This document shows positions 1 to 64,000 of a DNA stretch of 64,000 nucleotides, in pieces. The notes beneath the pieces are model-generated. The model saw only the letters and a list, made by a program, of their open reading frames with translations. It had not been told where the DNA came from and searched no databases. The stretch's first letter is position 1. Every line of letters begins with the position of its first letter. Position numbers and translations under genes: made by a program. Origin of the DNA: Candidatus Thiodiazotropha sp. (GTDB lineage Bacteria > Pseudomonadota > Gammaproteobacteria > Chromatiales > Chromatiaceae); contig JAIVEQ010000005.1 in the NCBI GenBank assembly GCA_023838465.1, forward strand, positions 1-64,000, written 5' to 3'.

Positions 1-328
1 TTTTTTGATGCCTTTTCAACATCAAAAATAGAGAAGAATCTGTGGCCGATCAATACCTTAATTTCTTTGCGAAACCCGGATAGACCCTTTTCTTTCTCAT
101 TCTGTCTTTCCTGGCATGGGTTGTACATTTCGTTCAATCCCTTCTCTCTTAGGCGTAGTACTCGAGGGAATAGAGATTCTCAATCTGTTCAATTGATGGC
201 TATATTGTCGGGTATACAGTAGAACCTATACCGACTAATCATAATATGCTTATGGTGAGTGATTGATGCATGTCAAGGAGTGATAGGTTTCAGCTAAGAG
301 AATAGAGCAAACACTAGGGAGCCACACC
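1..328. other. 5' flank without a recognised gene
   Basis: No open frame here has a convincing start, ribosome site or family motif. The right-hand part holds the promoter region of the hemerythrin gene, including the FNR-like box listed separately. A purine-rich ribosome site (AGGGAG) lies just before the ATG at 329. I see no RNA gene or terminator in the first 250 bases. Confidence 0.5.
263..276 (+). promoter_or_regulatory. FNR/CRP-family box before the hemerythrin gene
   Basis: TTGATGCATGTCAA fits the FNR pattern TTGAT-N4-ATCAA with one mismatch in the right half-site. It lies about 52 bases before the hemerythrin start, so it would control the hemerythrin/DUF2249/membrane-protein run. 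The assignment rests on sequence pattern only. A Dnr/NnrR-type regulator would read the same motif. Confidence 0.55.
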
Positions 329-766
329 ATGGAAAATATTTCAAAACCAATGAGTCTGGATCATCGTCATTGTGATGAGATATTCATGGAGTTGGAACAA
401 GCTGTAGTTCGGGGTGAATGGCATAAAACGGAAATGATGGCAGGAAATTTTATTACTGCTATGACACGTCATTTTCAGATTGAAGAGCAGAAATTGTTTC
501 CTGCATTGGAAGAGAAAACAAGTCAAGCGAATGGACCTGTTAGGGTAATGGTGATGGAGCACGATCAGATGAGGCACTTGTTCAATAAGCTCAATGACGC
601 TATCGGTCAGCAGTCAAAAGAGACAGCTCTTGGTATCACAGAGACACTGCTTGTCACCATGCAGCAACACAATATGAAAGAGGAGAATATTCTCTATCCA
701 CTGGCTGACAGGTTTGTTTCCAACCTTGCAGAGGAGATTGCCCAAAGCTTCACGGAGTCGGCTTAG
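329..766 (+). CDS. hemerythrin-domain protein
   Basis: A 145-residue cytoplasmic four-helix protein of the hemerythrin HHE family, which bind a di-iron centre and sense or handle O2 or NO. The ligand pattern is visible: DHRH near residue 12, HFQIEEQKLFP near 47, MEHDQM near 77 and HNMKEENILYP near 112. The ATG is preceded by AGGGAG. Its stop overlaps the GTG of the DUF2249 gene, indicating translational coupling. With the upstream FNR-like box and DUF2249 neighbour, a role in NO or low-oxygen physiology is likely, but the ligand handled cannot be told from sequence. Confidence 0.85.
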   Translation: MENISKPMSLDHRHCDEIFMELEQAVVRGEWHKTEMMAGNFITAMTRHFQIEEQKLFPALEEKTSQANGPVRVMVMEHDQMRHLFNKLNDAIGQQSKETALGITETLLVTMQQHNMKEENILYPLADRFVSNLAEEIAQSFTESA

Positions 767-1005
767 TGGAACAGCGACTCGATGTGCGGGCATTGGAGCC
801 GCCGGTTCCGTTAGAACGTATCCTCGATGCTTTGGGTGATCTTGCCAAAGATGATTGGTTAAGAGTTCAACATAGCCGTGAGCCATACCCGCTCTATAGC
901 CTGTTAAAGGAAATGGATTATTCCTGGGATACGCATTGGCAAAATGGTGAATGTATTATCTGTATTTGGCATGCCAGTTCTTCACAGCCAATGAAAGCAG
1001 GTTGA
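766..1005 (+). CDS. DUF2249 domain protein
   Basis: A 79-residue protein with the DUF2249 core: LDVRALEPPVPLERIL near the start, then a DDWLRVQHSREPYPLY segment and a C-terminal CIIC strand. DUF2249 proteins commonly sit beside hemerythrins and NO/denitrification genes; their biochemistry is not established. The GTG start overlaps the hemerythrin stop by one base, and the membrane-protein gene starts 5 bases after its stop, so the three genes look like one operon. Confidence 0.75.
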   Translation: MEQRLDVRALEPPVPLERILDALGDLAKDDWLRVQHSREPYPLYSLLKEMDYSWDTHWQNGECIICIWHASSSQPMKAG

Positions 1006-1009
1006 TGCT

Positions 1010-2281
1010 GTGCTGCAGACAGCCGGGTTATCATTGGAGCAGGCTCCACCTATTTCCATACCCTTCAAGTACTTTTTTACGGCATCGTTGCTATTTATCG
1101 TGGCAAGCCTATTACTCGTTATGCAGGGTAGTGACTTAGTGACATCAAGGTGGAGTCCGACAGCAATAGGCTTGACACACTTGATTACTACCGGTTTTCT
1201 TGCTCAGGTAATGACTGGTGCAATGATGCAATTACTACCTGTACTTGCCGGTACGCCAGTTTCCGGTGTGGTTATCGTAAATTGGATTATACATATTACA
1301 CTGTTGGCTGGGACAGTTATGTTGGTTGTTGGTTTTTTGCTGCCGCAACATCTGATGCTTATCCTAGGCGCTGGCGCACTTACCACTGCCTTTATAATTC
1401 TATTTACCAGTACGGGTATTGCATTACTGAAATCGGCACGGCAACAAAGTCGAGCACGTTCTTTAGGTATTGGGTGGGTATCGATAATCCCAACAGCATT
1501 GCTCGGTTGCTATCTGGTTGCCAGTTTGTCTGGTTTTGTTCATATCGATAATTTACAGCCAATCATTACACTACACCTGTCATGGGGATTATTGGGCTGG
1601 GTAGGTATAGTTCTTTTCGCAACAATTCTTGAATTGGTGCCGATGTTCTATGTTACACCGACTTTTTCAAAAGTTCTAAAACAGTGGTTGTTACCCGTAA
1701 TTTTTCTCTGTCTGATTATCTTTACCATTTCGAGGTATTTTTCAAATGAATTTCTGAAGAATAGCCTGCTGCTGATTGTGCTGGCATTCTTTGTTATTGG
1801 GCTTTCTGTGTTAATAAATATCTATAACCGTAAACGCCTGATCGTTGATACAACACTACTCTATATTTGGACAGGCATAGCCAGTCTGCTTATAGCAGCT
1901 GTCGTTTGGCTGAGTGCTGGAAGTGATCTGATAGTCGGCGGTCTACTACTTGGTGGCGTCTGCATGACAATTCCGATTGGTATTATCTATAAGGTTATTC
2001 CCTTTCTCTGTTGGTTCCATTTGCAAGCGTTACAGATTAAAAAAAGAAAACTGGACTATTCAGCGCCATCGATGAAGCATTTCATTCAAGAGAAACATGC
2101 CAAGTACCAGTACTTTTTTCATCTTTCGGCACTCTGTCTGTTTTTTGTAGCATTATTGATATCCAGTAAGCTAATGATATTAGTAGGTGTGCTTTTTACC
2201 TGCTCATCTCTCTATCTATTCAAAAATATTCTATACGCCTATATTGCATATCATGAGGAGCAAAATATTCTTTGTTCATAG
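1010..2281 (+). CDS. polytopic membrane protein, NnrS/heme-copper-oxidase-subunit-I-like
   Basis: A 423-residue protein with about 12 hydrophobic helices. The segment LTHLITTGFLAQVMTGAMMQ (about residues 56-75) has a helix-embedded His in a context typical of the NnrS/CcoN-like membrane proteins found beside denitrification genes. Other helix His residues occur near 183-188 (TLHLSWG). The start is GTG, 5 bases after the DUF2249 stop. A heme-binding role linked to NO is inferred from context; I do not recognise a specific family member. Confidence 0.6.
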   Translation: MLQTAGLSLEQAPPISIPFKYFFTASLLFIVASLLLVMQGSDLVTSRWSPTAIGLTHLITTGFLAQVMTGAMMQLLPVLAGTPVSGVVIVNWIIHITLLAGTVMLVVGFLLPQHLMLILGAGALTTAFIILFTSTGIALLKSARQQSRARSLGIGWVSIIPTALLGCYLVASLSGFVHIDNLQPIITLHLSWGLLGWVGIVLFATILELVPMFYVTPTFSKVLKQWLLPVIFLCLIIFTISRYFSNEFLKNSLLLIVLAFFVIGLSVLINIYNRKRLIVDTTLLYIWTGIASLLIAAVVWLSAGSDLIVGGLLLGGVCMTIPIGIIYKVIPFLCWFHLQALQIKKRKLDYSAPSMKHFIQEKHAKYQYFFHLSALCLFFVALLISSKLMILVGVLFTCSSLYLFKNILYAYIAYHEEQNILCS

Positions 2282-2386
2282 TATGCCTGCCTGTGTAGAG
2301 CACTACACTGAGGTCATTAATAAACAGATCTATAGCGTAACTATAGGCATATAGGTAAAAACATAACCAACTATGGGGATGATGCA

Positions 2387-3133
2387 ATGAGATATCTGCT
2401 GTCAATTACATTGGCGATATTCAGTCATGCCAATGTGCAGTCGATGGAGTTGCTGCCTAAAGGGGAGTGTGCTGCCCCTGAAGCTTTTCATGACTACAGG
2501 CATTGTAATTTTAATGGCAGAGACCTGACTGGCGTCGATCTTCAGGGGAGTCACCTTCAGGGTGTCAATTTTCAGAATACCAAGCTCTTGGATTGTAAGT
2601 TGACGGGGGCAAACCTGACTGGCTCAGATTTTAAATGGGCAATTCTCGTAGGTTGCGAAGCGGATACAGCAGATTTTTCTGATGCGGATCTGTTTCACGC
2701 CAATTTTGATGAGACGAGCCTAAATGGAACAAACTTCCATAAAGCCTACATGTTTGGTGCCAGCGTCAATGAAGCTAAGGCAGACAGTGCTAATTTTACC
2801 CATGCAAATTTAAAGGATATATCGATGGAGGAGAGTCAACTAACCAACTGCCATTTTGATCAGGCATTCATGATGCGTGCGGTACTTATCGGCAGTAATC
2901 TGGCAGGTTCCTCACTTCGTCAGGTGACCTTAACCGGTGCAGCCCTGGAACAGGCCAATTTTTCTGGAGCGGATTTGTCCGGTTCACTGCTGAATGGTAC
3001 AACCCTGACAGATACCAGTTTTCGCGGGGCAAAACTTAGCGGTACCCGTTTTGTCAATTCTCGGTTACAAACCGTCGATTTTACGGATGCAGAGGATATC
3101 CCCGCCGATTTACCCCCTGATACAGGGGGCTGA
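2387..3133 (+). CDS. exported pentapeptide-repeat protein
   Basis: A 248-residue protein with an N-terminal signal peptide (about residues 1-19, ending near HANVQS). It is followed by roughly 35 pentapeptide repeats of the A(D/N)LXX type, for example FNGRDLTGVDLQGSHLQGVN. Such repeats fold into a right-handed quadrilateral beta-helix. The substrate or partner is unknown. It stands alone between the hemerythrin operon and the UbiA gene. A GC-rich stem-loop (CCCCTG-ATA-CAGGGG) overlaps its last codons and may help end transcription. Confidence 0.8.
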   Translation: MRYLLSITLAIFSHANVQSMELLPKGECAAPEAFHDYRHCNFNGRDLTGVDLQGSHLQGVNFQNTKLLDCKLTGANLTGSDFKWAILVGCEADTADFSDADLFHANFDETSLNGTNFHKAYMFGASVNEAKADSANFTHANLKDISMEESQLTNCHFDQAFMMRAVLIGSNLAGSSLRQVTLTGAALEQANFSGADLSGSLLNGTTLTDTSFRGAKLSGTRFVNSRLQTVDFTDAEDIPADLPPDTGG

Positions 3134-3178
3134 ATAGAGGGAAATATTTTCGCATTCGAGAATATCAGCAGGTTAGAT

Positions 3179-3192
3179 TTGATATCGATCAA
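3179..3192 (+). promoter_or_regulatory. perfect FNR-type box before the UbiA-family gene
   Basis: TTGATATCGATCAA matches TTGAT-N4-ATCAA exactly and is fully palindromic. It lies about 123 bases before the preferred start of the prenyltransferase gene at 3315. This suggests oxygen-responsive control of quinone-type prenyl transfer. Confidence 0.6.
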
Positions 3193-3314
3193 GCACATCA
3201 AATTGTAGTTGCGTTCTAATTGTATGACTGTTTTATTTACCGCTATGGGTTTTGATGCTACCGCTTTTTGCAGTAGGCTGTAGTGATGAAGTTTGCGTAA
3301 AAACAGGAATATCG

Positions 3315-4214
3315 ATGATCCCATTTCCCGTGGTAGGTGTTGCAAGGCCTAGCTTTCTGATATTGACACCTGTCTGCATCTCACTTGGCCTGGCCAGTGT
3401 TCTATTGGCTGGTCACGATGTCGAATGGAATCTACTCACAGTTGTATTCCTGGGAGCTCTGATGGCACATATCTGTGTCAATACCCTCAATGAGTATGCC
3501 GATTTTCAATCAGGGCTTGATTTCAAGACAGATCGTACACCTTTCAGTGGCGGTAGCGGGACACTGATTATTCAACCGCGCCTGGCACCCTATGCGTTGG
3601 TTATAGGGTTTGCGTCATTGGTCGTTACATTGGTATGTGGTCTCTATCTTTTACAACGGACAGGCTGGGGTCTGATACCTATTGGGATTGTCGGGATACT
3701 TATCATCATCTCCTATACCAACTGGATCAATCGTCATCGGCTGTTAGTGCTAATTACACCTGGTCTTAGTTTTGGTCCCTTGATGGTGGTGGGTACACAC
3801 TACGCCTTAACTGGCGTTTATAGTCCTATCGCTTTTCTGCTGTCGCTAATACCCTTTTTTTTAGTTAATAATTTACTGCTGTTGAATCAGATACCAGATG
3901 TGGATGCGGATCGCAGTGTTGGTAGAGATAACTTTGTAATCGCATGGAGTCCAGCAAAGAGCGCTTGGATTTTTCTGGGTTTTGGAGTATTGACCTATTT
4001 GGTGATTATTATTGGCGTGTTGGTGGGTAGCTTACCCTTGACTGCATTGCTCGGACTTTTGACAGCAGGGTTTACTATCCAGATTTTCAACGGTGTCAGT
4101 GACTATCAGGGAAATATAGAGGAGCTGGTGCCCCAATTGGGAAAAAATGTTCTTGTTACATTGGTAACGCCATTCTTGGTATTTATAGGTATTATGGTTG
4201 ATATTGCCCTATGA
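3315..4214 (+). CDS. UbiA-family prenyltransferase (MenA-like)
   Basis: A 299-residue polytopic membrane protein that would transfer a polyprenyl chain to an aromatic acceptor. Two Asp-rich motifs mark the active site: NEYADFQSGLDFKTD in the first half and NQIPDVDADRSVGRDN in the second. The frame extends upstream to a TTG at 3252. I prefer ATG 3315 because AGGA precedes it and the N-terminus then begins directly at the family's ARPSFL...LGLA segment. MenA (dihydroxynaphthoate) is the closest style, but the acceptor cannot be fixed. The FNR box upstream fits a role in anaerobic quinones. Confidence 0.8.
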   Translation: MIPFPVVGVARPSFLILTPVCISLGLASVLLAGHDVEWNLLTVVFLGALMAHICVNTLNEYADFQSGLDFKTDRTPFSGGSGTLIIQPRLAPYALVIGFASLVVTLVCGLYLLQRTGWGLIPIGIVGILIIISYTNWINRHRLLVLITPGLSFGPLMVVGTHYALTGVYSPIAFLLSLIPFFLVNNLLLLNQIPDVDADRSVGRDNFVIAWSPAKSAWIFLGFGVLTYLVIIIGVLVGSLPLTALLGLLTAGFTIQIFNGVSDYQGNIEELVPQLGKNVLVTLVTPFLVFIGIMVDIAL

Positions 4215-4343
4215 GCCTTTCTTACCAAGCGCTACGACTTACTGGATCACATCCTATATTACGTAAACGGTGCAACCATGCACCATTCTCCTGTTTTTTG
4301 CTGGAATAACGAGTGATGTTATTTGTAAACAGGTACTAATTAG

Positions 4344-4715
4344 ATGATTGATCCTGCGAGGATACTCAACAATATGTTTCTAAGGTTTAAATTAATTTCA
4401 CTGTTCTCTCTGTTGCTCTGGCAGATTCAGGCATATGGGGCAAACGACACTCAACTGACAATCATCAAAGTGTTGGGCGAACTGAATGGTATAGCATTAC
4501 AATGCAACGCTATACAGGATACACAGCGTATCAAGCGTACCTTGGTATTAGTGCTTCCCAAACGGCGTCAGCTGGGTGAACTTTTTGATTATCACACCAA
4601 TAAGTCGTTCATGGCGTTCATCAGTGAGAAGGGTACTTGTCCTAGTCCACAGTCATTCTCTCAACAGGTGGATGAGGCATTGAAAAGACTGGAGGCGGCA
4701 TACGCAACAAAATGA
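4344..4715 (+). CDS. small exported protein of unknown function, coupled to the ZnuA/SCO fusion
   Basis: A 123-residue protein with a hydrophobic N-terminal segment (about residues 12-32) that reads as a signal peptide, followed by about 90 polar residues with two Cys (near 54 and 93). An ATG at 4374 gives a more usual signal-peptide start and may be the real one. Its stop overlaps the ATG of the ZnuA/SCO gene (ATGA), so the two are co-translated. I do not recognise the family. Context suggests a periplasmic partner in copper handling for nitrous oxide reductase. Confidence 0.65.
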   Translation: MIDPARILNNMFLRFKLISLFSLLLWQIQAYGANDTQLTIIKVLGELNGIALQCNAIQDTQRIKRTLVLVLPKRRQLGELFDYHTNKSFMAFISEKGTCPSPQSFSQQVDEALKRLEAAYATK

Positions 4716-6166
4716 GCAATAACAGCATGCGTTGGTCTGAAACCTTATTATTTCTCTTGACGATTATAACATCCTCTGTTGTCTATTCGGCGGAGAAACT
4801 CGACTCATTCCGTGTGGTTGTGAGTATCAAACCGATCCATTCAATCGTGGCCGGTCTAATGGAGGGTACGGATGGCCCTGAGCTGCTGATCGGAACAGAG
4901 AGTACACCCTATGGATATGTTCCCACGAAGGCACAACAACAACTGTTAAAAGAAGCGGATGTATTATTCTGGGTTGGAGCGGAACTTGAAAAGGGGCTTG
5001 TAGGTACGATTGAAGAACTACCTCCCAAGGTCCAGGTTATTGAACTTCTCTCCCATCAAGGACTAAAGATTCTACCTTCACGCATGTCCTCTGATCAGCG
5101 AGATCCCTACTTTTGGCTTGATAGCCGTAATGTCATGATCGTTATTGATGATATGACCCGTCTGCTACAGCAGGCAGACCCCAAGCGCTCACATCTTTAT
5201 GAACGTAACAGAAGAAAAGTGTTGACGCGGCTGGCGCGTATCGACAGGGAGTATGAGTACGGTTATCGAGGGATGAAAGCTGGACTGGGCGTCCAATATT
5301 TCGACACCTTGCAATATTTTGAACAGGCCTATGCCCTGAAGATACTTGAGCGTGTATCAGGCTCTCCACGACAGTCAATCAATGCCGCCTCTCTGCTGAA
5401 GGTGAGAGAGAGGATTATATCCGGAGAAGCAACCTGCCTGCTGTCGGAAAAGGGATTTCCGACTGATAATCTCGCGCTATTAATAGAGGGAAGCCAGATC
5501 AATCACGGTATTCTCAATAGTTTCGGGGTCGGTTTGACAGTGGGTCCTGATCTCTATTTCAACCTGATGGATCACAACACCGATGAGATAAAACGCTGTC
5601 TGAATGCAGACATGCAGGCTGCAGGAACTGCTCGGGAGCTGGCCAAACAGGATGCGACAAAGGTGGTTGATGGTATTGGAAGTGGACAATTTCTATTGAC
5701 CGATCATCTGGGTCGTCTGGTTTCCAAGCAGACAATGTTGGGCAAATATCAGATCGTCTATTTTGGTTACACGTTTTGTCCGGATATCTGCCCGACCTCG
5801 CTGCAGATTCTATTCCAGGCATTCGATCTGTTAGGGGAGAGCGCCGATCTGTTTCAACCCTATTTTATCACCATCGATCCTCAACGGGATTCGATTGAGG
5901 TAATGAGAAACTATGTCACCTATTATGATGAGCGGTTGATCGGTGTTACAGGCTCACAGAAGATGATCGATCGTGTGGCGAGTCAATTCAAGGCGAAATA
6001 TGAGAAGGTTGTGGAGGATGCGATGGAACCGGATATCTATCTCATGGATCACACGGCGAGTCTCTATCTGCTCGATACAGAAGGCCGGTTTATTACCAAG
6101 TTTGCCCATGGCATCTCTCCTGAGGAACTTGCTCGACGTTTGATGGATTTTGTAGATAAAAAATGA
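4712..6166 (+). CDS. ZnuA-like / SCO1-SenC fusion, putative periplasmic copper chaperone
   Basis: A 484-residue protein: signal peptide (about 1-27), a ZnuA/cluster A-I solute-binding domain (about 33-310), then a SCO1/SenC thioredoxin-fold domain (about 320-484). The SCO domain keeps its copper ligands: C356 and C360 in CPDIC, and H447 in MDH. The ZnuA domain has lost the three canonical metal His: Tyr67 in STPYGY, Tyr133 in DPYFWLD and Phe197 before Asp198. It therefore probably does not import zinc in the usual way. Its position just before nosZ suggests copper delivery to the CuA centre of NosZ. The fusion is directly visible; the role is inferred. Confidence 0.8.
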   Translation: MSNNSMRWSETLLFLLTIITSSVVYSAEKLDSFRVVVSIKPIHSIVAGLMEGTDGPELLIGTESTPYGYVPTKAQQQLLKEADVLFWVGAELEKGLVGTIEELPPKVQVIELLSHQGLKILPSRMSSDQRDPYFWLDSRNVMIVIDDMTRLLQQADPKRSHLYERNRRKVLTRLARIDREYEYGYRGMKAGLGVQYFDTLQYFEQAYALKILERVSGSPRQSINAASLLKVRERIISGEATCLLSEKGFPTDNLALLIEGSQINHGILNSFGVGLTVGPDLYFNLMDHNTDEIKRCLNADMQAAGTARELAKQDATKVVDGIGSGQFLLTDHLGRLVSKQTMLGKYQIVYFGYTFCPDICPTSLQILFQAFDLLGESADLFQPYFITIDPQRDSIEVMRNYVTYYDERLIGVTGSQKMIDRVASQFKAKYEKVVEDAMEPDIYLMDHTASLYLLDTEGRFITKFAHGISPEELARRLMDFVDKK

Positions 6167-6346
6167 CTCCACCTGGAAAGCACCGTGTGATGAGGTTCAA
6201 TCGGGTGTGTTAAGCTGATCGACTCTGTTCGTCTGGAGATCCTGATTGTTACTACCCATAAATAGGTAACTACTTTATTTGCCTATCTCATTGTGAATAT
6301 CCACTCTGTTTCCTCATAAAAAATCTAAGCCCAATAAGTGAGTGTT

Positions 6347-6360
6347 TTGACCTACATCAA
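6347..6360 (+). promoter_or_regulatory. FNR-type box before nosZ
   Basis: TTGACCTACATCAA matches the FNR pattern with one change in the left half-site. It lies about 87 bases before the nosZ ATG, a normal distance for an activator at about -41 with a short leader. nosZ is a classic FNR/NNR target in denitrifiers. Confidence 0.65.
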
Positions 6361-6447
6361 TGTGGCATATCACGCAATATTGCGACCATTATCGCTGTAA
6401 TGCCGATAGGCATCTCACATCTCTTCCAACCACGGGGACGGGGAATA

Positions 6448-8745
6448 ATGAAAAACAGCTTTAAACGCATAACCGCGCTGGCTATAGGGTTGGGGATCGG
6501 CATGGGCGCCGCTTCCAATGCTTTTGCCAAATCGTCGCTTGAGGAGGTCATGAAGGAGCGTGGCCTGACACAAAAGGATCTGTTGGCTGCCGCAAAAACT
6601 TACACACCAACGGGTGGACGCGATGAGTACCTGGCCTTCAGCTCTGGTGGTCAGAGTGGGCATGTGATTGTCTATGGTGTGCCATCGATGAGGATACTGA
6701 AGTACATCGCTGTTTTTACACCGGAACCCTGGCAGGGTTATGGTTTCGATGACGAATCAAAAGCGGTGCTGGCACAGGGTAAAATCAACGGAAATGATAT
6801 CACCTACGGTGATACCCACCATCCGGCATTCTCTGAGACAAAAGGTGAATACAACGGACGCTATCTGTTCATCAACGACAAAGCTAACCCTCGTATTGCG
6901 GTTATCGATCTGCATGATTTCGAAACCAAACAGATCGTTGTCAATCCTTTTATGAAATCGGAACATGGCGGTGCTTTTGTAACACCAAATACTGAATACG
7001 TCATGGAAGCGTCGCAATATGCAGCACCTTTCAGTGACGATTTTGTACCGCTCGAAGAGTTCAATGAGAAGTACCGTGGTGCGGTGACTTACTGGAAGTT
7101 CGATGATAAGAAGGGTCGCATCGATTCTGAAATGTCATTTACTTTCGAATTACCACCTTACAGTCAGGATCTCTCCGACGCAGGTAAAGGACCCTCCATG
7201 GGTTGGGGTTTCACCAACTCCTTCTGTTCAGAGCGCTATGTGGGTGGCATCGAGCGCGGACGTCCTCCGTTTGAGGCGGGTTGTTCCCAGAAGGATACCG
7301 ACTTCCTGCATGTCACCAACTGGAAGAAGGCTGCTGAACTGGTTGCTGCTGGTAAGGTTAAGAAATCAAAAGGTGCTTACATGATCCCTATGGATCAGGC
7401 CATCAAAGAGGGCCTGCTCTATCTGATACCTGAACCTAAGAGTCCACATGGTGTCGATGTCAGCCCAGACGGAACACACATCATCGTTTCCGGTAAACTT
7501 GACAGCCATGCTTGGGTCTATAGCTGGGATAAGATTCAAAAAGCTATCAAAAACAAGAAGTTCGAAGGTAAAGACCCCTATGGCATTCCAATCATTGCTA
7601 TGAAGGATGCGTTGCACACCCAGGTACAGGTAGGGCTGGGTCCTCTGCATACCCAGTATGATGCCAAGAAGTGTGTGGTCTATACCTCGATCTACGTAGA
7701 CTCGATGGTGACCAAGTGGGACTACTGTGAAGGTAAGGTGCTGGATCAACTGCACATCCATTACAACATCGGTCATCTGGTCGCGATGGAGGGTGATTCT
7801 GTCTCACCTGATGGTAAATATCTGATCTCGCTGAACAAGCTGGCCATTGATCGTTTTAATCCGGTCGGTCCGCTGCATCCACAGAACCATCAGCTGATTG
7901 ATATCAGTGGCGATAAGATGCAGCTGCTCTACGATATGCCATTACCGCTGGGCGAACCCCACTATGTGGTAGCGATTAAGGCCGATAAGCTGAAACCTGC
8001 GGTACGCTACAAATCTGGTTGGAACAGCCGTGCAGATGCCAAATCTCCCTACGCGACCCGTGCCGGTCGTGAAAAGGTGGTGCGTGGTGAGGATGGTGTG
8101 GTCCATGTCTACGGTACTGTCATACGTTCGCATATCACGCCTGAGATCATCGAAGTGGAAGAGGGCGATACCGTCTCCATCCATCTGACCAATCTGGAGC
8201 GTGCAGAGGATGAGACCCACGGTTTCGCACTCTACAACGAGAATGTGAATCTTTCGATTGAACCGGGTAAGACGGTTTCTGCAACCTTCGAAGCTGAGAA
8301 GGCTGGTGTCTTCCCCTACTACTGCACAGAGTTCTGTTCAGCATTGCATCTGGAAATGCAGGGTTATCTGCTGGTCAAGCCAAAAGGTTATGTTGCCAAA
8401 GCGGGTGCAATCAAAGAGGGTACTAAGTACACTCAGGCTGACTACGACAAGCAGGTTAAGACCAACGTAGATACTCAAGCGGTAATCGACTCTGTGGTTG
8501 GCTTCATCACCAGTCACAACTATAAGGACTTCCCTGAAGTTGTAGCCTTGGTGGAAGATGCCACTGATCAGCTCGGATTTGCTGAAGAGGCGAAGAAGAA
8601 ATCTGAGTCGTATGCTAGCAAGGGTGACTATCAGAATGGCACTCTATGGGCCGGTCAATGGTGGCAGTACCAGGTGAAGACGGCTGATTTGGGACTACGT
8701 GCCAAGACCTTCCTGGAAGAGCATGGAGCTAAAAAGGTCAAATAA
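6448..8745 (+). CDS. nosZ: nitrous oxide reductase, clade II (Sec-exported) NosZ
   Basis: A 765-residue periplasmic copper enzyme reducing N2O to N2. All seven CuZ His ligands are in place: H124, H125, H173, H334, H401, H443 and H505. The CuA site is complete: H591, C626, C630, H634 and M637. The signal peptide (about 1-27, ending SNAFA) has no twin arginine, which marks the Sec-dependent clade II (atypical) type. About 120 residues follow the CuA domain and form a probably helical tail without CXXCH, unlike the cytochrome-fused enzymes of Wolinella. The start at 6448 is chosen because it begins the signal peptide; the frame extends upstream to 6400. Confidence 0.97.
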   Translation: MKNSFKRITALAIGLGIGMGAASNAFAKSSLEEVMKERGLTQKDLLAAAKTYTPTGGRDEYLAFSSGGQSGHVIVYGVPSMRILKYIAVFTPEPWQGYGFDDESKAVLAQGKINGNDITYGDTHHPAFSETKGEYNGRYLFINDKANPRIAVIDLHDFETKQIVVNPFMKSEHGGAFVTPNTEYVMEASQYAAPFSDDFVPLEEFNEKYRGAVTYWKFDDKKGRIDSEMSFTFELPPYSQDLSDAGKGPSMGWGFTNSFCSERYVGGIERGRPPFEAGCSQKDTDFLHVTNWKKAAELVAAGKVKKSKGAYMIPMDQAIKEGLLYLIPEPKSPHGVDVSPDGTHIIVSGKLDSHAWVYSWDKIQKAIKNKKFEGKDPYGIPIIAMKDALHTQVQVGLGPLHTQYDAKKCVVYTSIYVDSMVTKWDYCEGKVLDQLHIHYNIGHLVAMEGDSVSPDGKYLISLNKLAIDRFNPVGPLHPQNHQLIDISGDKMQLLYDMPLPLGEPHYVVAIKADKLKPAVRYKSGWNSRADAKSPYATRAGREKVVRGEDGVVHVYGTVIRSHITPEIIEVEEGDTVSIHLTNLERAEDETHGFALYNENVNLSIEPGKTVSATFEAEKAGVFPYYCTEFCSALHLEMQGYLLVKPKGYVAKAGAIKEGTKYTQADYDKQVKTNVDTQAVIDSVVGFITSHNYKDFPEVVALVEDATDQLGFAEEAKKKSESYASKGDYQNGTLWAGQWWQYQVKTADLGLRAKTFLEEHGAKKVK

Positions 8746-8772
8746 ACTCTAATACTTCTAGTACAAGAGGAA

Positions 8773-8796
8773 GAAAGGGGCCTGTTGGCCCCTTTC
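8773..8796 (+). terminator. stem-loop after nosZ
   Basis: A perfect 10-bp stem (GAAAGGGGCC / GGCCCCTTTC) with loop TGTT lies 28 bases after the nosZ stop. The right arm ends in TTTC but there is no long T-tract. It may be a weak terminator or an mRNA-stabilising structure that lets nosZ be made in excess of the downstream genes. Confidence 0.6.
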
Positions 8797-8949
8797 TACG
8801 TTTAACCCTACCATTCACTTGAAAAAGCCAAGGTTTTTACAAATTGTGAATTAACATAGCTCAAGTCGACTAAACGTGTAATATCCTAGAGTTGACCCAT
8901 TGGATAGTCATGGCCGATGTGGCCCTCTCACAATTATGAGGTAATCAGT

Positions 8950-9273
8950 ATGAAAAAATTTGCAAAACTCACTTTGTCAGCCGCAGCACTCCTGTTTGCT
9001 ACCGGGATTGTTACGAATGCACAAGCTGCTGATGGCGCGGAGCTCTATAAGGTGAAGACTTGTTGGGCCTGTCATGGCAAAGATGCTAATACAACTATTA
9101 TGCCCATCTATCCACGGCTGGCGGGACAGAATGCTGACTACGCCTTCAACCAGATGAAGGACATCAAGGAGGGTACCCGCAGCAATGGCCAGGCAGCCGC
9201 TATGAAGGGAGTGATGGGTCTGGTTAGTGAGGATGAGATGCGCGTCATAGCCGACTGGCTGAGTACCCTGTAA
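8950..9273 (+). CDS. monoheme cytochrome c of the nos cluster
   Basis: A 107-residue exported class I cytochrome. It has a signal peptide (about 1-26, ending NAQAA), one heme motif CWACH near residue 38, and a distal Met candidate in the GVMGL segment. The start at 8950 gives a clean signal peptide. It corresponds by position to the NosC-type cytochromes of clade II clusters, which carry electrons from the membrane quinol side to NosZ. Confidence 0.85.
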   Translation: MKKFAKLTLSAAALLFATGIVTNAQAADGAELYKVKTCWACHGKDANTTIMPIYPRLAGQNADYAFNQMKDIKEGTRSNGQAAAMKGVMGLVSEDEMRVIADWLSTL

Positions 9274-9329
9274 GTCAGATTTTAAATCACCTGGAGATGC
9301 TGTTTTCCGGTGAAACTGATTTTAGGTAG

Positions 9330-9343
9330 TTGATGTATATCAA
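9330..9343 (+). promoter_or_regulatory. perfect FNR-type box before the diheme cytochrome gene
   Basis: TTGATGTATATCAA matches TTGAT-N4-ATCAA exactly. It lies about 143 bases before the preferred start of the diheme cytochrome at 9486, and about 59 before an alternative start at 9402. Confidence 0.65.
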
Positions 9344-9485
9344 AGTGTCCTAATATACCTTATGACACACTGCAGCATTACTGATGTGAGACTATATCGG
9401 TATGACTAAAGCGTCCGAAAATAGAACATCTGTTGGCAGTTCCAAAATACCCCCCTCCGATGAGCGAAGGGACTGGAGAAGCAAT

Positions 9486-10235
9486 ATGAATTTAAAACCA
9501 ATGTTGAAAACCCTGACCGTCACTTTCAGTGCAATGATTTGTAGCACGGCTTTAGCCGGATGGAACGAGGCCGGTGGCGAACAGGATGAAGCGATGTTGC
9601 TGACCCCTGATCGTGAACGGGGTATAGCCGTTTATGAGGTCTGTTCGGCCTGCCACTTGTTGGAGGGCTGGGGTCTTGATGACGGCACATTCCCACAGTT
9701 GGCAGGACAGCATCGTAACGTATTGATTAAACAGCTTGCTGATATCCGGGCCCAGAATCGTGACAATCCAACCATGTATCCGTTTGCATTGGATGATCAG
9801 ATTTTGGCTGCTTCCGGTTTTCACGAAGGGGAGATTAAACCTGCGCAATTGGTTGCAGACGTTACGGCTTATATTGCCAAGCTACCGATGAATCCTGAAA
9901 ACGGCAAAGGCCCCTGGAACGCATTGTTCCCGGAATTTGTCCAAGGCAAGAAGCTGTATGACGACAACTGCGTACAGTGTCATGGCGATAACGGTGAGGG
10001 GATGGATGATAAATTCTATCCCAAGATTCACGGCCAGCACTATGCCTACATGCTGCGCCAATTCGAATGGATTCGTGACGGTAAGCGGCGTAATGCCAAC
10101 CCAGACATGGTCAAGCAGATCGAAGGGTTCTCGGACAAGGATATGCAGATGGTAATTAACTACGTATCCCGTATTAAGGTACCAAAAGAGCTTCTTGCTC
10201 CATCTAAGGACTACCAGAATCCCGACTACGATTGA
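9486..10235 (+). CDS. diheme cytochrome c of the nos cluster
   Basis: A 249-residue exported protein with two heme-binding sites, CSACH (near residue 52) and CVQCH (near 160), each in its own cytochrome domain. The signal peptide is about residues 1-25 (ending TALAG) when started at ATG 9486. The frame continues upstream to 9402, but that extension is charged and would bury the signal. It matches the NosC2-like position in clade II clusters and likely passes electrons to NosZ. Confidence 0.85.
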   Translation: MNLKPMLKTLTVTFSAMICSTALAGWNEAGGEQDEAMLLTPDRERGIAVYEVCSACHLLEGWGLDDGTFPQLAGQHRNVLIKQLADIRAQNRDNPTMYPFALDDQILAASGFHEGEIKPAQLVADVTAYIAKLPMNPENGKGPWNALFPEFVQGKKLYDDNCVQCHGDNGEGMDDKFYPKIHGQHYAYMLRQFEWIRDGKRRNANPDMVKQIEGFSDKDMQMVINYVSRIKVPKELLAPSKDYQNPDYD

Positions 10236-10258
10236 TTTGACGACGATACAACTGTAGG

Positions 10259-10398
10259 TCTGGCAACCCGGCACGACACTCACTTAAATCTTCAAAACTC
10301 ATCTGATTGAAGTGTAGGTTGGGTTGAGGAATGAAGCCCAACACGGGTTGCCAGATTAAACACCCAGCGTTGGACTTCGTTCCTCAGCCCAACCGACA
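10259..10398. repeat. nested intergenic inverted repeats
   Basis: An imperfect inverted repeat has arms at about 10313-10343 and 10368-10398, built on GTTGGGTTGAGGAATGAAG and its near-complement. Inside it, CGGGTTGCCAGA (10344-10355) is the exact complement of TCTGGCAACCCG at 10259-10270. The layout resembles small palindromic intergenic elements dispersed in proteobacterial genomes. It separates the cytochrome genes from the nosB-like gene and holds no coding frame. Confidence 0.6.
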
Positions 10399-10459
10399 TA
10401 AATTTTCTCTCTCATCCTTTCCTGCTGTTGGATAAAGAGTCGTATTCAAGAGAACCGTT

Positions 10460-11644
10460 ATGCAGTCTAAGCAAACCCTTCAAGTTGCAGTGCTCACCCT
10501 GGTGGCGCTGGGACTACTTGCTGTCATATTCTATACACCGATCTGGTGGGTATCGTTGACAGCACCCAACTATCCGGAAGAGTCGTTTCCGGATGGTGTA
10601 CGCATCCATTTTCACATGAATGGTGTGTTTAACGGTTGTCAGAAACAGGTAAAGACTGAAATCGTTGAGGATGAGGCGCTGGACTGTGTGCATGAGATGG
10701 ATACCATCAACCATTATGTCGGTATGTATCCGATAGCGGCTGGCGGTCCTGTAGAAAGAGGATTTGGTCAATTTCTTATGGCCTTTATGGGGGTGATGCT
10801 GATCAGCTTTATCTGCACGAAACCAAAGTTACGTATGACTCTGCTAGGGGTGGGGTTTGCAGGTATTGCAGTTTGGATGGCGGCCACACTCTACGGAAAA
10901 GATGGGTTCAGTCTTCAAAATGCGGGTTATGTCAGCGCTTTGGTAACATCCCTGGATCAGGAAGCATCCGGTGAGACAAGTGAACCTGAGATAGTCATCG
11001 GTGGTGTGGCCGGGGTTCTCAAAGATTCATTGGAAGAGTCAGGGGTTGAAGTCATTCTCCCTTCCCAAGTGGCGGCGGCGAATAAGTCCAAGAGCAAGTC
11101 GACCGGTGCAGAAAAAGCGCATCTGATTAAACAGCTAAAACTCACCTACGATATCGATCAGGTAAAATCAGATACTTTGTCACAATGGGATGGCAGTGCT
11201 TTTCAGATTATGTCATGGCACTATGCCAAGAGCCTGGGTCGCTACTTCAATAACCAGGAAGAGATCGTGCCGATGGTGAAAAACCTTGAGCTGGCGATTC
11301 ATGTTGTGTTCGTTGGCATACTGGGTGCGATGGCACTGGTTGTGTTTGGCTCGCGTAAGAACAGTGGTCTGCTCTATTGGTTGCTGATATTGGTACCTAT
11401 CGCCTTGCCGTTATTTTTTCTCATCGACTATTCGGCCTGGCTCTGGTGGTATGGGCATACGTTGAATGATATGGGCGCCTTCTCTGTCAAGCCCTTTATG
11501 CCAACTGTATTCGGTGATGGCAAAGTGGCGCAGTTTACGACCCACTCCTATCCCTACAAGGGATTTGGGCTGATGGGGCTGACTTCTTTGATTCTCGCAG
11601 TGGCTGCACTGATTCGATTCAAGCAACTAAAACAACACGACTAG
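10460..11644 (+). CDS. polytopic membrane protein, probable NosB
   Basis: A 394-residue protein with about six membrane helices: near residues 10-30, 103-120, 127-145, 275-297, 303-328 and 370-388. A periplasmic loop carries His and Cys residues (HFHMNG, NGCQKQ, CVHEMD, INHYVGMYP). A low-complexity insert lies around 160-225. Its place between the cytochromes and nosD is that of NosB in clade II clusters, a membrane protein of unresolved function specific to that type. The name is inferred from synteny and topology. Confidence 0.65.
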   Translation: MQSKQTLQVAVLTLVALGLLAVIFYTPIWWVSLTAPNYPEESFPDGVRIHFHMNGVFNGCQKQVKTEIVEDEALDCVHEMDTINHYVGMYPIAAGGPVERGFGQFLMAFMGVMLISFICTKPKLRMTLLGVGFAGIAVWMAATLYGKDGFSLQNAGYVSALVTSLDQEASGETSEPEIVIGGVAGVLKDSLEESGVEVILPSQVAAANKSKSKSTGAEKAHLIKQLKLTYDIDQVKSDTLSQWDGSAFQIMSWHYAKSLGRYFNNQEEIVPMVKNLELAIHVVFVGILGAMALVVFGSRKNSGLLYWLLILVPIALPLFFLIDYSAWLWWYGHTLNDMGAFSVKPFMPTVFGDGKVAQFTTHSYPYKGFGLMGLTSLILAVAALIRFKQLKQHD

Positions 11645-11648
11645 CGTG

Positions 11649-11753
11649 TTGAATTTTGAATGTTGAATTATGAATTATGAATTGAAGAGCTCACTTCGTT
11701 CGGGATTATTTATAAAGTTGTGTGCTTACGCACACCCATCAATTCAAAATTAT
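11649..11753. repeat. AT-rich MITE-like repeat at the 5' end of nosD
   Basis: About 105 bases bounded by GAATTTTGAATGTTGAATT-type and AATTCAAAATTA-type ends that are roughly inverted copies. The interior contains a GTGTGC...GCACAC hairpin. A related copy lies at 38683-38815 between flhB and flhA. It fills the gap after the nosB-like gene and overlaps the only ATG start of nosD, so it appears to have reshaped that gene's start. Confidence 0.65.
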
Positions 11754-13130
11754 CGCATTCGTTCGGCAGTTGTGTTGCTGCTATCTATTACTTTATTTCA
11801 ATCATTTGCTCAATCGGCAGAGTATCCTTCATTTCAGGACCTTGTAGATGGCACCGAGTCGGGAGGGGTTCTGATTCCGCCAGCGGGTACTTATGCCGGT
11901 CCGGTAACGATTAGTGAACCCATTACAATTGATGGGCAGGGAGAGGTGACGATCGATGCAGGTGGCAAAGGTTCAGTCATCTATCTTGAAACCGATGGTG
12001 CCACCTTAAAAAACCTACGTTTGACCAACTCCGGTGAATCGCACAACGATATCGATTCCGGTGTGCAGGTACGGGGTAATTTCAATGTCATCAGGGATAA
12101 TGTGATTGACAACAGCCTGTTCGGCATCGATCTGCAACAGTCAGAAAATAATATCGTGCGTGGTAATCACATCTCTTCCAAGCCTTTTGAATTGGGTGTG
12201 CGTGGTGACGCAATACGACTCTGGTACAGCTTTGGAAACAAGATAACAGACAATATCATCAGAGATTCAAGGGATACCGTGGTCTGGTATTCGAGAGATA
12301 ATCTGATTGCACGCAACGATGCCAGAGGAGGGCGATACTCACTTCATTTCATGTATGCACAGTACAATGAAGTGGTGGACAACCACTATGAGAACAACTC
12401 CGTGGGTATCTTTGTCATGTACAGCGACGGAGTACACTTGAAGAATAACTACATCGCCCATGCAACCGGTGCCACCGGGATGGGGATAGGCTTCAAGGAG
12501 ACCTCGGATGTGGAGGTGATCGGAAATCAGATACTCTACTGCGCAACCGGGCTCTATCTCGATGTATCACCATTTCAACCAGACACCATCAATCGTATCG
12601 AAAATAATTTGATTGCCTACAGTGGTATCGGGGTACTGTTTCTGAATGACTGGACCGGCAATAATCTGATCGGAAACAGTTTCAAGGGGAATATCACACA
12701 GGTGGCTGTCTCCGGTGGCGGCAAGACCGCAAACCGCAATCTCTGGCAGGCGAACTACTGGGATGATTATGAAGGTTTCGACCTGAACCAGGATCAGGTT
12801 GGGGACAAACCTTATGAGCTTTTTAGCTACGCGGATAGAATCTGGATGGATGTGCCATCAGCACGATTTTTCAAAGGTTCACCGGTGCTGGAAGTAATGG
12901 ACTTTCTTGAGCGTCTGGCACCGTTCACACAGCCCAACATGCTGGTGCGTGATGAAAAACCCTATATGACGGCAGAACTTGGGAGCAGGTCAACCATCCT
13001 GTCTGATTCGGAGTCGTCGGGAGAAGCCTTTAAATCTACCCAATCTGAAAAAACATTGGATAGTGAGATGAAACAGACCGAGGAGATCTTCGATGCCTAT
13101 AAGGCTCTCCGCGAGTCGCTGGGACGTTGA
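11670..13130 (+). CDS. nosD: NosD, periplasmic copper-site maturation factor
   Basis: A protein of up to 486 residues with the right-handed parallel beta-helix (CASH/PbH1 repeats) of NosD, which works with NosF and NosY to build the CuZ site of NosZ. Repeats such as NVIRDNVIDNSLFGIDLQ and NEVVDNHYENNSVGIFV run from about residue 90 to 370. A secretion signal lies at about residues 31-50 (VVLLLSITLFQSFAQSA), preceded by 30 residues encoded by the AT-rich repeat. The annotated ATG is therefore uncertain; no better start with a ribosome site is visible. The last 60 residues are a charged tail. Confidence 0.9.
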   Translation: MNYELKSSLRSGLFIKLCAYAHPSIQNYRIRSAVVLLLSITLFQSFAQSAEYPSFQDLVDGTESGGVLIPPAGTYAGPVTISEPITIDGQGEVTIDAGGKGSVIYLETDGATLKNLRLTNSGESHNDIDSGVQVRGNFNVIRDNVIDNSLFGIDLQQSENNIVRGNHISSKPFELGVRGDAIRLWYSFGNKITDNIIRDSRDTVVWYSRDNLIARNDARGGRYSLHFMYAQYNEVVDNHYENNSVGIFVMYSDGVHLKNNYIAHATGATGMGIGFKETSDVEVIGNQILYCATGLYLDVSPFQPDTINRIENNLIAYSGIGVLFLNDWTGNNLIGNSFKGNITQVAVSGGGKTANRNLWQANYWDDYEGFDLNQDQVGDKPYELFSYADRIWMDVPSARFFKGSPVLEVMDFLERLAPFTQPNMLVRDEKPYMTAELGSRSTILSDSESSGEAFKSTQSEKTLDSEMKQTEEIFDAYKALRESLGR

Positions 13131-13145
13131 GAGGATAGCGTCAAA

Positions 13146-14036
13146 ATGAGTGATAGAAAGTCTGTCGGCAAACGCCAAAAACAACCACTGACACCGAAAC
13201 GCAAAGCGCAGAGCCGCCGGGAGTTCCTGCGAGCATCGGCACTGACTGTTGGTGTAGTAGGTGTCTCTTTGATGGGGTTCATCCCTGTCATGCAGGGAAA
13301 AACCCTGCACTTGCGCCCCCCCGGTGCCTTGAAGACACCTGATGACGAGCAGGAGTTCTTTGCCTCCTGCATCAAATGCGGCCAGTGTGTACAGGTCTGC
13401 CCTGTGGAAGCAATCAAGCTGGCGGACCTGCACGAAGGCTTCGGAATCGGCATACCCTATATCGATGCACGGGAGCAGGCTTGTGATTTCTCATGTGATG
13501 GTTTGCAGTGTGTGCTGGCTTGTCCAACGGGTGCCTTGACACATGAGCTCGACTATCCTGCGGATACACGCATGGGGTTTGCACGTCTGGCACGTCCAAA
13601 AGCCTGTCTGGCGATGCAAGGGAAAGGTTTTAAAGGGCAGGCGAGGGGGGCGGATTATAAGGGACTGCTGCGTTACGAGGAGGTCGATCGTTGGACACCC
13701 ATTCCAGTATCAGAACATCCTTATGACGTAGAGATATGCGATCTATGTGTACGTCAATGTCCAATAGAGATCCGTATTACCCAGTGTGAGACCGCTGCTG
13801 CATCGGATGATCGTCAGCAGCAGGTAGCACGGGTTGCGCAGCAAGTCGGTAATGAATGTCCACCCAAGCATGCCATAACCCTTGAACCGGTGGATCTTGG
13901 TGATGGCATTGAGCGCATGAAACCGATCGTACAAGATGGCTGTGTCGGCTGCGGTGTGTGTGAAATGATCTGTCCAGTTGAAAGTGCTGCCATTGTGGTC
14001 GATCTGGATAAGAACGCGGATACATTGGGAGGCTAG
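13146..14036 (+). CDS. nosG: NosG, periplasmic 4Fe-4S ferredoxin-type protein
   Basis: A 296-residue NapG-like protein with a twin-arginine signal (SRREFLRAS near residues 22-30). It has four cysteine clusters: CIKCGQCVQVCP, CDFSCDGLQCVLACP, CDLCVRQC with the following CP-containing segment, and CVGCGVCEMICP. With NosH it forms a quinol-oxidising electron route to the periplasm. It starts 15 bases after nosD and overlaps none of its neighbours. The NosG name follows from the nos context, since NapG is nearly the same in sequence style. Confidence 0.88.
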   Translation: MSDRKSVGKRQKQPLTPKRKAQSRREFLRASALTVGVVGVSLMGFIPVMQGKTLHLRPPGALKTPDDEQEFFASCIKCGQCVQVCPVEAIKLADLHEGFGIGIPYIDAREQACDFSCDGLQCVLACPTGALTHELDYPADTRMGFARLARPKACLAMQGKGFKGQARGADYKGLLRYEEVDRWTPIPVSEHPYDVEICDLCVRQCPIEIRITQCETAAASDDRQQQVARVAQQVGNECPPKHAITLEPVDLGDGIERMKPIVQDGCVGCGVCEMICPVESAAIVVDLDKNADTLGG

Positions 14037-14037
14037 C

Positions 14038-15012
14038 ATGCGATATATCAAGCGTTCTCTGGTGCAGCTGTTTGGCTACAAGGTTCCCAGACCCACTAAG
14101 GATCAACTGAGCCCGGCAGTACGGGAGATCTATGAAGGTAAAGTGGGCAAGCTCTCCAAGGCGGATGTCGAAGCGGTTCGACATGAGCACAGGGGCACCT
14201 TTTTCAATAAATGGCAGAAGCGTCGTTGGGCGACTCTGATTATTGTCAATTTGCTGTTTGTCGCCTCTTTCTATTTTGACGTGCAACTGGTGGAGGGGTC
14301 ACTCACCGGGGCGCGTGTTATCGGTTTCCATTTTGCGGATCTCAATTCCGCCCTGCAGGTTGCACTGGCCTATAAGCATATTGTGCTCAATCTGGTCATC
14401 GGTATGGTGACTGTGTTCCTGATGTGGATGCTGCTCGGTGGGCGTACATTCTGTTCATGGGTCTGCCCCTATCATCTGCTATCAGAGTGGGCTGAGTATC
14501 TCCACCTTTGGTTGGCGAAAAAGAAGATCGTCAAAAACCATACCTTCAGTCGTAAGGTACGCAGTGTTTTTTATATCATTTTTGCTTTGCTCGCACTGTT
14601 GACGGGTTACACAGTGTTCGAAACCATCTCGCCAACAGGTATTCTCAGTCGTGCATTGATCTATGGTCCCGGTATCGCGCTGGTCTGGGTCGGGCTGCTG
14701 TTGCTGATTGAAGTCTTCTACTCACGCCGGGCCTGGTGCCGTTATGTCTGTCCCATTGGTGTCACTTATGGCATGGTCGGTCTTTTTTCTCCGGTACGGG
14801 TAAAATACAATGCTGAAGCCTGCCACCATGAGGGTGATTGCCGCAAGGTCTGCCTGGTGCCCCATGTGTTGGATTTGACCATCCGTGGCGGCGCTGAAGA
14901 CGTCAATCAGGATGTGGCCGCTGATTGCACCCGTTGTGGTATGTGCGTGGATGTCTGTCCCACAGATTCATTGACCTATGAGGTCAAAGGTCTGAGCAAG
15001 ATGCTCAAGTAG
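14038..15012 (+). CDS. nosH: NosH, membrane Fe-S quinol oxidase subunit
   Basis: A 324-residue NapH-like protein with four main membrane helices (about residues 65-82, 115-135, 175-195 and 205-230). It has two CXXXCP motifs (CSWVCPYH and CRYVCPIG) and two C-terminal cysteine clusters (CHHEGDCRKVC and CTRCGMCVDVCP). It is the partner of NosG. ATG 14038 follows the nosG stop by one base; the longer upstream frame overlaps nosG and is not needed. Confidence 0.88.
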   Translation: MRYIKRSLVQLFGYKVPRPTKDQLSPAVREIYEGKVGKLSKADVEAVRHEHRGTFFNKWQKRRWATLIIVNLLFVASFYFDVQLVEGSLTGARVIGFHFADLNSALQVALAYKHIVLNLVIGMVTVFLMWMLLGGRTFCSWVCPYHLLSEWAEYLHLWLAKKKIVKNHTFSRKVRSVFYIIFALLALLTGYTVFETISPTGILSRALIYGPGIALVWVGLLLLIEVFYSRRAWCRYVCPIGVTYGMVGLFSPVRVKYNAEACHHEGDCRKVCLVPHVLDLTIRGGAEDVNQDVAADCTRCGMCVDVCPTDSLTYEVKGLSKMLK

Positions 15013-15035
15013 ATGATGAGAGTTCGATACACCCA

Positions 15036-15917
15036 ATGATTCAATTTGAAAATATCGTCAAGCGCTTTCGACGGCATCAGGTATTGAAGGGTGTCAATCT
15101 GACCATTGAACGTGGCCACCGGGTTGCACTGGTCGGTTCGAATGGTGCAGGCAAGACTACCCTTATCCGTTGCCTCCTGGGTGAATACAACTGCGAAGGC
15201 AGTGTTTCGGTGGATGGCCAGGATCCCAGGCAGTATCGCCGTGAAGTACTGTCAAAGGTTGGCTTTGTACCTCAGTTACCACCCCCCTTGCGGATGCCGG
15301 TCGGGCAGCTGATACGCTTTGCCGCCAGCCTTTGTGACACCGACCCAGGAAGGATGGTGGAGGTGGCGGGAAAACTCGGATTCGATGCAGATCACTTCCA
15401 CAGCCAGCCGTTTGTAAAGCTCTCCGGCGGTCAAAAGCAGAAACTGCTGATCGCAATTGCCCTTGGTCGGGAGAGTGAGCTGCTGGTGATGGATGAACCT
15501 GCCGCCAATCTCGATCCTGAAGCGAGGCATATCTTCTTTACTCTGCTGGCAGAAAAAAAAGAGCGCGCAGCGATGTTGATTTCCAGTCATCGCCTCGATG
15601 AGGTAGCAAGCTTGGTGAATCGAGTTGTTGAGATGGACCAGGGGGAGATCGTGCTCGACGACAAAGTGGCTGATCTCGTGGATCTCTCTTCGCGTCTCTA
15701 TTGCCGTATCCGTCTGATACAACCTGAAGCGGCCTTTGCCAAGGCGATTGGTGAATGGGGATTCAACGGATCGGATGGCGGGCTTGTGTGGGATGGTTTT
15801 ATCGCCGGACCGGACCGTTTGCGTTTTCTTGGCTTACTTTCCCGCTATGCCGCTTTGTTGTCTGGTATGGAGATTATCGAGGCCGAGGATAAGGAGCCCT
15901 CTGTCAATGTGGTCTAA
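15036..15917 (+). CDS. nosF: NosF, ABC transporter ATPase for NosZ maturation
   Basis: A 293-residue cytoplasmic ATPase with Walker A GSNGAGKTT (near residue 36), Q-loop region FVPQLP, signature LSGGQKQK (near 130) and Walker B LLVMDEPAANLD (near 150). Together with NosD and NosY it drives assembly of the copper-sulfide site. It lies 23 bases after nosH. Its end overlaps the start of nosL by 11 bases. Confidence 0.9.
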   Translation: MIQFENIVKRFRRHQVLKGVNLTIERGHRVALVGSNGAGKTTLIRCLLGEYNCEGSVSVDGQDPRQYRREVLSKVGFVPQLPPPLRMPVGQLIRFAASLCDTDPGRMVEVAGKLGFDADHFHSQPFVKLSGGQKQKLLIAIALGRESELLVMDEPAANLDPEARHIFFTLLAEKKERAAMLISSHRLDEVASLVNRVVEMDQGEIVLDDKVADLVDLSSRLYCRIRLIQPEAAFAKAIGEWGFNGSDGGLVWDGFIAGPDRLRFLGLLSRYAALLSGMEIIEAEDKEPSVNVV

Positions 15918-16452
15918 AGCGCTATTACCGTTTTACGCTATGATTTGGCTGCTGTTGCTGGTCGCCTGTTCCGGGGATAGTGGCACTGGCCCCAAAGAAG
16001 TGAAGTGGGATAGGGATGCCTGTGAACGCTGTCGTATGGTATTGAGTGATCGATTTCATGCGGCACAGATACGCTACTTTCCAGCCGAGAAAAAACGATC
16101 AGTTGTCGCATTTTTTGATGATATCGGTTGTGCGGTCCTATGGTTGGCGGACAAATCTTGGGAGAGCGATCAGCAGACTGAGATCTGGGTTACCGATCAT
16201 CGTACAGGTGAATGGATTGACGCACGTAGTGCCACTTATGTGAAAGGTAATCTCACACCCATGGAGTATGGTTTGGGTGCTCAGTCCGAAACAACACCAA
16301 GCGGGCTCACATTCGGTCAGGCCAAGCAACATATCGTCGATGTGGAAAAGCGCTTCAATGTACATGGTGTACATCTCATGGAACGACTGAAAGAGCAGGC
16401 AGAGAGCAGGAAAGCTGAGAAGCAGGCTGAACCTCTTCACACCCAGCACTGA
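15907..16452 (+). CDS. nosL: NosL, copper-binding lipoprotein
   Basis: A 181-residue outer-membrane-type lipoprotein. The signal ends in the lipobox LLVAC with the lipidated Cys near residue 22. The NosL copper motif CERCRMVLSD follows near residue 40. NosL binds Cu(I) and passes it to the NosDFY/NosZ assembly. The start chosen is the ATG at 15907 inside the end of nosF; the longer frame upstream is an overlap shadow. The C-terminus is a charged, Lys/Glu-rich helix. Confidence 0.88.
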   Translation: MWSKALLPFYAMIWLLLLVACSGDSGTGPKEVKWDRDACERCRMVLSDRFHAAQIRYFPAEKKRSVVAFFDDIGCAVLWLADKSWESDQQTEIWVTDHRTGEWIDARSATYVKGNLTPMEYGLGAQSETTPSGLTFGQAKQHIVDVEKRFNVHGVHLMERLKEQAESRKAEKQAEPLHTQH

Positions 16453-16501
16453 TCCAAAAGATATTTGTTTAAGGTGAAAAGACCTAATCTAACATCTTAA
16501 T

Positions 16502-16529
16502 CGTCAATCCGGTCTGCACCGGGATGACG
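16502..16529. repeat. small hairpin repeat between nosL and nosY
   Basis: CGTCAATCCGGT and ACCGGGATGACG pair with one mismatch around a 4-base loop. A related motif (GCATGCACCGGAATGACGGG) occurs near 41284-41302. This is the look of a dispersed REP-like palindrome rather than a gene-specific terminator. Confidence 0.5.
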
Positions 16530-16582
16530 GTGTTTTAAACAAAACAAACTGCTATACGAAACTGACCGGGAATCGATAGATC

Positions 16583-17410
16583 ATGAAATACCTCTGGCTG
16601 GCAGCCTATACCGATATCATCGAATCCCTACGTGCCCGTTGGTTCATGGTCTATGCCATGGTGTTTGGCGGTCTGATTGTGATTCTGTTTGCGTTTGGTC
16701 TTGCTGAGTCTCGTATCATGGGCTTTACTGGCCTGTCACGCTTGCTGATTACCTATATCCAACTTTCTATGGCTATGTTGCCCATCTTTGTGTTGATCAC
16801 AACCGTAAGGTCGGTGGCAGGCGATCGTGAGGCGGGTGTGTTTGAATACCTTCTCTCCCTGCCTATTACTCTCAGTGCCTGGTTTTGGGGACGTGTCTTT
16901 GGCCGTTTCTTCGTGGTCTTTCTGCCGGTGTTTCTCGCCATGATAGGTGCAACGGTCTGGGGTATGGCGAAGGGTGCTGATGTACCCTGGCAACTGTTGA
17001 TCTACTACACGGGTTTGTTGATGGCCCTGGCTTGGTGCTTTTTGGGAATCGGCATGTTGATCTCCACTCTGGCACGAAGTGCCGATGTGGCGCAGGGTGC
17101 TGCTTTTGTAGTATGGCTGACCCTGTTGTTGTTCCTCGATCTTATACTGCTGGGTGTATTGATTCAGGAACATCTACCACCGGAAACAGCCGTTGCCATT
17201 GCGCTGGCGAATCCGATGCAGGTATTTCGCACCGCCACGATGATGTTATTTGATCCGCAACTGGTGCTGTTGGGTCCTACCGCATATGTAATACTGGATA
17301 ATTTCGGGCAGCTAGGGTACATCGCCTATGCCATTCTTTACCCTATTGCTCTGGGTACAGCCTGTGCCGGTTTGGGGTTTGTTCTGTTTAAGCGGAGTGA
17401 TCTGCCATAG
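16583..17410 (+). CDS. nosY: NosY, ABC-2 type permease for NosZ maturation
   Basis: A 275-residue membrane protein with six predicted helices and the family's cytoplasmic motif VRSVAGDREAGVFEYLLSLP (about residues 75-94). It pairs with NosF to energise NosD. It is separated from nosL by a 130-base spacer carrying a hairpin repeat, so it may be partly uncoupled from the upstream genes. Confidence 0.88.
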   Translation: MKYLWLAAYTDIIESLRARWFMVYAMVFGGLIVILFAFGLAESRIMGFTGLSRLLITYIQLSMAMLPIFVLITTVRSVAGDREAGVFEYLLSLPITLSAWFWGRVFGRFFVVFLPVFLAMIGATVWGMAKGADVPWQLLIYYTGLLMALAWCFLGIGMLISTLARSADVAQGAAFVVWLTLLLFLDLILLGVLIQEHLPPETAVAIALANPMQVFRTATMMLFDPQLVLLGPTAYVILDNFGQLGYIAYAILYPIALGTACAGLGFVLFKRSDLP

Positions 17411-17419
17411 GATCGATTG

Positions 17420-17926
17420 ATGGAAGTCTCAAACAAAAGCAACACAATCCTATGGGTGGTTCTGGGTTTGCTGATAGCCGCTATCTGCGCGGTGGCCGTC
17501 TACAAGGCCAGGCCGATGCTTTTTCCCGAGATCAGCATAAAAGCTGCGGTAGATCCTGCATGCGATCTACGCGCCGGACCCTGTGTAACACAATTGGAGG
17601 ATGGCGGTCTTGTCAGCTTCTCTATCGAACCCAGAGAACTCCCGGTTGTGAAACCGCTTCAGTTACAAGTGAGTCTGCGGGGTATGCAGGCGGAAAAAAT
17701 CGAAGTCGACTTCAGTGGCGTGGATATGAACATGGGATTCAATCGGGTAAAGCTGAATAGTGGCTCAACAGGTGAATTTACCGGTAGCGGCATGCTGCCT
17801 GTTTGTGTCTGGGATGCCATGGAGTGGGAAGCCCAGGTTTTGATCGACACTCAACAAGGTTTGGTTTCGGTCCCGTATCGATTTATTACCGTTCGTCCCG
17901 GTGTGCCGTTACCTGGTGCGGAGTGA
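17420..17926 (+). CDS. membrane-anchored periplasmic protein at the end of the nos cluster
   Basis: A 168-residue protein with one N-terminal membrane helix (about residues 10-28) and a beta-rich periplasmic domain. That domain has a Met-rich stretch (SGVDMNMGFNRVKL) and Cys near 46, 54 and 127. Met-rich beta domains of this shape occur in copper-handling proteins, so a copper role is plausible but unproven. It follows nosY by 9 bases and is likely co-transcribed. I do not recognise a named family. Confidence 0.65.
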   Translation: MEVSNKSNTILWVVLGLLIAAICAVAVYKARPMLFPEISIKAAVDPACDLRAGPCVTQLEDGGLVSFSIEPRELPVVKPLQLQVSLRGMQAEKIEVDFSGVDMNMGFNRVKLNSGSTGEFTGSGMLPVCVWDAMEWEAQVLIDTQQGLVSVPYRFITVRPGVPLPGAE

Positions 17927-17947
17927 GTATCTGAGCCATAATCCGAG

Positions 17948-18613
17948 TTAATCATCCACAGTGGACAGATAGGCAAAAATATCGGTCAGCTCCTGATCAC
18001 TGAACTCCAATAATAACTCATCATCCGGTTCATCCTCGTCGTGGATTCTGATCTTCTCGCGATACTTCTTCACTTGCCGCCATAGATAGTTGGTGTATTG
18101 TCCAGCCAGCATAGGCACGGCCTTTTTTATATCTCCCAGGCCTTCACGGCCATGGCAGGAGGCGCACTCTTTCTTGTAACGTTTCTTGCCACTTTTAATA
18201 TCGCCCGGAGCAAGGGGTATCTGCATCAGGCGTTTCGATTCGAGTAGACGTTGGTAGGCGTTGAAATCAGGTGAGGTTTCATCAGCAGGTGGCAGTTTTG
18301 TCTTGAGTACAATCTGTTCGAGATAGTGAGCGATGTCCTGGATGTCCTCATCGGGCATCTGACGATCGTCTACATACTCAACCATGGCAAGATTTGGGCG
18401 CAGGCGGTCACGAAACAGGTGAAGTTGTTTTGCTATAAAGGCACTAGGCATCCCCGCCAATCTGGGATATTCACCCTTTTTACCTCCCTGCCCATACTCG
18501 CCGTGACAACCCGCACACACTTCATTGATCTCTTCACCGTTTTCCATGTCGATGGCAAATGCGAGTGTGGGAATGAGTAATATGCTGAAGCACAACTGCT
18601 TGAGTCGTTGCAT
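17948..18613 (-). CDS. diheme cytochrome c4-like protein
   Basis: A 221-residue exported protein with two c-type heme sites, CAGCH (near residue 33) and CASCH (near 150), in two similar domains. The signal peptide is about residues 1-19. Cytochromes c4 shuttle electrons to terminal oxidases or N-oxide reductases. It converges on the nos cluster from the opposite strand, and an FNR-type box lies about 98 bases before its start. Confidence 0.82.
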   Translation of the reverse strand: MQRLKQLCFSILLIPTLAFAIDMENGEEINEVCAGCHGEYGQGGKKGEYPRLAGMPSAFIAKQLHLFRDRLRPNLAMVEYVDDRQMPDEDIQDIAHYLEQIVLKTKLPPADETSPDFNAYQRLLESKRLMQIPLAPGDIKSGKKRYKKECASCHGREGLGDIKKAVPMLAGQYTNYLWRQVKKYREKIRIHDEDEPDDELLLEFSDQELTDIFAYLSTVDD

Positions 18614-18710
18614 GGTCTGCTTGGATTCAGGTTTGTAGTAAGAGGAATGTGTTCAACCGCCAGAGACTGCAAGCGATTGTGTGATTTCATCATTCTCAAA
18701 GAATTAGGCT

Positions 18711-18724
18711 TTGATTTCAATCAA
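18711..18724 (-). promoter_or_regulatory. perfect FNR-type box in the cytochrome c4 / malyl-CoA lyase intergenic region
   Basis: TTGATTTCAATCAA matches TTGAT-N4-ATCAA exactly. It is about 98 bases before the cytochrome c4-like start on the minus strand and about 174 bases before the malyl-CoA lyase start on the plus strand. The closer gene is the likelier target; control of both is possible. Confidence 0.6.
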
Positions 18725-18897
18725 TTCTGTCTACCTGCATCGATCAAACAGTCATTTACATGGGCAGATAAACAACCTTGTCTGTAAATCGTCGGGTTCC
18801 TGTGGTAAATAACATGCCTTCATTATGGGATTTATCAATTCTCATAATAGGGCAGGTAAATACTTAGTAACCGATAATAACTACGGAGATATGACAT

Positions 18898-19878
18898 ATG
18901 GCCTATAAGAATCGCCTACATAGGAGCGAGCTGGCTGTACCGGGCAGTAATACAAGAATGCTGGAAAAGGCCCCTGATGCGGGTGCTGATCTGGTTTTTC
19001 TCGATCTGGAAGATGCAGTGGCCGTCCAAGATAAGGAACAGGCGAGGAAAAATATTATCCATGCACTTAATCACTATGATTGGTCAAGTTGTTCTGTTTC
19101 CATTCGAATCAATGGCTTAGATACTCACTTTTGCTATCGGGACGTCATCGATGTGGTCGAGCAGGCTGGAGATAAACTCGATACCATCCTGGTGCCGAAG
19201 GTCAATCAACCCTCCGATCTACAGTTTGTGGCGCTTTTACTGGAACAGATCGAGGCGGCAAAAGGGTTTAAGCCGATCAATTTACACGCCTTGATCGAGA
19301 CTGCGATGGGTATGGCAAACGTGGAAGCCATTGCACAGAGTTGTCCCGACAGACTAGAGGCACTGGTATTCGGTGTTGCCGACTATGCGGCCTCTACTCA
19401 GGCGCGTACCGTCAGTATGGGAGGGATCAATCCGGACTATCTGGTGCTTGGAGACCCCGATGGAGAGGGTCATCGCCAGGCTTTTCTGGGTAATCAGTGG
19501 CACTTTGCCATGTCACGCATGATCGTGGCCTGCCGTGCCTATGGACTCAGGCCGATTGATGGTCCATTTGGTGATTTTAATGATCCGGAGGGTTATCTGG
19601 CGGTTGCCAGGGCGTTCGCCGCCCTCGGTGGCGAAGGAAAGTGGGCCATTCATCCGTCACAGATAGCACTGGCCAACCAGGTCTTTACACCCGGTAAGGT
19701 TGAAACAGAACGAGCCAGACGCATCATTGCTGCGATGCAGGAAGCCACTGCAGCGGGTATGGGAGCTGTCAGTCTCGATGGTCGTATGATTGATGCCGCT
19801 TCGATCCGGCAAGCGGAGGTGGTGATTGAAAAGATGGCGCAGATTGAACGCATCACCGGCCGAGAGGCAGTTGCATGA
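18898..19878 (+). CDS. HpcH/CitE-family lyase, probable L-malyl-CoA lyase
   Basis: A 326-residue CitE-like enzyme cleaving or forming a C-C bond in a beta-hydroxyacyl-CoA. Visible family motifs are DLVFLDLEDAV (Mg2+/CoA region, near residue 30), the ALIETAMGMANVEAIA loop with its metal-ligand Glu (near 140), VFGVADYAAS, and GKWAIHPSQI. L-malyl-CoA/beta-methylmalyl-CoA lyase is favoured because a two-subunit CoA ligase follows with an ATGA overlap. Citramalyl-CoA lyase is an alternative. The start is preceded by CGGAGA. Confidence 0.78.
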   Translation: MAYKNRLHRSELAVPGSNTRMLEKAPDAGADLVFLDLEDAVAVQDKEQARKNIIHALNHYDWSSCSVSIRINGLDTHFCYRDVIDVVEQAGDKLDTILVPKVNQPSDLQFVALLLEQIEAAKGFKPINLHALIETAMGMANVEAIAQSCPDRLEALVFGVADYAASTQARTVSMGGINPDYLVLGDPDGEGHRQAFLGNQWHFAMSRMIVACRAYGLRPIDGPFGDFNDPEGYLAVARAFAALGGEGKWAIHPSQIALANQVFTPGKVETERARRIIAAMQEATAAGMGAVSLDGRMIDAASIRQAEVVIEKMAQIERITGREAVA

Positions 19879-21047
19879 ACATCCACGAGTACCAGACAAA
19901 GGAGTTATTCCGCAGCTATAAGATCCCAGTCCCGGATGGGCGTATGGCTCACTCTGCAAACCAGGCCCTCTCTATGGCGGAGCAATTGGGGGGTGATGGT
20001 TGGGTTGTCAAGGCACAGATCCATGCCGGTGGTCGGGGAAAGGCGGGTGGTGTGCAGTTAGCAATGACTCCCGATGAGGTCCAGCAGCACGCAGAGAATC
20101 TAATTGGTAAAAGGCTGGTAACCAAACAGACTGGGGAATTTGGTCGTATGGTCAACCGGGTACTGGTTGAACAGATTCATCAGATCGAGACAGAATATTA
20201 CCTTGGGTTGGTGATCGATCGTGCCAGTCAGCGCATCACCCTTATTGCCTCAGCCGCAGGTGGCATGGAGATTGAGGAGGTTGCTGCTGAAACACCCGAA
20301 CAGGTGATTAACGAAATTGTCGATCCTGCCGTAGGGTTACAGGATTTCCAGTGCCGTAAAGTTGCTGCTGGCATCGGTCTCAGTGGTAAACAAATTGTCA
20401 AGGCGGCACGTATCATGAAGAGTCTCTACCGCTGTTTTCGTGATAAAGACGCGTTGATGGTCGAGATTAATCCTTTAGTGGCAACCAAGGATGGTCAGTT
20501 TCTAGCGCTCGATGCGAAGATGTCTTTTGATGGCAATGCGCTGTTTCGCCAGCCGGAGATAGCCGATCAGCGGGATTTCGAGGAGGAGGACCCGAAAGAG
20601 GTTGAGGCATCGGGCCATGATCTCAACTATATCGCCCTGGATGGCAGTGTTGGATGCATTGTTAATGGTGCTGGGTTGGCCATGGCTACGATGGATGCCA
20701 TCAGCCTTTATGGTGGCAGACCTGCCAACTTTCTCGATGTCGGTGGTGGCGCCTCACCCGAAAAGATCAGCAATGCTTTCCGCATCGTGCTGCAGGATCC
20801 GCATGTCAAAGTCGTACTGTTGAATATCTACGCCGGCATAAATCGCTGTGACTGGATTGCGGAAGGCCTTGTCAAGGCAATGACGGATCTGGCCGTCAGC
20901 ACTCCCGTTGTAGTGAGATTGGCAGGCACCAATCTGGAGGCGGGCAGAGAGATCCTGAAGCGGTCGGGACTTAGCTATATTCATGCCGATCGGCTCAGTG
21001 ATGCAGCAGAGAAATCGGTGAAGGCAGTGAACGGGGGAGCAGTATGA
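19875..21047 (+). CDS. malate/succinate-CoA ligase, beta subunit (SucC/MtkA-like)
   Basis: A 390-residue ATP-grasp subunit. The family landmarks are MNIHEYQTKELF at the start, the nucleotide-binding AGGRGKAGGV, VEINPL (near residue 197), and VNGAGLAMATMD (near 257). It overlaps the lyase stop by 4 bases and the alpha-subunit start by 4 bases. In the TCA cycle this enzyme uses succinate. Linked to malyl-CoA lyase it more likely activates malate. Sequence alone does not separate the two substrates. Confidence 0.82.
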   Translation: MNIHEYQTKELFRSYKIPVPDGRMAHSANQALSMAEQLGGDGWVVKAQIHAGGRGKAGGVQLAMTPDEVQQHAENLIGKRLVTKQTGEFGRMVNRVLVEQIHQIETEYYLGLVIDRASQRITLIASAAGGMEIEEVAAETPEQVINEIVDPAVGLQDFQCRKVAAGIGLSGKQIVKAARIMKSLYRCFRDKDALMVEINPLVATKDGQFLALDAKMSFDGNALFRQPEIADQRDFEEEDPKEVEASGHDLNYIALDGSVGCIVNGAGLAMATMDAISLYGGRPANFLDVGGGASPEKISNAFRIVLQDPHVKVVLLNIYAGINRCDWIAEGLVKAMTDLAVSTPVVVRLAGTNLEAGREILKRSGLSYIHADRLSDAAEKSVKAVNGGAV

Positions 21048-21913
21048 GTATCCTGGTTGATAAAGATTCTCGGGTCATCTTTCAGGGCTTTACCGGTCAA
21101 CATGCCACCTTCCATGCCGAGGATGCAATCCGTATCGGTACTCAGGTTGTAGGCGGCGTCACTCCAGGCAAGGGCGGGCAGACCCATATCGATCAGCCCG
21201 TGTTCGATACTGTGAAGGATGCGGTGGTGCAGACCGGCGCGAATGTCAGTGTCGTTTTCGTGCCACCACCGTTCTGTGCTGATGCGATCATGGAGGCCAT
21301 AGAGGCAGGTATCAAGGTCATTGTGGTGATTACCGACGGTGTGCCGGTACAGGATATGGTACGTGTGAAACGCTATCTGATCGGTCATGATGCTATTATT
21401 ATCGGTCCCAATACTGCGGGAGTCATTACCCCGGAGGAGTGCAAGGTCGGGATCATGCCGGCGCATATCTACCCCAAGGGGCGTATTGGCGTGGTTTCCC
21501 GTTCCGGTACCCTGAACTATGAGGCAGTGGAGCAGATGAGTGAACTGGGACTGGGGATATCCACCAGTATCAGTATCGGGGGGGACCCGGTGAACGGTTG
21601 TGATTTCCTCACACTGTTGAAAAAATTTGCCGAGGATTCCGATACCGATGCGGTGTTGATGATTGGTGAGATTGGCGGTTCCCAGGAGGTTGAGGCAGCT
21701 GCCTGGGCAAGGGATTATCTGAAGAAACCGTTAATCGGTTTTATTGCCGGTGCGACAGCCCCTCCAGGGCGTACCATGGGCCATGCCGGTGCTATTATTT
21801 CCGGTGAGGCGGATACGGCTCAGGCGAAAATGCAACGCTTGGCGGAACTGGGTGTCAGTGTGGTGCAGAATGCAGCAGAGATAGGTAAGACAGTGCAGAG
21901 AAGCCTTAAATGA
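21044..21913 (+). CDS. malate/succinate-CoA ligase, alpha subunit (SucD/MtkB-like)
   Basis: A 289-residue CoA-binding subunit. It has the CoA motif FQGFTGQHATFHAEDAI near the start, GPNTAGVITP mid-protein, and the phosphohistidine loop GHAGAIISGEADTAQAKM near residue 247. It completes a heterodimer with the beta subunit encoded just upstream. The product would be an acyl-CoA for the adjacent lyase, giving acetyl-CoA and glyoxylate if the substrate is malate. Confidence 0.82.
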   Translation: MSILVDKDSRVIFQGFTGQHATFHAEDAIRIGTQVVGGVTPGKGGQTHIDQPVFDTVKDAVVQTGANVSVVFVPPPFCADAIMEAIEAGIKVIVVITDGVPVQDMVRVKRYLIGHDAIIIGPNTAGVITPEECKVGIMPAHIYPKGRIGVVSRSGTLNYEAVEQMSELGLGISTSISIGGDPVNGCDFLTLLKKFAEDSDTDAVLMIGEIGGSQEVEAAAWARDYLKKPLIGFIAGATAPPGRTMGHAGAIISGEADTAQAKMQRLAELGVSVVQNAAEIGKTVQRSLK

Positions 21914-22479
21914 ACCCAACAATCCGAATAGGCATAGTTTTGCTGTCAATGCTATTGACGAGTAGCACTGTATCGGCTCAGTCAAAGACCGTCGATCCGA
22001 CGACCGGGGCTGTTTCATGGGAAACTCAGATGCACGGTGTAACCTTGTCACTGACACAAATCCTGCCTGATCAAGCGAGGGCCTTTTATCTCAATCGAGG
22101 TCTTCCGGCTGTTGCCACTGAACCCTACGCCAAAGCCTGTGTCTATATGACGATATTGAGAAATGATTCAGCACCGGGTGTGGTCCATTTTCAGCTAGAG
22201 GACTGGTCAGTGGTCAGTACTGATCAGTCACGTCCGCCGGTGAGTGTAGAAGCGTGGCTCAAACGCTTAGAGGAATATGATCTGACCCAGGCCGCAACGA
22301 TTGCATTCCGGTGGGCCCAATTCCCCCCTGAGCAAGCGTACCAGCCAGGTGGTGATTGGAATCAAGGCATGCTTACGACTGGACTCGAGGCAGACACTGT
22401 TTTTGACTTGGTTGCCCGCTGGGATGTAGCAGGTGAGTCTTATCAAGGCATCTTACGGAATGTTCGTTGTGCATCCTGA
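21910..22479 (+). CDS. exported protein of unknown function
   Basis: A 189-residue protein with a clear signal peptide (about residues 1-23, ending VSAQS). The mature part is mixed alpha/beta with two Cys (near 64 and 187) that could form a disulfide. It overlaps the CoA-ligase alpha stop by 4 bases and the TlpA start by 20 bases, so it belongs to this operon. I do not recognise the family. Confidence 0.65.
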   Translation: MNPTIRIGIVLLSMLLTSSTVSAQSKTVDPTTGAVSWETQMHGVTLSLTQILPDQARAFYLNRGLPAVATEPYAKACVYMTILRNDSAPGVVHFQLEDWSVVSTDQSRPPVSVEAWLKRLEEYDLTQAATIAFRWAQFPPEQAYQPGGDWNQGMLTTGLEADTVFDLVARWDVAGESYQGILRNVRCAS

Positions 22480-23002
22480 CCCATTGAAGTGGATTTGGTT
22501 ACTGCTTGGCGTATGGCTGCTGCCTGTTTATGCCGATCTACCCCCACTGACACACGGATTGACGTTAGTACCTCAGCCCCATACAGCCCCCGCTCTGCGA
22601 CTACCTACAATGGATGATGAGACAATCGATATCGAGGCGCTCAAGGGAAAGGTGGTTGTGGTAAATTTCTGGGCTACCTGGTGTCCACCCTGTCGACGGG
22701 AGATGCCATCTCTCGAACGGCTTTATCAGACTAGTAAAGAGAAGGGGCTTGTCGTGCTGGCGGTTAATATTGGTGAAGATATTGACACCATCTTCCCCTT
22801 TCTCGGTACGGTCGACCCGTCACCCAGTTTTCCTATCCTGCTCGATAATGACTCTCATAGCCTGTCTGAATGGAAGGTGAGAGGGCTTCCGACAACCTTT
22901 GTGGTGGGTCCGGATGGTAATCTGGTCTACCAAGCTGTAGGTGGTCGTGAATTTAATCATCCTGCACTGTTACAGCAGTTGTTGGATTTACTTAAAGAGT
23001 GA
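22460..23002 (+). CDS. TlpA/ResA-like thioredoxin-fold protein
   Basis: A 180-residue periplasmic protein with an N-terminal membrane or signal segment, a thioredoxin active site FWATWCPPCRREMPSLE (near residue 66), and the cis-Pro loop GLPTTFVV (near 141). Such proteins reduce periplasmic disulfides, often for cytochrome c or copper-site assembly. The ATG at 22460 is preferred over a GTG at 22433. It overlaps the upstream gene, so the pair is coupled. Confidence 0.82.
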   Translation: MFVVHPDPLKWIWLLLGVWLLPVYADLPPLTHGLTLVPQPHTAPALRLPTMDDETIDIEALKGKVVVVNFWATWCPPCRREMPSLERLYQTSKEKGLVVLAVNIGEDIDTIFPFLGTVDPSPSFPILLDNDSHSLSEWKVRGLPTTFVVGPDGNLVYQAVGGREFNHPALLQQLLDLLKE

Positions 23003-23097
23003 TGCTGACAAATAGGTTATAGAGACCCCTTCGTAAAGTTACTAACTAGAACCTGAACCCAAGGATTAGGTTGTATTTAGTCTCCAATAGGAGGAAT

Positions 23098-23850
23098 ATG
23101 CCAGCAACTCACCACTGGAACAGGTTCCGTGTGATGAAAAGGCTATTGATCCTTAACAGCAAGGGAGGCTGTGGGAAGACAACGATTGCGACAAATCTGG
23201 CGGGGCATTATGCCTCCTCAGGTACTTCGACTGCTTTGCTCGATTACGATCCTCAAGGCTCAAGTCAGCGCTGGCTGGAGCTTCGTCCTGAAAAGTGCTC
23301 AAATATTCATGGTGTTTTTGCCGGCAAGCCTACCCAGGGTGGGGTAACACGTTCGTTTGCACTCCGCGTCCCTGGAGATACCCGACGTATCGTTGTCGAT
23401 ACACCCGCATCAATGAAACGTCTGGAAATGATGGAGATGCTGAGGACAGCCTCGGCCGTTATCGTACCCGTTCTACCATCAGCCATCGATCGTCATGTGA
23501 CACTGGATTTTCTCAATGAGCTGACAACACTATGTCGCCAGATGGCGATCAACTTACCGATTGGTATTGTGGCCAATCGTGTTCGTATCAATACCCGCTC
23601 ATTCAAAATGCTAAAAGAGACATTGGAGAGTTTTAATATCCCCCTTGTCGCCTTTCTGAGAGATTCTCAAAACTATGTTCATGCAGCTGAGACCGGCTGT
23701 GCAATTGCCGAATTGAAGCAGCCCACACTCAAAAAAGATCAACAACAATGGTCGATGTTGATTAATTGGCTTGAGACAGGTCAGCTTCCATCCCCTATCC
23801 CTCCGACATCCAAACAGATGCAGCATAGTATAGATTTAAGGCAGTCTTAA
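23098..23850 (+). CDS. orphan ParA/MinD-family ATPase
   Basis: A 250-residue P-loop ATPase with deviant Walker A SKGGCGKTT (near residue 20), a D-Y-D-P-Q-G-S-S Walker A' segment, and VDTPAS as Walker B. No ParB partner is next to it, so its cargo is unknown. The ATG at 23098 follows a strong AGGAGG site, which decides the start over an upstream in-frame codon; a further in-frame ATG is at 23134. A role in positioning a protein complex is inferred from the family. Confidence 0.78.
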   Translation: MPATHHWNRFRVMKRLLILNSKGGCGKTTIATNLAGHYASSGTSTALLDYDPQGSSQRWLELRPEKCSNIHGVFAGKPTQGGVTRSFALRVPGDTRRIVVDTPASMKRLEMMEMLRTASAVIVPVLPSAIDRHVTLDFLNELTTLCRQMAINLPIGIVANRVRINTRSFKMLKETLESFNIPLVAFLRDSQNYVHAAETGCAIAELKQPTLKKDQQQWSMLINWLETGQLPSPIPPTSKQMQHSIDLRQS

Positions 23851-23996
23851 TAAATCTGAAGTGTGTTGAACCACATTTAAAAAAATATGATTAAAAATGA
23901 GTAAAAAAAATCGCTTACGATATTTACTATGCATTCAGTTATTTTTCTACTACACCTGAACCCCCAAGGGAGGGTTCAGGTTAAAAAAATACCGTT

Positions 23997-24910
23997 TCAA
24001 GGTAGATCGTAATAGCCCATTGCATCGACTACGCTATTGATACGTTTCTTCTGCAACTTGATGTCATAAGGCAGTCCCTGGTGATAGCGCCAACCATCCT
24101 TATCATTAGCGCCAATGGCGCCATCATTATTTAGATCCAGGTCGAAGGCGACGAATCCCTTGGCTGATGATCCATCATTGAGGATCAGATCGGTCAAAAT
24201 CTGGTCATCCCCGACAACATAGCGATTCCCCCCCGTGCTGACGATGCCGGCCATAGGTTGCCCAACAAAGCCTTGCCAGATATTGGAGACATTTTCATAT
24301 CCCCGTCCCTGATAGGTTGTGATGCACTGATCATACTCTGCACCGGTGTATGCCTTCAGATCACAGAGCGTGGTTGGCTTGGAAAGGATGTTTGCTGCGA
24401 GGACGCTGCGAAAGCCGGTGCGGCACAAGGTTGCAATAGGTGTGGCCTTATCTTCGATTTTTTCTTCAATCTGCAAAAACAGCGATTCAGGATCTTGCCT
24501 GACTTGATAGACTGTTCCAGCCCAGCAGAGCATGCGCCATCCTCGGTACGCAGGTTATCGACACACTCCCGATATATTCGGGGATAGGGCATGTGAATCG
24601 CTTTTTTGGGGTGTCCCATACGGTATTCGGTGGCATCACTGACATCGATGATGGTTAGTTTGTCAAAATCATGCTTCTTCTCTTCATGCTTTTCTCGGTC
24701 TTTGTCCTGATGCTTGCCGAGCATACCTAAATAGGCCTTGGCTGCACTGATATCCTCCAGATAGTAGCGTTGTAGATAATAACGGTTGCCGTCTGAATCA
24801 CCCTCTGCAGAGAGGGCCTCGTAGTTAACACTGATGCTGATTGTAAAGACCAGTGTTGCGAGTATTGATGTACCTATGCGCGTGTGTGTCATACCCATCC
24901 TCTTCTCCAA
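23997..24910 (-). pseudogene. rhodanese/EF-hand exported protein, frameshifted
   Basis: Two overlapping frames read as one protein. The first (from 24910) gives a signal peptide and the rhodanese start IIDVSDATEYRMGHP. The second (ending 23997) continues with the active-site loop LCRTGFRS, then an EF-hand-like calcium loop DLDLNNDGAIG. The break lies about 24490-24545, after GACSAG in frame one and before TVYQVRQDPESL in frame two. A one-base deletion or two-base insertion explains it. It could be a true pseudogene, a recent mutation or a sequencing error. Confidence 0.7.
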
Positions 24911-25437
24911 ATTATATTGATTATGGTGCGTTGAATCCCCACGATCAGTACGCTTTGTCTCTATCTGTTATTGATGGATTTCCATATAAACACAGATCGT
25001 CAGATGACTGTTTATTGTAGCGCTGTGCTTGAGTACAAGCAGGGTATCAACTCATAGAAAATAGCCACTGAACCTTAAGGAATAGTTAAGAATACGAGTG
25101 GTGATACACATAGAGTAAGTGGTGTTTTTCTTGTTCAAGATAATAATTAATCTGTACACACACTCTAAATATAAAGTGCTAGGGGAGGATTGATAAAGCC
25201 ATTCACCAGAGAACTTTCTATCAACCATGAACTAGTAAGCGCATCCGGTACAGAAGTAGAGATTGAGGCGTAGATCACAAAATGGCCAGCTATACGAAAT
25301 ATGGATTAGGATATAGCGTCTTTTCCCATTTGTTGGATGAGATTTATCATTTCTGAATTGTAAGCGTTTAGATAGTGTTTTCCTAAGTAGGCAATGTCGC
25401 CGAATCAATGACACAGTTACTGTTTGGGAGAATATCA
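24911..25437. other. 527-base divergent intergenic region
   Basis: This lies between the divergent rhodanese-like and DUF2202 genes. It is AT-rich and holds no frame with a ribosome site. I see no FNR box, terminator or repeat family in it. It should contain the two divergent promoters. The purine stretch GGGAGAA just before 25438 is the DUF2202 ribosome site. Confidence 0.5.
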
Positions 25438-26076
25438 ATGTACATTAAAGTGGTGACAACCACCCTGATGTTAGTTCTAGCCGTTTCCTCGTTACAGGCA
25501 GGTTGGGGACAGGGTGGAAAGAGAAACGGAGATGGCAATGACAGGCAGCTCGAGAGTCTTACAGCTATCGATGCGGAACAGTTGACCTTTCTGCGCGAGG
25601 AGGAGAAGTTGGCGCGAGATGTCTATGATGCCATGTCTGATATTTGGGGATTGTTTGTGTTTGACAACATATCCTCATCTGAGCAACGTCACATGGATGC
25701 CGTGCTGAAACAGTTGGACCAATATGGTCTGATCGATCCGGCGCTACAACCAGGCGTCTTTGTGAATGCTGATCTACAACACCACTATGATTCTCTGGTG
25801 ATGCAAGGTAGTCAGTCGCAACTCGAGGCACTGCAAGCAGGCGCCTATATTGAAGAGATGGACATGCATGATATCAATGACATGATTGCCTCGACACAAC
25901 ATCAGGGGCTTATCGACATGTATGAAACGCTACTCTGTGGCTCAAGAAATCATTTGCGCGCTTTTGTTCGTCAAATCGAAAACCGTGGGGTTGTCTATGA
26001 AGCACAGGTGATGGAACAGCGTGAGGTGGATTTAATTGTGGATAGTTCGATGGAGCGTCGATGCGGACGCCGTTAG
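25438..26076 (+). CDS. exported DUF2202 ferritin-like protein
   Basis: A 212-residue protein with a signal peptide (about residues 1-22) and a helical DUF2202 domain. Conserved acidic/His positions suit a ferritin-like fold: REEEKLARDVYDAMS (near 56), SSSEQRHMDAVLKQL (near 81) and EEMDMHDINDMI (near 139). Function in this family is not established. It stands as a single gene, followed by a stem-loop shared with the convergent ettA. Confidence 0.8.
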   Translation: MYIKVVTTTLMLVLAVSSLQAGWGQGGKRNGDGNDRQLESLTAIDAEQLTFLREEEKLARDVYDAMSDIWGLFVFDNISSSEQRHMDAVLKQLDQYGLIDPALQPGVFVNADLQHHYDSLVMQGSQSQLEALQAGAYIEEMDMHDINDMIASTQHQGLIDMYETLLCGSRNHLRAFVRQIENRGVVYEAQVMEQREVDLIVDSSMERRCGRR

Positions 26077-26085
26077 ATAATTATT

Positions 26086-26114
26086 AACCCGGCAACCTGT
26101 TATGTTGCCGGGTT
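26086..26114. terminator. stem-loop between convergent DUF2202 and ettA genes
   Basis: An 11-bp perfect stem (AACCCGGCAAC / GTTGCCGGGTT) with a 7-base loop sits 9 bases after the DUF2202 stop and 64 bases after the ettA stop. There is no T-tract on either side, but the position between convergent genes fits a bidirectional terminator. Confidence 0.55.
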
Positions 26115-26178
26115 AACAGTATCCTAAAACCATCTCCGGATGTGTAAGCAATTGGCAATCATTTCAGGACGGAAAATT

Positions 26179-27846
26179 CTAACCACTCAGACGCTTGTAT
26201 TTGATGCGATGGGGTTGATCAGCCTCAGCCCCAAGACGGCGTTTGCGGTCTGCCTCGTAGTCGGCATAGTTGCCTTCAAACCAGACCACCCCTGAATCAC
26301 CCTCGAACGCAAGAATATGGGTGGCGATACGGTCGAGAAACCAGCGGTCATGGCTGATGATTACCGCGCAACCGGGGAAAGAGAGCAGGGCCTCCTCCAG
26401 AGCACGCAGGGTCTCTACATCGAGGTCGTTGGTCGGTTCATCTAGCAGCAGCAAGTTGCCGCCACTCTTTAGCAACTTCGCAAGATGTACCCGGTTGCGC
26501 TCGCCACCGGAGAGATCGCCGATACGTTTCTGTTGATCGGATCCCTTGAAATTGAAGTGGCCAACATAGGCCCGGGACGGCATCTGAAACCGATCTACGA
26601 TGATGATGTCCTGGCTATCCGAAATCTCCTCCCAAACCGTCTTGTTTGCATCCAGGGCATCACGGCTCTGGTCCACATAGGCAATCTCCACGCTCTCGCC
26701 TATGTGCATCTCTCCACCGTCAGGCTTCTCCTGTCCGGTAATGATGCGAAACAGGGTGGTCTTACCCGCGCCATTGGGGCCAATGATGCCGACTATGCCA
26801 CCCTTGGGAAGGTTGAAGGTAATGTCATCGTACAATACCCGGTCACCGAAGGCCTTTTTCAGTCCCTCTGCCTCGATGACTAGATCACCTAGCCTCGGAC
26901 CTGGCGGTATATAGAGTTCATTGGTCTCATTGCGTTTCTGGAACTCTTGAGATTGCAGTTCTTCAAAGCGTTGCAGGCGGGCCTTACTCTTTGCATGGCG
27001 ACCTTTGGGATTGGAGCGTACCCACTCCAACTCTGCCTTCATGCTCTTAACATGGGCTGCCTCCTCACGGGACTCTTGTTCCAGACGCTGCTCTTTCTGC
27101 TCCAGCCATGAAGAGTAGTTGCCCTCCCAGGGGATGCCATATCCTCGGTCTAGTTCAAGTATCCATCCAGCGACATTGTCGAGGAAATAGCGATCATGAG
27201 TGACGGCAACCACTGTGCCGGTGTATTCATGTAGAAAGCGTTCCAGCCATGCTACCGACTCTGCGTCGAGGTGATTAGTGGGCTCGTCGAGGAGCAACAT
27301 GTCTGGGTTTTCAAGCAACAGGCGACAGAGTGCGACACGACGTCGCTCACCACCGGATAGGGTCTTTACATCCGCATCCCAGGGGGGGAGGCGTAAGGCA
27401 TCAGCGGCGATCTCCAATTGACGTTGAATATTATGTCCGTCGGTGGCTTGGATGATATTCTCAAGTTCCGCCTGTTCCTTGGCCAAGGCATCGAAGTCAG
27501 CGTCCGCTTCAGCATAGGCCGCGTAGACCTCATCGAGACGGGATAAGGCCTGTTTGACCTCTGCCAGTGCAGCTTCAACGTTTCCACGTACATCGGTGGT
27601 TTCATCCAACTGTGGTTCTTGTGACAGGTAGCCAACGCGGATGCCGGCCTGAGGTCGTGCCTCACCCTCGATATCGGTGTCAACGCCGGCCATGATTCGC
27701 AGTAATGTTGATTTGCCTGCACCATTCAGACCAAGTACACCGATCTTGGCGCCAGGAAAAAAGGAAAGGGAGATATCACGCAGGATATGTTTTTTCGGTG
27801 GGACGATCTTACCCACCCGGTTCATTGTATATATGTACTGGGCCAT
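26179..27846 (-). CDS. ettA: energy-dependent translational throttle protein EttA (ABC-F)
   Basis: A 555-residue soluble protein with two ABC ATPase domains and no membrane part. Walker A motifs are [11 protein letters not shown] (near residue 38) and [11 protein letters not shown] (near 355). Signatures are LSGGERRRV and LSGGERNRV. Walker B motifs end [11 protein letters not shown] and [11 protein letters not shown]. The [16 protein letters not shown] start and the arm between domains are typical of EttA. It binds the ribosomal E site and links translation to the ATP/ADP ratio. Confidence 0.95.
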
Positions 27847-28106
27847 TGGATTTCGTAAAAAAATAAATGTTTAGAGTTAGGCTGGCGCAAAAGGCGCAAC
27901 TAGTACGTATATCCTAACATGGGAGAAGGGAAGTCAGATAGATATTCCCAGCTGATAGGGATGTGCTTTGAAAACATTAGAAACGTACAAAACCTACACA
28001 GGTAGGAACTAAATAACTGAGGTACCTTGATATACATGTAAGTTAGATTACACTTACTATTGTCTCTTGTGATTAATTGGCTTGAGTAACCTTTGTATAA
28101 CGCGTT

Positions 28107-28316
28107 TTGGCGCAGTGTAAAGGTTGCAAACACGATAGAGACACTACTGGCCATTGTGGTTGTTACCCAATACGGAGTAGAGCCATTGAGTCTATGGCGG
28201 TAGCTGAGTATCTTTGTAAACTTGTTGAAGAGGAGACTAGGGTATTCACCTCGAAAGAAGAGCTTGATACGGGATTTTACCAACTGGGTTCAAGCATATG
28301 CTTAAGAAGAGTGTGA
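28107..28316 (+). CDS. possible small Cys-rich protein
   Basis: A TTG-started frame of 69 codons with closely spaced Cys/His (CKGCKH...GHCGCY) that could bind a metal. There is no clear ribosome site. The reason to keep it is the strong plus-strand terminator about 105 bases downstream, which no other plus-strand gene explains. It could equally be non-coding. I do not recognise a family. Confidence 0.25.
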   Translation: MAQCKGCKHDRDTTGHCGCYPIRSRAIESMAVAEYLCKLVEEETRVFTSKEELDTGFYQLGSSICLRRV

Positions 28317-28420
28317 TAAGGTAGATACCATCATCACAGTTGAATTGATTAACAGCGTATCAGACCCAGGTCGGTGCATCCAAAGGATTGAGCTTGTATC
28401 TTCTACATAAAGCCAACAGA

Positions 28421-28444
28421 ACCCCGCTTCGGCGGGGTTTTTTT
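28421..28444 (+). terminator. strong intrinsic terminator, plus strand
   Basis: ACCCCGC-TTCG-GCGGGGT followed by TTTTTT: a GC-rich stem, UUCG tetraloop and T-tract. The T-tract is on the plus strand only, but both flanking genes (ettA and the GGDEF/EAL gene) are on the minus strand. It therefore ends an unannotated plus-strand transcript starting somewhere in 27850-28400. The rest of the 27847-28527 gap shows no other feature. Confidence 0.85.
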
Positions 28445-28527
28445 ATATAGAATGATTGATATGGAGAAAGGTGACAGGGTCCTCCTTCTCATAGGGAGTT
28501 TGCCAGCTGTCGCCCGCTATAGTTTTC

Positions 28528-30792
28528 TTATTGAACAGGTGAACTCTCGTCACTGAACTGGCCGTTGTGAGTGGGCTCCTCACTCGAATTGTGAGCCGTT
28601 GATCTTATGAGTTCCAGTAATTCATTTTCTGGTATGGGATGGCTGTAGAAAAAGCCCTGAGCTAAACCACAGCCAGCCTTGCTGAGGTGATTGATTTGGG
28701 CCTGGTTTTCTACGCCTTCAGCAATCAGATCCAGGTTGAGTCCTTTACCCATTGCGATGATTGCATCGATAATTGAGTTACCATCAGACAATTTAATGCT
28801 GTGTACGAATGAGCGGTCAATTTTTAGTGTATTGATAGGCAGTGTTTGCAGATATCCCAGGGATGAGTAGCCTGTGCCAAAGTCATCGATGGCGATGCGT
28901 ATCCCTTTGTCAGATAGTCTTGTTAGGGCGTCTACAGCCTTTTCCATATCCTGCATGATGGCGTGTTCTGTGATTTCCAACTCCAGTGTGTTTTTTGGTA
29001 ATTCATGGCGTTTGATGATCTTTAATGTTTTAGCGACAAACTGATCCATCTCAAGTTGTTGCATAGATATGTTTACAGAGAGACTTAACGAAATGCCCTC
29101 CATATCCATCCAACGTTTGATATCTATACACGCTTTTCGCAATACCCATTCACCCAGTGGAATGATAAGCCCTGACTCCTCCGCGACACTGATGAATTCG
29201 TTGGGTTGAATGGTACCCTTTTCAGGATGTTGCCAACGGACAAGGGCCTCCACTCCAACCATTTCCCCATTCTTAATATTATATTGTGGCTGATAATAGA
29301 GGCAGAGCTCGTTGGTGGAGATGGCCTTACGCAGGCCATTCTCAATATCCAATGATTGAGAGAAATGGGTCTTCATCTTCTGTGAAAAGAATGCATAACC
29401 GTTTTTGCCGGTATTCTTAATTTTATACATCGCAATATCGGCATTCTTGATCAACGTATCCTTTGTGTCGCCATCACTTGGATAGATCGAGATACCAATG
29501 CTGAAGCTGATAAATATCTCTTCATTTTTTATTATGAATGGTTTGGTGGTAAGGCGAAGGATCTTTTCAGCGAGGTTTCTTGCGTCTTGAATATCGTTGA
29601 TTTCTGGTATCAATAGATTGAATTCATCACCACCGACACGCGCCAGGGTGTCCGCTTCACGTAACTCACTTCTCAGACGTTGACCAACCAATTTCAGTAG
29701 CTCGTCTCCAACATAGTGACCGAGGGAGTCATTGATGATCTTGAAGCGATCCATGTCCAGGTACATGATGGCCAGCTTTTTTCCACTGCGCTTGGACTGG
29801 GCCATTGCCATGTTCAGGCGATCACGAAATAGACTGCGGTTAGGCAGGTTGGTCAATAGATCATGATACAACTGGTATTTGATCAGCTCCTCAGCCTGCT
29901 TTCGTTCAGTGATATCGCGCGCCACGCCATAGGTACCAATGAATGCTTTTTTATTGTCATGATTCATGGTGTAGATGCCGATTGAGCTGAGTTCAATCGG
30001 TACAGCGCGGGATTCAAAATAACGGGGTCCGCTACTGTTTTTGCTGGATAAGCGCAATTCTGTACTGCGAGTGGCCCGGTCGCCGGTACGCCTTTCGTTA
30101 AAGGTGAAATTGGCTCTTTCGATATCTTCAGTATGGATCAGTTTGCTGAAGTGCTGACCGATAATCTCGTTTCGATTGTACCCAAGTAATGTCTCTATGC
30201 GATCATTAATGAAAGCGAAATTACCATCCTGATCCAGTAGATAGATCATATCAGGAGAATTGTTGACTATAAATTTATGTAGGGCTTCAGATTCACTCAG
30301 GCGCAGGTTTATAGCTAGATTTTCTGCTTTCAGCTGCCGACGTTCAAGGACATTAGAGACAGAGCGCAATAATTCATCGGGTGCATAGGGTTTACGTAAA
30401 AAATCCTGTGCACCCTTGCGCAACGCTTGTGTGGCATGGTCAAAAGTCGTTTCGCCACTGACCACGATGATGTCACAATCAATACTGTAATGATCAATGT
30501 GCTCCATCACTTTGTGACCATGCAAGTCTGGCATATTGAGATCAAGTAGTATCAGATCGAAACTACTGCTGGTGAGTAACTCGATTGCTTCACTGCCACT
30601 TTCAGCAAGTGTTGTTTCATAGCCGGAGAAACGCAGAATCTCCTTTAGGCTGGCCCTTGCCCTTGGCTCGTCATCTGCAATTAGGATGCGGGCATTAAAG
30701 TTGTGTTTTGTAAAGTTAATCTCGGCTTTTTTTGGCATGGACTCGAAGTTTCCCTCGATGCCGCGCCATGGTGCCGGATAGTATGAATGCAT
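28528..30792 (-). CDS. response regulator with PAS, GGDEF and EAL domains
   Basis: A 754-residue cytoplasmic protein: receiver domain (about 33-150) with phospho-acceptor Asp in LILLDLNMP, a PAS domain (about 170-300), GGDEF (about 310-480, motif RVGGDEF) and EAL (about 490-735, motifs VEALVRW and DDFGTG). Both catalytic signatures look intact, so it may make or degrade c-di-GMP. AGGGAG precedes the ATG. It starts 13 bases after the HDOD-kinase stop, so that kinase is the likely phosphodonor. Confidence 0.9.
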   Translation of the reverse strand: MHSYYPAPWRGIEGNFESMPKKAEINFTKHNFNARILIADDEPRARASLKEILRFSGYETTLAESGSEAIELLTSSSFDLILLDLNMPDLHGHKVMEHIDHYSIDCDIIVVSGETTFDHATQALRKGAQDFLRKPYAPDELLRSVSNVLERRQLKAENLAINLRLSESEALHKFIVNNSPDMIYLLDQDGNFAFINDRIETLLGYNRNEIIGQHFSKLIHTEDIERANFTFNERRTGDRATRSTELRLSSKNSSGPRYFESRAVPIELSSIGIYTMNHDNKKAFIGTYGVARDITERKQAEELIKYQLYHDLLTNLPNRSLFRDRLNMAMAQSKRSGKKLAIMYLDMDRFKIINDSLGHYVGDELLKLVGQRLRSELREADTLARVGGDEFNLLIPEINDIQDARNLAEKILRLTTKPFIIKNEEIFISFSIGISIYPSDGDTKDTLIKNADIAMYKIKNTGKNGYAFFSQKMKTHFSQSLDIENGLRKAISTNELCLYYQPQYNIKNGEMVGVEALVRWQHPEKGTIQPNEFISVAEESGLIIPLGEWVLRKACIDIKRWMDMEGISLSLSVNISMQQLEMDQFVAKTLKIIKRHELPKNTLELEITEHAIMQDMEKAVDALTRLSDKGIRIAIDDFGTGYSSLGYLQTLPINTLKIDRSFVHSIKLSDGNSIIDAIIAMGKGLNLDLIAEGVENQAQINHLSKAGCGLAQGFFYSHPIPENELLELIRSTAHNSSEEPTHNGQFSDESSPVQ

Positions 30793-30805
30793 TGTCTACT
30801 CCCTA

Positions 30806-33004
30806 CTAACCGACACGCGGCAGGAACAGCTGGAAACGGGTGCCCGACTCTGTATTTGATGTACAGTTTATGGAACCGGACAGTTCATCAATGAGATTCT
30901 TGACAATGGCGAGCCCCAAACCGGAGTGAGAGCTGTCTTTTGTAGTTTTGCCAGGGAAAAAAAGTTGGTCCATGATCTCTCTATCAATACCGGGGCCATT
31001 GTCAGTTATTTGTATCTCAATATGTGCCTTGCCATTTAGATACGCATTATCGCGGGAAGCAATACTCAGTTTCCCCCCTTCTGGCATGGCTTCAACAGCA
31101 TTTTTTATCAAGTTTGTAAGTATTTGTTTTAAATGACCTCGTCTTGTACCCAGCTGAGGGATATTCGAGTCGAGGTCGAGTTCGGTTACTATATTATGCG
31201 TAGTAAACAGGGATGATTGAAAAAGTTTATTAAGATCCTGGATCAGTTGGTTTATATCAACACTATTGACTTGCTGTTCCAGTTCATCAGGAATATCTCG
31301 AACACGCAGAATAATCTTGCCGACCCTGGATATCTCCTCTTTGATAATATCCAGCTCTTCCCGTACCTGATGGTCTTCCCCAAGCTTCATGCCAAGAATA
31401 TGCAGATAGTTATTAATGATTCCCAGAGGGTTATTGACCTCGTGAACAACTTTGCGTGCTTCCAGATGAAAGGCCGCCCGCTCGTCATCGATTATTTGTT
31501 GCTGGGAGGTAAGCATATTGTGTTGACGTTGAAGCATTTCAGCAGCTTCACGTGCAAACAGGGTCAACAAGGGGTGTTGACTGCTTAGGCTCTGCCATTG
31601 ATGTTGACTCATCCCAACAACAATCAAGCCCTGTGTCGATTGCTGTGAAGAAAGTGGCAGATAGAGTATGCCATCACTCTTTAGAAAACGAGCTAACTGA
31701 TGGTCTACAACAGTAACTAATGCCTGATTCTCCTCATCCTGTGAAAATAGTACCTTTTTTTGGTTGAAGGCACTGGCGGCTAAGCTGCGGTCAGACGCTG
31801 TGGATAGGGTAATCCCATCCAACAGGTTGCTTTTTGTCGTTGTGGGACTGACCGGATGCAGTGCTGTTCCATCCTGCTCCTGCAATAGAAAACAGATCTG
31901 TTTGATACCAAATAACAGATCGAGATCACGTTGGATCTGTTGCATTGTGGCGATCATATCGGGCTTTTCCGGCATAGGCTCCAAGCCGCCACCAAATAGG
32001 GCCGCCTGTTTGACACGTTCTGCCAATGCGTCCTGGTGACGCTGGGTATGCTGGTCGCTCTTCTGTGAGGGTAGGGCAATACCTAGACTCTGAGCTGCTT
32101 TGGCTGCCTTCTCTTGGGCCTCTTGCAGCCGTTCCTCAATGATGGCCTGATTTAATCCAAACAGTAAATCAGCCCGCTCCAATGCCTCATTACCCGGCTT
32201 GACGTCGCTTGCGGAAAGCTGACTTGCGAGATTGATCAGCTTCACCAGATGGGAGCTGTCGAGGATGGTGTCAGCAGGCTCATATTGATAGAGCACCGCA
32301 TCGGATAAAAATGATTGCAACTCCCAGCTGTCGATCATCTGTGATCCGACTTGTGGTGATGTAAAGTCGAGCATTTCTTTTTCTGCTGCAACCAGCGCCT
32401 CACCCTCCAGCCCCTTGTCCAGGATGGCTTTATAGTCATCCGGAAACGCCTGAAGCAGCGCAAGTTGACCCAGGCGATGAAGAAGTCCTGCAAGGTAGGC
32501 CTCCTCCGGGTTCGGGTAAGTGGACAATTCAGCCAAAGATCTGGCGGTTTCAGCACACATCAGTGATTGATACCAGATCTTGTCCAGGACACGGCCGGTC
32601 TGCTTGCTCAGTTTTGCAAAGAATTGTTGAACGGCACTGTTGATCGCAATCGTCCTGACACTTCTGATGCCGAGTACAACCAGAAGGCGTTGAAGATCAC
32701 TGATCTCTTTCCATTGGCGATAAAAGGGGGAGTTGGCAGCGGTGATAACCTGAGAGGAGACGCCGGCATCTTTCCTTATGGTCTCAGCCAGTTGTGCGAA
32801 GCTCACATCAGGATTGTTACAGCTGTCTATTAATTCGATGAGAATAGCTGGCGGGCTAGGGAGATTGCTGAATCTTCCTATAAAAGGTTTTTGCTCCGAA
32901 TGGTTAGGCACGCAGATCCTAAAAATATTATGTATTAACAGCTGTTTATGGATGTAATTAATAGCACTTAATGAGTAACTGATAAAGCGATTTTTAGGGT
33001 TCAT
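30806..33004 (-). CDS. HDOD domain sensor histidine kinase
   Basis: A 732-residue protein lacking obvious membrane segments. It has an HDOD domain (about residues 45-245, LPSPPAILIELIDSCNNPDVS...), a GAF-like middle (about 370-500), and a kinase core with the H-box VVHEVNNPLGIINNYL, N-box NLIKNAVEAMPEGG and G-boxes TDNGPGI and GLGLAIVKNL. It is in one operon with the receiver-GGDEF-EAL gene. The pair may couple a cytoplasmic signal to c-di-GMP and so to the flagellar genes on the other strand. Confidence 0.88.
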   Translation of the reverse strand: MNPKNRFISYSLSAINYIHKQLLIHNIFRICVPNHSEQKPFIGRFSNLPSPPAILIELIDSCNNPDVSFAQLAETIRKDAGVSSQVITAANSPFYRQWKEISDLQRLLVVLGIRSVRTIAINSAVQQFFAKLSKQTGRVLDKIWYQSLMCAETARSLAELSTYPNPEEAYLAGLLHRLGQLALLQAFPDDYKAILDKGLEGEALVAAEKEMLDFTSPQVGSQMIDSWELQSFLSDAVLYQYEPADTILDSSHLVKLINLASQLSASDVKPGNEALERADLLFGLNQAIIEERLQEAQEKAAKAAQSLGIALPSQKSDQHTQRHQDALAERVKQAALFGGGLEPMPEKPDMIATMQQIQRDLDLLFGIKQICFLLQEQDGTALHPVSPTTTKSNLLDGITLSTASDRSLAASAFNQKKVLFSQDEENQALVTVVDHQLARFLKSDGILYLPLSSQQSTQGLIVVGMSQHQWQSLSSQHPLLTLFAREAAEMLQRQHNMLTSQQQIIDDERAAFHLEARKVVHEVNNPLGIINNYLHILGMKLGEDHQVREELDIIKEEISRVGKIILRVRDIPDELEQQVNSVDINQLIQDLNKLFQSSLFTTHNIVTELDLDSNIPQLGTRRGHLKQILTNLIKNAVEAMPEGGKLSIASRDNAYLNGKAHIEIQITDNGPGIDREIMDQLFFPGKTTKDSSHSGLGLAIVKNLIDELSGSINCTSNTESGTRFQLFLPRVG

Positions 33005-33204
33005 ACCTAATCAATATAGGGTTAAGAACCTTTTTACTGATATCACTCCCGCTGCGCTTGGCGCTGAGCAACTCGTATTGCACTCAATACACAATGTCGG
33101 GAATTTGCCTAATGCAGCCTGTCTGGCGAGTCAATATTTTGTCTTATTTTGCGATGACTAAAATAACTATCTGTTTTTATTGATATTAGTTGGGCTACCA
33201 TGCG

Positions 33205-33220
33205 TGGCATTCAAATTGCA
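33205..33220 (+). promoter_or_regulatory. sigma54-type promoter of the fliL operon
   Basis: TGGCATTCAAATTGCA has the -24 GG and -12 GC separated by exactly 10 bases, close to the consensus TGGCAC-N5-TTGCA. It lies 35 bases before the fliL ATG, leaving room for a start site near 33231 and a short leader. Middle-class flagellar operons in polar gammaproteobacteria use RpoN with FleQ/FlrC-type activators. Confidence 0.7.
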
Positions 33221-33254
33221 TAGCTGTTGAGTACAAACTTTGAGGAACGGCATC

Positions 33255-33770
33255 ATGGCAAATGAACAAGCAGATGAAGAGCTTGATCTGGGTGAAGAGA
33301 AGTCGGGTAAATCGAAACTCATCATCATCATTTCAATCGTCGCAGTTTTACTGATTGGTGGCGGGGTAGCAGCCTATTTTCTGTTTATGGGGGACGATGA
33401 AGAGGCTGTTGAGGAAGATGCAGCGACCACCGAGGAAGCGGCGGCTGTCGAACAGGGTCCAGCCCAGTACATCGACCTTAAACCGCCATTTGTCGTTAAT
33501 TTACCCGGCCGCCCGAGTCTTCTACAGATCGGCGTGAGCGTGCGTGTTACTTCGGAGCCGCTGGCTGAATTCATTAAACACAATGATCCAATGATTCGTC
33601 ATAATTTATTGAATCTTATCTCTGCCACGGATGCCAAGTCCTTGAAGACGCGTGAAACCAAGGAGGCGCTGCAAGCGAAAATGCTTCAGGAACTCAATCG
33701 GGTGGTTAAAGAGTTGGAAGGTCCGGGAGAGGTGGATGCGATCTACTTCACCAGTTTTGTGATGCAGTAA
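33255..33770 (+). CDS. fliL: flagellar basal-body protein FliL
   Basis: A 171-residue inner-membrane protein with one helix (about residues 23-45), an acidic periplasmic linker and the FliL domain (YIDLKPPFVVNLPG... ending YFTSFVMQ). FliL associates with the stator ring and affects torque. ATG 33255 is used because the sigma54 promoter and the purine stretch TGAGGAA precede it. It heads the fliLMNOPQR-flhB run. Confidence 0.9.
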   Translation: MANEQADEELDLGEEKSGKSKLIIIISIVAVLLIGGGVAAYFLFMGDDEEAVEEDAATTEEAAAVEQGPAQYIDLKPPFVVNLPGRPSLLQIGVSVRVTSEPLAEFIKHNDPMIRHNLLNLISATDAKSLKTRETKEALQAKMLQELNRVVKELEGPGEVDAIYFTSFVMQ

Positions 33771-33774
33771 AACT

Positions 33775-34812
33775 ATGAGCGCCAACGACTTACTTTCACA
33801 AGAAGAGATCGATGCCCTGTTGCATGGGGTCGATAATGGTGATGTTGCCACTGAATCGGAAGCGGTTAGTGCAGGTGGCATCAATTCATATGACTTTACC
33901 AGTCAAGACCGGATAGTTCGCGGTCGCCTGCCAACCCTGGAGATGATTAACGAGCGCTTTGCTCGTCTGTTTCGCACCAGTCTTTTCAATATGCTGCGGC
34001 GTACTGCTGATTTGTCTGTGTCAGGGATACAGATGCAAAAATTTTCAGAGTTTGTACATAGTCTGTTTGTTCCTACCAGTCTGAATATGATCCGGGTACC
34101 CCCTCTGCGGGGAAAAGGGTTATTCGTCATTGATCCTAAGTTGGTGTTCAGCGTCGTTGATAATTACTTTGGCGGTTCGGGCCGTTTCCATACGAAGATC
34201 GAAGGTAGGGACTTTACACCGACTGAAAACCGGGTGGTTCAAATATTACTGGCCCGTGCATTTGATGATCTCGCTGTTGCCTGGAAACCGGTTTTTCAAG
34301 TCCACTTCGAATACACAGGTTCGGAGGTCAATCCCCAGTTTGCCAATATCGTCAGCCCATCGGAGGTTGTTGTCGTGACATCATTTCATGTGGATTTAGA
34401 GAGTGGAGGCGGAGATTTTCATATCTGTATGCCTTATTCAATGCTTGAGCCTATTCGTGAGTTGCTGGATGCAGGTGTACAGAGTGATCGCGGAGAACGG
34501 GATGAACGTTGGGAGCGTTCGCTGAAAGAGGAGATCATGGGAGCAAGGGTTGAACTCTGTAGCAATCTGACGGAAGTGCAGATGAGTGTCAAGCAACTGG
34601 CTGGTCTGCAAAAGGGCGACATCATTCCCATTGAAATGCCGGAGGAGGTTGAAGTGGAGGCCTCTGAAGTACCGGTCTTCACGGCTAAGCTGGGCGTCTC
34701 AGATGGGAACTATGCCCTGAAGATAAACAAGTGGATTCACCACAACCGAGACAAAGGTCTGCATGACTATCTTGAAATGGAAAGAATGGCCGAACAGGCC
34801 TCAAGTGAATAG
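33775..34812 (+). CDS. fliM: flagellar motor switch protein FliM
   Basis: A 345-residue C-ring protein. The N-terminal CheY-binding peptide LLSQEEIDALLHG (residues about 5-17) is intact, followed by the middle CheC-like domain and the C-terminal SpoA domain. It receives CheY-P and sets rotation direction. It lies 4 bases after fliL. Confidence 0.95.
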   Translation: MSANDLLSQEEIDALLHGVDNGDVATESEAVSAGGINSYDFTSQDRIVRGRLPTLEMINERFARLFRTSLFNMLRRTADLSVSGIQMQKFSEFVHSLFVPTSLNMIRVPPLRGKGLFVIDPKLVFSVVDNYFGGSGRFHTKIEGRDFTPTENRVVQILLARAFDDLAVAWKPVFQVHFEYTGSEVNPQFANIVSPSEVVVVTSFHVDLESGGGDFHICMPYSMLEPIRELLDAGVQSDRGERDERWERSLKEEIMGARVELCSNLTEVQMSVKQLAGLQKGDIIPIEMPEEVEVEASEVPVFTAKLGVSDGNYALKINKWIHHNRDKGLHDYLEMERMAEQASSE

Positions 34813-34881
34813 TGAGGGCGTGCCGGCAACAGTATTGCTGCTGTGGTTAGCCTTGTAAAGATTCCCCAAGAGGGCGTAAAG

Positions 34882-35286
34882 ATGAGCGAAGAAAAAGTTA
34901 CAGATCCTAATGAAGCATTAGCCGATGAGTGGGCCTCTGCGTTAGGTGAGCAAGCCGATACCGAGAGTGGGGACGAGGCTCCTGCTGCAACATTTGATGA
35001 GTTGCGGGACGAGTCCGGCAACGATGCAGTCAATATGGATTCGATTCTTGATGTACCAGTCACTATCTCAATGGAGATCGGTCGCACCAAGATCAATATC
35101 CGTAATCTGCTGCAATTGAACCAGGGATCTGTTGTCGAGTTGGACAGATTGGCAGGTGAACCCATGGATGTATTGGTTAATGGCACCCTGATTGCCCAGG
35201 GAGAGGTTGTGGTCGTCAATGAGAAATTCGGCTTGCGTCTTACCGATATCATCAGTCCATCAGAGCGGGTAAAGAGGCTCAGCTGA
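34882..35286 (+). CDS. fliN: flagellar motor switch protein FliN
   Basis: A 134-residue protein with an acidic N-terminus and the SpoA domain (DVPVTISMEIGRTKINIRNLL..., about residues 52-130), ending IISPSERVKRL as usual for FliN. With FliM it forms the C-ring. The ATG at 34882 is preferred; an upstream extension from 34843 lacks family similarity. Its stop touches the fliO start. Confidence 0.95.
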   Translation: MSEEKVTDPNEALADEWASALGEQADTESGDEAPAATFDELRDESGNDAVNMDSILDVPVTISMEIGRTKINIRNLLQLNQGSVVELDRLAGEPMDVLVNGTLIAQGEVVVVNEKFGLRLTDIISPSERVKRLS

Positions 35287-35705
35287 TGTCCCGTTGGCCC
35301 CTCATCATGTTGTTATTCAGCCAAACATTGCTGTCAGCCGAAACGGTTGAGAAGCAGGTCGGAGTCAAGATAACGCCGTTGGGTACAGAGAGTCTTCTAA
35401 GTACGGCAGGGGGTTTGCTGCTGGTGTTGGGGCTGATCATCGGTGGTGCCTGGTTGTTCAAACGTTATGGCACACTACCGATGGGTGGAAAAGGGCTGGT
35501 GCGGGTAGTGGGAGGCACTTCAATCGGCACCAGAGAAAAGGTCGTTGTGGTTGAAGTGGAAAATACGCGACTGCTTTTGGGTGTGGCTCCTGGTCAGATT
35601 CGCACACTACACGTTCTGCAACAGCCCCATCAGAGCTTTCGCACTCAGTTGGATAGGGAGCAAGATAATCATGAACTCCCTCATGATGAGCAGGAGAGTC
35701 GGTAA
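35286..35705 (+). CDS. fliO: flagellar export apparatus protein FliO
   Basis: A 139-residue membrane protein with a cleavable-looking N-terminal signal, a helix (about residues 38-58, [17 protein letters not shown]) and a cytoplasmic domain ([20 protein letters not shown]). FliO helps FliP assemble. It overlaps both fliN and fliP by a base, indicating coupling. Confidence 0.88.
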
Positions 35706-36439
35706 TGAGGGGATGGTTACTTATTATCGGTTTGCTTTGCACTAGCCTGCTACAGGCTGCACCGGGAGTAGATGCCTTCAGCGTTGCTCCCGATGGCGAA
35801 GGTGGCCAGACTTATACACTGACAATCCAGATCCTACTCTTCATGACGGCATTGTCACTGCTTCCCGGAGCATTGATGATGATGACCTCATTCGCCCGCA
35901 TCATTATTGTGTTGGCGATACTCAGACAGGCGCTAGGTACTCAGAATACACCCTCAAATCAGATTTTAGTCGGGCTGGCGCTATTTCTTACCCTGTTTAT
36001 CATGATGCCTGTCTTTACAGAAGTGAATCAGGTGGCACTGCAACCCTATTTTGCGGAAGAGATGGATACCGTGCAGGCACTGCAGGCTGCCGCAGAACCG
36101 ATTAAAGCATTCATGATGGCGCAGACCCGTGAAGATGATCTTGCTTTGTTTGCTCGGATCGGTAATTTTGCTGAATTGGAGCAACCGGACGATGTTCCCT
36201 TTACACTGTTGTTGCCCTCTTTTGCGACCAGTGAATTGAAGACCGGTTTTCAAATTGGTTTTCTATTATTTATTCCGTTTCTGATTATCGACATAGTCGT
36301 GGCCAGCATCCTGATGTCGATGGGCATGATGATGCTTTCGCCGATGATTATTTCCTTGCCGTTCAAGATTATGTTGTTTGTATTGATCGATGGTTGGGCG
36401 TTGGTGTTCGGCACCCTGGCATCGAGTTTTCAACTATAG
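35705..36439 (+). CDS. fliP: flagellar export gate protein FliP
   Basis: A 244-residue protein with a signal peptide and the conserved blocks [22 protein letters not shown] and [29 protein letters not shown]. It forms the FliPQR export gate core. The length is normal for the family. Confidence 0.95.
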
Positions 36440-36454
36440 CCGGGAGGAGGGAGC

Positions 36455-36724
36455 ATGAGTCCGGATACCGTGATGTCTATCGGCCAGAATACCCTTGAAG
36501 TGATTGGCATATTAGCCGGTCTGGTGTTACTGCCTGCCCTGGCGGTGGGTCTGATCATCGCCATGTTTCAGGCTGCTACCCAAATCAATGAAATGACCCT
36601 GACATTCATCCCCAAGCTAGTGGTAGTGGGATTGGTGTTGATGTTCGCTGGCAACTGGATGTTGCAACTGCTGATGAACTTCTCGATGAATTTGATCGAG
36701 AGTATTCCAGAGTTGATTTTTTAG
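36455..36724 (+). CDS. fliQ: flagellar export gate protein FliQ
   Basis: An 89-residue two-helix membrane protein of standard length, with the family motif PALAVGLIIAMFQAATQINEMTLTFIPK. It is part of the FliPQR gate. GGGAGG precedes the ATG. Confidence 0.95.
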   Translation: MSPDTVMSIGQNTLEVIGILAGLVLLPALAVGLIIAMFQAATQINEMTLTFIPKLVVVGLVLMFAGNWMLQLLMNFSMNLIESIPELIF

Positions 36725-36769
36725 CACCTTACCGTTGCATCGAGATAATGAGGCCGATACAGAAACGCC

Positions 36770-37549
36770 ATGATCTTCAACGAAGCGCAGCTCAACATCT
36801 GGCTAGCGGCCTATCTTTGGCCGATGGTGCGCATCAGTGCCATGTTGCTGTCCGCGCCGTTGTTCAGTTCTCGCCAGGTGCCGGTGCGGTTACGACTCTT
36901 TATGATGCTGCTGATTACCTTACTGATAGCACCAACCCTACCCCAGCTGCCACCAGCCGATGTGTTGAGCCACACCGGTTTTATCATCATGTTGCAGCAG
37001 ATACTGATTGGCGTGATGATGGGATTCATTCTGCAAATGGTATTCGCTGCACTTGTTTTTGGTGGTCAAGTGATCGCTTATAGCATGGGGCTGGGTTTTG
37101 CATCGATGGTTGATCCAACCAACGGTGTCCAGGTACCGGTGGTGGCTCAGTTCTATCTGATTCTCGCGACTTTGCTTTTCCTGGTTTTTAATGGCCATCT
37201 GCTGTCGATTGAACTGGTGGTGGATAGTTTTGTTACCATGCCAGTGGCAACAGATGGATTGTCACGAAACGGGTTACTTGAACTGGTTGCCTGGGGTAGC
37301 CGTTTATTTGCCGGAGGTTTACTGATCGCACTACCGATTGTTGGCGCCATGTTAATGGTCAACATGGGGATGGGGGTGGTGATGCGTGCTGCACCTCAGT
37401 TGAATATCTTCTCGGTTGGATTTCCTATTACCATGCTGCTTGGATTTGTATTGATCTGGATAACCCTGCCAAACGTCTTCACTGTCTTTAATGAGCTATT
37501 GGATGAGGCCTTCCAACATCTGATGCAGAGCCTGCGAGTGACGAGGTGA
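36770..37549 (+). CDS. fliR: flagellar export gate protein FliR
   Basis: A 259-residue membrane protein with about six helices. Recognisable blocks are WPMVRISAMLLSAPLFSSRQVP near residue 17 and FAALVFGGQVIAYSMGLGFASMVDPTNG near 92. It completes the FliPQR core and contacts FlhB, whose gene follows 3 bases later. Confidence 0.95.
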   Translation: MIFNEAQLNIWLAAYLWPMVRISAMLLSAPLFSSRQVPVRLRLFMMLLITLLIAPTLPQLPPADVLSHTGFIIMLQQILIGVMMGFILQMVFAALVFGGQVIAYSMGLGFASMVDPTNGVQVPVVAQFYLILATLLFLVFNGHLLSIELVVDSFVTMPVATDGLSRNGLLELVAWGSRLFAGGLLIALPIVGAMLMVNMGMGVVMRAAPQLNIFSVGFPITMLLGFVLIWITLPNVFTVFNELLDEAFQHLMQSLRVTR

Positions 37550-37552
37550 GTC

Positions 37553-38686
37553 ATGGCTGAGAACGACAACGGTCAGGAAAAAACAGAACAACCCTCGTCA
37601 AAACGACTCCTTGATGCGAAGCGCAAAGGACAAGTGCCTCGCTCCAAAGAGTTGAATAGTATGGCGGTGACCATGATGGGTGTGGTTGCATTGGTAATGA
37701 TGAGTCATACCATCGGCAGTAGCTTGTCAGATATGATGAGCCAGAGCTTTGTTCTGACCCGGGAACAGATCTTCAATACCCATACCATGGGGATGCAACT
37801 GGGAGTAGGGCTAGGCCAGGTTTTGCTGGCTCTTATACCTTTCTTTCTAATCGTAATCTTTGCAGCAATCATCAGCTCGGTGGCCTTGGGTGGCTTCTCT
37901 ATCAGTGCTGAGGCAATGACACCAAAACTAAGCAAGCTGAGTCCATTGAAGGGTATGAAGCGTATCTTCTCCCCGCGTGGTTTGGTTGAAATGCTGAAGG
38001 CGATGGCAAAGTTTATTTTTATTGGTGGAATCACAGCCCTTTTGTTATGGACTTCTATGGGGAAGTTTCTCGCACTACACGGGATGGAGATCGCCCAGGC
38101 ACTTGAGCATTTGAATGGCATGATCGGTGGGTCGGTGATCTTGATGACCGCGACACTGATTCTGATAGCGGCCATCGATGTGCCGTTCCAGCTTTGGGAT
38201 CACAAGCGTCAGCTGAAGATGACTCGCCAGGAAGTACGAGACGAGATGAAGGAGACCGATGGCAAACCGGAAGTAAAGAGCCGTATTCGCCAACTGCAGC
38301 GTGAGATGGCGCAGAAACGCATGATGCAAGAAGTGCCCAAGGCCGATGTTATTGTCACAAATCCGACCCACTTCGCTGTTGCACTGAAATATGACCCGCA
38401 AAAAATGCATGCGCCAAAACTATTGGCTAAGGGTGCTGACCTGGTTGCCATGAATATCCGAAAAGTAGGTAGCGAGGCCAAAGTACCGGTTGTTGAGTCT
38501 CCAATGCTTGCAAGGGCGATCTACTTCCATACTGAACTGAACACGTTTATTCCCGCTGGACTTTACCTCGCAGTAGCCCGTCTGTTGGCTTATGTCTTTC
38601 AACTCCGCGCTTACCGGACTGAGGGTGGAGAGTATCCTGAGCTGCCGGATGATTTGGCGGTTCCGGAGGAGTATCAGCATGTTTAA
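37553..38686 (+). CDS. flhB: flagellar export switch protein FlhB
   Basis: A 377-residue membrane protein with the N-terminal QEKTEQPSSKRLLDAKRKGQV block, four membrane helices and a cytoplasmic domain with the autocleavage site NPTH (in VTNPTHFAVALKY, about residue 266). It controls substrate switching during hook/filament export. Its TAA stop lies inside the start of the AT-rich repeat at 38683, so the last residues may have been altered by that insertion. Confidence 0.95.
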   Translation: MAENDNGQEKTEQPSSKRLLDAKRKGQVPRSKELNSMAVTMMGVVALVMMSHTIGSSLSDMMSQSFVLTREQIFNTHTMGMQLGVGLGQVLLALIPFFLIVIFAAIISSVALGGFSISAEAMTPKLSKLSPLKGMKRIFSPRGLVEMLKAMAKFIFIGGITALLLWTSMGKFLALHGMEIAQALEHLNGMIGGSVILMTATLILIAAIDVPFQLWDHKRQLKMTRQEVRDEMKETDGKPEVKSRIRQLQREMAQKRMMQEVPKADVIVTNPTHFAVALKYDPQKMHAPKLLAKGADLVAMNIRKVGSEAKVPVVESPMLARAIYFHTELNTFIPAGLYLAVARLLAYVFQLRAYRTEGGEYPELPDDLAVPEEYQHV

Positions 38687-38815
38687 TTTTGAGTTTTGAA
38701 TTATGAATTTTGAATTGATGAATTCGCTTTGCTCATGCATTTTTCCAGTAACTAATAGATTGTGCGCGAAGTGCACTCCTTTAATTCAACATTCAACATT
38801 CAACATTCAAAATTA
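38683..38815. repeat. AT-rich MITE-like repeat between flhB and flhA
   Basis: About 133 bases with ends TTTTGAATTATGAATTTTGA-like on the left and TTCAACATTCAAAATTA-like on the right, roughly inverted. The interior contains TTGTGCGCGAAGTGCAC. It is related in ends and interior to the repeat at 11649-11753. It supplies the flhB stop codon, and the open frame of flhA extends back into it. Confidence 0.65.
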
Positions 38816-38830
38816 CAACAAGGTGTAACA

Positions 38831-40918
38831 ATGAATGCCACAGCAATTCTCAACAATGTAAAGCAAGTAGGAGCACGTGGCCTAGGTGCGCCGCTGGTGT
38901 TGATGATGCTGTTGACGATGGTGGTGATTCCGCTACCGCCGATCGCATTGGATATGTTTTTCACCTTCAACATCACACTCTCTCTGGTTGTAATGTTGGT
39001 TGTTGTCTATACTCGTCAGCCCCTCGAATTTTCTGTTTTCCCCAGTTTGTTGCTAATCGCAACCCTATTGCGTCTTGCACTCAATGTGGCCTCTACCCGT
39101 GTGGTGTTACTGGAAGGTCATACCGGTGGGGATGCGGCCGGTAAGGTGATTGAAGCATTTGGCGCCTTTGTTATCGGGGGTAACTATGCTGTGGGCCTGG
39201 TGGTTTTTCTCATCCTGGTGATCATTAATTTCGTGGTGGTAACCAAGGGTGCGGGACGGGTTTCTGAAGTCAGTGCCCGCTTTACATTGGATGCGATGCC
39301 GGGTAAGCAGATGGCTATCGATGCCGATCTCAACTCGGGTCTCATCGATCAGGATGAGGCACGGACCCGGCGTGAAGAGGTCTCCCGTGAAGCGGATTTC
39401 TATGGTGCTATGGATGGTGCAAGCAAATTTGTCCGTGGCGATGCCATCGCAGGTATTCTGATTCTCTTCATCAATATCATCGGTGGTCTCTCGATTGGCA
39501 TGGCTCAGCACAATCTCGATTTTTCGACCGCATTGCAGAACTATGTGCTGTTAACCATCGGCGACGGTTTGGTCGCACAGATTCCATCTTTACTCCTCTC
39601 CACATCCGCAGCGATCATCGTCACCCGGGTAGCCAGTACACAGGATGTAGGTGGGCAGATAATCAGCCAACTATTCACCAGTCCCAGAGCGTTGGCAGTC
39701 GCTGCAGCGGTACTGTTTCTGATGGGTATTGTTCCCGGTATGCCCAACTTCGCCTTTCTCACACTGGCAGCGGCAGCGGCAGCAGGGGCCTGGATGATCT
39801 GGCAACGGCAAATGAAACCGGCTGAAGCACCGGTCATCGAAGAACTGACGGAACAGCCGGAACAGCGCGATCTGAGTTGGGAAGATGTTCAGCCGGTTGA
39901 TCTTATCGGGCTTGAGGTGGGGTATCGTTTGATTCCACTGGTGGATCGAAATCAGGGTGGGCAGCTGATGAACCGTATTAAAGGTGTCAGACGTAAGCTT
40001 TCACAAGAGTTAGGGTTTCTTATTCCTTCGGTTCATATTCGTGACAATCTGGATCTGAGTCCAAACAGCTATAGGATTTCAGTCAACGGTGTTGCCATGG
40101 CGCAAGCGGATATTTTTCCTGACCGAGAATTGGCAATCAACCCGGGGCAGGTGTTTGGTGAGCTACAGGGAGCGGCTACGAAGGATCCGACCTTCGGCCT
40201 TGATGCTGTGTGGATCGATCCTGAGCAGAAGGATCATGCACAGACATTGGGCTACACAGTGGTGGATGCCAGTACCGTTGTGGCGACCCACCTGAGTGAG
40301 ATGTTGCAAACCCAATCCAACGAACTTTTAGGGCATGAGGAGACACAGCAGCTGTTCGATATGCTGGCCAAAAGTGCACCGAAACTGGTTGAAGATCTGG
40401 TACCCAAGGCTCTCTCATTAAGCGTAGTGACAAAGATACTGCAGAACCTGTTGGCTGAACATGTACCGGTCCGTGATTTTCGTACCATCGCCGAAACCCT
40501 GGCGGAGCAGGCTCACAGGACCCAAGATCCTGGAGCACTGACAGCATCAGTCAGGGTTGCTCTCTCCCGGGGGATTGTGCAGCAACTGATCGGAACCACT
40601 GAAGAGATTCCTGTGGCGGTGCTTGATCCGACACTGGAGCAGTTATTACAAAGAACCTTACAGGCTTCGGAAGAGGGTCAGGCGGGTTTTGAACCGGGAC
40701 TGGCAGAGCGACTACAGAATGCGCTGGCTGAGACCAGTACTGCGATGGAAGCCCAGGGACAAGAGAGTGTACTCCTGGTAGCGGCGCCCATCAGACCCTG
40801 GATGGCCAGATTCGCAAAACATGCAGCACCGGGTATGCACATCCTCTCCTATAACGAAATACCGGATAATCGTCAGATCAAAGTGATTTCTACGATTGGT
40901 AACAATGCTGGCGACTAG
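38831..40918 (+). CDS. flhA: flagellar export gate protein FlhA
   Basis: A 695-residue protein with eight membrane helices in the first half, the conserved cytoplasmic FHIPEP-type region (ARFTLDAMPGKQMAIDADLNSG, about residue 147) and a large cytoplasmic ring domain. ATG 38831 follows AAGGTG and opens with the usual hydrophilic leader. The upstream frame to 38762 is repeat sequence and is rejected as coding. Confidence 0.95.
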   Translation: MNATAILNNVKQVGARGLGAPLVLMMLLTMVVIPLPPIALDMFFTFNITLSLVVMLVVVYTRQPLEFSVFPSLLLIATLLRLALNVASTRVVLLEGHTGGDAAGKVIEAFGAFVIGGNYAVGLVVFLILVIINFVVVTKGAGRVSEVSARFTLDAMPGKQMAIDADLNSGLIDQDEARTRREEVSREADFYGAMDGASKFVRGDAIAGILILFINIIGGLSIGMAQHNLDFSTALQNYVLLTIGDGLVAQIPSLLLSTSAAIIVTRVASTQDVGGQIISQLFTSPRALAVAAAVLFLMGIVPGMPNFAFLTLAAAAAAGAWMIWQRQMKPAEAPVIEELTEQPEQRDLSWEDVQPVDLIGLEVGYRLIPLVDRNQGGQLMNRIKGVRRKLSQELGFLIPSVHIRDNLDLSPNSYRISVNGVAMAQADIFPDRELAINPGQVFGELQGAATKDPTFGLDAVWIDPEQKDHAQTLGYTVVDASTVVATHLSEMLQTQSNELLGHEETQQLFDMLAKSAPKLVEDLVPKALSLSVVTKILQNLLAEHVPVRDFRTIAETLAEQAHRTQDPGALTASVRVALSRGIVQQLIGTTEEIPVAVLDPTLEQLLQRTLQASEEGQAGFEPGLAERLQNALAETSTAMEAQGQESVLLVAAPIRPWMARFAKHAAPGMHILSYNEIPDNRQIKVISTIGNNAGD

Positions 40919-41526
40919 AAAGTGACTGTTCAGAAACAAATATCTTTTTCTGATTATCCACCCTACTCAGCCACCGGATCTCTGAGCTGAAAATAGGGGA
41001 TCAAACCTATCAGCCCCATTACCTATAGGCCACTGATGCCAATGCCGCTTAACTTAACCGCTGAAGACGAAAATACGCGACCTTATTCAGCCGTGATTGG
41101 TGGGGCAGAGGGCCACACCCTACACCTCGAAATAGACCCTAGGGTGGGGTCCTGCTCCTCCATCATTTGATGAACAAGATAAAGATTATTCGGGCTTGGT
41201 GGTTAAGTTGTAGATAGTCTTACCAGACGATAGGTATAAAACCTGGGCGCAGGTCAATGACATTTATTCCGGGCAGTAGTGGGCATGCACCGGAATGACG
41301 GGCACTGCTGACGCAGAACTCAAGTTCTGAAACTTGAGTAAAGATTTCGTGGCAATCTCTCTATCCTCAATGTGTCTCTTACGCCGGAACCTTGGCGGAG
41401 TAGATGTCGGGAGTCAAGAGACCGGCGTTTTGACAACCACTGTCAGGATTGTGCCATCTCTTTGTGTTTGTCTGCAACTTATTGTAAATGCAGAATAAAA
41501 TACATTCTCAATACGAATTTCAAGAT
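40919..41526. other. long spacer with palindromes between flhA and flhF
   Basis: No convincing gene is present. Contents include a REP-like segment near 41272-41302 (CCGGGCAGTAG...GCACCGGAATGAC), related to the hairpin at 16502-16529. A 9-bp perfect inverted repeat ACTCAAGTT-CTGA-AACTTGAGT lies at 41318-41339. A GGGTGGGG-rich part near 41090-41155 has the partly inverted ends CACCCTAC and TAGGGTGGGG. The flhF promoter lies at its right edge. Confidence 0.5.
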
Positions 41527-41542
41527 TGGAACGGTTATTGCA
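41527..41542 (+). promoter_or_regulatory. sigma54-type promoter before flhF
   Basis: TGGAACGGTTATTGCA has GG and GC separated by 10 bases and differs from TGGCACG-N4-TTGCA only at the fourth base. It lies about 146 bases before flhF and would drive flhF-flhG-fliA, as RpoN does in other polar flagellates. Confidence 0.6.
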
Positions 41543-41687
41543 AAGTATGTTTCAGACCTCTGAAGGGGGCGACAGGCTTAGGCGTAGAGCTGGTTGAGAC
41601 CAGCAAAGTAACACCAAAGCCGGAGAGTGGACATGAAGGCTGATAGGCGCTAGCTCAATCCTGAGTGATCGCCGGGGATCGTGGACT

Positions 41688-42974
41688 ATGAAGATACGAC
41701 GTTTTTTTGCCTCTGATATGCGACAGGCGCTACGCCATGTGCGTGAGGCCCTGGGTGCGGACGCCGTGATACTCTCCAATAAGAGTGTACAGGGTGGGGT
41801 CGAATTGGTGGCGGCAGTGGACTACGATGAGTCTGCCTTTAACAGCACACAGCCCACCTCCATTGAAAATCAATTTCAGTCTCCGTCAGATAATAGGTCA
41901 ACCCGTTCACCTGCAACCAAAGCACCCTATGCAACGATGCAGGATGCTGTCGATGAGTTACCTAAACCAACCCCTGGTCATACCCAACCCAAGCCAGATC
42001 AGAGACCGGATCAACCTCGAGTAGAGTGGAGTCAAGACCCGGTTCTGAGAGAGATGCGCTGGGAGATGCAGGCACTGCGTCGCATGATGGAGAATGAACT
42101 TTCCGAGCTTACTTGGCGAGACCTTGGCCATCGTCGTCCACAGACTCAAGATCTCATGCGTCGCCTGATGGGATTGGGATTGGATGCGAGTCACTGCAAA
42201 GAGCTGGCCTACCGGGTAGAAGATGCAGAAACCCCGGAGCAGGCCTGGCGTCAGGCAGTGGCTCAGCTAGTCAATGAAATCCCTACTGTAAAAAAGGATC
42301 TTCTCGATCAAGGTGGAATTCTGGCTTTAGTCGGACCGACCGGTGTCGGCAAGACCACAACAATTGCCAAATTAGCCGCCAGATTTTGCCTGCGTCATGG
42401 CAACCGTCATCTGGCGCTAATTTCTGCAGACAGTTATCGCATCGGTGCTCAAGAACAACTTCAAAATTATGGACGCATCCTGGATGTACCGGTTCGCAGC
42501 GTCACAAACCCGGAAGAGCTCAGTAACGCGCTGCATGCCTTTGCCGAAAAGCGGCTGGTACTTATCGATACAGCTGGGATGGGTCAGAGAGATCTCAAAC
42601 TGACCGAACGCTTGGCGCTGTTAAACAACGGCAACCACCCGGTGAAATCACTACTGACACTCTCTGCTACCACCCAACGCTCTGCATTGAGTCATGCGAT
42701 CCGTTCTTTCGGCATCGTACAACCGATTGGTGTCATCTTGACCAAGATGGATGAAACCGCTTCTCTTGGTGGCGTCATTTCTTCTCTTTTAGATGCGAGA
42801 CTTCCCCTGGCATTCGTTACCGATGGTCAACGGGTTCCGGAGGATATCCAGATAGCCAATGCCGATACGCTGGTCAGGCAGGCTGTGGACATGACAGAGT
42901 CAATGGAGGGAGGGCACGATGAGGAGTACCTGGCAATGGCCTTCGGAGGAATGAGTGAACATGCACATGTCTGA
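41688..42974 (+). CDS. flhF: flagellar biosynthesis GTPase FlhF
   Basis: A 428-residue SRP-type GTPase. The N-terminal basic region MKIRRFFASDMRQALRHVREALG is followed by a variable Pro/Gln-rich linker. The NG domain carries G1 LVGPTGVGKTTTIAKLAARF (near 211) and G3 IDTAGMGQRD (near 290). It sets polar flagellum position and number together with FlhG. Its 3' end overlaps flhG. Confidence 0.93.
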   Translation: MKIRRFFASDMRQALRHVREALGADAVILSNKSVQGGVELVAAVDYDESAFNSTQPTSIENQFQSPSDNRSTRSPATKAPYATMQDAVDELPKPTPGHTQPKPDQRPDQPRVEWSQDPVLREMRWEMQALRRMMENELSELTWRDLGHRRPQTQDLMRRLMGLGLDASHCKELAYRVEDAETPEQAWRQAVAQLVNEIPTVKKDLLDQGGILALVGPTGVGKTTTIAKLAARFCLRHGNRHLALISADSYRIGAQEQLQNYGRILDVPVRSVTNPEELSNALHAFAEKRLVLIDTAGMGQRDLKLTERLALLNNGNHPVKSLLTLSATTQRSALSHAIRSFGIVQPIGVILTKMDETASLGGVISSLLDARLPLAFVTDGQRVPEDIQIANADTLVRQAVDMTESMEGGHDEEYLAMAFGGMSEHAHV

Positions 42975-43842
42975 ACAGATCGAAGATCAGGCGACAGGAC
43001 TGCGAAGAATGGTCAATCCCGAACCGGTTAGAGTGATCGCAGTAACGGGTGGAAAAGGGGGTGTCGGCAAAACCAATATCTCGGCAAATTTGGGGGTCTC
43101 TTTGGCAGAGCTTGGACGTCGGGTGATATTGCTGGATGCCGATTTGGGTCTGGCTAATCTGGATGTGGTTCTCGGCATGCATGCTGAACGTAACTTGTCC
43201 CATGTCATGCGGGGTGAGTGCTCATTGGAAGAGGTCATGGTAACCGGGCCAAAAGGGTTGAAAGTAATACCCGGCGCCTCGGGCATCCAACACATGGCTG
43301 AGATGAGCCCGGCTGAAAATGCAGGTTTGATCCATGCTTTCAGCGAAGTGGCCAACGACGTGGATGTGTTGTTGATCGATACGGCTGCCGGTATCTCTGA
43401 CCTGGTGATCAGTTTCAGTCGAGCAGCACAGGAACAGATTGTAGTCGTATGTGACGAACCGGCTTCAATCACCGATGCCTACGCCATTATTAAGCTACTC
43501 AACCGCGAGCATGGGGTCAGCCGATTCCGTATACTCGCCAACATGGTCAAGAGCGTGCAAGAGGGGCGCGATCTGTACAACAAGATGTGCCGGGTAACCG
43601 ATCAGTACCTGGATGTAATGCTGAACTACATGGGCAGCATTCCATACGACGAACAACTCCGCAAAGCAGTCAGAAGTCAGAAACCGGTTGTCGAGGCCTA
43701 TCCGCGTTCTCGCGTGTCACAGGCATTCAAGAATTTGGCCAAGAAGGCCGATAACTGGCCTATACCCTCTGGCGTGAGTGGCGATTTGCAGTTTTTCGTT
43801 GAACGTTTGATCCAATATTCAAGCCATTACGGGGAGGTGTGA
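42961..43842 (+). CDS. flhG: MinD-like ATPase FlhG (FleN)
   Basis: A 293-residue ATPase with deviant Walker A TGGKGGVGKTN, switch region DADLGLANLDVVLG and IDTAAGIS. FlhG/FleN limits flagellar number and antagonises FleQ-type regulators. The ATG at 42961 has GGAGGA at a good distance; in-frame alternatives are GTG 42955 and ATG 42967. It overlaps the end of flhF. Confidence 0.92.
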   Translation: MHMSEQIEDQATGLRRMVNPEPVRVIAVTGGKGGVGKTNISANLGVSLAELGRRVILLDADLGLANLDVVLGMHAERNLSHVMRGECSLEEVMVTGPKGLKVIPGASGIQHMAEMSPAENAGLIHAFSEVANDVDVLLIDTAAGISDLVISFSRAAQEQIVVVCDEPASITDAYAIIKLLNREHGVSRFRILANMVKSVQEGRDLYNKMCRVTDQYLDVMLNYMGSIPYDEQLRKAVRSQKPVVEAYPRSRVSQAFKNLAKKADNWPIPSGVSGDLQFFVERLIQYSSHYGEV

Positions 43843-43844
43843 CG

Positions 43845-44591
43845 GTGAGCGGCTTAGCAACATACACCGCCATGCAGCAACAGCAGAACTTTGATGATCT
43901 GGTGGATCAGCATGCCGGACTGGTAAAAAGGATTGCCTATCACTTAATGAACCGGTTGCCACCTAATGTGCAAGCGGATGATCTGATTCAGGCAGGGATG
44001 TTGGGTCTGCTGGAAGCGAGTAGAAATTACGATCCAACCCAGGGTGCCAGTTTTGAGACTTATGCAGGTATCCGCATTAGAGGCGCCATGCTGGATGAGA
44101 TACGACGCAGCGATTGGACGCCGCGTTCGGTTCATCGCAAGGCACGGATGGTTGCAGAAGCGATGCGGACCATTGAAAACAACGCGGGCCGGGATGCCCG
44201 GGATGTTGAAGTGGCCGATGCATTGGATATGAGTCTGGAGGATTATCATCAGATCCTGCGTGATTCGACTGGCTGTCGTATCTTCAGTCTTGACGAATTG
44301 ACTGCAGTGAGTGAGGGCTTTCCGGCTGCCCGGGAAGGTCCGATGGACAGCCCTTTTGAAGGGTTACAAAAGGATGCTTTCAAGAAAGCATTAGCAGCGG
44401 CAATTGCTGGTCTACCCGAACGGGAGCGACTGGTTATTGCCATGTATTACGACGATGAGATGAATCTGAGGGAGATCGGACATGTACTGGGTGTCAGTGA
44501 ATCCCGAGTCTGTCAGATTCACAGCCAGGCAACACTACGTTTGCGTTCGCGTCTTACGGATTGGCTCTCATTGATACATGACGAAGAGTAA
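43845..44591 (+). CDS. fliA: flagellar sigma factor FliA (sigma28)
   Basis: A 248-residue sigma factor with region 2 (LVKRIAYHLMNRLPPNVQADDLIQAGMLGLLEA), region 3 and region 4 HTH (NLREIGHVLGVSESRVCQIHSQA). It transcribes late flagellar and chemotaxis genes. A GTG at 43845 is preferred because the GGGGAGG site is then well spaced; a GTG at 43839 is too close to it. Confidence 0.93.
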   Translation: MSGLATYTAMQQQQNFDDLVDQHAGLVKRIAYHLMNRLPPNVQADDLIQAGMLGLLEASRNYDPTQGASFETYAGIRIRGAMLDEIRRSDWTPRSVHRKARMVAEAMRTIENNAGRDARDVEVADALDMSLEDYHQILRDSTGCRIFSLDELTAVSEGFPAAREGPMDSPFEGLQKDAFKKALAAAIAGLPERERLVIAMYYDDEMNLREIGHVLGVSESRVCQIHSQATLRLRSRLTDWLSLIHDEE

Positions 44592-44650
44592 CGGTTGGCC
44601 TGTGATCGGTTGGTTGAAATCAGCTAACAGAAATCAGGAGGGAGGTAGCA

Positions 44651-45034
44651 TTGGATAAGAACATGAAGATCCTTATTGTGGATGATTTTTCCACCATGCG
44701 GCGCATTATCAAGAATCTGTTGCGTGATCTTGGGTTCAACAATACCCAGGAAGCAGATGATGGGCTCACAGCACTCCCCATGTTGCAGGGTGGGAGCTTC
44801 GATTTTCTGGTCTCGGACTGGAACATGCCAGGAATGACCGGTATCGATCTGCTGAAGGCGGTCAGAGCCGATGAGAAATTGGCTTCACTGCCGGTGTTAC
44901 TGGTTACTGCGGAGTCCAAACGTGAGCAGATTATCGAGGCAGCGCAGGCCGGTGTGAACGGTTATGTAGTCAAGCCTTTTACTGCCACTACCCTGGAAGA
45001 GAAGATCAGTAAGATTTTCGAACGTGTGGGTTAA
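44651..45034 (+). CDS. cheY: chemotaxis response regulator CheY
   Basis: A 127-residue single receiver domain. It has the acidic pair in VDDFSTMRR, phospho-acceptor Asp in [12 protein letters not shown] (near 57), a Thr/Ser switch in LLVTAESK, and Lys in VVKPFTATT. CheY-P binds FliM. The start is TTG, preceded by a strong GGAGGGAGG. Confidence 0.95.
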
Positions 45035-45059
45035 TACTATACAGTGCCAGGAGTAGAAG

Positions 45060-45797
45060 ATGGGGCAACAACAAGATAACCAACAACAACTCGAGATTGC
45101 CAAGGCCCTTGTTTCCAGCCTGGAAGCCGGTGACGATGCAGAATCAGAACGATTGATCTCATCATTGGTGCCGAAGCAGAAGAGCGATGACCTGTTTATT
45201 GAGGTCGGCCGTCTTACCCGTGAATTACACGATGCGATAAACGGTTTTCTGCTCGATGCCAAGATCTCCGATATGACAAACGTAGAGATACCGGATGCCA
45301 AGGAGAGGCTCACCTATGTCATCACCATGACAGAGCAGTCGGCAGACCGAACACTCACGGCAGTTGAACAAAGCCTGCCACTGGTGGAACAGATCGAAAA
45401 GCAGTCCGCCGAGCTTGCCGAACAGTGGGACAACCTGCGTTCACGACTGCTCAACAAAGAAGATTTCAAGGGTTTGAGCGATGCCCTCTCCAGCTTTCTG
45501 AAAAAGAGTGAGACAGATGCTGCTGCACTGCATAAAAATCTATCCGAAGTGCTCATGGCTCAAGACTTTCAAGATCTCACCGGCCAGATAATACGCAAGG
45601 TCATCACCCTGGTGCATGACGTGGAAGAGAAACTGGTTATGCTGGTACGCATTACTGGTAGCAAAATGGACGATACCAACCAGAAAAAAGACGATCCTCA
45701 TGAATTGTCCGGACCGGCAATTCCAGGTCTGGATCAGGGGGATCAAGTGACCAATCAGGATGATGTGGATGATCTGCTTTCCAGCCTTGGATTTTAG
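45060..45797 (+). CDS. cheZ: CheY-P phosphatase CheZ
   Basis: A 245-residue helical protein with the catalytic-Gln region MAQDFQDLTGQIIRKVI (near 163-179). The C-terminal CheY-docking peptide ends QDDVDDLLSSLGF. It dephosphorylates CheY-P. It lies 25 bases after cheY. Confidence 0.93.
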   Translation: MGQQQDNQQQLEIAKALVSSLEAGDDAESERLISSLVPKQKSDDLFIEVGRLTRELHDAINGFLLDAKISDMTNVEIPDAKERLTYVITMTEQSADRTLTAVEQSLPLVEQIEKQSAELAEQWDNLRSRLLNKEDFKGLSDALSSFLKKSETDAAALHKNLSEVLMAQDFQDLTGQIIRKVITLVHDVEEKLVMLVRITGSKMDDTNQKKDDPHELSGPAIPGLDQGDQVTNQDDVDDLLSSLGF

Positions 45798-45868
45798 TTA
45801 TTCGAGTAAAGACCGATATAGTTTTCAGTAACAATCGGCAAAGTTCGGTGAACTACCGGGAGCAATAG

Positions 45869-48190
45869 ATGAGCATCGATGTCAACGACGAGATCCTGCA
45901 GGATTTTCTGGTTGAGGCTGGAGAAATTCTGGAGCTGCTCAGTGAGCAGCTTGTGGATCTGGAACAACAACCGGATGATTTCGATCTGCTGAATGCAGTA
46001 TTTCGGGGCTTTCATACCATCAAGGGTGGTGCCGGTTTCCTGACCATCGACCCTTTGGTAGAGGTTTGTCACCGAGCAGAAGATGTATTCAATATTCTTC
46101 GTCAGGGACAACGTAGTGTCGGGCCTGACCTGATGGATTCAGTGCTCGAAGTGTTGGATGTTGTGAATGTCATGTTCGAGGAGGTGCGGGAAGGCGTCAT
46201 GCCTGATCATGCCAATCCAAAATTAATCGAACGCCTTAACCAGTACGCTGTACCGGAGGCTGAGGATTCTGAGGAACCAGCAGCCGAAGAAAGCGATGAA
46301 ACTGAGTCTGATGAAGCAGTTGATGAAGAGGTTGAGGTCGCGGCAGATATCTCTGTGGAAACAGTTGAGTCTGCCGGTTCGGCGCAAACACCGGTCCAGG
46401 GAGATCTGAGCGACAACGATTTTGAAACCCTGCTGGATGCCATTCAAGAACCTGCATCAGCTTCCAAGGATGAGAATATCTCTGAGGATGAATTTGAATC
46501 CCTGTTGGATGAGTTGCATGGTAAGGGCCAGATTACCGGCACTCCAGTAGCACCCGATAAAGCATCGAAAGCCAATTCAGATGACATCAGCGAAGATGAG
46601 TTCGAAACGTTACTCGATGAGATCCATGGCAAGGGTAAGTTCGAACCCCAAAAGGTAACCGCAAAGAAATCAGCTGCAAAAAAGGCAGCGTCAGCAAAAT
46701 CACAAACTTCCCCCAAAGCGAATGATGACGAGATAAGTGAGGATGAGTTTGAAGACCTGCTGAATCAAATTCATGGTGAAGGCAAATTTGACCCGGGTAA
46801 GGTTAAAACAGCTGCTCCCGCCAGTGGAAATAAAAAAGCAGCAAAACAATCCCCTAAACAACCGCCAGAAAAGGCGAAAGCAAAGCCTGTAGCCAAAGCT
46901 AATGCAAAGCCGAAACCGGCAGCTAAGCCAGCTGCAAAAGCAAAAGCAAAAGCTAAAGCCAAACCAGCAGCGCAGCCAACATCAAAGCAGCCCAAAGCTG
47001 CGCCAAACAAGCCGACGGCGGAGACCTCGGTACGGGTGGATACACAACGGCTTGACGATATCATGAACATGGTCGGAGAGCTGGTGCTGGTGCGTAACCG
47101 ACTGGCAACACTGAAGGCCACCTTGAATGATGAAGATGTGGCCAATGCGGTAGGTAATCTGGATGTGGTTACATCAGATCTGCAACTGGCGGTAATGAAG
47201 ACCAGGATGCAGCCTATCAAGAAGGTATTCGGCCGATTCCCCCGTGTTGTGCGTGACTTGGCCAGGAGTTTGAAAAAAGAGATCGACCTTGAGATGGAGG
47301 GCGAGGATACCGACCTGGATAAGAATCTGGTCGAGGCGTTGGCAGATCCCCTTGTCCATCTGGTGCGTAACTCGGTTGATCACGGTATTGAACAACCTGA
47401 GGAACGTGAAGCACTCGGTAAGCCGAGGCGTGGAACTGTGGTACTTTCCGCCGCTCAGGAGGGTGATCATATCCTGCTCTCAATCGCCGATGACGGCAAA
47501 GGGATGGACCCTGAAGTGCTGCGAAAGAAGGCTGTAGAGAAAGGCATGATGGATAGTGAAGCGGCCGCCCGTCTGGATGATAAAGAGTGTTTCAATCTGA
47601 TTTTTGCTCCCGGCTTTTCCACCAAGGCTGAAATCTCGGATGTCTCAGGACGCGGTGTTGGGATGGATGTGGTCAAGACGCGCATAGCCCAAATGAATGG
47701 TTCTGTAGAGATCGATTCCGAATGGGAACGAGGCAGTATCATCATCATCAAACTGCCACTGACCCTTGCTATTCTACCGACGTTGATGGTGGTACTTGGA
47801 GATCAACCCTTTGCATTACCTCTGGCCAGCGTAGTAGAGATTTTCAATCTCAATCTAAAACGGACAAATGTGGTAGATGGTCAACTGACTATCATGGTAC
47901 GCGACCGAGCGCTGCCACTCTTCTATCTGCGTAATTGGTTGATACCTAACAAACCGATGTCGGATGAAGATAGGTCAAAGGGACATGTTGTTATTGTCAA
48001 TGTGGGGAATATCCAGGTCGGTTTAGTGGTTGATCACCTGATAGGACAGGAGGAAGTGGTCATTAAACCATTGGGTGCCCTCCTGCAAGGACTGGATGGT
48101 ATGGCCGGGGCCACGATTACCGGTGACGGAAAAATTGCCTTGATCATGGATGTGCCAGGTCTGATGCGAAAATATACTAAGAAATATTGA
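45869..48190 (+). CDS. cheA: chemotaxis histidine kinase CheA
   Basis: A 773-residue kinase: Hpt/P1 domain with phospho-His49 (FHTIKGGAGFL), an acidic linker (about 130-180), four repeated FliM-like peptides (about 180-305), an Ala/Lys/Pro-rich low-complexity linker (about 315-380), then P3, P4 ATPase (HLVRNSVDHGIE, DDGKGMD, GRGVGMDVVK) and P5 CheW-like coupling domain. A globular P2 CheY-docking domain is not visible; the repeats occupy its place. It sits in cheYZAB order. Confidence 0.95.
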   Translation: MSIDVNDEILQDFLVEAGEILELLSEQLVDLEQQPDDFDLLNAVFRGFHTIKGGAGFLTIDPLVEVCHRAEDVFNILRQGQRSVGPDLMDSVLEVLDVVNVMFEEVREGVMPDHANPKLIERLNQYAVPEAEDSEEPAAEESDETESDEAVDEEVEVAADISVETVESAGSAQTPVQGDLSDNDFETLLDAIQEPASASKDENISEDEFESLLDELHGKGQITGTPVAPDKASKANSDDISEDEFETLLDEIHGKGKFEPQKVTAKKSAAKKAASAKSQTSPKANDDEISEDEFEDLLNQIHGEGKFDPGKVKTAAPASGNKKAAKQSPKQPPEKAKAKPVAKANAKPKPAAKPAAKAKAKAKAKPAAQPTSKQPKAAPNKPTAETSVRVDTQRLDDIMNMVGELVLVRNRLATLKATLNDEDVANAVGNLDVVTSDLQLAVMKTRMQPIKKVFGRFPRVVRDLARSLKKEIDLEMEGEDTDLDKNLVEALADPLVHLVRNSVDHGIEQPEEREALGKPRRGTVVLSAAQEGDHILLSIADDGKGMDPEVLRKKAVEKGMMDSEAAARLDDKECFNLIFAPGFSTKAEISDVSGRGVGMDVVKTRIAQMNGSVEIDSEWERGSIIIIKLPLTLAILPTLMVVLGDQPFALPLASVVEIFNLNLKRTNVVDGQLTIMVRDRALPLFYLRNWLIPNKPMSDEDRSKGHVVIVNVGNIQVGLVVDHLIGQEEVVIKPLGALLQGLDGMAGATITGDGKIALIMDVPGLMRKYTKKY
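46406..46786 (+). repeat. four FliM-like peptide repeats in the CheA linker
   Basis: Protein-level repeats of the form (I/L)S-(E/D)-(D/N)-(E/D)-FE-x-LL-(D/N)-x-(I/L)-HGKG begin at CheA residues about 180, 204, 240 and 289. The first copy is the most degenerate (LSDNDFETLLDAIQ). They resemble the FliM N-terminal CheY-binding peptide of this same genome (LSQEEIDALLHG) and the CheZ tail (DDVDDLLSSLGF). A CheY-docking role is inferred. Confidence 0.75.
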
Positions 48191-48284
48191 GTAAAGCACA
48201 GTTATTAACAGCAACAGGATAGGGAGAGAGCAACATGGTAGGTGGTCCCATTCACGGACAAAGCCACTAGGTTAAAAGAGGATA

Positions 48285-49343
48285 ATGAGCGCCAAATTGA
48301 GAGTATTGATTGTCGATGATTCGGCGTTTTTCCGAAACCGTATTTCTGCGGCACTGTCCTTGGCTGATGACATTGAAATAGTCGGGATCGCTGCAAATGG
48401 TGAAGAGGCAATCGAGCGAACCCGTACACTAAGACCCGATGTGATTACCATGGATGTGGAGATGCCGGTCGTGGATGGTATCTCAGCGGTACGCAAAATC
48501 ATGGCGGAAACGCCGACACGCATCCTCATGTTTTCAGCACTGACGAAGGAGGGAGCCAGGGAGACGCTGGATGCCCTGGATGCGGGTGCAATGGATTTTC
48601 TGCCCAAGGATATGAGCAACCTGGGTAAAGGTTTTGAGGAGTCCAATAGGTATCTGGTTGAACGTGTGCTGGCTGTGGGACATTCTCGGCTAAGTATTTC
48701 GAGGGCCGCTTCTGGCAGCTATCGCAGCCAAGTCAGCCGTCCATCACTTTCCCAGCAGGCGACTATCAAGTCAGGTAAGAGACCGGAGTTAGTGGCTATT
48801 GGTGCTTCAACAGGTGGTCCGGTTGCACTACGTCAGGTTTTAAGTGCTTTGCCACGAAATTTCCCTTTACCGGTGATGGTGGCAGTGCACATGCCGGGTA
48901 GTTTTACCGGGGCCTATGCTGAGAGATTGAACTCAGTGTGTGCGATTAAGGTTAAGGAGGCTACGGATCGTACTCCACTTGTTGCTGGCGAGTGTTTAAT
49001 CGCCCCTGGTGGTAAACAGATGCAGGCAGAGCGTGGTCCATCCAACTACCAAGTTCGTATCTCAGAACCGTTACCGGGACAAATCTATCACCCCAGTGTG
49101 GACCTGATGCTGACCTCAGTTGCCAATAGCTATAAGGATCGGGCATTGGGTCTGATCCTGACAGGTATGGGAGCGGATGGTTTACAAGGTGCGAAACAAT
49201 TGAAACAGATGGGCTCCAATTTATGGAGTCAGGATGAGAAGAGCTGTGTAGTCTACGGCATGCCCCAGGCAGTGGAAAAGGCAGGACTGACTGATCGGGT
49301 GCTGACTCTGGACGAGATAGGACCTCTATTAGCCAGGATCTAA
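48285..49343 (+). CDS. cheB: protein-glutamate methylesterase CheB
   Basis: A 352-residue two-domain protein. The receiver domain has Asp in TMDVEMPVVDG, followed by a Ser/Arg-rich linker. The methylesterase domain has catalytic Ser in GASTGGP (near 166), His in HMPG and Asp in GMGADGLQG. It removes methyl groups from chemoreceptors and supports adaptation. Confidence 0.93.
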   Translation: MSAKLRVLIVDDSAFFRNRISAALSLADDIEIVGIAANGEEAIERTRTLRPDVITMDVEMPVVDGISAVRKIMAETPTRILMFSALTKEGARETLDALDAGAMDFLPKDMSNLGKGFEESNRYLVERVLAVGHSRLSISRAASGSYRSQVSRPSLSQQATIKSGKRPELVAIGASTGGPVALRQVLSALPRNFPLPVMVAVHMPGSFTGAYAERLNSVCAIKVKEATDRTPLVAGECLIAPGGKQMQAERGPSNYQVRISEPLPGQIYHPSVDLMLTSVANSYKDRALGLILTGMGADGLQGAKQLKQMGSNLWSQDEKSCVVYGMPQAVEKAGLTDRVLTLDEIGPLLARI

Positions 49344-49430
49344 GTGTTAACAGACCCTAGACTAGCTGACAGGATTGAATGTAAACATGACCAAACTACA
49401 AGATGATATTTTTGTGCCGATGAGATTGAT

Positions 49431-50177
49431 ATGAGACTCGATTTTCTAAGCTTTATCGGTATTCTGGTCGCTTTTTTAGCGATTCTGGGTGGCAATTGGC
49501 TGGAGGGGGGGCACATCGATTCCCTGGTCAATGGACCGGCAATGGTGATTGTGACCGGTGGTACCATCGGTGCCATCCTGCTACAGACACCCGTACCCGT
49601 GTTTTTACATGCGCTACGTCTCTCCGGGCGGGTATTTCTACCTGCAAAACTCGATATGCGCAACACCATCGACAAATTGGTGAAATGGAGCAACATTGCC
49701 CGAAAGGAGGGGTTACTGGGATTAGAGACCATTGCAGATGAAGAGCCTGATCCATTTATTCGTAAGGGGATGCAACTGTTGGTTGATGGTAGCGAACCTG
49801 AAGCCTTACGGGACATTCTTGAAATGGAGGTTGATGCCAGTGAACAGCATGATATTCAGGCATCCAAAGTCTATGAAGGGATGGGAGGATACTCACCCAC
49901 TATTGGGATAATCGGTGCTGTTATGGGACTGATTCACGTGATGCAGAATTTAGCAGACCCGAGCAAACTGGGAAGTGGTATCGCCACTGCGTTCGTGGCC
50001 ACTATCTATGGTGTAGGTCTGGCAAATCTATTCCTGTTGCCAATCGCAGCAAAATTAAAGACACAGTCAGAGAACATTGCGAAATTCCGTGAGATGGTCA
50101 TCGAAGGTGTGATCGGTATAGCTGAAGGTGATAATCCACGCAGTATCGAGACCAAGCTTAAGGGCTTTCTCCAATGA
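49431..50177 (+). CDS. motC: flagellar stator protein MotA/MotC-type
   Basis: A 248-residue MotA-family protein with four membrane helices (near 5-22, 32-50, 145-165 and 178-198) and the conserved GGTIGAILLQTP and GGYSPTIGIIGAVMGLIHVM blocks. With the following MotB-type gene it makes an ion-driven stator. The position after cheB matches the MotC of pseudomonads. Confidence 0.9.
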   Translation: MRLDFLSFIGILVAFLAILGGNWLEGGHIDSLVNGPAMVIVTGGTIGAILLQTPVPVFLHALRLSGRVFLPAKLDMRNTIDKLVKWSNIARKEGLLGLETIADEEPDPFIRKGMQLLVDGSEPEALRDILEMEVDASEQHDIQASKVYEGMGGYSPTIGIIGAVMGLIHVMQNLADPSKLGSGIATAFVATIYGVGLANLFLLPIAAKLKTQSENIAKFREMVIEGVIGIAEGDNPRSIETKLKGFLQ

Positions 50178-50294
50178 GTATCAAGTACAGTGCCCGATGT
50201 TGCTTGACATCCTCTGCACGGCAACGGGAAGTCATTGGATACAAGATGTGTCGTGCTGAGAATGGCTTATCCTTCTCAAAGAAAGGATGCGCTG

Positions 50295-51137
50295 ATGAGT
50301 AAAAGACGTAAACGCAAACAGGAACATGTCAACCATGAGCGTTGGATAGTCTCCTATGCAGATTTTATTACCCTGTTGTTTGCCTTTTTCGTGGTTATGT
50401 ACTCCATCTCATCCGTCAATGAGGGCAAATATCGGGTACTCTCACGAACACTCACCGATGCTTTTCAGGAGAGTAGTCGCAGTCTCGATCCCATTCAGGT
50501 AGGCGAGATAAACCGCAACCCAGGGCAAACACCAGGGGTGGAGCAGGAGAGCGCCCTGATTCAAAGTGAACTTCGTCACGGTGCAGGACGATACCAGGAA
50601 CGGGGGACGGAGGCAGAGTCGATTCCCTCCGTGCCGACTGATGAAGGGCAAAGACTCAGCTTTCTTGCCGCCACCATTGAGGACATGCTGAGTGAATATA
50701 TCGATCAGGAACTGGTTGATGTCGATTTCACTCAGGACAGGGTTATTGTCAATATGAAGGACAAGATGCTGTTCGCCAGTGCCAGCGCTCACCTTTCTGG
50801 GGCGGCTGTAAAAGCACTCAGGAGCATTAGCCGAGTGTTGGGAACAGTACCCAATCAGGTTCAAGTGGAAGGGAATACCGACAACCGTCCGATCAGTACC
50901 GAGGAGTTTCCGTCAAACTGGGAGCTTTCTGCAGCTCGTGCTGCAAGCGTTGTACACTTAATGACCCGCATGGGCGTAGAGCCGGGCCGAATGTCAGCGG
51001 TTGGATATGCTGAGTACAGGCCTGTTGCTGAAAATACGAGCGAGGTGGGTAGGGCAAAAAATCGTCGTGTCTCTCTGGTGATTTTGGGTATGAACGGCAG
51101 AGAGGATCGAGTCATCGATCTTCCGGCGGGTGACTGA
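50295..51137 (+). CDS. motD: flagellar stator protein MotB/MotD-type
   Basis: A 280-residue protein with a short basic N-terminus, one membrane helix carrying the ion-binding Asp region (ERWIVSYADFITLLFAFFVVMYSIS), and an OmpA-like peptidoglycan-binding domain (VEGNTDNRPIST... SAARAASVVHLM... NRRVSLVIL). ATG 50295 fits the MotB start and replaces a longer upstream frame. Its TGA overlaps the parC ATG. Confidence 0.9.
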   Translation: MSKRRKRKQEHVNHERWIVSYADFITLLFAFFVVMYSISSVNEGKYRVLSRTLTDAFQESSRSLDPIQVGEINRNPGQTPGVEQESALIQSELRHGAGRYQERGTEAESIPSVPTDEGQRLSFLAATIEDMLSEYIDQELVDVDFTQDRVIVNMKDKMLFASASAHLSGAAVKALRSISRVLGTVPNQVQVEGNTDNRPISTEEFPSNWELSAARAASVVHLMTRMGVEPGRMSAVGYAEYRPVAENTSEVGRAKNRRVSLVILGMNGREDRVIDLPAGD

Positions 51138-51940
51138 TGAAAGTCTGGACGGTCGCCAACCAGAAAGGGGGAGTGGGGAAGACAACCACCACTGTCTCAT
51201 TAGGCGGACAGCTATCCCAGTGGGGAATGCGGACGTTATTGGTTGATATTGATCCCCATGGGTCATTGACCAGCTACTTTCGATACGATCCTGATGCCCT
51301 CGAGGAGAGTGTCTACAGCCTGTTTCGAGGTGTGGCGCAACATCGGCAAGTGGATCCACTCAGTCTGATCTACCCTACCGGTACAGAAGGTCTGGATCTG
51401 ATGCCTGCTGAGATGGCCCTGGCCACCCTTGATCGACAAGCAGGTAAGCTGGACGGGATGGGATTGGTGATAAAACAGGCACTCAACCAGCTTCAGAACC
51501 GCTATGACCATGTAATACTCGACTGCCCACCGATTCTTGGAATACTGATGATCAATGCATTGGCAGCCTGTGAGCAGCTGATCATCCCCGTGCAGACAGA
51601 ATTTCTTGCCCTTAAAGGATTGGAGCGTATGCTGCATACCCTGGAGATGGTGACGAAATCACGACAGATTCCGCTACCTTATCTCATTGTACCCACTATG
51701 TTCGATCGTCGTACTCGAGCCTCCATTGATAGCGTAAGAGTGATGCGTGAGAGTTATCCTGGGCATATTTGGCATAGCCTGATACCTATCGATACCTTGT
51801 TCAGGGAAGCCAGTAAGGCAGGTATACCTCCTGCACTGTTTGCTTCGCAAAGTCGAGGTGTGATGGCCTATGAGAAGCTGTTACAGGATCTGCTCAGTGA
51901 AGATGAACAGCTGCCATCACAAGCAGGTGTAGGAAGGTGA
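51137..51940 (+). CDS. parC: ParA-family ATPase ParC for chemotaxis array positioning
   Basis: A 267-residue ATPase with Walker A QKGGVGKTTTT near residue 10, VDIDPHGSL and LDCPPILG. In Vibrio and Pseudomonas a ParA-like ATPase at this position directs chemotaxis arrays to the pole together with a CheW-domain partner. That partner (parP) overlaps its end by 4 bases here. Confidence 0.85.
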   Translation: MKVWTVANQKGGVGKTTTTVSLGGQLSQWGMRTLLVDIDPHGSLTSYFRYDPDALEESVYSLFRGVAQHRQVDPLSLIYPTGTEGLDLMPAEMALATLDRQAGKLDGMGLVIKQALNQLQNRYDHVILDCPPILGILMINALAACEQLIIPVQTEFLALKGLERMLHTLEMVTKSRQIPLPYLIVPTMFDRRTRASIDSVRVMRESYPGHIWHSLIPIDTLFREASKAGIPPALFASQSRGVMAYEKLLQDLLSEDEQLPSQAGVGR

Positions 51941-52623
51941 AGCAGGTAGACAAATTACAAGCTTCACAGGAGGCTGCCAGTAAGATAGCTGAACCCGACA
52001 GTGCTTTGAAAAGCTATCTAGATACCTTATTGTTGGAGATCGATGATCCCCTGACAACAGTGCCGAAGGTCGAGGTTAAAGAGCCTCCCACAGATGCCGA
52101 TATCAAAGTAGAAGAGATCGAACAATCCGCTGTTGCTGTGCATCAGCCGGCTATGCATGACGAGCAGCTCTGTCAGCAAAAAAGTGCGCCAAGCTGGGCG
52201 GAAAGTGCATTTCAAGTATTGCTGTTCAAGGTAAATGGCATCAAATTGGGGATTCCGCTCTCATCGTTGATGGGGATTCTCAGTTACGCAGGAGAGGCGA
52301 GTCAGCTACCAGGACAGCCTGGCTGGTCATTGGGTGTGGTGGTTAATCGGGATGAAAAAGTCATCATTGTTAACAGCACCCGTCTACTGATGCCGGAACG
52401 AATAACCGGGAATGAGGCTCTCCATCCTCAGCATTTATTGCTGATTGGTGATGGACACAGGGCATTAGCGGTTGACAGTATCTGCGATACCCTGACCGTA
52501 GAGAAGGATGAAGTTCGGTGGCGCTCGGGGAGTGGGTTACGACCCTGGTACGCCGGTATCATCATTCAAGAGTTAAGCGTATTGCTGGATGTGGATGGTG
52601 TACTGGAGATGCTTGCCGCTTGA
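51937..52623 (+). CDS. parP: CheW-domain protein ParP-like
   Basis: A 228-residue protein with a charged, Pro-containing N-terminal region (about 1-85) and a C-terminal CheW-like domain (FQVLLFKVNGIKLGIPLSSLMGIL onward). ParP links ParC to CheA and blocks array dissociation. The name follows order (parC-parP-cheW) and architecture. Confidence 0.8.
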   Translation: MKQVDKLQASQEAASKIAEPDSALKSYLDTLLLEIDDPLTTVPKVEVKEPPTDADIKVEEIEQSAVAVHQPAMHDEQLCQQKSAPSWAESAFQVLLFKVNGIKLGIPLSSLMGILSYAGEASQLPGQPGWSLGVVVNRDEKVIIVNSTRLLMPERITGNEALHPQHLLLIGDGHRALAVDSICDTLTVEKDEVRWRSGSGLRPWYAGIIIQELSVLLDVDGVLEMLAA

Positions 52624-52696
52624 TTGAATTGGAACAGCAGCCTATCCGTCATCAACACACGGATTAAGGTAGTAGATAACTCGATGAGGTATAAAC

Positions 52697-53179
52697 ATGA
52701 CTATTGAAGATGATGATGAGAGTGGGGGCGGCCCACTAATCCAATTTGTGACGTTTATCCTGATGGACGAGGTCTACGGTATCAATGTGATGCAAGTACA
52801 AGAGGTACTCCGTATCACAGAGATTGATCCGGTGCCTGGGGCACCCTCATACGTGCTGGGTATTATCAATCTACGTGGCAATGTGGTAACCGTGATCGAT
52901 ACTCGAACACGCTTTGGACTACCCTCTGCAGAGCTGGATGATGCCAGTCGAATCATTGTCATCGAATCTGAAAAGCAGGTTGTCGGCATTCTGGTCGATG
53001 CGGTGGCTGAAGTGGTTGAGTTGCGTGAGACAGAAATCGATGCGGCACCCAATGTGGGTACTGAAGAGAGTTCTCGCTACATTCAAGGTGTTGCAACACA
53101 GGAAGATAGTCTCCTGATCCTGGTTGATCTAAATAAACTGTTAACGGATGAGGAGTGGCAGGAAATCAGTATGTACTGA
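52697..53179 (+). CDS. cheW: chemotaxis coupling protein CheW
   Basis: A 160-residue single CheW domain: FVTFILMDEVYGINVMQVQEVLR, then VLGIINLRGNVVTVIDTRTRFGL. It couples CheA to chemoreceptors. It is normal in length and comes last of the classical chemotaxis genes in the run. Confidence 0.93.
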   Translation: MTIEDDDESGGGPLIQFVTFILMDEVYGINVMQVQEVLRITEIDPVPGAPSYVLGIINLRGNVVTVIDTRTRFGLPSAELDDASRIIVIESEKQVVGILVDAVAEVVELRETEIDAAPNVGTEESSRYIQGVATQEDSLLILVDLNKLLTDEEWQEISMY

Positions 53180-53403
53180 TCAAATTCCAAGGTTTGATGG
53201 GTGGGGCGGTGTTGGAATCAGGCAGGTTGGTCTAATAGAAAAGTCTTATGTTTTGGCATCTATTCTTATTGGATATTAGCTAGCTTGGTTTTGACGCCGG
53301 CCCATATTTTTGTTCCTGGAAACAGTTTTCAGCTATTCTACTAATATTCTTCCACTATTTAGCAGACAACATATTAGAATATTCTTCGAATAGGATGCTA
53401 GGC

Positions 53404-53577
53404 ATGCCTGAAATTGGAGAACACAATCCACTGAATCCACTTACTCCGGTCAATCCGAGTAAACCGCCGATACGGCGTGAGCGACCGAAGCCGGCGGATG
53501 AGCGTAAGCCACGACAGAAGAGGACACCTGCGAAAGATGAGGATGATGGAAAGCCGCACATCGATGAGTATGCTTGA
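53404..53577 (+). CDS. small basic Pro-rich protein downstream of cheW
   Basis: A 57-residue frame with NPLNPLTPVNPSKPP followed by an Arg/Lys/Pro/Asp-rich tail ending HIDEYA. An ATG at 53395 would add three residues. It has no recognisable domain and is predicted disordered. A similar small gene often lies between cheW and the DUF2802 gene in related gammaproteobacteria, which is why I keep it. Confidence 0.5.
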   Translation: MPEIGEHNPLNPLTPVNPSKPPIRRERPKPADERKPRQKRTPAKDEDDGKPHIDEYA

Positions 53578-53706
53578 TGATTAATCTTCTGCTTTCTCGA
53601 TCCCTTACCAATAAACATTCTATTTTATCATTCTGCGAGGCCGTGCAGTTACAGGTTTTCTGCTCTTACGCTTCCAGTGGCTGCCTATCTTGTGAGGTGA
53701 TGTAAT

Positions 53707-54114
53707 ATGCAAGGTAGTGAATCCACGCTCTTCTGGTTTGGTCTGGTTCCGCTGATACTACTATTACTGGTGCTATTGGTAGTTCAGTTCATTCAGGATC
53801 GTCAACGGCGTGAGTTGCTGCAACAGCATCAACGAGAAATCGAGACCCTAAAACAGACTGTCAGTGCACTCTGTTCCAGTGCCGTTGGTGTTGACAAACG
53901 AGTGAATCGACTGGAGCGGCATGGTCGCGACCTGGAAGAGCGGCAAGAGAATATCGAGCAGAGCAATCAACAGGGCGAACCTCCCTACAGCGACGCGATC
54001 CGCATGGTGCATGCCGGCGCTGGCCCCGAGAAGCTGGTATCAGAATTGGGTATCAGCAGGGATGCCGCCGACCTGATCATCATGATCCATGGCATGAAGC
54101 AGGAAGATGCTTAG
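53707..54114 (+). CDS. DUF2802 membrane protein
   Basis: A 135-residue protein with an N-terminal membrane helix (about residues 8-29), a coiled coil (about 35-95) and a C-terminal helix-turn-helix-like DUF2802 segment (DAIRMVHAGAGPEKLVSELGISRDAADLIIMIHG). DUF2802 genes typically follow cheW in polar flagellates. Its function is unknown. Confidence 0.78.
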   Translation: MQGSESTLFWFGLVPLILLLLVLLVVQFIQDRQRRELLQQHQREIETLKQTVSALCSSAVGVDKRVNRLERHGRDLEERQENIEQSNQQGEPPYSDAIRMVHAGAGPEKLVSELGISRDAADLIIMIHGMKQEDA

Positions 54115-54184
54115 CTTAGCTCCCTTCAGACGCGTCATACTGTGCTGGTGATTCCCTGCTACCTAACAGTCTGTAGCAGAAACT

Positions 54185-54706
54185 ATGATCAGTAGTACGA
54201 TCCCTGTGCTTGGTTTTGCTGCCTACAGTGGTACAGGAAAGACAACTTTACTCAAACAACTCATCCCTCACCTGCGCGATGCTGGATTGAGATTGGGGGT
54301 GATCAAGCATGCCCATCACCAGGTTGATGTCGATACACCGGGAAAAGATAGCTATGAACTGCGCAAGGCAGGAGCAGGGCGGGTGCTGCTTGCCAGCTCC
54401 AGACACTGGGCGTTGATGGTGGATGAAGTGGAGGAACGTGAGCCGATGCTTGCGCAGCTACTAGAACGGCTGGATTGCGACACAGTGGACCTGGTACTGG
54501 TTGAAGGCTTCAGACATCTGTCATTCCCCAAGATTGAACTGCACCGTTCGTCACTAGGAAAACCTCTGATATTTCCAGAAGATAGTTCTGTTATCGCAAT
54601 TGCGAGTGATACCAAGATTGTGCCAGTCACCGAGCTGCCTCACCTTGATCTCAATGATGTCCCTGGCATTGCTGCTTTTATCATGGGGTATTGTGCACGC
54701 TTCTAG
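54185..54706 (+). CDS. mobB: molybdopterin-guanine dinucleotide biosynthesis protein MobB
   Basis: A 173-residue P-loop GTPase with Walker A YSGTGKTTLLKQL, the VIKHAHH block, and VEGFRHLSFPKIELHR. MobB assists MobA in making the Mo-bis-MGD cofactor used by enzymes such as nitrate reductases. It begins 70 bases after the DUF2802 gene and may be on its own transcript. Confidence 0.9.
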   Translation: MISSTIPVLGFAAYSGTGKTTLLKQLIPHLRDAGLRLGVIKHAHHQVDVDTPGKDSYELRKAGAGRVLLASSRHWALMVDEVEEREPMLAQLLERLDCDTVDLVLVEGFRHLSFPKIELHRSSLGKPLIFPEDSSVIAIASDTKIVPVTELPHLDLNDVPGIAAFIMGYCARF

Positions 54707-54765
54707 AACAGGATGCTGAACTCATGCACCTCGTCATTGATGCTGTTGTACTGGCTGAATAGCGG

Positions 54766-55593
54766 CTACTTTTCCGCAGTGATATAGCAGATCCAGCCCG
54801 CATCCGCTTCACCTTCGGCAACAGGCACAAACACACCATCCGGTTCACCATCCTTATCGAATCCTTGCCAGTAGAATGTGATCTTGCTGAAACCGACTTC
54901 CTCAAGCAATTCATGGACCTCCGGTAGACTCCACAGACGCCAGTCATAGCTGAATGCCTTTTTGAGGTGTGACCCATCTTCAAAATCAAAGTGGATGTGA
55001 CAAATCAAATTACCACTGATGGGATCATATTTTTCCTGTTCCCAAATATAGGTGAAGGTGCTGTCACCATCCTCGATCTCCCGCTCCTCTTCAATCTCCT
55101 TATAGGAGTCATAGCCGCCATAAGCATCCATGAAAAGAATGCCATCATCCGCCAATTGCTGGTGGACACGTTGAAAGTAGCTTTTTAATTGCTTTCTTTC
55201 CTTGAATAGCCAATAACTGAAGTTCATCGCTGAGATGATCTCCATCGGTTCCGTCTCTACTGAAAGTACATTCTCTTCCAACAGGGTAACCCGTTTCTGT
55301 TGAGAAGATTTGAGTCTTCCCAACTGATACTTTCGGCCCCAGTCGAGTACCTCTGCATCCAGGTCTACCCCTACCGCATGATTGCCTTTGCGTCGGTGCA
55401 CCCATTCACAACAGACATTGGCGGTACCACAAAAATCTTCCCTTAATAATTTTGCCCGTCGACCCCGTAGCTTCTTGTAAATATCGTCAACGAAATCGAT
55501 CTCTGCCTCGGAGCACTGCACAGAGAGTTCATAGAGATGGTGACGGTCAGCCAGTTTGGCCATGGATTGGGACTTCTTCTTTCTTTTTGCCAT
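54766..55593 (-). CDS. class I SAM-dependent methyltransferase
   Basis: A 275-residue soluble protein with a Rossmann methyltransferase fold: LLREDFCGTANVCCEW (motif I region, near 48), VGVDLDAEVLDWG (acidic end of strand 2) and MNFSYWLFKERKQL. The substrate is unknown. It starts with a basic stretch MAKRKKKSQSMAK. Its start region is antisense to the upstream part of the YbaK frame, which is why I shortened that gene. Confidence 0.78.
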   Translation of the reverse strand: MAKRKKKSQSMAKLADRHHLYELSVQCSEAEIDFVDDIYKKLRGRRAKLLREDFCGTANVCCEWVHRRKGNHAVGVDLDAEVLDWGRKYQLGRLKSSQQKRVTLLEENVLSVETEPMEIISAMNFSYWLFKERKQLKSYFQRVHQQLADDGILFMDAYGGYDSYKEIEEEREIEDGDSTFTYIWEQEKYDPISGNLICHIHFDFEDGSHLKKAFSYDWRLWSLPEVHELLEEVGFSKITFYWQGFDKDGEPDGVFVPVAEGEADAGWICYITAEK

Positions 55594-55715
55594 TGTTGCT
55601 TATTTATTGGTTAGGTGATTTTTTTATTACTAGGCTAGATTCTGTAGGGGTACGCAATAGTATTGACCGGCGAACTATACTACTTATCAGAGGAGAGGTC
55701 ATAGGAGGTGATGAG

Positions 55716-56186
55716 GTGGCAATTGCAATCACACTAAGAGAGTATCTGCTAAACCATGGGGTAGATTTTGAAGTTATTGAGCATCGCCGTACTGATTCGG
55801 CATTACACACAGCGGAAGCAGCGCATATACCTGGGGATCGGATGGCCAAGTCGGTATTGCTTGGGGACGATGAGAGCTACCTGTTAGCAGTCATCCCGGC
55901 AACCCATCAGGTAGAGCTTGATCAGCTGCACCAACTCACGGGACGTCAGCTATTTCTCATATCGGAAGAAGAGCTACAGCAAGCCTTCGCCGATTGCGAG
56001 ACCGGCGCTGTGCCACCTACCGGCATGCCATATGGTATTGAGACCCTGGTAGATGCCAGTCTTCTGAAACAGCCTGATCTCTATTTTGAGTCCGGTGACC
56101 ATGGGAAATTGATCCACATCAGTGTTGAAAAGTTTCGCGAACTGGAGGCGGAAGCGGTCGTTGCCGAATTCAGTAGACATCTTTAG
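55716..56186 (+). CDS. YbaK/ProX-family aminoacyl-tRNA deacylase
   Basis: A 156-residue protein with the YbaK fold: residues about 10-30 (LLNHGVDFEVIEHRRT), the GDRMAKSVLLGDDESYLLAVIPA segment with its conserved Lys (near 46), and GAVPPTGMPYGIETLVDASLL. It would hydrolyse mischarged tRNA. GTG 55716 follows AGGAGG at good spacing and gives family length. The longer frame from 55452 runs antisense to the methyltransferase. Confidence 0.8.
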   Translation: MAIAITLREYLLNHGVDFEVIEHRRTDSALHTAEAAHIPGDRMAKSVLLGDDESYLLAVIPATHQVELDQLHQLTGRQLFLISEEELQQAFADCETGAVPPTGMPYGIETLVDASLLKQPDLYFESGDHGKLIHISVEKFRELEAEAVVAEFSRHL

Positions 56187-56235
56187 CCATTTGATTCCAG
56201 ACAAGAACTGGTTTAACCTTGCGCCTCCAAAATCT

Positions 56236-56326
56236 GGAGAGATGTCCGAGTGGCTGAAGGAGCACGCCTGGAAAGTGTGTATACGTTAATAGCGTATCGA
56301 GGGTTCGAATCCCTCTCTCTCCGCCA
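56236..56326 (+). tRNA. tRNA-Ser(GGA)
   Basis: A 91-nucleotide gene including encoded CCA. The acceptor arm GGAGAGA pairs with TCTCTCC, followed by discriminator G and CCA. The D-loop region is TGGCTGAAGG, the anticodon GGA lies at 56270-56272, and a long variable arm typical of serine tRNA and a GGTTCGAATCC T-arm follow. It reads UCC/UCU codons. Its 3' end forms one arm of the palindrome listed next. Confidence 0.95.
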
Positions 56327-56377
56327 AATAAAAAGGGGGCTCGTATGAGCCCCCTTTTTATTTGGCGGAGAGAGAGG
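56312..56377. terminator. 66-bp perfect palindrome incorporating the tRNA-Ser 3' end
   Basis: Two 31-base arms around GTAT pair perfectly. The left arm contains the last 15 bases of the tRNA gene (CCTCTCTCTCCGCCA) plus AATAAAAAGGGGGCTC; the right arm is its complement. The inner part, with the TTTTTATTT run after GAGCCCCC, can work as an intrinsic terminator. The outer part is an inverted copy of the tRNA end. Confidence 0.8.
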
Positions 56378-56752
56378 ATTTGATTGGAACCCTTCGTTCG
56401 ACCAGGAGCGAAGCGACGCAGGACGCCGCAGCGCAGCGTAGGCGCCCCGAAGGGGTGAGCCGTAGGCGAATCACAAGCCGCCTATGGCGGCGCAGAACAT
56501 CGTCGTTCGACGACGATGGCCCGAAGGGCGAGGCCACGGCCGAGTAATCCCTCCCTTCAGTTGGCTTCCAAGTTGAGGAGTCCCGCATGAGCCCCCTTTT
56601 TATTTGGCGGAGAGAGAGGATTTGATTGGAACCCTTCGTTTGACCAGGAGCGAAGCGACACAGGACACCGCAGCGTAGCGTAGGCGCCCCACAAGCCGCC
56701 CATGGCGGCGCAGAACATCGTCGTTTGGCGACGATGGCCCGAAGGGCGAGGC
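56344..56752. repeat. degenerate tandem repeats derived from the tRNA-Ser flank
   Basis: Two direct copies start with ATGAGCCCCCTTTTTATTTG at about 56345 and 56587. Each continues through GGCGGAGAGAGAGG, CCAGGAGCGAAGCGAC, GCGGCGCAGAACATCGTCGT and GATGGCCCGAAGGGCGAGGC. The second copy lacks an internal stretch of about 23 bases (56453-56475 region) and carries several substitutions. No coding frame is credible. The rest of the spacer to 56920 is AT-rich and featureless. Confidence 0.7.
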
Positions 56753-56920
56753 AATCACCTAGTAGTCCGTGTGCATTTTCCACAAATCTTCAGCGTCATA
56801 CATCACTTATCTTTGATTATTATATAGTTATAGTTAGTTGTAACAGCTAAATACCGTTATTTTCAGAGTATTTCTGCATTGCATATTAGTTGTCACATTA
56901 ATCTTAATTGGGTGATTGTC

Positions 56921-57199
56921 ATGCTGAACAAAAATGAAAAACCACATTTATCAACATCAGAACTATTCAACCCACAGATTCGTCTGACCGATACACATCC
57001 CAGCAAAAGGATTCAGAATATCAAAGGAAGCATTCGCGAACTTGAGTTCATGGCCACACGGTTGCGAGAAAAAGGTGATAGCAGTGGGGCAGACAGCATA
57101 GATCTAGAAATAATGGTGCTGTTAGAGAAAAAAATCTGTAAGAAAATTGTCAACCGAAGCCGTAAAGAGCAGAAATGGTTGCAGATGGGATTTGCTTAA
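56921..57199 (+). CDS. small basic protein of unknown function
   Basis: A 92-residue soluble protein: a disordered N-terminus (about 1-28), then a helical Lys/Arg/Glu-rich segment (RIQNIKGSIRELEFMATRLREKGDSSGADSI...). It has no recognised family, signal or membrane segment. ATG 56921 follows GGTGATTG, only a weak ribosome site. It stands alone between the tRNA repeats and the PhnD-like gene. Confidence 0.5.
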   Translation: MLNKNEKPHLSTSELFNPQIRLTDTHPSKRIQNIKGSIRELEFMATRLREKGDSSGADSIDLEIMVLLEKKICKKIVNRSRKEQKWLQMGFA

Positions 57200-57470
57200 A
57201 GGCAAACTAGGGGGTGGGTTACTAGGGTTAAGATTTCTCGCTATGCTTGAAATGACAATTAATCAGAGGTTCCTTAACGATAAATATACAAATAACAGAC
57301 ATGACGCTTAATATGTGAAAATTAGGCATATCAATTTATATTGTGTTCATCTCAGTCCATTTAAAGTGGGATACTTGATTAATTATTCATTGAGAAATAG
57401 TTTGATAGTCAGGAAATCCAGCAACCTGGGATCCTATGTAATGGAAGACTCATATCGTGTTCTATTAATA

Positions 57471-58310
57471 ATGAAGCGACTTATTTGGATAATGGCTGCT
57501 ATGGCATGGGCTGGCACAGTCACTGCGCAACCCCTTGTTCTAGGCATACACCCCTATAGACCTCATACCGAATTACAACAAATGTTCGCACCTCTTGCGG
57601 ACTTTTTAAGTCAGCGTACAGGTCGGAATGTTGAAGTAAGGATAGGTGAGTCTTATCAGTCACACTTCAATGCGATCGTACACAGCCAGGTTGATCTTGC
57701 ATTCATTGGACCGGCATTGTTTGTACAAATGACACAGAGTCATGATATGCCTAACCTATTAGCTAGGCTAGAAGTCAATGGACATTCTACTTTTACTGGA
57801 AAGATTATTACCAGGCAGGGTAGTGGCATTCATGCCATAGAAGACCTCGCACAATGTCATTTTGCGTTTGGCAGCTCCTCCTCGACGATGAGCCACCTGG
57901 TTCCAAGACAGATGATGTTTGAAGCGGGCATAGATGTTGATGACTTGGCAGGCCATCAGTTTTATAGCAGCCACAATAATGTAGCCCTCGCAGTACTTGC
58001 TGGAGATGCCGATGCAGGGGCTGTAAAAGAGGCTGTGTTTGAGAAGTATCGTCTAAAAGGAATTGTATCCATCGCCACCACACCGGAGATATCCGAGCAT
58101 CTGTTTATTGCGCCTGCTGGTGCAGATCAGGCATTGATTGATATGCTTCGTCGGCATTTATTGAGTCTGACTGCAGAAAGCCCGGAAACAAAGCCGATTT
58201 TATCTCCAATCAAGAAGACCGCGACTGCGCTGGTAACTGCAGATAATATGGATTACCAAAAGCTGAGAGAAATCCTTACTGCCCTCAGAAATCGAGGCGT
58301 TGTCGAGTGA
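57471..58310 (+). CDS. PhnD-like periplasmic binding protein
   Basis: A 279-residue exported protein with a signal peptide (about residues 1-20, ending TVTAQ) and the phosphate/phosphonate-binding (PhnD/SsuA-like) fold: LVLGIHPYRPHTELQQMFAPLADFLSQRTGRNVEVR, then GPALFVQM and CHFAFGSSSSTMSHLVPR. No ABC permease follows. Its stop overlaps the GTG of a GGDEF/EAL gene, so it probably senses a ligand for that protein. An in-frame ATG at 57441 is an alternative start. Confidence 0.82.
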   Translation: MKRLIWIMAAMAWAGTVTAQPLVLGIHPYRPHTELQQMFAPLADFLSQRTGRNVEVRIGESYQSHFNAIVHSQVDLAFIGPALFVQMTQSHDMPNLLARLEVNGHSTFTGKIITRQGSGIHAIEDLAQCHFAFGSSSSTMSHLVPRQMMFEAGIDVDDLAGHQFYSSHNNVALAVLAGDADAGAVKEAVFEKYRLKGIVSIATTPEISEHLFIAPAGADQALIDMLRRHLLSLTAESPETKPILSPIKKTATALVTADNMDYQKLREILTALRNRGVVE

Positions 58311-58782
58311 AGCGGAACTGGCACATGCCAACCCTAACCTGGGTAGTGCTTGCAACGCTTGTCTTCATATTACTCCTATCCGCAGCAATGGGATTAGTTG
58401 TCAGGCGGGAGTTTCAACAACAACTCAATCTTGCAGAAGAGTTGGCGCGAGGTCAAATGGCGGTGATTTCTTTCATCGCTGAAACTGAACTTCAGAAAGG
58501 GAACTATGACACGCTCTCCTCACTGCTCGAGCAATGGGCGGGCAAGCATAAGGAGATTGATGAGATCAAACTGATCTCTCGAAACGGTTTTGTGATTGCC
58601 AGCTACGGCCCGCATCAACCTTCTGATCGACGTCACGTTCTTAATACGGAGATTCCTTATTCCTATCGTGGTCAAGCGAAGCTCATGTTGGCTCTGAGTC
58701 TGGAAAACGCCTATACCAGCACTTGGCGGTTGGCTGTACAAATGATGGTTATAATAGTGCTAATTTCCGGTATGTTTACACT

Positions 58783-59065
58783 CGCTGAGCGCCAAGGAAG
58801 GCTGAAAGCCGAGGCGGTTAGTCCCCGGTAGGCGTGAGGCGAGACTGTAGACCCGTCGTGCCTTGCGCCAGAGGGGATGCAAAGCGAGCATCCGAACACG
58901 GCGTCCAGTCATTTGGGAACTGACGGCGGAGTGGTCACGAGCTTGCGATGTGATCACGTAGTGTCAGTGACCAGGACCGTCCGGGGCACTAATAGGTTGT
59001 CAAAGATCGAGTGTCTTTTAGGCCTGGGACGCCTAAAAGACATCACGAGATCGAAGACTCACTTG
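58783..59065 (-). mobile_element. 283-bp structured element, copy 1 (inverted relative to host gene)
   Basis: This is the reverse complement of copies 2 and 3, with no difference I can find. Read on the minus strand it begins CAAGTGAGTC and ends GGCGCTCAGCG. Joining the flanks restores the helix segment GMFTLLTYLF. There is no target duplication, and the boundary is uncertain by one base. It contains no credible protein gene. Confidence 0.9.
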
Positions 59066-59901
59066 TCTTACCTATCTCTTTCTTTCTCGTCGCTATGAGG
59101 CGTATCTGCTTTCTCTTAGTGTAGAAGAACTGCGAGATTCGGAGTCTCGTAATTTGCGACTTGTTGCATACCCACGGGAAAATCCTAACCCAATTGCCGC
59201 CTTTGATCTGGAAGGAAAAACGACTTTTCGAAATCCAGCCTTTTCTCAACTCATGCGTACACTCAATACTACAGATCCTGGAGCTGTTCTGCCCGAAAAG
59301 CACGTGTCATTCCTAAGCCGCATTCGTGGGGGTGAAAAGCAGTTGTTTGGAGAAAAAATTGTAGGTGATAGACACATGCTTGCCCACTATCACATGATAG
59401 ACGTGGCAAAAGAGATTTATGTCTATCTTCAGGATATCACTGCTCAGCGAAGCGCAGAGAGGGCTTTGCGAAAGGAGCGTAACCAGGCTCACACCACGTT
59501 AGCATCTATTGGTGATGGTGTGATAACGATCAATATGGATGGGCAAATTATCTATCTCAATGCGGCTGCAATAAAACTGTGCCGAACTGATGTACAGAAT
59601 GCAACCGGAAAGCACCTATCTGAGGTGGTCAAGCTCATGGACGAAGACCAATTGTGGCCTATAGAAACTTTAATTACTAAATGTCGTTTGAGTTCACCCA
59701 GTCAAGTTGTGAATGAGGAGGCATCACTTTTACTGTCTGAGGGGGATGGTATGCATGTACACGTAACAGCTACCAGAATCTTTAGTCAGGAAGATGATGC
59801 TGGAGGTATTGTCATTGTACTTCGTGATGTAACTCGAGAACGACGCCTGCAGGAAGAGTTACACCGTCAAGCCAGCCATGACAGTTTAACGGAACTGATG
59901 A

Positions 59902-60184
59902 CAAGTGAGTCTTCGATCTCGTGATGTCTTTTAGGCGTCCCAGGCCTAAAAGACACTCGATCTTTGACAACCTATTAGTGCCCCGGACGGTCCTGGTCAC
60001 TGACACTACGTGATCACATCGCAAGCTCGTGACCACTCCGCCGTCAGTTCCCAAATGACTGGACGCCGTGTTCGGATGCTCGCTTTGCATCCCCTCTGGC
60101 GCAAGGCACGACGGGTCTACAGTCTCGCCTCACGCCTACCGGGGACTAACCGCCTCGGCTTTCAGCCTTCCTTGGCGCTCAGCG
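59902..60184 (+). mobile_element. 283-bp structured element, copy 2
   Basis: Starts CAAGTGAGTC and ends GGCGCTCAGCG. Stems visible by eye: GTCTTTTAGGC/GCCTAAAAGAC (59926-59936 with 59944-59954); GACGG...TGGTCAC with GTGACCA...CCGTC (59986-60000 with 60029-60045); GGATGC/GCATCC (60074-60079 with 60087-60092); GGCT-TTC-AGCC (60157-60167). Subterminal hairpins near both ends, no terminal inverted repeat and no target duplication resemble non-autonomous IS200/IS605-type elements. Family membership is inference. Confidence 0.9.
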
Positions 60185-60585
60185 ATCGTAGTGCATTTGA
60201 ATCACACCTTGAGAGTGCCCTTGAATCTGCACGCCACAGAAATCATGAACACATTCTCTGTTTCATGGACTTGGACCAATTCAAGGTGGTCAACGACACA
60301 TGTGGACATGTGGCGGGTGATGAATTGTTGCGCCAGTTAGCCAGAGTGATGCGGAAACATTTCAGAGGCAGCGATGTGCTTGCCCGTATTGGTGGTGATG
60401 AGTTCAGCTCAATCTTAATAGACTGTCCACTACCACGGGCCATTGAGCGAATAGATTCATTACGGGAGGAGGTTCAAGAACACCACTTTAATTGGGAAAG
60501 TCATAGTTTTCGTGTCAGTCTCAGCATAGGCGTCGTTCCTATCAATCAGTACAGCGAGAATATTGTACAGTTGATGAGTACAGCA

Positions 60586-60868
60586 CAAGTGAGTCTTCGA
60601 TCTCGTGATGTCTTTTAGGCGTCCCAGGCCTAAAAGACACTCGATCTTTGACAACCTATTAGTGCCCCGGACGGTCCTGGTCACTGACACTACGTGATCA
60701 CATCGCAAGCTCGTGACCACTCCGCCGTCAGTTCCCAAATGACTGGACGCCGTGTTCGGATGCTCGCTTTGCATCCCCTCTGGCGCAAGGCACGACGGGT
60801 CTACAGTCTCGCCTCACGCCTACCGGGGACTAACCGCCTCGGCTTTCAGCCTTCCTTGGCGCTCAGCG
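60586..60868 (+). mobile_element. 283-bp structured element, copy 3
   Basis: Same sequence and orientation as copy 2. Flank joining restores LMSTA-DAACYSAK, the normal end of a GGDEF domain. Its right half is open in the frame of the EAL segment, giving a continuous frame from an ATG at 60752 to the gene's stop. Direct copies 2 and 3 enclose only 401 bases of GGDEF core. Confidence 0.9.
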
Positions 60869-61766
60869 GATGCTGCCTGTTATTCAGCGAAAGATTCAGG
60901 GCGCAATCGGATAACTGTTTATGAAAGAGATAGTGCCACAACGAAACACCGATTGGGTGAGATGCAATGGGTTTCGCGTATCAATAGTGCACTTGAAGAA
61001 AATCGATTCGTTTTGTATGCACAGCCTATAGTTGATTTGCATGCTGAAGGTTCAGTGATTGTAGGTGTAGAAATTCTGGTTAGGATGACTGCCCCAGATG
61101 GAGAACTTATCCCGCCTGGCGCCTTCCTACCGGCTGCTGAACGATACGACTTGATAGAGCGTATTGACTACTGGGTAATAGAACGTGTTATGCAAATGCT
61201 GGCAGAGTGTGATGGTGATTATCCCGATTGCTTTATCAACTTATCGGGCGCAACGCTTAGTCGAAATCATATTGCTCCTTACCTGAAAAAAATGTTTGAT
61301 AAATATCATATCAGTCCTGAAAAATTGACTTTTGAGGTGACTGAGACAGCCGCAATACAGAATCTCTCCAGTGCCCTGACAATGATTCGAGAATTACGTG
61401 AACTGGGTAGTCGCTTCGCATTGGATGATTTTGGCTCAGGCCTCTCCTCATTTGGTTATCTAAAGAACCTACCTATCGATTTCCTCAAAATAGACGGTAT
61501 GTTTGTTAAGGATATGGATACAGATCCTTTAGATAAAGGCATGGTAGAGGCTATCAAAACTGTAGCTGACACTATGAAATTGACCACAATTGCCGAGTTC
61601 GTTGAAAATACTGAGGTTCTGGAGGAACTACGAAAGGTCGGTATCGATTTAGGCCAAGGATACGGTATCGCTCATCCCAAGCCCTTTGCGGAGTTTATCT
61701 CTGGTGGCAAGGATAGCAATGTTGTATGGTTCTCAACTTGATCTCATCTGTTTGTGGATGATGTAC

Positions 61767-61792
61767 TTACTAACCTACGTTCGGGTTAGTAA
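61767..61792. terminator. stem-loop between convergent GGDEF/EAL and nspC genes
   Basis: TTACTAACC and GGTTAGTAA pair perfectly around an 8-base loop. It lies between the stop of the plus-strand gene (61741) and the stop of the minus-strand decarboxylase (61796), as expected for a shared terminator. No long T-tract follows. Confidence 0.6.
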
Positions 61793-61795
61793 TTA

Positions 61796-62929
61796 CTACG
61801 AAAGCCGCATTTCATAGTCAGTGTAGTTAAACTCTCTCACAACCTCTATCGCTCCGTCTTCATGCAGAATTGCGATTGAAGGATGAGAAACGCCATTGAA
61901 CATCGTTGTCTTGACCATGGTGTAATGGATCATGTCCTCAAAGATGATGGTGTCGCCCACACTCAATGGCTGGTTGAACGCGTAGTCACCTATCACATCA
62001 CCAGCAAGGCAAGACGGTCCCGCCAGCCTGTAGGTATATGGCTTATTCCCTGGAAAGTCAGCATTCTGTACCTCCGCACGATATGGCATTTCCAGAACAT
62101 CAGGCATGTGTGCTGTTGCAGATGTGTCGAGGAGGGCAATGTGAATACCACCTCGTTCAATCAGATCCAACACACTAGATACTAATTGACCGGTTTGCCA
62201 GGCAATCGCCGAACCGGGTTCAAGTATGATTTCGAGATGAGGGTGACGCTGACGGAATGTCTTGAGTACGTCAATCAAGTGATCTACATCGTAACCTGAG
62301 CGGGTCATTAGGTGACCACCACCCAGATTGCACCACTTCAGATAGGGCAGTACATGTCCAAATTTTTGTTCTACCGCTTCAATGAGGCGTTGTGTGGAAT
62401 CGGCTTCGCACTCACATAGGGCATGTACATGCAGTCCCTCTATACCCTCCGGAAAACCATCTGCAACCTCTTCAGGGGGAATGCCGAGTCTCGATTCCCT
62501 GCCACAGGGGTTATAGATATCGGTCTCTACCTCATCTATGCCGGGGTTGACCCTTAGTCCGCAAGAAATATGAGCTGAAAGGGCCTGTTTTCCAAAGCTT
62601 TGCCATTGGCTCAATGAGTTGAAGGAGATGCGATTACATAGCTTAAGCAATGAGGGGAAATCTGTTGCGCTATAAGCTGGTGCATAGAGATGGACATGAC
62701 CGCCAAAGTGCTGCCGGGCCAAGCGTGCCTCATTGTGTGAGCTGGCAGAACACCCTAACAGATATTCACCGACCATGGGGAAGGCAGACCACATGGCAAA
62801 AGCCTTCAGAGCAAGAATAATCGTACATCCTGATGCCTGCTGTACCTGGTCAATCAGTTGTAGATTTTTTCTCAGTTTCGATGCTTCCAACAGGTAGCAG
62901 GGGGAGGGTAGTGTCGCGCTGTCAATCAT
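61796..62929 (-). CDS. nspC: carboxynorspermidine/carboxyspermidine decarboxylase
   Basis: A 377-residue PLP-dependent fold III decarboxylase. The PLP Lys lies in ILALKAFAMWS near residue 43, with CSASSHNEARLA, CNLGGGHLMTR and the active-site Cys region HALCECEAD. It makes spermidine or norspermidine from the carboxy precursor. ATG 62929 (MIDSATLPSPCYLLE) is preferred over an upstream frame start at 62992. The synthase gene lies upstream on the same strand. Confidence 0.92.
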   Translation of the reverse strand: MIDSATLPSPCYLLEASKLRKNLQLIDQVQQASGCTIILALKAFAMWSAFPMVGEYLLGCSASSHNEARLARQHFGGHVHLYAPAYSATDFPSLLKLCNRISFNSLSQWQSFGKQALSAHISCGLRVNPGIDEVETDIYNPCGRESRLGIPPEEVADGFPEGIEGLHVHALCECEADSTQRLIEAVEQKFGHVLPYLKWCNLGGGHLMTRSGYDVDHLIDVLKTFRQRHPHLEIILEPGSAIAWQTGQLVSSVLDLIERGGIHIALLDTSATAHMPDVLEMPYRAEVQNADFPGNKPYTYRLAGPSCLAGDVIGDYAFNQPLSVGDTIIFEDMIHYTMVKTTMFNGVSHPSIAILHEDGAIEVVREFNYTDYEMRLS

Positions 62930-63046
62930 GATCCTAGAATCCGCAGTTGAACATGGATTTTTCACAAATTTATGGTACGTTCCACAACTCACCCAATGGG
63001 TGCAGGAAAAAATCCAATATTAGAGTCAGCATTTCATTACCTTACG

Positions 63047-64000
63047 TCAGAGATCAGCGGTTAACTGCGGAAGCTCGGATGATACAGGTAGGTCGTCAAT
63101 ATCAATATGGCATGCAACATCATGCCAGGGTAGACCGTAGCGATTGAGATCCTGCATAAAAGGATCAGGATCGAACTGTTCCATATTCCATACACCAGGC
63201 TGGTACCATTTGCCCTCCAGGATCATTTTCGCACCGATCATCGCAGGTACACCGGTTGTGTAGGAAACGCCCTGAGCACAGGTTTCCTTATAGCAGGTCT
63301 CATGATCACAGGTGTTGTATATGTACCTGGAAGCTGGCTTACCATCCTTCACACCGTGAAGAATGCAACCAATATTGGTCTTTCCCTTCGTGCGTGGCCC
63401 CAGAGAGGCAGGGTCAGGCAGCAGCGCCTTGAGAAACTGTAGTGGAATGATCTGCTGGCCTTGAAACTTCATCGGTTCAATACTGTCGAGTCCCAGGTTC
63501 TGAATCACCTCAAGGTGTTTTAAGTAGCTCTCACCAAAAGTCATCCAAAACCGCATCCGTCGAATCGGGATGTGTTTGGTCAACGATTCCATCTCTTCGT
63601 GGTAGAGAAGGAACATTTTGCGTGGTCCGATTTCCGGGAAATCGAAGACTCTGGATATTTCCATGGGTTGGGTTTCAATCCATTTGCCCTCATCGAAATA
63701 ACGGCCGTTGGCAGTTACCTCGCGAATATTGATTTCCGGATTAAAATTAGTGGCGAAGGGATAACCGTGATCCCCCGCATTACAGTCGAGAATATCTACA
63801 CTATCAATCTGGTCGAAGTGGTGTTTTAAGGCATAAGCAATAAATACATTGGTTACTCCAGGATCGAAGCCTGAACCCAGTAATGCCATCAATCCAGCAT
63901 CTATGAAGCGCTGCTGATAGGCCCACTGCCACTTATATTCAAACTTAGCTTCATCCCGTGGTTCGTAGTTGGCTGTATCAAGATAGTTAATACCGGTCTC
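63047..64000 (-). CDS. carboxynorspermidine synthase (Lys9-like dehydrogenase), partial
   Basis: At least 317 residues, running off the window end; the N-terminus is outside. The visible part begins ETGINYLDTANYEPRDEAKF and continues with LMALLGSGFDPGVTNVF and DCNAGDHGYPFATNFNPEINIREV, the saccharopine dehydrogenase-type pattern of carboxy(nor)spermidine dehydrogenase. It condenses aspartate semialdehyde with a diamine using NADPH. It precedes nspC by about 117 bases. Confidence 0.9.
   Translation of the reverse strand, partial: ETGINYLDTANYEPRDEAKFEYKWQWAYQQRFIDAGLMALLGSGFDPGVTNVFIAYALKHHFDQIDSVDILDCNAGDHGYPFATNFNPEINIREVTANGRYFDEGKWIETQPMEISRVFDFPEIGPRKMFLLYHEEMESLTKHIPIRRMRFWMTFGESYLKHLEVIQNLGLDSIEPMKFQGQQIIPLQFLKALLPDPASLGPRTKGKTNIGCILHGVKDGKPASRYIYNTCDHETCYKETCAQGVSYTTGVPAMIGAKMILEGKWYQPGVWNMEQFDPDPFMQDLNRYGLPWHDVACHIDIDDLPVSSELPQLTADL

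What the first reader, a model, noticed from the sequence alone, without database searches (positions are those of the whole stretch)
58307..61741. Three identical 283-bp elements interrupt one GGDEF/EAL gene, and exact removal restores the gene
The segments left after removing 58783-59065, 59902-60184 and 60586-60868 total 2586 bases, exactly 862 codons with stop, and read through canonical family motifs at every junction (GMFTLLTYLF, LTELMNRSAFE, LMSTADAACYSAK). No bases of the host gene are lost or duplicated. Three independent scarless insertions of the same element into a single 2.6-kb gene is very unusual. It points to strong local targeting, local hopping, or a reversible DNA-level switch of a c-di-GMP gene.
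Basis: seen in the sequence. Interest (0 to 1): 0.92.

Follow-up and report, generated by a model that had tools for sequence, protein, structure and literature searches.

The report
Scarless jumping DNA riddling bacterial genes
An identical 283-letter DNA element sits complete at 79 places in this bacterium's assembled genome, each time with a G as the fourth letter beyond one end; it is likely a gene-less jumping element moved by a still unknown enzyme, so its three landings in one signalling gene are probably part of a genome-wide spread and not a switch.

Summary
Three identical 283-bp copies (the first reversed) split a PAS-GGDEF-EAL gene. An intact orthologue in a same-genus genome aligns over 861 of 861 residues without a gap, so the insertions are scarless. 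The interpretation needs correcting: the gene is not special. The genome holds 79 complete, identical copies at 79 sites, plus 6 cut by contig ends. 51 of the 79 lie well inside a long frame, in both orientations (23 and 28). The fourth base beyond the right end is G at 79 of 79 sites. Relatives of the element occur in 20 of 96 genomes of the same family and in eight other families of the class, with up to 359 end hits in one genome and the same G rule. One strand has a conserved fold (32 of 51 pairs change on both sides). I read it as a non-autonomous element, probably moved in trans by an HUH-type single-strand nuclease. The enzyme was not found: Y1, Y2, TnpB and RT genes do not track the element, and no replication-strand bias was seen. 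Three copies in 2.2 kb has P=0.06 under random placement, though close pairs are in excess (P=0.00015).

The parts
58307..61741 (+). Host gene, PAS-GGDEF-EAL protein, split into four pieces (58307-58782, 59066-59901, 60185-60585, 60869-61741)
   Evidence: intact orthologue in G007, 861/861 aa aligned, 0 gaps
58783..59065 (-). Element copy 1 (283 bp), reverse orientation
   Evidence: 100% identical to copies 2 and 3; empty in G007 by protein alignment
59902..60184 (+). Element copy 2 (283 bp)
   Evidence: empty site in G007
60586..60868 (+). Element copy 3 (283 bp)
   Evidence: empty site in G007
58779..58782 (-). Target tetranucleotide of copy 1 (AGTG read in element orientation): NNNG just outside the right end
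60185..60188 (+). Target tetranucleotide of copy 2 (ATCG): NNNG
60869..60872 (+). Target tetranucleotide of copy 3 (GATG): NNNG
59902..59905 (+). Left-end tetranucleotide CAAG of the element (CTTG as last 4 nt on the other strand); also fits NNNG
   Evidence: G at position 4 of the left end at all 136 distinct sites paired there; two relatives read by eye differ
60147..60181 (-). Terminal hairpin at the right end (helix 1), 3 nt inside the proposed cleavage position
   Evidence: 95.2% of cells paired, 4 of 8 pairs changed on both sides
59926..59954 (-). Subterminal hairpin near the left end (helix 8 and one further pair)
   Evidence: 98.5% of cells paired, 7 of 10 pairs changed on both sides

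Best explanation
The three inserts are copies of a 283-bp mobile element, predicted to be non-autonomous, that is present complete at 79 sites of this genome and likely moves by a single-strand cut-and-paste reaction catalysed in trans by an unidentified, probably HUH-type, nuclease. Shown: copies identical in sequence; insertion without target duplication, so that removal restores the gene; G at +4 from the right end; conserved fold on one strand; same ends and same rule in relatives of the element. Inferred: the strand written 5'-CNNN^CGCTGAGCGCC...CTTG^-3' folds when single-stranded, is cut after a C-NNN tetranucleotide at both ends (CNNN in the host at one end, CTTG of the element at the other), is released as a circle, and is joined into another CNNN site. 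The three landings in this gene are probably part of a recent burst with some local clustering and most likely inactivate the gene.
For: 79 complete copies, all 283 bp and identical, at 79 different sites, plus 6 copies cut by contig ends. No repeated host bases at the junctions; G007 empty sites. +4 is G in 79 of 79, in 133 of 136 distinct sites of the fetched family members, own copies included, and in 68 of 69 distinct sites in a 649-kb sample of G016. Both ends share the pattern C-NNN^. Fold: 93.9% of cells paired, 32 of 51 pairs with changes on both sides, 0 of 500 shuffles as good, slid controls at most 13 pairs. The strand is suggested by G-U against A-C: 59:10 on the minus strand, 37:28 on the plus strand, each on its own consensus structure. 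Head-to-tail array in G036, where the next copy's left end supplies NNNG. The described IS200/IS605 logic (target tetranucleotide flanking the left end, final tetranucleotide at the right end, subterminal hairpins, circular ssDNA) was read as passages of PMC6006769.
Against: No mobilising enzyme found. Y1 transposase genes are absent from 5 of the 20 element-bearing genomes, among them G016 with 359 end hits, and are as common in the 76 genomes without the element (60 of 76) as in those with it (15 of 20). In G000 the only Y1 gene lies 0.7 kb from a copy and in G053 three Y1 genes lie 3.7-5.4 kb from a copy (not tested for significance), but none of the other 30 Y1 loci fetched has a copy within about 1.5 kb. 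No significant strand bias against local GC skew: 64 of 116 copies, P=0.31 (the G000 copies with long flanks lean weakly, 35 of 56, P=0.08), whereas IS608-type elements favour the lagging-strand template. Only one target base is invariant, whereas IS200/IS605 members use a fixed tetra- or pentanucleotide. The helix pairing the last bases CTTG with an internal CGAG has little covariation. Conserved G-U pairs could mean an RNA function instead of ssDNA folding.
Confidence: 0.5

Rival explanations
1. A double-strand site-specific recombinase (tyrosine, serine or DEDD type) excises and inserts the element as a dsDNA circle; the NNNG offset is part of its crossover.
For: No target duplication, no loss of host bases, no replication-strand bias, circle-like equivalence of both ends.
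Against: In G000 the left tetranucleotide is the same CAAG in all 79 copies, so no crossover or coupling bases are picked up from each target; only one base of the target is fixed; the strand-specific fold is not expected. No recombinase family was surveyed.
Confidence: 0.2
2. RNA-mediated movement: the minus-strand RNA is a structured or ribozyme-like RNA that reverse-splices or is reverse-transcribed into DNA, perhaps also splicing out of transcripts.
For: Strong covariation with conserved G-U pairs on one strand; in G016 a full copy joined to a part copy that keeps its left end but lacks its right part, twice.
Against: G016, with 359 end hits and rated 100% complete, has no RVT_1 match, and 9 of 20 element-bearing genomes have none. 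No intron or other Rfam family reaches its gathering score on the element or its relatives, and the weak matches listed without that limit are unrelated families. Copies in genes are 28 to 23 by orientation, and the window gene has both, so splicing of one strand cannot rescue them.
Confidence: 0.15
3. Domesticated REP-type system: the single RAYT-like Y1 gene of G000 mobilises the element.
For: The only Y1 gene found in G000 (C4:140332-140664) has two copies 0.7 and 2.5 kb downstream; in G053 three Y1 genes lie 3.7-5.4 kb from copies.
Against: The Y1 gene carries its own different flanking palindrome; no copy lies within about 1.5 kb of the 30 other Y1 loci fetched; 5 of 20 element-bearing genomes lack Y1, and Y1 is equally common without the element.
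Confidence: 0.12
4. Reversible DNA-level switch of the c-di-GMP gene.
For: Exact removal restores the frame.
Against: The same element sits complete at 79 sites, many in unrelated genes; three copies in mixed orientation would all have to leave.
Confidence: 0.02
5. Assembly artefact.
For: 148 contigs; two of the six contig-edge copies carry one substitution each that no complete copy has, so identity of the complete copies may be inflated by consensus building.
Against: 79 different flanks obeying one rule, 60 long frames spanning the cleaned junctions, and the same ends and rule in genomes of one contig such as G036.
Confidence: 0.01

Closest known systems
IS200/IS605 insertion sequences and their non-autonomous derivatives (PATE-like, recalled)
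   Same: No target duplication, exact restoration of the site, structured subterminal hairpins on one strand, a tetranucleotide rule outside one end and a matching tetranucleotide at the other end
   Different: No Y1 gene tracks the element; one invariant target base instead of a fixed tetra- or pentanucleotide; no lagging-strand bias seen; the terminal hairpin begins 3 nt from the end, leaving no room for a 5' guide tetranucleotide
REP/REPIN elements with RAYT transposases
   Same: Very high copy number, palindromic folds, no enzyme of their own; GTAG/CGTC-tagged REPs can also split genes (passages of PMC3733652)
   Different: 283-300 bp multi-branched fold instead of 21-65 nt hairpins (size); no GTAG-type foot at the ends; in G000 mostly inside genes; a copy within 1.5 kb of a Y1 gene at one locus only
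HEARO / OMEGA RNA of IscB elements (RF02033)
   Same: About 300-nt structured RNA-like mobile element with a one-sided short flank motif (size and ATGA/GTGA motif recalled)
   Different: No HEARO match for the own element even at E up to 10; no effector gene inside; IscB genes not surveyed
MITEs of DDE transposons
   Same: Short, gene-less, high copy number
   Different: No target duplication and, by eye, no terminal inverted repeats
IS91 / rolling-circle (Y2) elements
   Same: One-sided tetranucleotide preference, no target duplication; CTTG is also a Y2 nick motif (all recalled)
   Different: No Y2_Tnp match in this genome, nor in 10 of the other 19 element-bearing genomes

Membership tests
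IS200/IS605 (Y1) derivative | Insertion without target duplication, exact empty site | tested here: met
IS200/IS605 (Y1) derivative | Fixed tetra- or pentanucleotide target next to one end | tested here: inconclusive
   only one of four bases invariant (79/79), next strongest 58/79
IS200/IS605 (Y1) derivative | Y1 transposase in the same genome | tested here: not met
   15 of 20 element-bearing genomes have any Y1 (60 of 76 without the element); G016 with 359 end hits has none
IS200/IS605 (Y1) derivative | Lagging-strand preference | tested here: inconclusive
   64 of 116 by local GC skew, P=0.31 (a proxy, low power); 35 of 56 in G000 copies with long flanks, P=0.08
REP/RAYT | Elements flank the cognate RAYT gene | tested here: not met
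   1 of 31 Y1 loci has a copy within about 1.5 kb
HEARO / IscB OMEGA RNA | Match to RF02033 | tested here: not met
HEARO / IscB OMEGA RNA | IscB gene in the genome | not tested
TnpB OMEGA element | TnpB gene in the genome | tested here: not met
   2 of 20 element-bearing genomes; none in G000
IS91 (Y2) | Y2 transposase in the genome | tested here: not met
   9 of 20 element-bearing genomes and 7 of 12 others; none in G000
MITE of a DDE transposon | Target site duplication | tested here: not met
MITE of a DDE transposon | Terminal inverted repeats | tested here: not met
   by eye on the ends: CAAGYGAG against CGCTGNCC; no inverted-repeat program was run
Self-splicing intron (group I or II) | Match to an intron covariance model | tested here: not met
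Self-splicing intron (group I or II) | Copies in genes lie in the sense orientation | tested here: not met
   28 and 23
Self-splicing intron (group I or II) | Splicing of the transcript | not testable with these tools
   needs RNA

The most novel reading that the evidence does not exclude
A broadly spread gammaproteobacterial family of about 283-300-bp, gene-less, RNA-like folded elements that insert scarlessly by a CNNN^ rule and reach some 359 copies per genome, mobilised by none of the known single-strand or RNA-guided transposon enzymes (Y1, Y2, TnpB) nor by a reverse transcriptase, but by an unrecognised enzyme, possibly an ordinary host protein.
Probability: 0.3. Interest if true: 0.88.

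Novelty: new variant of a known kind. Interest (0 to 1): 0.68.

Why it matters
A structured, gene-less element at up to about one copy per 8 kb (359 right-end hits in about 3.0 Mb; 76 full copies in 649 kb) that splits genes without scars would be a strong force of gene loss in these bacteria and is easily missed by annotation: the split gene appears as fragments, and no Rfam 15 family matches. The near-invariant base rule plus a covarying fold makes the mechanism directly testable, and the lack of a tracking transposase points to an enzyme still to be found.

Tried and rejected
Rfam: in the window only a tRNA and in nine loci with relatives nothing reached gathering score; laxer scans of one own copy and one G016 copy listed 5 and 2 unrelated weak matches. 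Plasmid and phage collections: no match. IMG/VR scan with one conserved 19-mer: one contig. Autonomous longer copy: none in G000 by the two end patterns, which give 81 and 83 hits, 79 of each belonging to the complete copies and the other 2 and 4 lying at contig ends; none noticed in 649,253 bases of G016, chosen mostly from contigs with copies (76 full and 21 partial hits; 5 partial hits away from edges, of which two are nested copies, one is a diverged copy and two are overlapping scraps at one place). The Y1 gene of G000 has its own unrelated flanks. L224: an ORF-bearing insertion inside one copy looked like the autonomous form, but I read it as an IS110/IS1111-type insertion into the element (my reading of the ORF, not run against a library). 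L249: a truncated end with 96% identity in another family, followed by other IS-like sequence. Replication strand bias: none significant. Promoter or terminator pattern in copy 2: none. Papers: ten counted searches, seen as listings with the starts of abstracts; passages read in PMC6006769, PMC9755519 and PMC3733652. I recognised this element in none of the listings; that is no proof that it is unpublished, and no insertion-sequence database was held. G036 strands: one search listed only 20 of 108 places, so I made no strand test on that list.
Full report
OBSERVATION. The three segments are 283 bp long and identical; copy 1 is reversed relative to copies 2 and 3. Removing them leaves 2586 nt that read as 861 codons plus stop. 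The same-genus genome G007, in which one search found no match to the element, carries an intact orthologue that aligns to the joined protein over 861 of 861 residues, 589 identical, without a gap. At DNA level the blocks around copy 2 are exactly adjacent in G007 and those around copy 3 overlap by 4 bases, both consistent with a skip of 283 bp in the window; around copy 1 that search gave no G007 block, so it rests on the protein alignment. Pfam finds PAS, GGDEF and EAL domains in the pieces and in the orthologue.

THE ELEMENT IN ITS GENOME. G000 (4.54 Mb, 148 contigs, rated 100% complete) holds 81 exact hits of a right-end 29-mer and 83 of a left-end 27-mer searched with up to 3 mismatches. 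After fetching them, 79 copies are complete: all are 283 bp, all identical, at 79 different sites. Six more are cut by contig ends; two of these show one substitution each, so the perfect identity of the complete copies may be partly the assembler's consensus. With the element removed, 60 of 79 junctions lie in an open frame of at least 180 codons (30 in each orientation; median best frame 354, median second-best 67, only 2 second-best frames reach 180). In 51 of these the junction is at least 20 codons from either end, in 48 distinct frames, orientation 28 and 23; one other gene carries two copies. One-sided pieces of 30 of the 60 frames were scanned with NCBIfam: 10 gave no family; the best names of others include chemoreceptors, flgE, RND efflux parts, rmlA, PEP carboxylase, anaerobic ribonucleotide reductase, sigma-54 regulators and a hybrid kinase, most below the curated whole-protein cut-offs because only pieces were given. 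One copy lies, as I read it, just before the start codon of sufB.

TARGET RULE. There is no target duplication. Read in element orientation, the fourth base beyond the right end is G in 79 of 79 (local G content 24%), the first is A in 58 of 79, and the fifth is rarely G (2 of 79). Across the fetched family members the +4 base is G in 133 of 136 distinct sites, own copies included; two of the three exceptions (L142, L160) look like wrongly trimmed ends to me, one (L264:8890) is real; one of the 136 (L264, 395 bp) pairs the ends of two neighbouring copies. In a 649-kb sample of G016 it is 68 of 69, with the fifth base G in 2 of 69; in G034, 28 of 28 pattern hits, with one mismatch allowed anywhere. 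Outside the bacterial family, 10 of 11 right ends printed read NNNG by eye; one (L250) is too diverged to read. The element's own left end also reads NNNG at the 136 sites (CAAG 106, TAAG 19, others 11), although by eye relatives from two other families read CGAT and GGAT there. On the other strand this means that both proposed cuts follow a C-NNN tetranucleotide.

DISTRIBUTION. Matches at E 0.001 or better: 20 of 96 genomes of the same family, G000 included, the longer ones about 70-83% identical; at 1e-5, 10 of 369 genomes of the class, G000 and one same-family genome included, so eight further families (the class is Gammaproteobacteria by what I recall of the named relatives). Some of those are partial; profile matches reaching both ends were recovered for six of the eight. 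Right-end pattern hits, one mismatch allowed: G016 359 in 3.0 Mb, G036 108, G034 28, G080 2. G036 has a head-to-tail array of three. The S. velesiana symbiont has short copies with differing internal deletions but intact ends. In G016 two sites hold a part copy joined to a full one.

FOLD. On 21 diverse copies the minus strand gives a consensus of 46 pairs, 31 with compensatory changes. With the end helix added: 51 pairs, 93.9% of cells paired, 32 pairs changed on both sides, 141 double-change cells against 42 in shuffles, 0 of 500 shuffles as good on any measure; sliding the partners drops pairing to at most 46%. G-U against A-C mismatches is 59:10 on the minus and 37:28 on the plus strand, each on its own consensus structure (22 sequences). 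The minus strand of the own copy also folds better (z -4.9 against -3.2). A terminal hairpin starts 3 nt from the right end. The last bases CTTG can pair with an internal CGAG (86.7% of cells), which would resemble the guide pairing of IS200/IS605 ends, but only 1 of its 5 pairs covaries, so this is tentative.

MECHANISM. Gene-less, scarless, one-sided base rule, strand-specific fold, matching tetranucleotides at both ends: this is the logic of single-strand HUH transposition as described for IS200/IS605 (passages of PMC6006769), and I commit to a trans-acting HUH-type enzyme at about even odds. Against it: Y1 genes are missing from 5 of 20 element-bearing genomes including G016, and are present in 60 of 76 without the element; Y2 is missing from 11 of 20 including G000; TnpB is in 2 of 20; RVT_1 in 11 of 20, not in G016; no significant replication-strand bias by local GC skew, 64 of 116, with a weak lean in G000 copies with long flanks (35 of 56, P=0.08). 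Y1 genes do lie near copies at one place in G000 (0.7 kb) and three in G053 (3.7-5.4 kb), but not within about 1.5 kb at the 30 other Y1 loci fetched. The mobiliser is therefore unidentified. IscB, relaxases, plasmid- or phage-type Rep proteins and recombinases were not surveyed.

WHY THREE IN ONE GENE. Placing 85 copies at random in 4.54 Mb gives three within 2.2 kb in 6.3% of 20,000 simulations, so a triple somewhere is no great surprise; but 11 neighbour distances are at most 2 kb against 3.07 expected (P=0.00015), so insertions do cluster. That fits local hopping or regional exposure; it does not single out c-di-GMP genes.

VERDICT. Real, and broader than reported: a new, widespread variant of non-autonomous scarless elements. 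The switch idea has no support here.

Noticed in passing
L075:3324-4010 (G000:C4:140332): The only Y1 (RAYT-like) transposase gene found in the genome, with its own AAGGGGTCAGTACCC-type flanking palindrome, lies 0.7 kb before one element copy and 2.5 kb before a second.
   Followed up: partly
L212, L213, L214 (G053): Three Y1 genes of G053 lie 3.7-5.4 kb from element copies, and a TnpB gene sits near one of them; significance not tested.
   Followed up: no
L197-L202 (contig ends of G000): A different repeat, ...TTCGTACACTGTAAATGCCTACAAGGC..., sits at the ends of several small contigs of the same genome.
   Followed up: no
L224:7501-8713: In G077 one copy of the element is itself split by an insertion carrying a transposase-like ORF, which I read as IS110/IS1111-type.
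   Followed up: partly
L309:1-1960; L305:1391-1900: In G016 a full copy directly follows a part copy (first 196 or 183 bp) whose remainder is missing: possible trace of the transposition or repair mechanism.
   Followed up: partly
L086, L094, L117, L120, L121, L125, L130: Solemya velesiana symbiont copies have differing internal deletions with intact ends, so the middle seems dispensable for insertion (or these are the only copies that short reads could span).
   Followed up: partly
L217, G016:C31, G016:C55: Several G016 copies recur at equal spacing (1176, 1198, 1913 bp) with the same right-flank tetranucleotide, suggesting tandem segment duplications or assembly repeats bounded by the element.
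   Followed up: no
window 57315-58310: A phosphonate-type substrate-binding protein gene directly upstream overlaps the start of the GGDEF/EAL gene: a likely sensor-effector pair.
   Followed up: no
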